Shown in pieces: positions 1 through 27,794 of a DNA stretch of 27,794 nucleotides (within the stretch, counting starts at the first letter, position 1; every line of letters begins with the position of its first letter). Origin of the DNA: a virus. The stretch is from the IMG/VR virus record IMGVR_UViG_3300036715_000697, positions 1 through 27,794 of that record. One strand, written 5' to 3'. Below the pieces are notes generated by a model. The model was not told the DNA's origin. It made no database searches and saw only the letters and a program-made list of their open reading frames with translations. A program made the position numbers and the translations under genes.

Positions 1-259
1 CCGTGTAATTAAATACAACGTCATCAAGCACTAAGTCTTGGCTTACGCGCTGGCGATAATCTGAGTCCGTCTCTGCTGATAGTAGCAACGGAATACCCGT
101 AGCGTATCCCATATCGGATTCCGCAAACGAGCGATAACCACCAATGTTAGCTGCACCAGTCAATGAATTAGTTTCAGTGATAACTTTAGCCAATCCACCT
201 GTAACTACCTCTTGCGCCACGCCTGAAATAGCGCCTCTTACAATTGAATCTATACCCAT
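1..259 (-). CDS. Phage structural protein of unknown function, C-terminus beyond left edge
   Basis: An ATG at 259 opens a frame that runs without a stop to the left edge, giving 86 visible residues starting MGIDSIVRGAISGVAQEVV. The N-terminal part is rich in small and hydrophobic residues (about residues 4-35). The following part is more polar (ETDSDYRQRVSQDLVLDDV). It lies 12 bases downstream of the 97-aa gene in the same late minus-strand operon, after the tail or appendage genes, so a virion role is likely by position. The segment mentioning a YRQRV stretch is loosely reminiscent of baseplate J-like proteins, but this is not enough to name it. The start is supported by an AGAGG-type ribosome binding site just upstream on the minus strand. 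Confidence 0.75.
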   Translation of the reverse strand, partial: MGIDSIVRGAISGVAQEVVTGGLAKVITETNSLTGAANIGGYRSFAESDMGYATGIPLLLSAETDSDYRQRVSQDLVLDDVVFNYT

Positions 260-271
260 GATATTACCTCT

Positions 272-565
272 TTAGTCTGCCCAGACATAGCGCACAGTCC
301 ATGTTCCGGTAAGTTTGTGAATAGAACGTGCGTAAATAGTAAAACCTGTTGCTGCTGTCGGAGTGCTACAAGAAAGATTAGCTAACGACTCTAGGTAACG
401 ATGATCGCTGGCAGTGTGATTAGAGCTAGTATCGTCTGCCATAACATACGCTTCAGCCTTGCTAGTCGCACTAATTGTAGTGAGTCCCGTTACTGCAACC
501 GATGCTTCGTTAGCTCCGGGATGTGCCCCAAAATCGATAGTTGCTGTACCTGTTCCATTAGCCAT
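272..565 (-). CDS. Small conserved phage structural protein (97 aa)
   Basis: This 97-residue protein has a Thr/Ser/Ala-rich, beta-strand-like composition (IDFGAHPGANEASVAVTG early, WTVRYVW at the end). I recognise this pattern as a small protein often found beside tail or appendage genes of proteobacterial phages; no biochemical function is known to me. Its ATG overlaps the TAA stop of the LamG-like gene by one base (TAATG), so translation is probably coupled. A small beta-sandwich partner of the preceding appendage protein is an inference from composition and position only. Confidence 0.75.
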   Translation of the reverse strand: MANGTGTATIDFGAHPGANEASVAVTGLTTISATSKAEAYVMADDTSSNHTASDHRYLESLANLSCSTPTAATGFTIYARSIHKLTGTWTVRYVWAD

Positions 566-1644
566 TAGCTACTCGTCAGCGTAACGCTGATCGCCCCCGC
601 AATAATTGTCGCAATCTCACCAGAAGTGAGCGTTTGTGTGTACAGCGTAATCGTGGGTGTTAGTGCATGTGTACGAGTCATAATTGTTGTTGCTCCTTGC
701 TTCAGAATTACTGTCAGGGTTGAAGCATTATCGCTTGACGCCCTATAACTTAATGTCTGATTTGCACCGCCCGGAAATGCTGTGTTGTCTAATACCATTT
801 CGCAAGTTGAACCAGAAGCCACGCTGATGAACTCTGCGTCACTTGCTACTGACTCATTAACTGCTGCGGATAATGTTCCTGCTGTACTTGCCCATGCACC
901 TGTGCTTGTATCTGATGTGGGTCTGCCTAGTGTTGGGAGAGAGACGTTTGCATAACTAACTAATCTGCGCTGTGGTGCGAATAATTGCCAAGGATTTGAG
1001 GAGAGCGATACAGGGTCAACTGTTCCTTGGATATACGCGAATAGGGATATGTTACCTGTAAAGTATGACGTAGCATTTTCTCTACTACCAATATATGTAT
1101 TGGTAGGAGTCGTTGATATAGAAGCAGTTGCTGACACTGTACCCGATGCCTCTATACCATCGATGTACATGAACCATGCAGCACCATCATAACCTACGCA
1201 AGCTTTATAAGTTTTTCCATTGACCTGTGCGTTAGCAGCTAGCTTTCTTGGGGATACAGTGGTTCCAGTCGCTCCAGATAATAACGTTAACTTTCCTGCT
1301 GAGCCGAACATAATGACGACACAAGTTGTGCCCACCGACCATACAGCTATGCGCTGGGCAGTACCAATTGTGTCGCACCTAAAGACGAATGTGGCCGCCC
1401 ATGGTTTAGTAGGATCGACCCAACTTGGAGTTGTAAACACACCATTTTCTGAGGACGCTGCAATGAACTTTCTAGTTGTACCTAATAAACCCACGTCCAA
1501 AGACGTTCCGGTATAAGTGACTTTAGTTCCTGTACCAAAAATATCATACTCAGAAACACCAAGCAGGAACCCATAAGCTCTGGACGCAATTGGGGCTGCC
1601 TTACAAATACTTTGCGGTTGGCTTGTGCGTGGGGCTATAGCCAT
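565..1644 (-). CDS. LamG/concanavalin-like phage appendage protein
   Basis: This 359-residue protein appears to have two parts. Residues about 60-215 resemble a LamG/laminin-G-like jelly roll: alternating strands, a central ATFVFRCD strand, the segment GAAWFMYIDG, and an NTYIGSRE-type closing strand. It is followed by the motif SLSSNPWQLFAPQRR, a linker I recognise from many phage LamG-type proteins. Residues about 240-359 form a second Ser/Thr-rich, Ig- or carbohydrate-binding-like beta domain. Such proteins usually sit on the tail or capsid surface and bind glycans or the host surface. The gene sits late in the structural operon, with one base between the preceding stop codon and this ATG. 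Receptor binding is an inference; a capsid or tail decoration role is the alternative. Confidence 0.8.
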   Translation of the reverse strand: MAIAPRTSQPQSICKAAPIASRAYGFLLGVSEYDIFGTGTKVTYTGTSLDVGLLGTTRKFIAASSENGVFTTPSWVDPTKPWAATFVFRCDTIGTAQRIAVWSVGTTCVVIMFGSAGKLTLLSGATGTTVSPRKLAANAQVNGKTYKACVGYDGAAWFMYIDGIEASGTVSATASISTTPTNTYIGSRENATSYFTGNISLFAYIQGTVDPVSLSSNPWQLFAPQRRLVSYANVSLPTLGRPTSDTSTGAWASTAGTLSAAVNESVASDAEFISVASGSTCEMVLDNTAFPGGANQTLSYRASSDNASTLTVILKQGATTIMTRTHALTPTITLYTQTLTSGEIATIIAGAISVTLTSS

Positions 1645-1645
1645 A

Positions 1646-2095
1646 CTAAGCTACCGTATTGCTGATTTCAGAAGTACGAACGGTTCCAGAAGTGAGCGCA
1701 ACGCCAAGATCATTTTTTAGGATGACTTTAAAAGCATAAGGAACATAGCCCAAGGCATTAAGTACGCTAAATGTTCCAGTCTGAGTGACGGACGATGTGT
1801 TCATTGGAACAGTACCTAAGAAACGCAAGTTAGTTTCATCTGTCGTCGTTGTACCAGAAGTCGGCCCCGATCGGAAAGTAGAGCCATCCAAAGATTCTTG
1901 AATAAACGCGACAAGCTGCTTGTTACCTGCGGGCGTGCCAGTCGTAGCCGCACTAACTTCCACAATAACATCGACAGGTTGATTAGTGTTGGGAGTGTAC
2001 GTATTTGACGCAATATATGTGGCGGAAGCAAGTGTAGCTAAACCGGTAGTGGTTAGGGCTACTGGTGCTGCTACAATTTGTTTTACGGTGGCCAT
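1646..2095 (-). CDS. Putative tail/virion structural protein (149 aa)
   Basis: The protein has 149 residues, is rich in Thr, Ser, Val and Ala, and has few charged residues. It alternates strands such as DVIVEVSAATTG, LVAFIQESLDGS and AFKVILKNDLG, which suggests an all-beta fold. The ATG overlaps the upstream gene's TAA (TAATG at 2093-2097). Its place between a 132-aa protein and the LamG-like protein argues for a small tail or appendage component. I cannot assign it to a named family. Confidence 0.75.
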   Translation of the reverse strand: MATVKQIVAAPVALTTTGLATLASATYIASNTYTPNTNQPVDVIVEVSAATTGTPAGNKQLVAFIQESLDGSTFRSGPTSGTTTTDETNLRFLGTVPMNTSSVTQTGTFSVLNALGYVPYAFKVILKNDLGVALTSGTVRTSEISNTVA

Positions 2096-2493
2096 TACAG
2101 TCCTTCCAGTGCTTGCGCGATCTGTGTTGCAGATACAGGGTCATCTGCGAAGCCCAACGCCTGCATGTTCGCAATACCTTGTGCGTAGGTGGGAAGTGCT
2201 ACGGCTAACGCATCCATTTGAGTTTGTAGATATGCGTTGCCCAAATCGAGCCTTCCAGCATTAATGAGAACCATCGTCCATTTAATGTTGGCATTCGACG
2301 CGCCCATGGATTCCAGCGTGTCTAGAAAATCACCACCCAGCCCATTAAACTCAGAAAGGAAAGTACCTACGCCTACCTCTGTTTTAATGCGCTTAGTGCG
2401 ACCTACAGAGACGAGTGCAGCGATTGCACCATCGTCTCTGTTAGCCAGCATTTCTGCTGTGCATTTAGCTTGGATTTCAGCGAGGAGGGTCAT
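2095..2493 (-). CDS. Conserved phage protein, mostly helical (132 aa)
   Basis: The 132-residue sequence (MTLLAEIQAKCTAEMLANRD...) is predominantly helical by eye, with an acidic to neutral N-terminal helix, a RTKRIKTEVGVGTF basic patch and an Ala-rich C-terminus. It differs in character from the beta-rich proteins on either side, so it may act as an assembly factor or chaperone or as an inner tail component. The ATG overlaps the upstream stop by one base (TAATG), and the AGGAGG-like site in the end of the upstream gene supports this start. No named family was recognised. Confidence 0.75.
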   Translation of the reverse strand: MTLLAEIQAKCTAEMLANRDDGAIAALVSVGRTKRIKTEVGVGTFLSEFNGLGGDFLDTLESMGASNANIKWTMVLINAGRLDLGNAYLQTQMDALAVALPTYAQGIANMQALGFADDPVSATQIAQALEGL

Positions 2494-2957
2494 TATGCAA
2501 ACCGGATTAAACTAGTCGCGTCAGCTACCGCTGGCATCGTTGCTGTGAACGTGCCTGCTGTCGAAGTGATCGTACCGCCGAAGTCGAATACCGCGACGAC
2601 CTTGTTAGATTTTGACGAGTTGTAAATCATTGCGCCGATTGCCGAAATTGTCGAAGCTGCCCATGTCGGCGTAGTAAAGTCCAAGCGTGCTGGCGTAGAG
2701 CCATTTGTCTGTGTGATGGAGAAGCCAGTCAATGTAGTGCCGCCTGCTGTGTAGCCAGTACCAACGACTTCATCCGTACCGAGGTTGGCTGTAGTTGGCG
2801 ACCCCGTGCCGGGTGTACCTGCATTTGTCACCAGGTTGCCATAGGTGCCAGCTGCGCCGACTTTAATTAACGCGATCTTGTAGACATCTGCTGCGGCGTG
2901 CGTGCCAGCTAGAACTTCTGCTTTATACGAACCTGCGATTGCTGTTGTGATAGTCAT
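2493..2957 (-). CDS. Putative virion structural protein, beta-rich (154 aa)
   Basis: This 154-residue protein is rich in Gly, Thr, Ala and Ser with repeated short strands and glycine turns, and almost no charged residues after position 35. The early segment YKAEVLAGTHAAADVYKIALI and the later IGAMIYNSS-x-VVAVFDFGG pattern are typical of small phage structural proteins next to tail genes. The start is preceded by AAGGA about six bases upstream on the minus strand. It is the only gene of this sub-cluster separated from its upstream neighbour by a real gap (nine bases). Function is inferred from position. Confidence 0.75.
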   Translation of the reverse strand: MTITTAIAGSYKAEVLAGTHAAADVYKIALIKVGAAGTYGNLVTNAGTPGTGSPTTANLGTDEVVGTGYTAGGTTLTGFSITQTNGSTPARLDFTTPTWAASTISAIGAMIYNSSKSNKVVAVFDFGGTITSTAGTFTATMPAVADATSLIRFA

Positions 2958-2966
2958 GGTGAATCC

Positions 2967-3569
2967 TTACGTTGTAGTGATTTCGTTGTTGAATGTGACT
3001 ACGCCTGAGTGCAGTGCTGTAACCGTCCCTGATGCGCTTACCAGCTCCAGGTCATACACGCCTAGTGACGCTGTAATTGCTGCCGTAATCGCGGCTGTAA
3101 CTGTAAGTGTGATGGTGTAATTAACTGTACTAATTGCGATGCAGGAGTTCGTCGTATCGAGTCGTAAAATCTCTGTACCTCCGACCTTGTCCTTAACTGA
3201 CATACGGGCGGTAAATCCGGCCAAATCGACAGGTGTGTTGTACTGGAGATAGCCGCCGCTCGTGTAAGCGGTAAAGTCAGCAGAGTTGATCGTATTGACT
3301 GACACGGTATTTGATGTAAGAACATCAATCTTGTTGTAATCTGAGGTCTTCAGAGGGCTGTTTTTGGCATTGATCTGGGTCATACCCTTAACCGATACGA
3401 TCGCTGCTCTCCAGCCGTTAGGGATGCCGTGTGCAGTACTGGTAATGACTACCGGGGCTGCCTTCGTAATCGCCGTGATGGCACTGTAGATGATCGGAGC
3501 AGATTCCCAACGCACCACGTGTAGAAAATCCTTACCCTTGTCGATCGTTAGGTCGAGTTCTGTCGCCAT
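2967..3569 (-). CDS. Conserved phage tail/appendage protein, beta-sandwich type (200 aa)
   Basis: The protein has 200 residues. Residues 1-25 (LDLTIDKGKDFLHVVRW) and 125-200 (VDLAGFTARMSVKDKVGG ... GVYDLELVSASG) form the pattern seen in BppU-like or Ig-like upper baseplate and fibre-anchoring proteins: a first strand pair, a GYTARM-type strand, then G-VYDLEL and a final strand. An inserted region (about residues 32-115) contains AHGIPNGWRAAIVSVKGM and a TSGGYLQYNTP loop. I recognise this architecture from conserved phage proteins beside head-tail adaptors, without a proven function. It overlaps the upstream adaptor gene by one base (TAATG), so the two products are probably made together. Confidence 0.75.
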   Translation of the reverse strand: MATELDLTIDKGKDFLHVVRWESAPIIYSAITAITKAAPVVITSTAHGIPNGWRAAIVSVKGMTQINAKNSPLKTSDYNKIDVLTSNTVSVNTINSADFTAYTSGGYLQYNTPVDLAGFTARMSVKDKVGGTEILRLDTTNSCIAISTVNYTITLTVTAAITAAITASLGVYDLELVSASGTVTALHSGVVTFNNEITTT

Positions 3570-4216
3570 TAGATGCCCCCGTACGCGACGACACGCGTTT
3601 TATGACGGGCGCGATCGCCCTCGTTCTTGGCCCATGCCGTATAGCGGCTAAATTCTTCTTTCAGGTTCTGCGCCTTACTCCGATCCATGGTCTCAGCATC
3701 CTGCTTGCTGTAGGCACGGTACCGCATCCAGAGGCCAAGGCCATCTTTGTGGTGGTCTGCGACCTCAAGTTTCTGGTCGGCGTCTGTGATGTTCTTGAGA
3801 GGTAAGCGGTCTACCATCAGGCTGATCGTGTCGGCGATGCTGGCAACTGGCCAGACGCGTACTGAGTTCTCTTCCATACCGATGATGAGCAGCTTGACTG
3901 GCCCTACGCGCCCGTCGAAACGGATGCCCTCGGCCTTCAGATCTTCGTAATTGACGACTTTTAGCGGGCTGCCGTCGGACAGGTAGGCTTCGCGGATTTT
4001 GAGGATCAGCGGGCTGCGTGCTATCCATTCGGTGCCGATGCTAACGCTAAGCGATGTGATAGAGGACGAGGCGTCACCCAGCCCTCCTACCTCGCGACAG
4101 AACTGCTTCTGGGCACTGTCGATGTAGGAGTAGACCTCTGTGTCTGACCACAGGTAGGGCAGCTCTACGTCAACGACATCCAGACGAAATTGTTCGAGCA
4201 GTTCTGTGCTGAGCAT
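3569..4216 (-). CDS. Head-tail adaptor/connector protein
   Basis: The 215-residue protein is mainly helical at both ends. An N-terminal segment with LPYLWSDTEVYSYIDSAQKQFCRE matches the first helices of phage adaptor proteins (gp7/gp6-type connector families), which form the ring beneath the portal. The C-terminal half contains DHHKDGLGLWMRYRAYSKQDAETMDRSKA, the helical hairpin commonly seen in these proteins. The position, downstream of the capsid genes and before tail proteins, fits an adaptor that attaches to the portal and receives the tail. The start lies on the previous stop (TAATG). Family assignment comes from pattern recognition; length and context agree. Confidence 0.7.
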   Translation of the reverse strand: MLSTELLEQFRLDVVDVELPYLWSDTEVYSYIDSAQKQFCREVGGLGDASSSITSLSVSIGTEWIARSPLILKIREAYLSDGSPLKVVNYEDLKAEGIRFDGRVGPVKLLIIGMEENSVRVWPVASIADTISLMVDRLPLKNITDADQKLEVADHHKDGLGLWMRYRAYSKQDAETMDRSKAQNLKEEFSRYTAWAKNEGDRARHKTRVVAYGGI

Positions 4217-4611
4217 TATGCTTGCTCTCTTTCGATTTCTTTATGGCGTTCCCACGCTTCGTCGCGTTCTGCTGCGCTGATTTCGAAGCCGATAAAGTTG
4301 GTAATGCGCTTAGCGTGCGGTGCACCACCAGAAGTGAAGTCAGTCGGGATATTGGTCAACACCATCTTCGCGATCGCACCCAGGATCGCCTGCTGGCGCT
4401 CATGTGAGTCGGTTGGGAACTCTGGTTTAGGGGCGTCTTCGAACACCTGTTTTACTTCTTCTTTGTCTGCATCTGAACAAGCTTGAGCGCCTAGTGCCAT
4501 GCAGGCCTGTACATGGGACGGATGAATGTTTTGTGGGACACCCTTCACAAAAACTATGTACGCCATACCAGCTGTAATAGCAGCGTTGCGATTAATGACC
4601 ATCTTTGGCAT
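4216..4611 (-). CDS. Small hypothetical phage protein (131 aa)
   Basis: This 131-residue protein has a short beta start (MPKMVINRNAAITAGMAYIVFVKGVPQNI) followed by helical, charged stretches and a C-terminus rich in Glu and Arg (RDEAWERHKEIEREQA). AACAGGAG lies seven bases upstream of the ATG on the minus strand, a strong ribosome binding site. It sits between the decoration-like protein and the adaptor, where phages often encode small neck or capsid-associated proteins. I do not recognise the family. Confidence 0.7.
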   Translation of the reverse strand: MPKMVINRNAAITAGMAYIVFVKGVPQNIHPSHVQACMALGAQACSDADKEEVKQVFEDAPKPEFPTDSHERQQAILGAIAKMVLTNIPTDFTSGGAPHAKRITNFIGFEISAAERDEAWERHKEIEREQA

Positions 4612-4631
4612 GTCAATCTCCTGTTAAGAAC

Positions 4632-4652
4632 GCAGGGGCGAAATGCCCCTGC
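4632..4652 (-). terminator. Perfect GC-rich hairpin between capsid-decoration gene and neck genes
   Basis: GCAGGGGC at 4632-4639 pairs perfectly with GCCCCTGC at 4645-4652 around a five-base loop. Transcribed on the minus strand it lies 14 bases after the stop of the 144-aa gene and is followed by GTTCTTAAC, not a clean T-run. It is therefore a weak terminator, an attenuator, or a 3' stabiliser that would keep capsid-gene mRNA above that of downstream genes. The expression effect is inference. Confidence 0.45.
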
Positions 4653-4666
4653 TATTCAAGTGCTTC

Positions 4667-5101
4667 TTACAACGCGTAGTCCGCTTGACCGTCAGTCACG
4701 TACATCACGCGCAGGGTAAGTTTCCCGGCAGTGGCTGTAGCAACCGTCGGCGCAACCGTGAGGCGGATACCAGTAGTGACCGCTGTGCGGAAACCAGTCG
4801 GTACCAGTGCGGTAGAAGCCGCTGTGGTCTTATCAGTTGCTCCTAAGTAGCGGGTAGCAGAACTTGCGTCGCCGACCGAGACATTGTAAGCGGTAGAACC
4901 GGTTACAGCCGTATCAGTAACGAGCGAGCCGCCGATAACTACTGAGTTAATGGGCATTGGAGCCACATCAAACACGTGGGTAGCGACAGTTGCGAAACCG
5001 TCGATTACGCCTGATGTATTGACCATCGTGTCCACAATGTTGAACACGAACTCCAACTCTTTTACGTCCTGCGCTGAGCGCGCTGCGATGATTAGGGCCA
5101 T
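4667..5101 (-). CDS. Putative capsid decoration/head protein
   Basis: The 144-residue protein directly follows the major capsid gene with a ten-base gap. Its N-terminus (MALIIAARSAQDVKELEFVFNIVD) is charged. The remainder is a Val/Thr/Ala-rich beta protein with repeated TAVTG- and TVATATAGKLT-type strands, like small capsid cement proteins. AAGGAG is placed about seven bases before the ATG. A strong site and the location next to the capsid gene suggest a protein needed in many copies. A tail-tube-like or head-completion protein is possible but less favoured. Confidence 0.7.
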   Translation of the reverse strand: MALIIAARSAQDVKELEFVFNIVDTMVNTSGVIDGFATVATHVFDVAPMPINSVVIGGSLVTDTAVTGSTAYNVSVGDASSATRYLGATDKTTAASTALVPTGFRTAVTTGIRLTVAPTVATATAGKLTLRVMYVTDGQADYAL

Positions 5102-5111
5102 GAGGTTCTCC

Positions 5112-6224
5112 TTATTGACCTACGATGCAACGCAAGACGCCGAAATCTTCGGTAGTACCTGAGTAGATCGAGTTGAAGACAGGCTTTTTGAAGCCCATGA
5201 TTTTGGATACCGAGATACCATGCTGATTGTCATAGTCGAAATCTTTCTCGACCCATGTGGAATCACCGATATCTGCGAAGCCCAACGCTTGTGCGCCACA
5301 GAACAGGGCATAACCACCATTCAACGTGTTGCCTGAACCCCACTTGGTTGTGCCGATGTTGTTCGGTACATGGCGATATTCATGCAAGACGACACCGTCA
5401 ATTGGTGTACCGATATCACCTGTGAACAGGGCGTTGTCACGACCGCGTGCAGCAGCATAGCGCTGAGCAGCGAGGTAGTTAGCATCGAGCTTCAAGCGAG
5501 CCATCATCTGAGGAGTTAGGAACAGGTGATACACCTCTTCGCCGTCACCCGTCTTGATACCGCGAATGAATTCATCCTTGGCGTAGGCTTTCAGCTGCAC
5601 GATCATGTCCCATGATGGCATATCGCCGATCACCAGATCCGATGTGGCGTTATTACCTGTGACAGAAGTGCGCAAACCGGAGGCTGCGGACCATTTCACT
5701 GCGCGGCGTGCCGATGTTGCTGTCACGTCTGCTGCGAACTCCAGACTAGGGAAATCAGAGCCAATGCGTGATCCACCGTTGGTTTTCAGCGTGTATGACA
5801 AACCAGCGAGCGTCAAGAACGCTAATTGGTCGGTACGCTCAGCTAACCAGTAGGCCAGTACATTTTTGGAATTGCCACGGAACTCGACAATCGACTTCTG
5901 GTCAGCGATGCGACCTTCAGATCGGTTAGCGTGACGTAATTGATCGATACGGATGACCTGATCGTACGTCTTCATCGCCTCTTCATTACCCTCTAGGGTA
6001 CGATCACCAGCGACGCCGTCGCCTTCAAGATCGGCCAGTAAGGTAATGACAGCACGTGCGCCCTTCTCGTCTTTTTTCAGCTCTGTTACGTGCTGAACCA
6101 TCGAGTTGGCATCGGAGCCTAGGAATTTGTTTAAGAACATCTGGTTGCGTGCTGCTTTCCAGAGGTCCTTAGACCAGACTGTTTTTTGCTCGGTCGTTAA
6201 GAGACCGAAATTGGTTAGGGCCAT
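5112..6224 (-). CDS. Major capsid protein, N4-gp56/DUF4043-like
   Basis: The 370-residue protein begins MALTNFGLLTTEQKTVWSKD and has the long helix plus extended-loop start typical of this HK97-fold capsid group. Recognisable features are the AVITLLADLEGDGVAGD strand and loop (residues about 60-76), the YDQVIRIDQLRHANRSEG segment, and the AYWLAERTDQLAFLTLAGLSY spine helix (about 124-144). A C-terminal DFGVLRCIVG closing strand follows. These match the DUF4043/N4-gp56 capsid family, which builds the icosahedral shell. GGAGG stands about six bases before the ATG. A 142-base gap upstream, the largest within the late operon, contains motifs shared with the terminase promoter region, so this gene may have its own promoter. 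Confidence 0.88.
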   Translation of the reverse strand: MALTNFGLLTTEQKTVWSKDLWKAARNQMFLNKFLGSDANSMVQHVTELKKDEKGARAVITLLADLEGDGVAGDRTLEGNEEAMKTYDQVIRIDQLRHANRSEGRIADQKSIVEFRGNSKNVLAYWLAERTDQLAFLTLAGLSYTLKTNGGSRIGSDFPSLEFAADVTATSARRAVKWSAASGLRTSVTGNNATSDLVIGDMPSWDMIVQLKAYAKDEFIRGIKTGDGEEVYHLFLTPQMMARLKLDANYLAAQRYAAARGRDNALFTGDIGTPIDGVVLHEYRHVPNNIGTTKWGSGNTLNGGYALFCGAQALGFADIGDSTWVEKDFDYDNQHGISVSKIMGFKKPVFNSIYSGTTEDFGVLRCIVGQ

Positions 6225-6366
6225 TTGGCACCTCCATTAGATTGATTGAAATAAGTTGCTGTACTACTGGCGTCGAATTTCGTTTCGATCTAACGGAGTG
6301 TGCCTTGTCGCGGCTCTAACGTATGTGCGTGACTCTAATACGATTCAGACAAGAGTGCAAGATAAA
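6225..6366 (-). promoter_or_regulatory. Control region upstream of the capsid gene with RTTAGASYCRCG motifs
   Basis: This is the only sizeable gap in the late operon. Read on the minus strand it holds ATTAGAGTCACGC (6327-6339) and GTTAGAGCCGCG (6309-6320), and a weaker GTTAGATCG at about 6283-6291. The first two resemble GTTAGACTCGCGC at 12193-12205, just before the small terminase start. No convincing sigma-70 -35/-10 pair was found, so a phage-specific activator or promoter element is the likely reading. The region ends in a strong GGAGG ribosome binding site for the capsid gene. Confidence 0.45.
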
Positions 6367-7350
6367 TTAGATAGTGTCGCCACGTGCCTTTGATTTATCT
6401 GCTTCAGATACCTTGTCAAACTGCGCCTGACTCATCTTCCCGATGGTCGCAGCGGTCAGCGAGGCGCCTACCTTGTCACTATCAAGGCCAGTCTTCGATA
6501 GGTCTGCTGGCTGGCGGTTCGCTGCGTCGACGTTACGCTTCAGGCCCTGCGCCTTGCGCTCCTTAGCGACCTGCTCTGCTGTCACACGCGCGTCAACCTC
6601 GGTGGCAGTACGCTGCTTGCCCGTCTCCGGTGCCCCCATCACGTACTTTACCGCCTTCTGTAGTGCTGCCGAGCGCTCCAGGCCGTTCTTGGCGAAGCCG
6701 CTGAACAGATCCATTACCTCGGCTGCCTTGCTGTCGTTATAGTCATCAGAATCGATGTTCAGCTCTGGGTAGGCTTCCTCTATGCGGGAAACTGTGGTGT
6801 CATACTTGACGCGCTCATAGGCCTGGGCTGACGCCGCTTCTGCCTTCATGTCGGCCTTGGCGTCACCGATTGAGCGCTCTAGGCGGCGGATATCGCCCAT
6901 GAGTTTCGCTGCGTCCTTCAACTCGCCCTTACCTAGCAGTTCGTTGTATTCGGTCTCCATCGAGATCAATTTGTCCTCAGTGGCATTGATGCTCTCGTTG
7001 GTTTGGGCGATGGCAGCACCCTGCTTTAGCCGGGCGTTCTCCGCTACCAGCGCGTCACGCTCGACCCGGTTCTTCTCCAGGATCGCTTGGTGACGAGCCA
7101 AAGGAATCCGCGTGTCTTTCTTAGCGGACTTGTCCTCCTTCTCTTCCTTCTCTTCTTCCTTCTCGTCACCTTTGTCTTTGATTTTGGCGACCTCGTCGGC
7201 TACGTCGGCCGCAGCCTTGGCTGCTTCATCTTCATCTTCGTCTGTCGCTTCAAAGGCGTCGCCTCTGTCGGTCGCGCCACCGCCGTCGGCGTCCCCGAAA
7301 GACATAAAAAAAGGTGATAACAAGTACTGGAGTAATTTTGGATATTTCAT
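6367..7350 (-). CDS. Capsid scaffolding protein
   Basis: The 327-residue protein is highly charged and helical. After a short hydrophobic start, residues about 19-85 are extremely acidic then mixed Lys/Glu (DEDEDEAAKAAADVADEV, then a Glu/Lys-only stretch). Coiled-coil segments follow (LEKNRVERDALVAENARLKQ; ISMETEYNELLGKGELKDAAKL), and the C-terminus is basic to neutral. This composition, and its place immediately before the capsid gene and after the portal, is that of phage scaffolds, which direct shell assembly and leave before packaging. AGGA is positioned about nine bases before ATG 7350; an internal ATG at about residue 16 lacks a good site. No protease domain is visible. Confidence 0.82.
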   Translation of the reverse strand: MKYPKLLQYLLSPFFMSFGDADGGGATDRGDAFEATDEDEDEAAKAAADVADEVAKIKDKGDEKEEEKEEKEDKSAKKDTRIPLARHQAILEKNRVERDALVAENARLKQGAAIAQTNESINATEDKLISMETEYNELLGKGELKDAAKLMGDIRRLERSIGDAKADMKAEAASAQAYERVKYDTTVSRIEEAYPELNIDSDDYNDSKAAEVMDLFSGFAKNGLERSAALQKAVKYVMGAPETGKQRTATEVDARVTAEQVAKERKAQGLKRNVDAANRQPADLSKTGLDSDKVGASLTAATIGKMSQAQFDKVSEADKSKARGDTI

Positions 7351-7360
7351 GGTCTGTGTC

Positions 7361-7603
7361 CTAGTGAGTTAAGATAAGTGAGGCTGGTTCTGGGTGGTTC
7401 TTGAGGTGGTTCTCGCTGCGCTCAGCGCGCAGGTCTTCATATAACAACTGGATTGCTTCCTCTGGCATGCTGAGCAGCGCGTCGCAGTCCCATTCGATAC
7501 CTCCGGGTGTCAGGATGGCCATCTTCAAATCAAGGTAGCGCTTAGCCGTGGTCTCGGAGGGGAAGCCGACGCCGACAATGGCGTCCATGCAGAGTAGTTT
7601 CAT
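7361..7603 (-). CDS. Small hypothetical protein between portal and scaffold (80 aa)
   Basis: The 80-residue sequence starts MKLLCMDAIVGVGFPSETTAKRYLDL and contains a helical, acidic central part (PEEAIQLLYEDLRAERSE). Its ATG overlaps the end of the upstream 80-aa gene by four bases, indicating coupled translation. Nothing identifies a function. Location suggests a capsid-assembly accessory, or simply a small inserted gene. Confidence 0.65.
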   Translation of the reverse strand: MKLLCMDAIVGVGFPSETTAKRYLDLKMAILTPGGIEWDCDALLSMPEEAIQLLYEDLRAERSENHLKNHPEPASLILTH

Positions 7604-7842
7604 GATACCACCTCTTTTTTCTCTTTGGGTGGTAGGCCGTTCGGATTCTGCTCAGACACTAGGGCGCATACGTGCTGCGCTGATCTGTCTTTTGCCCAGT
7701 ACCGCAAGACTGCTGCGGATTTTTCCACCGTGTCCGCGACATCTTCGTTTTTGGTGCATTCATAAGTAGTGGTCTGCTGTAGCGTACACCCGCAATCTAG
7801 TTTTATGATTAACTCCATCCTTATACCAGTACATGTCTTCAT
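7600..7842 (-). CDS. Small hypothetical protein downstream of portal (80 aa)
   Basis: The 80-residue sequence contains a CGC pair near position 18-20, a further Cys at 29 (YECTKN) and one at 59. It could bind a metal or form disulfides, though the spacing is not a standard zinc motif. AGGAAATT lies about eight bases before ATG 7842, and a second possible start (MELIIK) lies seven codons inside. It begins two bases after the portal stop codon and overlaps the next gene. Function unknown. Confidence 0.65.
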   Translation of the reverse strand: MKTCTGIRMELIIKLDCGCTLQQTTTYECTKNEDVADTVEKSAAVLRYWAKDRSAQHVCALVSEQNPNGLPPKEKKEVVS

Positions 7843-7844
7843 AT

Positions 7845-9965
7845 CTAATTTCCTGTAGGTGCTGTCTTTGGTTGTGCTGCTGCTATTCGGTCGGCTACCT
7901 GCTTGTCAGCCTGTGCTTTCCGGTCTAATTCTGCCTTCATATCCATCTCTTCGCGTTTGAGCTGGAATTCCTGCATCTTGATCTCCTTCTCAAACTCGAA
8001 CTTCTGCTGGTTCAGTGCGATTTCGGCCTGTACCTTCATCATGGCGGATTCGTCAACAGCTGCTGGCCCTTCTATCGGTGTGGCTGCATCTTTCTGCGCC
8101 TTGACACCTTCACTCTGGGTCTTAGCCTGCTTGAGGCCTGTATCCGCTGATTTCTGACCTGTTTCTGCCTGTGTCTTGGCGAGTTCTGCCTGCTGTATCT
8201 GTATCTGCAACTGAGCTTGCGCCTGCGCTTCTGGGCTGTTCGATGCCGCCTGCATCTGAGTGACCACGTCCTTCTTATCCATTAAGCGGCTGGCGTTGAT
8301 CAGCACAGCATCCGGGATGTTGATGCCCAGTTCTTTCAAGGCAACTGCCTGATCAAACTGGCTGTCTTCAAGCGCATCGCGCTGCGGTACGCTGGTCATG
8401 ACGACAGCAAACTCGCCAATAGTGAGGTCATTGACGATCGTGCCTTCCGGGGTGATCTGGTTGACGGTAGTGTTCTCGTTTTCAGCCATAACACCACCGT
8501 GCGTAATCGATATAATCTGCTCCTCAGACATATACGTCTGGATCAGGGCCAGCACGTTACGGGCGAGGATAAAGTCGGTACGCTGGAGCGAGTCCATCGG
8601 CTTCGCTTGGGATGAGCTGGCCGCTTGGCGTTTCTGCTGAATCGCCTTCCCAGAGACATCTTCACGATCCTGCCCCTGCTGACTGTCACCCACGTTACTG
8701 ATGGTCTTGATGTGCTCCTCAGCCTTGTAACTGATGCGGTCGAGGCCTTGTGGCGTGGCGTTCGGTGTAATTTTTTCGGCGCCATCGAGTTCTTCTAGCT
8801 CCAGTACGAGGCCGGTCTGGGAACCCTTCTGCTCCAGCTCTTCGAGCGACATGTTCCGTAGTGCGCCGGACTTTACTTTCCAGCCGCTGTTAGCGGTGGT
8901 ATTGACGACGTGCAGTTCCTGACTTGAGACTTTATTGAGCAGCTCTTGCGGGCCGACCAGGTTCTCAACCAGCCCGATTGTCTTGCCATGGCGCAGATAG
9001 GGGAAGTACGGTACGAGTGTGAAGTGGTCATACGGACTCCAGTCGTCGTGCAGCAGGACGTTGTCAGCACCGGCTGTCCAGCGTATCCGTTTCGCCATCC
9101 GGCTTATCACCTGCATGTCTGGCATATGTTCGAGTGCCAGGGCGATGCGGTTTCGGTCCCAGCCCTCGGGTACTGGGCGCATATCGCCTGAGCTGGTATT
9201 GACAAATTGTTTCTGGCGGCTGATGACGCGGTGCTGGCGCTCAATGACGCGAATATTCCTCAGTACCGATGACATGTTGATGCCGTTCTGCGAGACGATG
9301 CGCTGCTCGTTGCCGAAGCGGTCGCGCTTGGCGTACTCTATCGAGTCATAACCGTAGCTGCTGTCCATATCATTGCCACGGTTCCGCAGCAGTTCGGCAT
9401 CTGCTTTACTGTAGTAAATTTCGATGTCATCAGCTGTGACCCATTTCGTAATCGTGACATCACTCCACGTGTCTGGGTCATACTCGTCGGCGTCTGGGTC
9501 GATCAATACGTTCTTAGGGTTCAGGTTCGAGATCCTGATCTCGCCCTTCATGCTATCGTCAAACTCCATGCGCACGTCAAGGAATCCCCGGCTGGTGATA
9601 ATACCGTCAGTGAACATGTCGCTGCGCTTCCAGTCGAGCTGGTTGTTGTTACTAATCTGCTTGAACGTCTTACGTAGTGCATCTGCCGTCTCTTCTGGCG
9701 AGCCGTTCATGGGGCGGAACGAGATTTCGTTGCGGTTGTAGATCTGCTCACCGATCACGTTACTAATGGTCGAGATGATCTTATTGATGGTGAGTGCTGG
9801 GCGCTTCTGGGCTTTCAGAGCTGCTAAATCTGCCTCATCCCACTGATCACCACGGAAGAAACTCTCACATATGTCGGCCTTCTTGACGAAGGCGTTGTGA
9901 CCATTGTCGCGCTTATATTGGTAGCGCGCCCATACGGTGTTCATTTTATCGATATCGATCGGCAT
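7845..9965 (-). CDS. Portal protein, P22-type
   Basis: The 706-residue length fits P22-like portals. The opening region (FFRGDQWDEADLAALKAQKRPALTINKI, about residues 31-60) is the conserved start of this family, followed by a NPKNVLIDPDADEYD segment (about 150-165) and a long central wing region. From about residue 590 to the end the protein is a Gln/Ala/Lys-rich coiled coil (QAQLQIQIQQAELAKTQ; KEIKMQEFQLKREEMDMKAEL), corresponding to the helical barrel that extends into the capsid in P22. The portal forms a dodecameric ring at one vertex, docks the terminase and is the DNA channel. It follows the large terminase by 11 bases. The start has only a purine-rich AAGAAAG site. Confidence 0.9.
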   Translation of the reverse strand: MPIDIDKMNTVWARYQYKRDNGHNAFVKKADICESFFRGDQWDEADLAALKAQKRPALTINKIISTISNVIGEQIYNRNEISFRPMNGSPEETADALRKTFKQISNNNQLDWKRSDMFTDGIITSRGFLDVRMEFDDSMKGEIRISNLNPKNVLIDPDADEYDPDTWSDVTITKWVTADDIEIYYSKADAELLRNRGNDMDSSYGYDSIEYAKRDRFGNEQRIVSQNGINMSSVLRNIRVIERQHRVISRQKQFVNTSSGDMRPVPEGWDRNRIALALEHMPDMQVISRMAKRIRWTAGADNVLLHDDWSPYDHFTLVPYFPYLRHGKTIGLVENLVGPQELLNKVSSQELHVVNTTANSGWKVKSGALRNMSLEELEQKGSQTGLVLELEELDGAEKITPNATPQGLDRISYKAEEHIKTISNVGDSQQGQDREDVSGKAIQQKRQAASSSQAKPMDSLQRTDFILARNVLALIQTYMSEEQIISITHGGVMAENENTTVNQITPEGTIVNDLTIGEFAVVMTSVPQRDALEDSQFDQAVALKELGINIPDAVLINASRLMDKKDVVTQMQAASNSPEAQAQAQLQIQIQQAELAKTQAETGQKSADTGLKQAKTQSEGVKAQKDAATPIEGPAAVDESAMMKVQAEIALNQQKFEFEKEIKMQEFQLKREEMDMKAELDRKAQADKQVADRIAAAQPKTAPTGN

Positions 9966-9976
9966 GTTCTACTTTC

Positions 9977-11542
9977 TTATGCGGCCATGTGCGAAGCACC
10001 CTGTCCGGTTATATTCAACTGATCCCGCCACGATTTGACGGCCTTCTGCTTCGGTGCCTTCGGCGGTGAGCGGTCTAGCACCATCTGTACGTTCCAGGCC
10101 AGTCCGTCGACCTGATCATCGTGGATACCTGATGGGAAGCGCAACATCTCTGCGAATATCCCATCATACCATTCGCCATCCTTATTAAAACTGACCATCC
10201 CCTGCTGCATCCGGCCCTGCAATGGCGTGGCGCGTACTTCTTTGTCTGTCAGCGGCGGTAAGACTCGGGTGGATGGATAAAACCGTTTTTCCTTCATCGC
10301 CTTCTTTAGGGTGGACAATAGAGTCTTATAGATATGCCCATCCTCGAAGCCTATTATTAAAGACGGATGATACCACCGCTGCGCTAGAGTGAGAATAGAG
10401 TCGACAATAAAATCAGTATCCCCGGACTTGAATCTAAGAACCTCCGCGACGTGAATCACGTCGTTATAGTCCTGTAGCGTAACCACACCAACAGTGTAAT
10501 CGTTCTTTTTCTTGGTTCCGATAGCAAAATCCCACGCGATAGAAACGTTGCAGTTGGTAGGGTCTGGCAGCTGCCCCCGCTTGAACATATCCTTCGTGAA
10601 GAAGCTACCATCATCCGGTACCGGGTTCTGCTGATAGAGTGCTGACCAAAATCGTTTAGGGATTGTAGCTCTGATTTTTCTTAGCGCCTCGACAGGGAAG
10701 CGCGCCGGGTGGAGGGCTTCACCAAATTTACGGAGGAGTTTGAAACCTGGGCCAGGGGTCTCGTTCGGGCTTAGGCGCTCAATCTTATCTGTGGATGGGT
10801 CGATATATTCATCGAACTCGGCTATGGCTGGGTACTTCACGATGTCGTACTGGTCGACATCATCCTCGCCCGAGTTCATTGCAGCCATCAAGTGACCAGC
10901 GAGGTCTGCGTCGTGCCACCACGTCTGAATGACAAGTACGCCGCCGCCTGGGGCAAGGCGGGTATAGGCGACAGAGCCGAACCAGTCCCAGATCCCCTCA
11001 CGTACCGTGGCGCTGTCTGCTTCCTCGGCATTTTTTATGGGATCATCAATTACCAAAATATTTGCGCCCTTGCCGTTAATACCGCCACCGATACCAGCTG
11101 CAACGTAGCCACCGATGTTCTTATGAATCCCCCACGCAGCACTAGAGCGGTTATCAGGGTCGAGGCGCACGTCGAATACCTGTTGATAGGCGTCACTATC
11201 GAGTACGGTCTTGATTTTCTTGGAGAAATCCATCGCCAAGTCGAGGTTGTATGAGCAGGCAATCATTTCATGGTCCGGATGACGGCCGAGATGCCATGCT
11301 GGAAATGTTTTAGAGGCAAGCTCTGATTTTCCTGCGCGCGGTGGCATCAGTATCATGAGCCTCGGGCTGAGACCATTCGCTACGTCATCAGAGAACTTCT
11401 CAAGTCGTCTGGCAATATCCTCATGAACCCAGCCAGCAGAGTAGCGCGGGTTGATCCGCTGCACGAAGGGCATGAACTTACGACGGGAGAGTATCCGGGA
11501 CGCGATTTCCCGCTGGGCGGCTATGGAGGTGGCGTCAGTCAT
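9977..11542 (-). CDS. terL: Terminase large subunit
   Basis: The 521-residue packaging motor carries an N-terminal ATPase with Walker A MPPRAGKS (66-73) and Walker B NILVIDDP (161-168). The WSALYQQNP hallmark is at 299-307. A C-terminal RNase H-like nuclease has acidic residues in SIAWDFA (D338), GFEDGH (E400/D401) and GIHDDQVDG (D475, D476, D479). This matches the phage terminase group with the TIGR01630-type C-terminal domain. It pumps DNA into the procapsid through the portal and cuts the concatemer. It overlaps the small terminase gene by eight bases. All expected catalytic positions seem intact. Confidence 0.93.
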   Translation of the reverse strand: MTDATSIAAQREIASRILSRRKFMPFVQRINPRYSAGWVHEDIARRLEKFSDDVANGLSPRLMILMPPRAGKSELASKTFPAWHLGRHPDHEMIACSYNLDLAMDFSKKIKTVLDSDAYQQVFDVRLDPDNRSSAAWGIHKNIGGYVAAGIGGGINGKGANILVIDDPIKNAEEADSATVREGIWDWFGSVAYTRLAPGGGVLVIQTWWHDADLAGHLMAAMNSGEDDVDQYDIVKYPAIAEFDEYIDPSTDKIERLSPNETPGPGFKLLRKFGEALHPARFPVEALRKIRATIPKRFWSALYQQNPVPDDGSFFTKDMFKRGQLPDPTNCNVSIAWDFAIGTKKKNDYTVGVVTLQDYNDVIHVAEVLRFKSGDTDFIVDSILTLAQRWYHPSLIIGFEDGHIYKTLLSTLKKAMKEKRFYPSTRVLPPLTDKEVRATPLQGRMQQGMVSFNKDGEWYDGIFAEMLRFPSGIHDDQVDGLAWNVQMVLDRSPPKAPKQKAVKSWRDQLNITGQGASHMAA

Positions 11543-12170
11543 CTGACTCTATCTCCTCGACTTCCTTAAACACTACGTCCGTCACTTCACCTTTGATCAG
11601 CTTGAGCAATTCATTGTCTGACATCGACTCAAGTCGCTTGATATTCACGTTGCCGTTGATATTCACGTCGAGGGTGCGCTTGACCGGTTCAAAATAGCCA
11701 CACATCTGCCCCACTGTCTTCCACCCATTGATCATGCTGGCAGGTTCTGAGGTCAACTTCGCCATTTCGATACCTTCGAGCAGGCCGTCCATCACTTTCT
11801 TGCGGGTCATCTGGCTTGACTCTTCGTATTTAGCTTTCTCAAAGTTGTAGATTTTCAGGATGGCAGGGTCAGTTGACAAGCGGTAGCAGACCCCAGCCCC
11901 ATCTTCTGTGTACCCTGCACGTATCGCTGCGGACCGGATTGTCTCACCGCTGGCCCACTCTTTTGCGAAGAGTTTTTGCTTTTCGGTGAGTGGTCGGTTT
12001 GGGTTTGCGTGCTTCATGGTGTTCGAGGAACTTGGTGATGCGCGTAGTGCTGCAATGCGAGCGGCCTTGGCCTCGGGCGACTGCTTAGCCTTATTCATCC
12101 CCCTTGGCTTGATCGACATGTCATCCCGCGCACGGATCTTCAGGTCAGCCGGGTCTTTACGTTTTGTCAT
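11535..12170 (-). CDS. terS: Terminase small subunit (Terminase_2-like)
   Basis: The 211-residue protein has a basic, disordered N-terminus (about 1-55). A helix-turn-helix-like core follows, containing LTEKQKLFAKEWASGETIRSA and AGYTEDGAGVCYRLSTDPAI, the signature of the Terminase_2 family that binds packaging-initiation DNA. Helices forming the oligomer follow, then an acidic tail (VVFKEVEEIESDD) likely to touch the large subunit. It is the first gene of the late operon. Packaging sites (pac) often lie in or near this gene, but none can be identified here by eye. Confidence 0.87.
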   Translation of the reverse strand: MTKRKDPADLKIRARDDMSIKPRGMNKAKQSPEAKAARIAALRASPSSSNTMKHANPNRPLTEKQKLFAKEWASGETIRSAAIRAGYTEDGAGVCYRLSTDPAILKIYNFEKAKYEESSQMTRKKVMDGLLEGIEMAKLTSEPASMINGWKTVGQMCGYFEPVKRTLDVNINGNVNIKRLESMSDNELLKLIKGEVTDVVFKEVEEIESDD

Positions 12171-12192
12171 GTTTTAGAAATGAGATTAGATT

Positions 12193-12205
12193 GCGCGAGT
12201 CTAAC
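12193..12205 (-). promoter_or_regulatory. GTTAGACTCGCGC motif upstream of terminase
   Basis: On the minus strand, GTTAGACTCGCGC ends about 23 bases before the terminase start. It shares the RTTAGASYCRCG pattern with two sites in the gap before the capsid gene (6309-6320 and 6327-6339). Repetition ahead of the two probable late transcription units makes an activator site or phage-specific promoter element plausible. The extent and function are inferred. Confidence 0.4.
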
Positions 12206-12338
12206 TTAAATCTAAAAATTTTAAAAATATTTTTAATTTAGAGGCTTGGTTATTTGGGTGTGGGTCCCTCTCCACATCAAGTTCAAAGGCCACACCCACT
12301 TCGGATTCGCTTCGCGTACGCTCAGATAAGGAGTCTCT

Positions 12339-12354
12339 TTCGCGCAAGCGCGAA
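12339..12354. repeat. TTCGCGC-AA-GCGCGAA hairpin, copy 1
   Basis: A 7-base arm pairs with its complement around two bases. Flanking bases extend the stem with one bulged T and G-U pairs to roughly 12333-12361. The same 16 bases recur at 15454-15469 in the other repeat-rich gap. Both copies sit outside genes, which suggests a regulatory or structural element used twice. Confidence 0.55.
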
Positions 12355-12395
12355 GAGGCTTAAAACCAAACAACACCTTACACAAAGTCAAGACC

Positions 12396-12467
12396 GCTGA
12401 GCACGATGAAGCATGTGCTCAGCTCAACAGCAACTGCATGCTCAGCACGATGAAGCGTGTGCTCAGC
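12396..12467. repeat. 24-base direct repeat with inverted GCTGAGCAC/GTGCTCAGC arms
   Basis: AGCACGATGAAGC-R-TGTGCTCAGC occurs at 12400-12423 and again at 12444-12467, with one difference (A/G), a period of 44 bases. The first copy is a perfect inverted repeat (GCTGAGCAC 12396-12404, GTGCTCAGC 12415-12423, ten-base loop). In the second, one arm is changed to GCTCAGCAC. Extra CTCAGCAC copies lie at 12441-12448 and 12462-12469. Such spaced, partly symmetrical repeats are typical of repressor operators or replication initiator sites. Confidence 0.65.
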
Positions 12468-12548
12468 ACCAAGCGCTTAGATCAGAGCGCGACGCGCTAT
12501 GTACGCAACACCTCAGTCCTAGTCACCTAAGCACATGCTGCACCCTGC

Positions 12549-12579
12549 TTGTTGATCTTCTCATCTTCTCTCTTATATA
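12549..12579 (+). promoter_or_regulatory. Candidate early sigma-70 promoter
   Basis: TTGTTG (12549-12554) and TTATAT/TATATA (12573-12579) are spaced 18-19 bases apart, matching two to four positions of each sigma-70 hexamer. It lies about 90 bases before the first plus-strand start codon and downstream of the repeat array, so a protein bound to the array could control it. Evidence is the sequence match only. Confidence 0.35.
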
Positions 12580-12670
12580 TGTGTAGTGCTAAGTCCTTAG
12601 CCCATGATTGCCTTAATAGCAACAGCAAAAGGCTCACTCCCCTTCTATGTTCATTACATAGGAGAACATC

Positions 12671-12727
12671 ATGATTGTAGAAGAGATTGAAACGATTGAA
12701 GCAACTGAATATATGGAAGTTGTATGA
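12671..12727 (+). CDS. 18-residue leader peptide ORF
   Basis: AGGAG ends about six bases before ATG 12671. The frame encodes MIVEEIETIEATEYMEVV and ends in TGA overlapping the next ATG (ATGA at 12724-12727). The following 66-aa gene has no clear site of its own, so ribosomes probably arrive from this short, acidic ORF. It may be a translated leader or a real microprotein; the sequence alone does not decide. Confidence 0.5.
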   Translation: MIVEEIETIEATEYMEVV

Positions 12728-12924
12728 ACTTAATTAGCCATGAAGAGCGTTGGTTGAACTCTTACTACCGTAAGGCAAGTAAAAGGAATGTGATGTTGAG
12801 AACCCTCAAGGAGCTGAACATGGAACTAACTCACCCAAGCTCTGCACATCGCACAGATGATGAAGACCAGCTCATCAGTTGGGGACTTTGGATGGAGCTG
12901 ATAACCGCCAATGAATTGTTTTAA
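12724..12924 (+). CDS. Hypothetical early protein (66 aa)
   Basis: The 66-residue, mostly helical protein (MNLISHEERWLNSYYRKASKRNVMLRTLKELN) has a basic first half and a more acidic second half (RTDDEDQLISWGLWMELITANELF). It begins on the stop codon of an 18-codon ORF and is followed by a UUCG-loop hairpin. No family was recognised; small early phage proteins of this kind often act on host machinery, but nothing here shows that. Confidence 0.6.
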   Translation: MNLISHEERWLNSYYRKASKRNVMLRTLKELNMELTHPSSAHRTDDEDQLISWGLWMELITANELF

Positions 12925-12929
12925 CCCAC

Positions 12930-12947
12930 ACCTCGCTTCGGCGGGGT
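12930..12947 (+). terminator. UUCG-loop hairpin after the 66-aa gene
   Basis: ACCTCGC (12930-12936) and GCGGGGT (12941-12947) form a seven-pair stem with one G-U pair around TTCG, a very stable tetraloop. Only three T follow (TTTGCGG), so termination is probably partial. It could instead protect the upstream mRNA end or be a processing site. Confidence 0.5.
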
Positions 12948-12978
12948 TTGCGGCATTGTCACTAACTTGGAGGACGAA

Positions 12979-13137
12979 ATGGAAACAGATACATTGGTTT
13001 TGAATGTTGAGGTAATCCGCCTCAAGGCAAAAGTTAAAGAGCTTGAGAAAGCTCTGCTGGAAATGGCTGGCGTTGCGTCGGCTATGAATAAAATGCAAAA
13101 GCCAATCTCGGCTGGTACACAATTTAAACTAATCTAA
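12979..13137 (+). CDS. Small coiled-coil protein (52 aa)
   Basis: GGAGGAC is placed five to six bases before ATG 12979. The 52-residue product contains a clear heptad pattern, VEVIRLKAKVKELEKALLEM (about residues 9-28), followed by a Met/Lys-rich tail, and is presumably a short dimerising coiled coil. The next gene follows ten bases on, preceded by AAGGAG. Function unknown. Confidence 0.65.
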   Translation: METDTLVLNVEVIRLKAKVKELEKALLEMAGVASAMNKMQKPISAGTQFKLI

Positions 13138-13147
13138 GGAGATCATC

Positions 13148-13549
13148 ATGTCAATCAGCACAGTCAAATTCACAGAAACAGATTCAATGGGTCAGCCAGT
13201 CTCAGCTATTGGTTGGATGGACACATTAATCCTGATGTTCCCAAAATGGAAACGCAAGACCGTTGCGTTCGTCGCGTCGCTCGTTGGCGCATTCTGCACC
13301 GGCTACGTAATTGGACTCGTCCTCAATTCATTGATAGTTGGCGCATATATGCTAACTGGGTCAATGTTTTTGGTCTGGACCATTTATATCCTCGGACTTT
13401 GCTGTGCGATGTACCTCGGCAGCAAAGTCGGCAAGAAGATAAATGATCTGGTCATGGACGACATGATCGGTAAAAAGATGGAAGCGTTGGCGACGGATAC
13501 GAAGAACAAAATCTCTTCGTGGTTTAGTAAATCAAAGGTGACATCATGA
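13148..13549 (+). CDS. Putative inner-membrane protein (133 aa)
   Basis: The start has AAGGAG seven bases upstream. After a polar N-terminus and a basic FPKWKRK patch, hydrophobic segments at about residues 38-65 and 70-92 form two or three membrane helices. A charged, helical C-terminal tail follows (KKINDLVMDDMIGKKMEALA) ending in SSWFSKSK. Positive charges flank the membrane part. It overlaps the next membrane gene by four bases (ATGA), so the two are likely partners. Possible roles include superinfection exclusion or a holin-like function. The location among early genes makes a holin less likely, and no family was recognised. Confidence 0.65.
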   Translation: MSISTVKFTETDSMGQPVSAIGWMDTLILMFPKWKRKTVAFVASLVGAFCTGYVIGLVLNSLIVGAYMLTGSMFLVWTIYILGLCCAMYLGSKVGKKINDLVMDDMIGKKMEALATDTKNKISSWFSKSKVTS

Positions 13550-13851
13550 TCATCGAAAGTGGATTGATCGTTGCGCTCGGATTGATCTTCACTTTTTACA
13601 AGTGTTCGTGGAGGATGCGAATGTTTTTTCTTTCAAATCCACTCGCTTGCGATATTATCATATTTGCATTGTTAAATATGCTACATTGGGGCAGTTTCTC
13701 TGGGGTAATGGTTGCAGCAACTGGAAGTTTGATCTGTTCAGGCATGTTGTCGCTTGGTCGCTGGGTGTATGGATACAAGATTGGAACCGTGTATCACGTC
13801 GGTAAGATCGATGTGTCCGGACGACTAAGAACTAAACCGTCAGCTAAATAA
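13546..13851 (+). CDS. Putative membrane protein (101 aa)
   Basis: The 101-residue protein has three hydrophobic stretches (about residues 3-18, 34-48 and 52-71) separated by a basic SWRMRMFF loop, and a polar C-terminus (VSGRLRTKPSAK). The ATGA overlap with the preceding membrane gene suggests co-translation and a shared complex. Function is unknown; see the preceding gene for options. Confidence 0.62.
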   Translation: MIIESGLIVALGLIFTFYKCSWRMRMFFLSNPLACDIIIFALLNMLHWGSFSGVMVAATGSLICSGMLSLGRWVYGYKIGTVYHVGKIDVSGRLRTKPSAK

Positions 13852-14112
13852 AGAGAACAACATGTAGAATTATTTTTATCCGACCGTGAAGACACCGGCG
13901 TGAAGCTATACGTAATAGCATAGGTTCAGATTAGCCCGATGGTTGTGGAGCACCTACCCGCGATAACCAAATGACGGCGGCATAGACCGAGGTTCACAGT
14001 AGCATATTCAATCAGTCCTCAAGCCTAAGGACGCCGGACGCTGTCACCGGCAAAGCAACACCAAAATCTCATTCCCCTATTTTGTCAATCTTGACAAACA
14101 CTTGGAGGTTAT
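13852..14112. other. 261-base gap with possible gene remnant and palindromic operator
   Basis: No intact gene was found. At 13862 an ATG is directly followed by TAG. One base out of register, the sequence reads VELFLSDREDTGVKLYVIA then stop, so a short gene may have been lost by a single-base change. The middle (13920-14060) is GC-balanced, with small stems such as GCCGG/CCGGC (about 14032-14050), and could be transcribed as structured RNA, but I recognise no family. It ends with the palindrome at 14081-14098. Confidence 0.4.
14081..14098. promoter_or_regulatory. TTTGTCAA-TC-TTGACAAA inverted repeat
   Basis: Eight-base arms at 14081-14088 and 14091-14098 are perfect complements around TC. 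The site lies 15 bases before a start codon and overlaps TTGACA, a consensus -35 hexamer, although no -10 box is seen at the right distance. It is a good candidate operator for a dimeric regulator. A short hairpin affecting the following GGAGG site is the alternative. Confidence 0.5.
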
Positions 14113-14238
14113 ATGGACGAATACGATTACGGTATAGATTTTTCAATCTTTACTGAAGTAGTTGAGTTCTTCACCGCTGTAGCATTCCCACAGCCTGAAG
14201 AATTTCAGATGCAACACGTTATCCTTAACTGGGGTTAG
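14113..14238 (+). CDS. Small acidic protein (41 aa)
   Basis: TTGGAGG is placed about six bases before ATG 14113. The 41 residues (MDEYDYGIDFSIFTEVVEFF...) are acidic and aromatic. The next gene starts with GTG two bases after the stop, consistent with coupling. Many DNA-mimic and anti-defence phage proteins are small and acidic, but there is no specific evidence for such a role here. Confidence 0.5.
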   Translation: MDEYDYGIDFSIFTEVVEFFTAVAFPQPEEFQMQHVILNWG

Positions 14239-14239
14239 T

Positions 14240-14437
14240 GTGTCATCAAAGTATGTGATGTCGTCGAGGTTTGGGACGACGGCATCTGTTACCAAAACAA
14301 TCTACGTATCCGAACCCATGAGCGACGACGCCATGTGCCACGTAGACGATGAAGAAAACTACGAGTTCTGCATTTCCGCTGAACTCGATCCATTACAAAT
14401 ACTTTTAAATCTGGAGAACTACCATGAGTATGATTAA
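14240..14437 (+). CDS. Hypothetical acidic protein, GTG start (65 aa)
   Basis: Starting at GTG 14240 the frame gives 65 residues with a Ser/Thr-rich first third and a strongly acidic second part (SDDAMCHVDDEENYEF). The end overlaps the next gene by 14 bases. GTG at this place leaves one base after the preceding stop; an alternative ATG lies six codons in. No family was recognised. Confidence 0.5.
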   Translation: MSSKYVMSSRFGTTASVTKTIYVSEPMSDDAMCHVDDEENYEFCISAELDPLQILLNLENYHEYD

Positions 14438-15401
14438 TAATGTTGTTGAGGTAATTACTAACCTCAAAAAAATGAGCTGGGACGAATTAAGCTTGGATGC
14501 GCAAGTGTCCATCGTCTTCGCATCTTGTCGTAACCAATTCAAATCCATCAAGTGGTGGACTGAAAAGGCGGAGGATATCAACGCAACGGAAGCAACAAAG
14601 GATGCTGCTGCAAAAGCCACGCGTGAAATGTCTACGTCGTTGAGCACAATGCTCCCATTTCTCCAACGTGCAGCCGAGTACGAAGAAGCATCAATCCTTG
14701 ACATCGTACATGATATGTCCAGCACAGACATCAACGACGGTAGCACTGTTGACGACTACACAGACGCGTCAGCTACGGCTATAAAAGATAAGCCATACAA
14801 ATGGGCTAAGGAGTCGCTGATCAAATCAGGTGACTGGGAATTAATTGATGTGCGCACGCCAAAGCAGAAGCGTGAAAACATCCCCGAGATCATGGAGCCT
14901 AAGCAGTATAAGGACAAAGCTACCCTGATCATCCTTGATCGTGACACAGTTGCGAACCGAATCGCATCTGGACTCGCATGCAAAATAATGCTGAACCAAA
15001 CAAAATCACGGTTCAACAAACTAGCTCGGGATTTAGAAATATCCTGTCTGTCTCCGATGGTTTGGAATATCCTGACAGCAAACGAGTCGCTGCAAACACG
15101 CCGTGTATTTGAGTTAGCTAAATTCTCACCGCCATACGTCAATAATAAGTTTATGCTCGCTAAGGAAGTCGTGCAGATCTGGGAAGAACTCGTAGAGATG
15201 GACTTCGACGACCAACAGAAGCGTAACATCAAGTCCGACACACGTCAACTGAAGCGTACGATCGCTGATGCATCGCGCGCGGCAGTAATGATGGCGACAC
15301 TTACCTCTGGTTTAGCAGCAATGACCAAAGCAGGGGTATCACCAGAAGTCATGGCATTAATTGCTGCGCAGGCGATGGCACCCGCTACTGCAACTGCTTA
15401 A
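14424..15401 (+). CDS. Hypothetical early protein (325 aa)
   Basis: The 325-residue protein is largely helical. The N-terminal region (LSLDAQVSIVFASCRNQFKSIKWW) and the middle (KPYKWAKESLIKSGDWELID, then ANRIASGLACKIML) show no catalytic motif that I can identify. The last 50 residues are Ala/Met-rich (ASRAAVMMATLTSGLAAM; VMALIAAQAMAPATATA), resembling a weakly hydrophobic or self-associating tail. TGGAG lies about eight bases before the ATG. It is the last gene before a strong terminator and so ends the first early transcription unit. Its size and place suggest a DNA-metabolism or host-takeover protein, but this is inference. Confidence 0.75.
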   Translation: MSMINNVVEVITNLKKMSWDELSLDAQVSIVFASCRNQFKSIKWWTEKAEDINATEATKDAAAKATREMSTSLSTMLPFLQRAAEYEEASILDIVHDMSSTDINDGSTVDDYTDASATAIKDKPYKWAKESLIKSGDWELIDVRTPKQKRENIPEIMEPKQYKDKATLIILDRDTVANRIASGLACKIMLNQTKSRFNKLARDLEISCLSPMVWNILTANESLQTRRVFELAKFSPPYVNNKFMLAKEVVQIWEELVEMDFDDQQKRNIKSDTRQLKRTIADASRAAVMMATLTSGLAAMTKAGVSPEVMALIAAQAMAPATATA

Positions 15402-15406
15402 CCAAT

Positions 15407-15439
15407 AACTCCGATGCCAGGCATCGGAGTTTATTTTTG
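15407..15439 (+). terminator. Strong intrinsic terminator of the first early operon
   Basis: AACTCCGATGC (15407-15417) pairs perfectly with GCATCGGAGTT (15421-15431) around CAG, followed by TATTTTTG. The 11-pair stem plus T-run, five bases after the stop codon of the 325-aa gene, is a textbook rho-independent terminator on the plus strand. Confidence 0.85.
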
Positions 15440-15453
15440 TCCCAATGCTTTTG

Positions 15454-15469
15454 TTCGCGCAAGCGCGAA
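15454..15469. repeat. TTCGCGC-AA-GCGCGAA hairpin, copy 2
   Basis: This is identical over 16 bases to 12339-12354. It lies 15 bases beyond the terminator T-run. It marks both repeat-rich gaps that flank the first early operon. Confidence 0.55.
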
Positions 15470-15518
15470 AGGTAAAGATTTACAGTCGCAAAAGCAAAGT
15501 CAAAAGCCTGCACAACCG

Positions 15519-15541
15519 GGGTCAGCTAGACAAGCTGACCT
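15519..15541. repeat. GGTCAGCT/AGCTGACC hairpin
   Basis: Perfect eight-base arms at 15520-15527 and 15533-15540 surround AGACA, extended by one G-U pair. No T-run follows, so termination is unlikely. A regulator site or a single-strand origin-type hairpin is more plausible. Confidence 0.5.
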
Positions 15542-15723
15542 AACTCTTATACAAGACTCACATTGCCACAAAGCAATGTATTCTGAAATGCAAAAAGAGT
15601 TCCATTTAGGATTATTTTTTCTATTTAATTATTACTACTTCCTTTACTCTTTTCTAAAATTTCAGAAGATCAGAAGGAAATAGATAAAAGAGAGAGAAAA
15701 GATATATAAAACAAGGACTTAGT

Positions 15724-15746
15724 GCATTCCGAAACGCATTCCGAAA
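15724..15746. repeat. Tandem GCATTCCGAAA iteron-like pair
   Basis: The 11-base unit occurs at 15724-15734 and 15736-15746, a 12-base period. Two tandem copies close to AT-rich DNA and a replication gene are compatible with initiator-binding iterons. Two copies alone are thin evidence. Confidence 0.5.
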
Positions 15747-15798
15747 TTTCCCATTTTCCCTCTGTTCTTCCGTTATTTGTGGTTATACCGACATGTCT

Positions 15799-15814
15799 TT
15801 TGTACATGTACAAA
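15799..15814. promoter_or_regulatory. Perfect 16-base palindrome TTTGTACATGTACAAA
   Basis: Every base of 15799-15814 pairs with its counterpart. The site lies about 60 bases upstream of the TATAAT box and 97 bases before the primase-helicase start. Perfect symmetry with no spacer is characteristic of a dimeric repressor or activator operator. Confidence 0.55.
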
Positions 15815-15850
15815 TTAACATCACAAGTTTTCTCAAATCTAAAATAAATC

Positions 15851-15879
15851 TAAGCTCAATCTATCAAAACTCGTATAAT
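15851..15879 (+). promoter_or_regulatory. Candidate promoter for the replication/accessory operon
   Basis: A consensus TATAAT is at 15874-15879, 31 bases before the start codon. The -35 region (TAAGCT, 15851-15856, 17-base spacing) is poor, so an activator bound at the upstream palindrome would be expected if the promoter is used. AGGA at about 15901-15904 is the ribosome binding site. Confidence 0.45.
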
Positions 15880-15910
15880 CTTCAAACCCCCAAATTTACA
15901 TAGGAATGTT

Positions 15911-18250
15911 ATGAGAATCACGTATCTGATTGCACCGATGCCTCTCACTAAGAGCTACACAAAGAAGGACGGGGTGATCACAAAATCCAGTTACCCAATG
16001 GCGTACGAGTTCAGCTCCGCCACCGAAGACATGCCAGACCTTGCCAGCTTTGCTCGCTCCATCACCAAACACGCAGCACTTGGTCACTGCCTACTCAAAG
16101 GTGAAATCACTAAAGAACTCAAACACGAATCACGTGCCGGTAGTACTGATTCAAACTTGGCCACCGATTGGATCTGCCTCGATGTCGACGGCATACCAAA
16201 CTGCACAGCTGCCGAGTTTATGCAGCACATCAAATTGGACAACGTATCCCACATTGTTCAGTACTCAGCTTCATACATGGTCGAGAACAAGGACTTGAAG
16301 TGTCACATCTTCATTAATATAGATCCGCTCTCAGCACCAATCATCAAGCAGTGGTTAATTCAGCTCAACCACTCTACGCCAATCCTTAGATCGGCAATGA
16401 GCCTGACAAAGACTGGCAACTCACTTAGGTGGCCACTGGACATCACAGCCAGCCAGAACGACAAACTACTGTACATCACACCACCACTTATGAAGGGGAT
16501 GAAGGACACAGTTAAAGACCGCATCATTCTGATCAATGGCACTACGCATAAACTCAGTATTCCTAAAACAAACAACGCAGCACAGAACCGGGAACTCACG
16601 GACAAGCGCATCGCTGAGCTACGCGCTGCCGAAGGCTATCCCACGCGTAAGATTGCAATGAAGATGCACGGCTCCACGGAGGTCATGATTAAGCCTGACG
16701 CGTGTACTCTGTCAAACATCAAGAAAGATAGAGGCTTTGTCTACTTCAATCTCAACGGCGGAGACAGCTGGGGTTACTACCACCCAGAGGACAACCCTGA
16801 GTTCATCCACAACTTCAAAGGCGAGCCGTCTTACTTAACCAAGGAACTGCTGCCTGATTACTGGAAAGAACTCCAGGAGTCATCCAGCGCTACGCGGTCA
16901 GACGGTACCACATACTTAGCCTTCACGGACAAGCAGACCGGTCAGTACTGGCGTGGCACGCACGATGCAGCCACAGATGTTCTCGACATCTACCCTGCCA
17001 AGAACGAGACGCAGATGCGCCACTTCGCCAAGCAGCACGGCATGCCGCTCGGTGATTACATTCCTGAATGGGATCTCTGTTTCGACCCGATGGACTCAGT
17101 CCGTGTCGACCCAGTCAACCGCTCAGTTAATACATTTCAGCCCACTATATATATGATGAAGCTGCCAGACAAGAAGATCAAGACCTGCCCTAAGCTCTGT
17201 CTGCGCCTATTCCATCACGTGTGTGGTGGTGACATGGCTATTACTGAACACTGGATCAACTGGCTCGCGTATATCATCCAGTACCGCACACGCACCTGTA
17301 CCTCATGGGTACTGCACGGCCGTACTGGTACCGGTAAAGGCGCGCTGTTCCACAAAATATTACGCCCACTCTTCGGCCTTAACCAGACCGTGATCCGCAA
17401 CATGGAAGCGCTCAATGAACAATACAACGACTATATGGAAAAGTCCCTCATCATATTCGTGGATGAGGTTGATGCCAAGGCGCTTATCAACGAGCAGGGA
17501 GTCATGGCGAAAATGCGCAGCTACATCACAGAGGAAAAAGTTCCGGTACGTGCTATGTATCAAGGCCAACGGGAGATTCAAAATTATAGTAACTGGATCT
17601 TATCGAGCAACCAGTCTACGCCCGTCTCGATCACGAAGGATGACCGCCGTACGAACGTCGCTAAATTTCAAAAACAGCCACTCCTCGAAGTAATGACGTC
17701 GGAAGAGATCGACCAGCTCGAAGACGAGCTGCAAGCGCTGCATGACTACCTCGTTCAGTACAAGGTAGACCTGAAAGCGGTCAGCACACCGATACAGACC
17801 GAAGACCGGAGCACGCTCATGTCGATCAGCGAAGCGTCTGTCGATACCGTCGGGTCTGCGCTCATCGCTGGAGACTTGCCATACTTCATAAACAGCTTAC
17901 CGACGAGCGACGCATACAAGAACATCGCCAAGCTGTTCAACGAAGTTGAGTCATACAAAGACGTACTGGTTGCTATCATCGAGCGCACTACACCTGATGG
18001 TAAATGCGTAGTTACCCGTGATGAGCTATTCATCCTGTTCAACTACACCATTGGCAACATGCCCACTAGCCCGAACAAGTTCACCAGCCTACTCAAGCAC
18101 CACCGCATACACACAGAGAAAGTCTGGGTGGAGCGTGCAGTGATGGGCCTGAAAGTGACCTGGGCACACCCGGAGAAACTCACTGAGTATCTCCTTGAGA
18201 TCCACCCACCACCGGTTATTAAGCCGGTAAAGTTAAAGGCTGTGAAATGA
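15911..18250 (+). CDS. Primase-polymerase/superfamily 3 helicase replication protein
   Basis: The 779-residue protein joins two replication activities. The N-terminal part has archaeo-eukaryotic primase features: DWICLDVDG with D91 and D93 as the metal-binding pair, KCHIFINI with H132, and a SLRWP basic motif (171-175). The C-terminal part is a viral SF3-type helicase: Walker A HGRTGTGKG (469-477), Walker B LIIFVDEVD (513-521), ILSSNQ (563-568, motif C asparagine), then KDDRR (576-580) as a probable arginine finger. The family resembles D5-like/DUF5906 phage primases. It would start and drive phage DNA replication. It is the first gene of its operon and its stop overlaps the next ATG. The region between (about 230-400) is not assigned. 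Confidence 0.85.
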   Translation: MRITYLIAPMPLTKSYTKKDGVITKSSYPMAYEFSSATEDMPDLASFARSITKHAALGHCLLKGEITKELKHESRAGSTDSNLATDWICLDVDGIPNCTAAEFMQHIKLDNVSHIVQYSASYMVENKDLKCHIFINIDPLSAPIIKQWLIQLNHSTPILRSAMSLTKTGNSLRWPLDITASQNDKLLYITPPLMKGMKDTVKDRIILINGTTHKLSIPKTNNAAQNRELTDKRIAELRAAEGYPTRKIAMKMHGSTEVMIKPDACTLSNIKKDRGFVYFNLNGGDSWGYYHPEDNPEFIHNFKGEPSYLTKELLPDYWKELQESSSATRSDGTTYLAFTDKQTGQYWRGTHDAATDVLDIYPAKNETQMRHFAKQHGMPLGDYIPEWDLCFDPMDSVRVDPVNRSVNTFQPTIYMMKLPDKKIKTCPKLCLRLFHHVCGGDMAITEHWINWLAYIIQYRTRTCTSWVLHGRTGTGKGALFHKILRPLFGLNQTVIRNMEALNEQYNDYMEKSLIIFVDEVDAKALINEQGVMAKMRSYITEEKVPVRAMYQGQREIQNYSNWILSSNQSTPVSITKDDRRTNVAKFQKQPLLEVMTSEEIDQLEDELQALHDYLVQYKVDLKAVSTPIQTEDRSTLMSISEASVDTVGSALIAGDLPYFINSLPTSDAYKNIAKLFNEVESYKDVLVAIIERTTPDGKCVVTRDELFILFNYTIGNMPTSPNKFTSLLKHHRIHTEKVWVERAVMGLKVTWAHPEKLTEYLLEIHPPPVIKPVKLKAVK

Positions 18251-18603
18251 AAACATCAAAACTTATAAGTGCTCAACTTGATTGGGCTGTTGCGAAGTGT
18301 GAGGAGCTACTCAACCAGCCAGACGTTCGTATTGGGTATGACGACATATCCTTTACGTTTCAAGAAAAACGTGTGTATTGGCGCCCTTCAGAAAATTGGG
18401 CACAAGGTGGTCCGATCATTGAAAGCGAGCGTCTTTGCTTAGACATAGGGCATGACGGCGTTTGGTTAGCCGCCAATAAACAGAACTATGATGACGTTCC
18501 TAACTTTATGAACTCAGGACCAACCCCACTCATCGCAGCCATGCGCTGCTATGTCGCCTCAAAACTTGGGGACGAAGTTGAACTACCGGAGGAATTGAAA
18601 TGA
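18247..18603 (+). CDS. DUF2591/NinX-like phage protein
   Basis: The 118-residue protein shows the DUF2591 pattern: an N-terminal LDWAVAKCEELL helix, then ENWAQGGPIIESERL (about 61-75), then TPLIAAMRCYVASKLGDEVE at the C-terminus (about 93-112). The NinX/DUF2591 family is common in proteobacterial phage accessory regions and has no established activity. The ATG overlaps the primase stop (ATGA), so it should be expressed with the replication protein. Confidence 0.75.
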   Translation: MKTSKLISAQLDWAVAKCEELLNQPDVRIGYDDISFTFQEKRVYWRPSENWAQGGPIIESERLCLDIGHDGVWLAANKQNYDDVPNFMNSGPTPLIAAMRCYVASKLGDEVELPEELK

Positions 18604-18770
18604 ACCTCGAACAAACTTGGTACGAGCTAAGTCCGTACGTCTATGCTGCCTTCGGCGGTTTTGCGCTAGCCCATGCTGACAACAAAGTTGCCTATGTCAG
18701 CGCGTCACTACTAATCAGTGCAGCGATGACTATCGTTATGCTGCGCAAACATTATCGGGATGGGAAATGA
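18600..18770 (+). CDS. Small membrane protein (56 aa)
   Basis: The frame starts at ATG 18600, inside the end of the DUF2591 gene (ATGA overlap), with GGAGG about seven bases upstream, and ends overlapping the next gene. The 56 residues include hydrophobic segments at about 13-25 and 31-49, ending in a basic RKHYRDGK tail, so one or two membrane passes with the C-terminus probably in the cytoplasm. Function unknown. Confidence 0.6.
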   Translation: MNLEQTWYELSPYVYAAFGGFALAHADNKVAYVSASLLISAAMTIVMLRKHYRDGK

Positions 18771-18961
18771 ATTTTACAGGTAAGAATTTAGAACTGGTTC
18801 TGGAAGCTCTTAGCTTGGCAGCGGACGATATTCACAACAGCATCGCCACTTGCCCAGATGTGGTTGAGTACGCAGACGAGCTACAAGAGCTATATAAAAA
18901 GCAGACTTTAATAGTACGACTGCATGACCGAGTTAATTCAAAATTTGGGGTGAAAGAATGA
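18767..18961 (+). CDS. Small helical protein (64 aa)
   Basis: The 64-residue protein is helical throughout (LELVLEALSLAADDIHNSIA; EYADELQELYKKQTLIVRLHDRV) with an acidic character. ATGA overlaps on both ends tie it to its neighbours, though its own ribosome binding site (GGGA) is modest. No family was recognised. Confidence 0.6.
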   Translation: MNFTGKNLELVLEALSLAADDIHNSIATCPDVVEYADELQELYKKQTLIVRLHDRVNSKFGVKE

Positions 18962-19440
18962 AACCAGAACACACAAAAGAATTTAATGTAGAACACGCCA
19001 AAGCTGGCGCACCTTACGCACAGCGGAACGGGCTTGCGGCTCGCATTGGGATTTGGGATGCAATAGGAAGCTACCCATTAGCTGGTGTTAGGGCTGGCAT
19101 TGATGGGATGGAAGGATCTTCGTCTTGGACTGCTAAAGGGAAATTTTCTCTGGGGTATGCAGCCTATCAATTTGATCTTGTTATGACCCCACTAGGCTAC
19201 TGCGAAGGCAAGCCCGTATTTGTTGGGGATGAGCTTGAGCAAATAAATGGTGACCTTGGTTGGGCTGTTGGTGCTGCTTTTAACAACTTTACAAATTTGA
19301 GATGGAAGCGCACAGCACCAGTGATGCCAACATTCCTTCCTTGGGACAGCCCCGCAAGGATACTGGCAACACCAGCGAAGCGCACAGAAATCGAAGCCTA
19401 CTGGAAAGCACTTGATGAATTCAATGAGGCTGGGAAATGA
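18958..19440 (+). CDS. Hypothetical accessory phage protein (160 aa)
   Basis: The 160-residue protein contains a central motif DLVMTPLGYCEGKPVFVGDEL (about residues 72-92) that I recognise from several small phage accessory proteins, where a GKPVFVGDEL element recurs, and a C-terminal WKALDEFNEAG helix. The family name and role are unknown to me. It is joined by ATGA overlaps to both neighbours, and GGGG before the start is a weak site, so coupling is likely. Confidence 0.65.
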   Translation: MKPEHTKEFNVEHAKAGAPYAQRNGLAARIGIWDAIGSYPLAGVRAGIDGMEGSSSWTAKGKFSLGYAAYQFDLVMTPLGYCEGKPVFVGDELEQINGDLGWAVGAAFNNFTNLRWKRTAPVMPTFLPWDSPARILATPAKRTEIEAYWKALDEFNEAGK

Positions 19441-19607
19441 TCCATATCTTTCACAACTGGTCAAAGTGGTCAGAGTTAGTTAATACCTATTCAGGTACGT
19501 ACCAATATCGTACATGCACTATATGTAATAAGTGTGAAAAAAGAGAGGTAGGGTTAAACATTGAATTTAACTTAGCTGCTTGGAACACAAACAAGGAACC
19601 AAAATGA
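19437..19607 (+). CDS. Small zinc-ribbon-like protein (56 aa)
   Basis: ATG 19437 overlaps the previous stop and TGA 19605-19607 overlaps the next ATG. The 56 residues contain WSKWSELVN, then RTCTICNKCEKRE with cysteines at 27, 30 and 33, plus histidines at 3 and 6. This suggests a compact metal-binding knuckle like those of many short phage proteins with a 'WSKW...CxxCgk.E' arrangement. Nucleic-acid binding is possible but not shown. Confidence 0.6.
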   Translation: MIHIFHNWSKWSELVNTYSGTYQYRTCTICNKCEKREVGLNIEFNLAAWNTNKEPK

Positions 19608-19765
19608 AAAACCGCTTACCGTTCGCAGCACTAACCATTGCCTTCACCATAGCTGGTGCATGTATCGGTTATACCATGCACGATAACAGTGAATCTATCA
19701 ATGCACTTATTTTTGTTGCATTTATTGGTGGCGTGGCTGCTGCCGTGTCAGGAGATAATTTATGA
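19604..19765 (+). CDS. Small membrane protein (53 aa)
   Basis: I start it at ATG 19604 because AAGGA is placed seven bases before it and it overlaps the preceding stop. The longer frame would need a TTG inside the previous gene. The 53 residues hold two hydrophobic helices (about 5-24 and 34-48) joined by MHDNSES, a small two-pass hairpin with a Gly/Ala-rich second helix. Function unknown. Confidence 0.6.
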   Translation: MKNRLPFAALTIAFTIAGACIGYTMHDNSESINALIFVAFIGGVAAAVSGDNL

Positions 19766-20148
19766 GCAAGGCACAATTTTTAGTAGAAAACCTCAAGCCG
19801 GGCGAGGTTTATGCAGGTCTGATTTTAGGTAAAGACGGACAGCCAGATTACCACTTGGTTTTATTACCAGGAGCAACAACCAGCAACTGGCCTGACGCAC
19901 TTTATTGGGCGTATGGTCTTGATACACTTGGAAAATCAGCTCTACCCACTCGTTACGAATCTCTCCTACTCGCAATCAACATCTCTGATAGCTTTGATGC
20001 AGACGAATGGTATTGGACCTCTACGCAGCACGCCCTCAATCCCAACTACGCCTGGATACAGTATTTTGGCGTCGGCGGCCAGGACTACAACCGCAAGTCG
20101 ATTGAGTGCAGAGCTAGAGCAGTTCGCAGAATTTACATAGAGGATTAA
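19762..20148 (+). CDS. DUF1566-like (Lcl-type) domain protein
   Basis: The 128-residue protein ends with the pattern EWYWTSTQ ... AWIQYFGVGGQDY ... ECRARAVRRI (about residues 84-125), the C-terminal signature of DUF1566/Lcl-like domains. These have a C-type-lectin or sulfatase-modifying-like fold and occur on surface proteins and in many phage accessory regions. Here the domain stands alone with an acidic start and no signal peptide, so it is cytoplasmic. GGAG precedes the start and the ATG overlaps the upstream stop. The precise role is unknown; ligand binding is a family-level guess. Confidence 0.65.
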   Translation: MSKAQFLVENLKPGEVYAGLILGKDGQPDYHLVLLPGATTSNWPDALYWAYGLDTLGKSALPTRYESLLLAINISDSFDADEWYWTSTQHALNPNYAWIQYFGVGGQDYNRKSIECRARAVRRIYIED

Positions 20149-20150
20149 TT

Positions 20151-20957
20151 ATGAGCAACGATAAAATACGCAGTGAGTTTGAGGCTTGGGCAACTACTTC
20201 AGGCAAGGGAAAAGAAATAACAAGTGGCTTAATACAAACGTGTATGGGTATTTATGTGCACGGCATTACACAGACTATATGGGTTGGCTGGCGAGCAGCA
20301 CAATCTCAGAGTGAGCCAGTGTGTGGGATGTGTAATGGGCATGGAATGATTGGTGGCTTTGTTAATGCGGAAAATGGTTTTGAGTCTAATCCTTGTCCAG
20401 AATGTGCTGTTGAGCCAGTACAAGTGAGCCAGCCTGTAGGATATTTTGCGCAGTTGAATACAGGTGAGTACATTCAACTTCTTGACCCTCAAGATATATC
20501 AGAGGTTACGCCTCTTTACACATCGCCACCAGACTACCAAGCAACAGCTACAGCCTACGCCCAAGCTGTAGATCAAGTAATTGCATTGCAGAATGAAAAC
20601 GAAGCACTGAAGGCTGAGAACAAAGAGTTAAAAAAAGATGTTGATTGCTGTACATCAGCCAATATTTCCTTTAAGCGCATAAAAACTAATCTTCAAGCTG
20701 AAAACGAAGCACTACGTAAACATCTATTGCAAGCCCACCAAGCTGCAACTGTTGAAGCAAAAATTGCTGATGAATTTAGGGCAGAGTGTGATGTGCTGCG
20801 TCAACGTGTAGCTGAGTTGAAAGACATCCTTACATCTGCGCGATCAATCGCAAAACGACGTGGCGTTGATACGGCATGGGATACCTTCGACAGAAGGATA
20901 GAAAGAGCAGGAATTGGACATATAACAGCTAAAAATTTTCGGGGCTATAAAGAATGA
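20151..20957 (+). CDS. Zinc-finger plus coiled-coil accessory protein (268 aa)
   Basis: Three parts are visible in 268 residues. The N-terminal 50 residues carry a FEAWATTSGK ... GWRAAQ pattern often seen at the start of small phage accessory proteins. Residues about 58-85 contain CGMCNGHGMIGG and CPEC, a DnaJ-type CxxCxGxG pair that could bind one zinc. Residues about 140-230 form a coiled coil with LQNENEALKAENKELKK and LQAENEALRKHLLQ repeats, and then FRAECDVLRQRVAEL. The last segment is related to coiled coils in the next three genes. Function unknown; an Ea22-like grouping is possible but not supported by a specific motif. Confidence 0.65.
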   Translation: MSNDKIRSEFEAWATTSGKGKEITSGLIQTCMGIYVHGITQTIWVGWRAAQSQSEPVCGMCNGHGMIGGFVNAENGFESNPCPECAVEPVQVSQPVGYFAQLNTGEYIQLLDPQDISEVTPLYTSPPDYQATATAYAQAVDQVIALQNENEALKAENKELKKDVDCCTSANISFKRIKTNLQAENEALRKHLLQAHQAATVEAKIADEFRAECDVLRQRVAELKDILTSARSIAKRRGVDTAWDTFDRRIERAGIGHITAKNFRGYKE

Positions 20958-21370
20958 AATCAACTGATGGAATTATGGAAAAGGTGCAAGAGTTTGCAAG
21001 CTCTTGGTCGCTTGTTGGCGGTCGTTTTGATAGTGGCGATATGCTTGAGCAAGCAGAAGAACTTAAGGCTAATCTACGCGAATCAATCGAACGTAATTAC
21101 AAGTTGCAATATGATGCTAGATGTTCATTGCAAGCCGACTTAAATAACGCTAACGAAAAAATTACAGAGATTGAATCAAGGTGCGAAATTAACAGACTCA
21201 ATGCGCATAACTTCGAAATAACACTAAACGCCAATCTTCTAGCGTCTAAATGTTTAGAAGTTCACCGTGACAGATTGCAGAGTGAGTGCGAAGTACTGAA
21301 TGTTCGACTTGCACTGGTATTGATGCCTGAATCTGAGAGACTTGAAAGATTGCAGGGAAATGATGAATAA
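20954..21370 (+). CDS. Coiled-coil accessory protein (138 aa)
   Basis: The ATG overlaps the preceding stop (ATGA). The 138-residue protein is almost entirely helical with heptads and a DRLQSECEVLNVRLALVL segment (about residues 107-124) that recurs in neighbouring genes at both protein and DNA level. No enzymatic motif is visible. It probably forms a dimer, perhaps mixed with its neighbours. Confidence 0.62.
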   Translation: MKSTDGIMEKVQEFASSWSLVGGRFDSGDMLEQAEELKANLRESIERNYKLQYDARCSLQADLNNANEKITEIESRCEINRLNAHNFEITLNANLLASKCLEVHRDRLQSECEVLNVRLALVLMPESERLERLQGNDE

Positions 21371-21728
21371 GAAAAAATGTGGCTGCATCATAGCAAATGC
21401 AGCTAATACACCTGCTGTCAGAAATGGGTATGAAATGGGTGGGTACGTAAAATCTTTCTGTGCAGAACATGCGGTAAAAACATGGACTGATGCCGATGCA
21501 AACAATGTTGCAAAGGCTCTTGTTCAGTGCAAGTTAGAAATTGAACAGCTTACGGCTGAAAACACTCGATTGCAGAGTGAGTACGATAGCTTGCAGAAAG
21601 ATAAAAACGCAATGGCTGTGTATCTAAAAGCTGTTAGATGTGCCTGTAATGACTTCAAAAAACCATATATGCAGGTTTCTGATTTCAAATGGACGATTGA
21701 TAAGATAATCTTGGAGCAAGCAAAATGA
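21360..21728 (+). CDS. Cys-rich/coiled-coil accessory protein
   Basis: I take ATG 21360 (or 21363) as the start. GCAGGGA lies just upstream, and the alternative TTG at 21342 is deep in the previous gene. The protein starts with a Cys-containing KKKCGCIIANAANTP segment, then SFCAEHAV, resembling the paired Cys/His start of small phage zinc proteins. It then has a coiled coil with AENTRLQSEYDSLQKDKN, shared with its neighbours. The end overlaps the next ATG. Function unknown. Confidence 0.6.
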   Translation: MMNKKKCGCIIANAANTPAVRNGYEMGGYVKSFCAEHAVKTWTDADANNVAKALVQCKLEIEQLTAENTRLQSEYDSLQKDKNAMAVYLKAVRCACNDFKKPYMQVSDFKWTIDKIILEQAK

Positions 21729-21952
21729 ATGTTGAACAAATACAAGAGCAAGAAAACGCATCTAACGAGGCTTTTAAGCAATGGATGAACTCACGTCAAT
21801 TCCATATTGTGCAAAATACATTGAAAGAAGAGTTGATTATTTATGTCTCTGCGCTACTGCATGAAATTGGAGCTTTGAAAGCAGACTCTCTTCGATTACA
21901 GAGTGAATGCGATACACTCAAAAGAAAACTTTACGGGAGTTCCGAAAAATGA
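21725..21952 (+). CDS. Small coiled-coil protein (75 aa)
   Basis: The 75-residue protein is helical with a C-terminal LRLQSECDTLKRKLYG segment, the same element as in the two preceding genes. ATGA overlaps bind it to both neighbours. It looks like a shortened member of the same coiled-coil group. Confidence 0.6.
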   Translation: MNVEQIQEQENASNEAFKQWMNSRQFHIVQNTLKEELIIYVSALLHEIGALKADSLRLQSECDTLKRKLYGSSEK

Positions 21953-22293
21953 AAACAGTGACTTTCGATGAAACAACTCACGCGATAGTGCCGAAAAAAC
22001 TGACTGATAATATGATACAAGTTTATAACCAGTCAGTTGCAAATTGGGAGGGATTTATTCCTGCTATTGAAAAAGCTATTGCAGCAGCACCACCATACAA
22101 ATCTGTTGAAGTCAGCGATATGGTTTGGATACCTTGCAGCAAGCGATTGCCAGAAAAAAGGGCGAGATGTTTGTGCTTAACTGAAGATGGAGATATAGAA
22201 GTTAGAAAATTTTGCTTACATAAATTTGCTGGCGCTCGTACAAGGCAAGTCACATACTGGATGGAGCTACCTTCAGCACCAAAGGGGGAGTAG
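21949..22293 (+). CDS. DUF551-like protein
   Basis: I start it at ATG 21949 (overlapping the previous stop); the longer frame would begin inside the upstream gene. Within 114 residues, the C-terminal part has WIPCSKRLPEKRARCLCLTE (about 60-79) and VTYWMELPSAP (about 101-111), the two signature strands of DUF551, a small phage and prophage domain of unknown activity. The first 50 residues are a helical extension. The gene's 3' end carries an 18-base repeat that recurs one gene later. Confidence 0.72.
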   Translation: MKTVTFDETTHAIVPKKLTDNMIQVYNQSVANWEGFIPAIEKAIAAAPPYKSVEVSDMVWIPCSKRLPEKRARCLCLTEDGDIEVRKFCLHKFAGARTRQVTYWMELPSAPKGE

Positions 22294-22451
22294 ATGAACA
22301 TGACACTTTTCTTTGCTGGTCTTTATCTGTCAGAAGGCTGGTATTCAAAATGGGAAAACGATGGAAGTCTTTACGCGAAAGCCAGAGCGATTGTTCTATT
22401 TGACCGAGTAATCACCGAGCGTACCCCATATTTTTCAGCACCAAAGGGGGA
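22272..22451 (+). repeat. 18-base direct repeat flanking a one-gene cassette
   Basis: TTCAGCACCAAAGGGGGA is at 22272-22289 and 22434-22451, exactly 162 bases apart, the length of the 53-aa gene including its stop. Each copy encodes the SAPKG tail of the preceding gene and supplies a GGGGGA ribosome binding site followed within 12 bases by ATGAAC. This arrangement fits insertion or duplication of a single-gene cassette by recombination at the repeat. Confidence 0.7.
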
Positions 22452-22455
22452 ATAA
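22294..22455 (+). CDS. Small protein in a repeat-flanked cassette (53 aa)
   Basis: GGGGGAG lies just before ATG 22294. The 53 residues (MNMTLFFAGLYLSEGWYSKWE...) begin with a hydrophobic stretch and end with FSAPKGE, the same last residues as the DUF551-like gene. The start is one base after the preceding stop codon. The ending may derive from the repeat that mediated its acquisition. Function unknown. Confidence 0.55.
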   Translation: MNMTLFFAGLYLSEGWYSKWENDGSLYAKARAIVLFDRVITERTPYFSAPKGE

Positions 22456-22457
22456 TA

Positions 22458-22675
22458 ATGAACGCTGAATATTTACTTTTATCGATGTTTAACAAGCCAA
22501 TGCTTACGTTAGCAGAAGTATGCAGCATTGTTGGTGTAGAGGTCACTACTGCTCACGTGATGCGATCTAAGGGTACATTCCCAATCCCTAGCGCGGAAAG
22601 TCGGGAACCCGCCTCATGGCTGATGTGCGCGACGTGGCAATTTACATGGACGAAGCAAGGAAAACTGCGACTTGA
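22458..22675 (+). pseudogene. Frameshifted PrtN-like (pyocin activator family) regulator/excisionase
   Basis: From ATG 22458 the frame gives MNAEYLLLSMFNKPMLTLAEV ... SKGTFPIPSAES, the helix-turn-helix half of PrtN-like proteins. The expected C-terminal strand and helix are then found one base out of register: GTRLMADVRDVAIYMDEARK, ending at TGA 22673-22675. A net -1 (or +2) change must lie between about 22592 and 22612. Without it the original frame runs on as unrelated sequence through a repeat region to 22763. PrtN-like proteins beside tyrosine integrases in prophages usually act as excisionase-like or activator proteins. Either the gene is broken, or there is a sequencing error or a programmed shift; no slippery heptamer is evident. 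Confidence 0.6.
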
Positions 22676-22887
22676 TTACGGATTTATTACGGATTACGGA
22701 AATGCTCTCATAGGTAAAACATGTCTTATTTCGTCCAATCCATCATGGGGGCGGTACAGATAGTGCGTTTTGGATTTACGGGGATTTCCCCTATGAGAGC
22801 GGTCATTTTTAAATTGCTCAATCTTATTAAAACTTACTCAATCTTATGCTATCTTACGCGCTCACTACGGATTTATTACGGATTTAT
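22676..22887. repeat. Repeat cluster upstream of integrase (Int/Xis-binding or attP-like)
   Basis: Three nested repeat pairs lie between the PrtN-like gene and the integrase. A 19-base direct repeat TACGGATTTATTACGGATT is at 22677-22695 and 22866-22884, itself containing two TTACGGATT-like units. An 11-base perfect inverted repeat is formed by GCTCTCATAGG 22704-22714 and CCTATGAGAGC 22790-22800. An 11-base direct repeat, CTCAATCTTAT, is at 22817-22827 and 22837-22847, 20 bases apart and so on the same helix face. A GGGG-ATTT-CCCC element is at 22780-22791. Such clusters beside integrase genes usually hold arm-type integrase and excisionase sites; no core site can be fixed without the host junction. 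Confidence 0.6.
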
Positions 22888-23901
22888 ATGGCGCGGATTG
22901 TGCAAAAAGGTTTATCGTGGGTTGTGGACATACGCCGCAAAGGTCATAAGTCTATCAGCAAAAGCTTTCCGACCAAAGGGAAGGCGCAAGTTTGGGCGCG
23001 TGAGATAGAATCACAGATGGACGCGATGACGTTTAAAGATGCCAGGGGATTAACTGGCGTAACTGTCAAAGACTTGATAGAACGTTACCAGAAAGAAATA
23101 GGCGGGATTAAGGAGTTTAGGCGAACTAAAACCTATGAGCTTGAAATGTGGAAAACGACACACGGACATTTCACTATGGCAGAATTAACCGATAGTGTAT
23201 TAATTGATTGGGCGAAGGAACGAGCCAAGACGGTAACAGGCGCGACCATAGCCGTGAGTTTGGCGTACCTTGGTGCAGTTATCAAGACCGCAAAAGAGCT
23301 TTGGAGAATGCCCGTTGATGTGACTATTTGCAAGTCTGCTACGGCAAGCCTAAAGTATCTTGGCGTATCAGCAAAGAGCAAGCACCGAGAGCGCCGTCCG
23401 ACTCAGAAAGAAATTGACGATATTTGTCTGTTCTTTACTGTGAAGCGTAAGCAGAAAGTGCCAATGGAGGATTTGATACTGTTTGCGATAGAAACAGCGA
23501 TGAGGTTAGGTGAAATCATCAATCTGAAATTGGAAGATTTGAACGTGCAAGATAAGACGATCATCATCAGGAATCGCAAGCATCCGACAGAGAAACAGGG
23601 CAACGATCAGGAGGTGCTGTTACTTGGTGAAGCATTCAATATTGTAATGAGGCAGAAACAGACGGATGAGCGAATATTCCCAATTGCAGAAGGCATGCCA
23701 AGCAGTCTATTCCCTCGGGCATGTAAAGAGCTTGGCATTATTGACCTAAGATTCCACGACCTACGCCATGAAGGTGTAAGCCGCTTCTTTGAGCAAGGCT
23801 ATAGAATTGAGCAAGTGAGTTTATTGTCGGGGCATCGTGATCTTAAAATGTTAATGAGATATACGCACGTCAAAGCGAAGGACTTACACCCACGACAATA
23901 G
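22888..23901 (+). CDS. int: Tyrosine recombinase phage integrase
   Basis: I choose ATG 22888 (337 aa) because MARIVQKGLSWVVDIRRKGHK is the usual start of this family; the upstream ATG 22846 adds 14 unusual residues encoded by repeat DNA. Residues 1-50 are the arm-binding domain, about 58-160 the core-binding SAM-like domain, and 170-337 the catalytic domain. All active-site residues are present: R206 (AMRLGEI), K231 (RNRKH), H290 and R293 (HDLRHE), H316 (SGHRD) and the nucleophile Y325 (MRYTHVK). It would recombine attP with a host attB to set up lysogeny. The weak ribosome site (ACGGA) suggests low expression. Confidence 0.92.
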   Translation: MARIVQKGLSWVVDIRRKGHKSISKSFPTKGKAQVWAREIESQMDAMTFKDARGLTGVTVKDLIERYQKEIGGIKEFRRTKTYELEMWKTTHGHFTMAELTDSVLIDWAKERAKTVTGATIAVSLAYLGAVIKTAKELWRMPVDVTICKSATASLKYLGVSAKSKHRERRPTQKEIDDICLFFTVKRKQKVPMEDLILFAIETAMRLGEIINLKLEDLNVQDKTIIIRNRKHPTEKQGNDQEVLLLGEAFNIVMRQKQTDERIFPIAEGMPSSLFPRACKELGIIDLRFHDLRHEGVSRFFEQGYRIEQVSLLSGHRDLKMLMRYTHVKAKDLHPRQ

Positions 23902-24051
23902 GAATCACAATCCCGTTAACATTGAGTGTTCATCGGGCTTCCAGAGGTTATTTTCTAAAACGATTTTGGAATGGGCTAAAAATCTCCCTATGAAGAATGG
24001 TTAGTTTTAGAAAGTTTTTAGCGTATTATTATGAATTAATTTGGAGGAATC
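23902..24051. other. Integrase 3' flank with TTTCTAAAAC/GTTTTAGAAA inverted repeat
   Basis: This 150-base stretch has no gene. A perfect ten-base inverted repeat is formed by 23952-23961 and 24004-24013, separated by 42 bases; related CTAAAA strings (CTAAAAA at about 23976) lie between. It could be a further recombination-protein binding site or part of attP, since the att site may lie on either side of an integrase gene. A strong GGAGG site precedes the next gene. Confidence 0.45.
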
Positions 24052-24195
24052 ATGAAGCCAACTAAAGAACAAATCGAAGAGTATATCAACGCAGCAGATG
24101 ATGAACTCGGGCCGAATTGTACAGACGCATGGGTTGAAGAGGTTAGAAAGTATCTGCGTGATTGGGTTGCGGATATTGATGGTCGTTGTTCTTAA
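24052..24195 (+). CDS. Small acidic helical protein (47 aa)
   Basis: TTTGGAGGAAT is an excellent ribosome site before ATG 24052. The 47 residues begin MKPTKEQIEEYINAADDELG and contain CTDAWVEEVRKYLRDWVADID, an amphipathic, acidic, helical protein with two cysteines. No helix-turn-helix is apparent. It stands alone between integrase and lipoprotein genes. Function unknown; its strong site suggests it is made in quantity, for example from the prophage. Confidence 0.6.
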   Translation: MKPTKEQIEEYINAADDELGPNCTDAWVEEVRKYLRDWVADIDGRCS

Positions 24196-24268
24196 GGCGG
24201 CGCAGTACATACAAGTGCACAAATGCAGCTAAATACAGATGGTAGTTATTCTTGGAAGTAGAAAATAA

Positions 24269-24284
24269 CTTATCTTTGGATAAG
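24269..24284 (+). terminator. Short AT-rich hairpin before the lipoprotein gene
   Basis: CTTATC (24269-24274) pairs with GATAAG (24279-24284) around TTTG, followed by AATATTTATT. The stem is only six weak pairs, so it is at best a marginal terminator after the 47-aa gene; it may equally affect translation of the following gene. Confidence 0.3.
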
Positions 24285-24303
24285 AATATTTATTAAGGAT
24301 GAT

Positions 24304-24621
24304 ATGAGCTACAAACAAATAATTGTCATCATTGGATTTGGTCTGGCAGTGATGTTTCTTGCCGCAGTATCTTCATGCACATCAAAAGCAGAAGAACCGC
24401 CAAAGAAAAAATTCAGCCACAAAGACGTTCAAGGTGAATTTAGATCAAAGCAATTTACGATTGACGAACACGAGCATATTACTGTATTCGATGTACCAGA
24501 TCGGTATGAGCCGCATCGATGCTGGGTATGGACAAGCGATAAAACCAATACTTCCCATATGAAATGCGATGACGATCCACAATCGAGCATCCCCGATAAT
24601 ATGGGAACGCTCGATAATTAA
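24304..24621 (+). CDS. Putative lipoprotein (105 aa)
   Basis: The 105-residue protein starts with MSYKQIIVIIGFGLAVMFLA, a signal-like hydrophobic segment, and then a lipobox-like VSSC with the cysteine at about position 25. The mature part is polar (SKAEEPPKKKFSHKDVQGEF) and contains two more cysteines (HRCWVW, HMKCDDD) suitable for a disulfide in the periplasm. The start has an AAGGA site. It converges with the large virion gene, four bases apart. Small lipoproteins next to integrase genes are often superinfection-exclusion (lysogenic conversion) factors. That is inferred by analogy; a spanin Rz1 is unlikely because it lacks a proline-rich tail and an Rz partner. Confidence 0.6.
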   Translation: MSYKQIIVIIGFGLAVMFLAAVSSCTSKAEEPPKKKFSHKDVQGEFRSKQFTIDEHEHITVFDVPDRYEPHRCWVWTSDKTNTSHMKCDDDPQSSIPDNMGTLDN

Positions 24622-24625
24622 TTAC

Positions 24626-27600
24626 CTATTTTATTTCGTCAATTGACTGTTTTTGATCCTCGGTAGCATGTTGGTACATCTTCTTATATGAGCCTGTTGA
24701 CATCGGTTTTGAAGGATTCTGAGCGCGATTAATTGCCCCTATAGCTTCTTTCGGTGACATGCCAATATCAATCAGTAACTCCCTCGCCTTATCTTCATCG
24801 CCTTCTTTTAATGCTCGTTTAACATCTGGCATGGCATTGACTTTACGATCTTGGAAGTCGCGCATCACTTTGTACTCTTCAGCCAATTCATCGCCGCCAG
24901 TGACTTTGCTATAAGTTAATCCGACGAATGGACCTAGTGCTTTTTTCTTGTCTATGTCATCAGCCTTACCTGCAGCGATATCCTTAAAGGCAACTAATTG
25001 ATCATAAGGGATTTGCGCCTTCATAAAGTGCCAAGCCGCTTTACCGATCTGGATACCTGCCGCATCATGGTCACCGTAGATAGAATGATCGAAATTATCC
25101 TTACCGGTAATTGCCTGAAATCCACCGCTAACCATAGGCGACAGCTTACTACCAAGAAGTTTCGCTGCCGTGCTAAGTGATGAATAGGCTTCCAGTTCTT
25201 CACCAACTTTACCAAATGGAACCCGAACATAGATCGTGCTTCCATCCTTATCATCGCCAAGTCGCGCGCGGTTACGATGCCCTTCGGGATTATGACCTTG
25301 TGGTGTCAGTGATTCCAATGATGTAAATGGATGGCTGACGATATCAATCAAGGATTTACTTTTCAGTTCATTGAAGCGCTCGCCAAATTTATCCAGTTGA
25401 TCGGCCCAGGTCTTATGTGTTTCTTCATTCTCAAAATAAGCCTGAACAATTGCATTTGCCGCATAAGCAAGCGCAATATCAAGGACAACAGTTTGACGCG
25501 CTTTGGATTTTGCAATCTTCTTAGCTTGAGACAAAGTATCATCACCAGACTTGTTCGCTTCAGCATCAGCCTTGCCAATCGCCTTTGCCGCTTCGACTGC
25601 CGCCGCCTTAATCATGGCCTGGCGATTTGGAGGAAGCCCGTTGACCATATCTTTCATCAGGCCCATATTGCCAAGAGTGAATGAGCGCGAGAACATTACT
25701 GTATTGGCTATCTCCCTCGCATATTGCCCCATGGCTTCAGCAGGCAATGCGCCAGCATAGCGGTTCGCCATGTGCGAGGCTAATGTCGTGGCCGTGTATT
25801 CATCAAGCCCCTTATTGATTAGGCTAGTCTTGATCGTGACAGCAAGTCCCATTTGTAAATCAGCAATCCGGTTCCAAAGTAAAGTACCGTGCCAGAAGTC
25901 GCCAGCCTTATCCACGCCAGCGCGCACCTTGTCGCCAGCCTGTTTATTAATCAAGTCAACCGCCGAACCTAAAGCCTTTGCTGTCCAGCTCTTGCCGACT
26001 TCCATGCTTGATCCGTCAGCAATACCGTTGATATCCGCATTGAAGCCACGACCTCCAAGCGGAACTAGGCCATGTGCGATAAAGTCTTTCATGATCGCGT
26101 CATTCTGCTTGGCTTGATGCCCAACAACAAAGGTATAAATCCCCAACGTAGCCAGATTCTTACCTGCATCAGCTTTCGATACTGACGTTAACATGGCGGG
26201 AGCAGACCGGCCATATTCAACGGCTAAGTGAATGGCTGGCGACATCATAATCAAGCCCATGGATTTAGACTTGAGATTCATGATCGCCTGATAGCCAGGT
26301 AAAGATTCCCGATTCAGCACGGCACGCAATGGGCCTTCAAATTCCTTGCTGATATACAGTGGAACCCGCTTGGTAATCACATCACCGTTTTCATCTAGTC
26401 GAGCGCGCATCTTGCCCGTATCGGGATCTTCTATCATTTCAACTGATGTTTTACGCAAAGCAGGATGATCCATGGTGAAGTAATTTTTGTCACCGGCTTT
26501 GTACTCGGATACCGCATCGACACCAGTAGATTCCCCGATAGCTTTTACCTGATTGACTAACTCACGACCAGCGACAGCCGACTCTAATCGTGCCATCGCC
26601 ATCGGCATAGTGCGGATATTCCTAACAATAGTCGCCGTCTTACCTTCCTCATTCATACCTTGGGCTGCGGCTTCCGTTTCTGCACTTGTCAAATACTTGC
26701 GTTGCTTCAGACTGCTTGCATTGGTGCGAAGATTTCTTGCGTCCTTGCTTCCTTCAAATGGGCCGCCTGACTGTGGCATATGCAAACGACCGTCTGCGTC
26801 AACTAACATGACCATGCGCGGTGTCCAGTAGGCGACACCTTCACCGTCAAACATGCCGTTATCCGTGGCACGTTTTAACAGATGCTCACCATAGGCATGC
26901 AGAAACTCAACAACTTGACGCTCTCTTGGCTCTAGGCTATTCAATCCCTTGTCTTGAGATGTAACACCATCGCGTCGCAGATCATTTTCCTGATCGGCAG
27001 CATCCCACATTTTTTCTTGCTGCTCTTTGGTAAATTCCTTGACGATAATTTCGTCAAACTTATTCCATTGCTGGCGTGCTTGACGGCCTGCATCGGCAAA
27101 CTTCGTAGCGACTACCTGCGCCGATTCAGATCCCATTGACATAGGAATAACAGCAGTACCGATACGGTCTAGCGGGGATTTGATGAACTCAGCTGGAACC
27201 CTGAGAATTTTACTCAGCATTCCTTTGACTTTGCTTGCTGAATTTTCAGGTGTTACGCCTTCATTGCGTGGTGCAAATTCATCTTGTGCTTCGCGTTGTG
27301 GACTAAATTTTGACTCTATTTTTCTTTGCGGAAGGCCATTCTTGCCATCATCATGGTGCGACGATTGTTCTTCAGCAAGGATTCGACTTCGGATGGTGTC
27401 AGTCGGTTTGTAGTTGGCGAGGTAACGGGCCTCTGATTCTGTGAGCGCGTCGAATCCATAGCCTTTTGAGGATTTGAATTGTTGCTCGATGTCGCCATGT
27501 TTTTCACGAATATTCCCTAATGTCTTATCAGACAGGCTTATTTTGGCACTGTACTGCTTTCCTGTCAATGTCGCCGATCCAATGACATGACCACCGTTTC

Positions 27601-27794
27601 TTTCAATATGATCTGAAAGTGCAGCAAATGTACCACCTTGCGTCACAGTATCATCAACCAAGAAGTATGACTTTCCTTGTTCAACTTCACCGTCAAATTC
27701 GGGACGATTAAATATGCGATCAAGTCCAGATAGTCCAGTACGTTTTGGGCTAGTTGATTGATAGATAGTTTCACCAACTTGATGGCCTAATTCT
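24626..27794 (-). CDS. Large polyvalent virion protein with phosphoribosyltransferase-like domain, N-terminus beyond right edge
   Basis: The frame is open to the right edge, giving 1055 visible residues; TTG 27661 is an internal codon, not the start. Visible residues 1-105 look like a type I phosphoribosyltransferase: the hydrophobic strand SYFLVDD leads into VDDTVTQGGT (about 46-55), the PRPP-binding loop, followed by a helix (FAALSDHIERNGG) and the strand VIGSATL. The middle (about 190-600) is helical, with segments like VAYWTPRMVML and MGLIMMSPAIHLAVEYGRSAP. The C-terminal third is Ala- and Lys-rich with a hydrophobic MVNGLPPNRQAMIKAAAVEA region and the YVRVPFGKVGEELEAY motif, reminiscent of the PLxRFG/LPD-type ends of giant phage proteins. 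Such proteins are packaged and injected with DNA. The enzyme target is unknown. Confidence 0.8.
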   Translation of the reverse strand, partial: ELGHQVGETIYQSTSPKRTGLSGLDRIFNRPEFDGEVEQGKSYFLVDDTVTQGGTFAALSDHIERNGGHVIGSATLTGKQYSAKISLSDKTLGNIREKHGDIEQQFKSSKGYGFDALTESEARYLANYKPTDTIRSRILAEEQSSHHDDGKNGLPQRKIESKFSPQREAQDEFAPRNEGVTPENSASKVKGMLSKILRVPAEFIKSPLDRIGTAVIPMSMGSESAQVVATKFADAGRQARQQWNKFDEIIVKEFTKEQQEKMWDAADQENDLRRDGVTSQDKGLNSLEPRERQVVEFLHAYGEHLLKRATDNGMFDGEGVAYWTPRMVMLVDADGRLHMPQSGGPFEGSKDARNLRTNASSLKQRKYLTSAETEAAAQGMNEEGKTATIVRNIRTMPMAMARLESAVAGRELVNQVKAIGESTGVDAVSEYKAGDKNYFTMDHPALRKTSVEMIEDPDTGKMRARLDENGDVITKRVPLYISKEFEGPLRAVLNRESLPGYQAIMNLKSKSMGLIMMSPAIHLAVEYGRSAPAMLTSVSKADAGKNLATLGIYTFVVGHQAKQNDAIMKDFIAHGLVPLGGRGFNADINGIADGSSMEVGKSWTAKALGSAVDLINKQAGDKVRAGVDKAGDFWHGTLLWNRIADLQMGLAVTIKTSLINKGLDEYTATTLASHMANRYAGALPAEAMGQYAREIANTVMFSRSFTLGNMGLMKDMVNGLPPNRQAMIKAAAVEAAKAIGKADAEANKSGDDTLSQAKKIAKSKARQTVVLDIALAYAANAIVQAYFENEETHKTWADQLDKFGERFNELKSKSLIDIVSHPFTSLESLTPQGHNPEGHRNRARLGDDKDGSTIYVRVPFGKVGEELEAYSSLSTAAKLLGSKLSPMVSGGFQAITGKDNFDHSIYGDHDAAGIQIGKAAWHFMKAQIPYDQLVAFKDIAAGKADDIDKKKALGPFVGLTYSKVTGGDELAEEYKVMRDFQDRKVNAMPDVKRALKEGDEDKARELLIDIGMSPKEAIGAINRAQNPSKPMSTGSYKKMYQHATEDQKQSIDEIK

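Follow-up and report, generated by a model that had tools for sequence, protein, structure and literature searches.

A KfrC-type phosphoribosyltransferase domain in a giant, probably injected polyvalent protein of an environmental phage

The window analyzed here, a stretch of viral DNA of 27,794 nucleotides (IMG/VR record IMGVR_UViG_3300036715_000697), carries genes for a P22-like portal protein, a terminase, an SU10 adaptor, a capsid protein and an integrase. At its right edge lies the end of a giant gene with the following features.

24626..27793, minus strand: C-terminal 1,055 residues of the giant polyvalent protein gene, an open frame truncated by the right edge of the record
24629..27247, minus strand: C-module, residues 183-1055 (~870 aa), common to about 20 environmental phage giants and proposed to be a carrier/packaging module
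27248..27376, minus strand: linker, residues 140-182, at the place where the relative L002 has an extra ~520-aa module (BLASTP)
27377..27793, minus strand: C-terminal part of a type I phosphoribosyltransferase (PRTase) of the KfrC/PHROG 22413 type, residues 1-139 (PHROG 22413, E=9e-52)
27629..27667, minus strand: PRPP-loop motif YFLVDDTVTQGGT, residues 43-55, followed by a helix and VIGSATL
27659..27661, minus strand: TTG codon that an ORF caller would pick as the start; it is Leu45, inside the PRPP-binding strand, and a false start

No start codon for the 1,055-aa frame was found within the window, and the gene start and the preceding gene lie beyond the edge, the record stopping at 27794. 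Upstream of the matched region, full-length relatives have several hundred to ~2,700 extra residues (947 in the nearest relative), which marks the TTG at 27661 as a false start. As this codon is Leu45 of the PRPP-loop strand, annotation from it would sever the strand. Both points had been made in the first-pass annotation from the letters alone, namely, that the gene runs past the edge and that a start at this TTG would cut the motif from its strand, and both were borne out, the full-length relatives L002 and L053 being 2,489 and 2,433 aa long. BLASTP of the window protein against L002 gave two collinear blocks, the PRTase (64% identity over 174 residues) and the C terminus (46% over 881 residues). 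Between them, residues 1121-1641 of L002, an L002-specific region of ~520 aa, were unmatched by the window protein, and this region matched no Pfam family. Relatives of the ~520-aa module (L002 8523-10085) were observed in Dolichospermum phage Dfl-JY45, in an environmental myovirus, second in line behind the gene for the head-tail connector, and in gp34 of Pelagibacter phage HTVC028P, which adjoins internal virion proteins.

It is virtually certain that residues 1-139 are part of a type I PRTase domain. The match to PHROG 22413, a family of unknown function, covered profile positions 94-238 of 242; since it starts at position 94, ~93 positions fall outside the window on its right side, and about 85 to 95 N-terminal PRTase residues are estimated to lie beyond the edge. 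Pfam Pribosyltran (PF00156) matched the partial domain at E=5.5e-5, with 23.0 bits against a cutoff of 26.3. The score falls just short because the N-terminal half of the PRTase is outside the window, and full-length L053 scored 27.1 bits, above the cutoff. Many weak NCBIfam PRTase models covered the same residues, and a search of viral contigs found 44 homologous viral loci. The complete domain of L002, the nearest relative (L002 7740-8492; 71% identical to the window PRTase over 141 columns), was used for modeling and fold search. The model, from an alignment with 22 others, had a pLDDT of 83.5 and a pTM of 0.78, and Foldseek returned 102 PDB matches at E<=0.001, ComF being first (1.3e-5). 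Further fold matches were APRT, PyrR, UMP synthase, PurR, OPRT and HPRT, with moderate TM scores of 0.3 to 0.5, and a PDB-sequence profile search with the same domain gave APRT, HPRT, PRPP synthase and ComF. The VDDTVTQGGT region, in which the first-pass annotation had recognized the type I PRTase pattern, was thus placed in the PRTase fold by Pfam, NCBIfam, PHROG, PDB-profile and fold searches. A local match of residues 140-184 of the L002 domain (LTGKQYSAKI..TLGNIREKHG) to PDB polyubiquitin (E=5e-4) was judged a chance likeness, since the model has a PRTase strand and helix there and no beta-grasp fold.

In the L002 model, strand 129-137 is followed by helix 141-152, with the acidic pair and the Gly-rich loop at the end of the strand, before the helix. 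Invariant in 24 aligned relatives (L002 numbering) were D134, D135, Q139, G140, G141, T142, R105, T106 and K166; in another alignment, L053 alone had H at the arginine site. The canonical T/S at the first position of the TGxT loop was not found; the position is Q in the phage type and M in KfrC and L053, so that the relatives form two loop subtypes, Q and M. This is a variation within a PRTase fold that is kept. L053 and the window share only 34% identity in the PRTase, and the loop of L053, DDVTTMGGT, is KfrC-like. In an alignment with bacterial HPRT (4pfq), the conserved TGK lysine corresponds to the lysine following the LL strand, which in human HPRT recognizes the purine. A purine preference of the phage PRTase is our guess, drawn from the position of the TGK lysine.

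A tblastn search with the L002 domain found 168 plasmid records with KfrC-type homologues (best E value of 3e-45). The KfrC proteins of IncU and IncP plasmids were matched at an E value of about 1e-40, with homology end to end, and the plasmid kfrC genes adjoin kfrA, kfrB, incC/korB and tra genes. KfrC of the IncU plasmid RA3 and of the IncP-1 alpha plasmid RK2/RP4 resembles the phage domain over the whole ~230-aa PRTase part, in which AAKxGD, ExxxxNxIP, DDTxxxGGT, LTxxEA and DRI align in collinear order, the first forming a helix and the last being terminal. In contrast to the phage type, KfrC is a plasmid protein of 350 to 450 aa with a partner-binding tail, expressed from the plasmid and not injected from a virion; its loop is DDTxxMGGT, and it lacks the TGKQYSA segment and the purine-pocket-like lysine. 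The tree grouped the window and L002 PRTases (99/96) and held KfrC as a clade (100/100), with L053 and Moraxella phage Mcat8 on long branches and the deep order unsure. A solo PRTase of 237 aa was also seen on Acinetobacter plasmids (4968-5681 in both L057 and L058), just upstream of a tyrosine-type integrase gene; it is called "recombinase" in some records and, unlike KfrC, has the phage-type DDTQTQGGT and TGKQYSS.

Overproduction of KfrC of the IncU plasmid RA3 retards growth of Escherichia coli and condenses its nucleoids, and changing DDT 141-143 to AAA abolishes the growth effect; the toxicity is an overproduction effect and depends on the host (Mitura et al. 2021, PMC8124265). IncU KfrC is 38% identical to the window PRTase, and in the alignment the DDT that was mutated in KfrC is matched by the phage DDT. 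In RP4, the kfrABC operon lies in the leading region and is zygotically induced in new transconjugants (PMC7314908). No catalytic activity for KfrC is reported in the portions of the KfrC literature considered here, and none of the examined papers that mention KfrC, judged by title and the start of the abstract, joins KfrC to the phage polyvalent PRTases; the text of Mitura et al. 2021 (PMC8124265) contains neither "polyvalent" nor "Iyer". Given the Q versus M loop and the lack of the phage-type lysine in KfrC, the KfrC data may not transfer to the phage domain.

These features bear on whether the PRTase is an enzyme. It may instead be noncatalytic, a DNA-entry or protein-docking part that acts where the DNA enters as a sensor of PRPP, nucleotides or single-stranded nucleic acid (like PurR, and as proposed for ComF). 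ComF as the best PDB fold match, with PurR and PyrR among the next, and the noncanonical Q at the first T/S position of the loop would suit such a sensor, but none of the 24 aligned relatives departs from either acidic residue or from G-G-T, and the DDT change in KfrC removes the growth effect, although it might abolish binding only. We consider a sensor unlikely, and catalytic activity of the phage PRTase on a nucleotide-type substrate reasonably probable.

The C-module had no Pfam or PHROG match, and with the L002 copy as the query no relative was found among 50,697 phage records. With an alignment of three copies as the query, 22 environmental viral loci were found at 33 to 47% identity, and in every one of them a long frame (1,174 to 3,483 aa in the available sequence) has the module at its C terminus. 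Among those loci, it is preceded by a PRTase in L002 and L053 only. Upstream of it are two ART-PolyVal domains and PBECR5 in L149 and ddrB-ParB and peptidase M15 in L155; the chain of L053 has InPase (E=1e-53), ART-PolyVal (9e-21) and the Pribosyltran match, all over the Pfam cutoff, and then the C-module. A model from 17 sequences (pLDDT 73.7, pTM 0.71) had no PDB counterpart in a fold search. The fold matched 50 viral proteins at E<=0.001 and 9 to 14% identity, many of them named large polyvalent protein associated domain-containing protein and one LPD38. Membership of LPD38 (PF18857) by sequence was rejected, with no profile match in the window protein and a probability of 3% in hhalign against LPD38-bearing relatives. 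LPD38-type regions and the C-module are both C-terminal, ~800 to 1,000 aa long and matched in their overall helical fold, but not in sequence. The modeled fold leads us to read the C-module as belonging, distantly, to one class of folds found at the C termini of polyvalent proteins, and it is most likely the packaging and ejection (carrier) part of the chain. The first-pass annotation had described the PRTase as fused to more than 900 residues of virion-like sequence. A long fused region is indeed present, but no sequence profile supports the term "virion-like"; such a character is instead suggested by the likeness of the fold to polyvalent C termini and by the position of the gene in relatives.

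Some related observations were made on other giants. "FSR" as a general interdomain punctuation motif was rejected, as it occurred at background in 60 dereplicated ART-PolyVal giants (24 versus 19.8 expected; 10 to 31 for permuted motifs); in PRTase-bearing giants 85 were seen versus 11.7 expected, but these sequences are related. A search for ART-PolyVal in the whole genomes of three hosts gave no lead. One giant protein of phage Dfl-JY45 (L054 5943-13103) had four ART-PolyVal matches.

The virion context of the gene was taken from relatives. In L153, tail genes with a T7-like arrangement are followed by an internal virion protein gene with an endolysin domain (phrog_342), directly after which comes the giant gene; L155 has a gene for a DNA-ejection protein (phrog_598) shortly upstream of the giant gene; and in L002, a gene for a transglycosylase-type head/injection protein directly precedes it. 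That the gene follows internal virion, DNA-ejection and transglycosylase genes in three relatives makes packaging likely. Neither the head genes nor the tail genes of the window were convincingly matched in the relatives' loci; the virion context is therefore borrowed across phages, and the giant gene appears to move between them. A literature search on virion proteomics of polyvalent proteins gave no lead. The ParB domain of P1 DdrB, a protein packaged in the head (PMC5512222), is found in L155. From the gene neighbors and the partners of the C-module in relatives, the giant protein is probably both packaged and ejected.

Two further observations concern genes of the window itself. A DUF5906 replication-type protein gene (15911-18250, plus strand) is followed by one for a small protein, phrog_4389 (18247-18603, plus strand), which L002 and L150 likewise encode, at ~6 kb or less from the giant gene; besides the giant gene, it is the only gene clearly common to the window and these two loci. 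A small lipoprotein-like gene (24304-24621, plus strand) is convergent with the giant gene and lies 0 to 6 bases from its stop, and genes placed in this way are also present in L149 (10493-10783, minus strand), L157 (10550-10876, minus strand), L161 and L164. The pairing thus occurs in the window and at least two other C-module phage groups, with proteins unrelated by eye. A role in superinfection exclusion or lysogeny, as a partner of the ejected protein, is conceivable for the lipoprotein-like gene.

Alternatively, the giant may not be injected and may serve as an assembly or ejection scaffold in the capsid or the producing cell, with the PRTase acting late in nucleotide supply for phage synthesis. 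In relatives, the gene does lie among late structural and lysis-proximal genes, and a late enzyme would be present when nucleotides are needed. However, the companion domains ART, PBECR RNase, ddrB-ParB and InPase make sense as delivered effectors, P1 DdrB is a packaged precedent, and the neighboring genes encode ejection or internal virion proteins, so that a noninjected role seems quite improbable to us. A decayed relic, with the gene broken beyond the edge and the PRTase an evolutionary leftover, is highly improbable: the record end does place integrity out of view and broken PRTase copies exist, as in Mcat5 (see below), but the 1,055 codons are stop free, the catalytic residues and the module are intact, and the same PRTase is kept in L002.

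PRTases in phage polyvalent proteins, including MuF fusions and a ComFC-like arginine, were described by Iyer et al. 2017 (PMC5512222), who proposed that the PRTase makes or senses a nucleotide at DNA entry; its role in injected phage proteins was called enigmatic at this first description, and neither the KfrC homology nor the toxicity data are mentioned in the main text. With high confidence, the window protein is a polyvalent giant in the sense of Iyer et al. 2017. This reading of the first-pass annotation is upheld by L053, one of the nearest full-length relatives, whose single chain combines InPase, ART-PolyVal and PRTase; several unrelated enzyme domains per chain are present in L053, and the visible part of the window protein has one effector and the C-module. 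The PRTase in polyvalent proteins was already known, and the window adds another member. New here are the KfrC homology, the Q/M loop subtypes and the unprofiled C-module with exchangeable effectors. Compared with the PRTase polyvalent and MuF proteins of Iyer et al., the window PRTase is joined directly to a C-module that has neither a Pfam nor a PHROG profile. In the Moraxella phage Mcat8 "coat protein" (AKI27357), a 43% identical PRTase with the loop DDVITQGGT is fused to a MuF-like head-associated domain (MuF being assigned by the HFNCRSSFE motif and position, not by a profile), and the gene is directly after the portal gene; unlike the window giant, it is a two-domain protein of 579 aa without the C-module. 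Moraxella phage Mcat5 (L067 3758-5600) encodes the MuF-like "coat protein" apart from the PRTase, and its PRTase is annotated in pieces, as several short genes; the arrangement has the look of a Mcat8-type fusion that has been broken. The N4 virion RNA polymerase is alike in organization only, as a giant virion protein with the effector before a long C-terminal encapsidation region (PMC5512222), but no RNA polymerase domain was seen in the window protein.

Starting from what was computed (the PRTase fold, its conserved acidic pair, the KfrC homology, the modular C terminus and the late virion context in relatives), we propose the following. The giant late protein would be packaged in virions and would reach the host by ejection along with the DNA, the C-module serving as the carrier for packaging and ejection and the domains before it as interchangeable early effectors. 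In the cytoplasm, the KfrC-type PRTase would bind PRPP via the DD-T-x-x-Q-G-G-T loop and may transfer phosphoribosyl to, or use PRPP with, a purine-like host substrate. The nucleotide or PRPP state of the host would thereby be shifted as the DNA enters, and host growth may be slowed to the benefit of phage takeover. We moderately favor this whole explanation of an injected polyvalent protein with a KfrC-type PRTase slowing the host at DNA entry; for the PRTase as the growth-slowing entry effector in the form proposed, we would put the chances at a little under even.

The KfrC homology is the most direct lead to the function of injected phage PRTases, and with the overproduction phenotype and the dead-site mutant of KfrC, this function becomes a simple bench question. 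The C-module, which is in neither Pfam nor the PHROGs yet is joined to many known effectors, offers a handle for unannotated injected effectors in environmental phages. Tentatively, and as a possibility that we hold to be somewhat doubtful, one PRTase family may serve unrelated invaders, delivered from the virion by phages and zygotically induced as KfrC by plasmids, to arrest or reprogram host nucleotide metabolism at DNA entry, with the phage form being carried in by a C-terminal fold that would be widespread and would accept interchangeable toxic or counterdefense enzymes.
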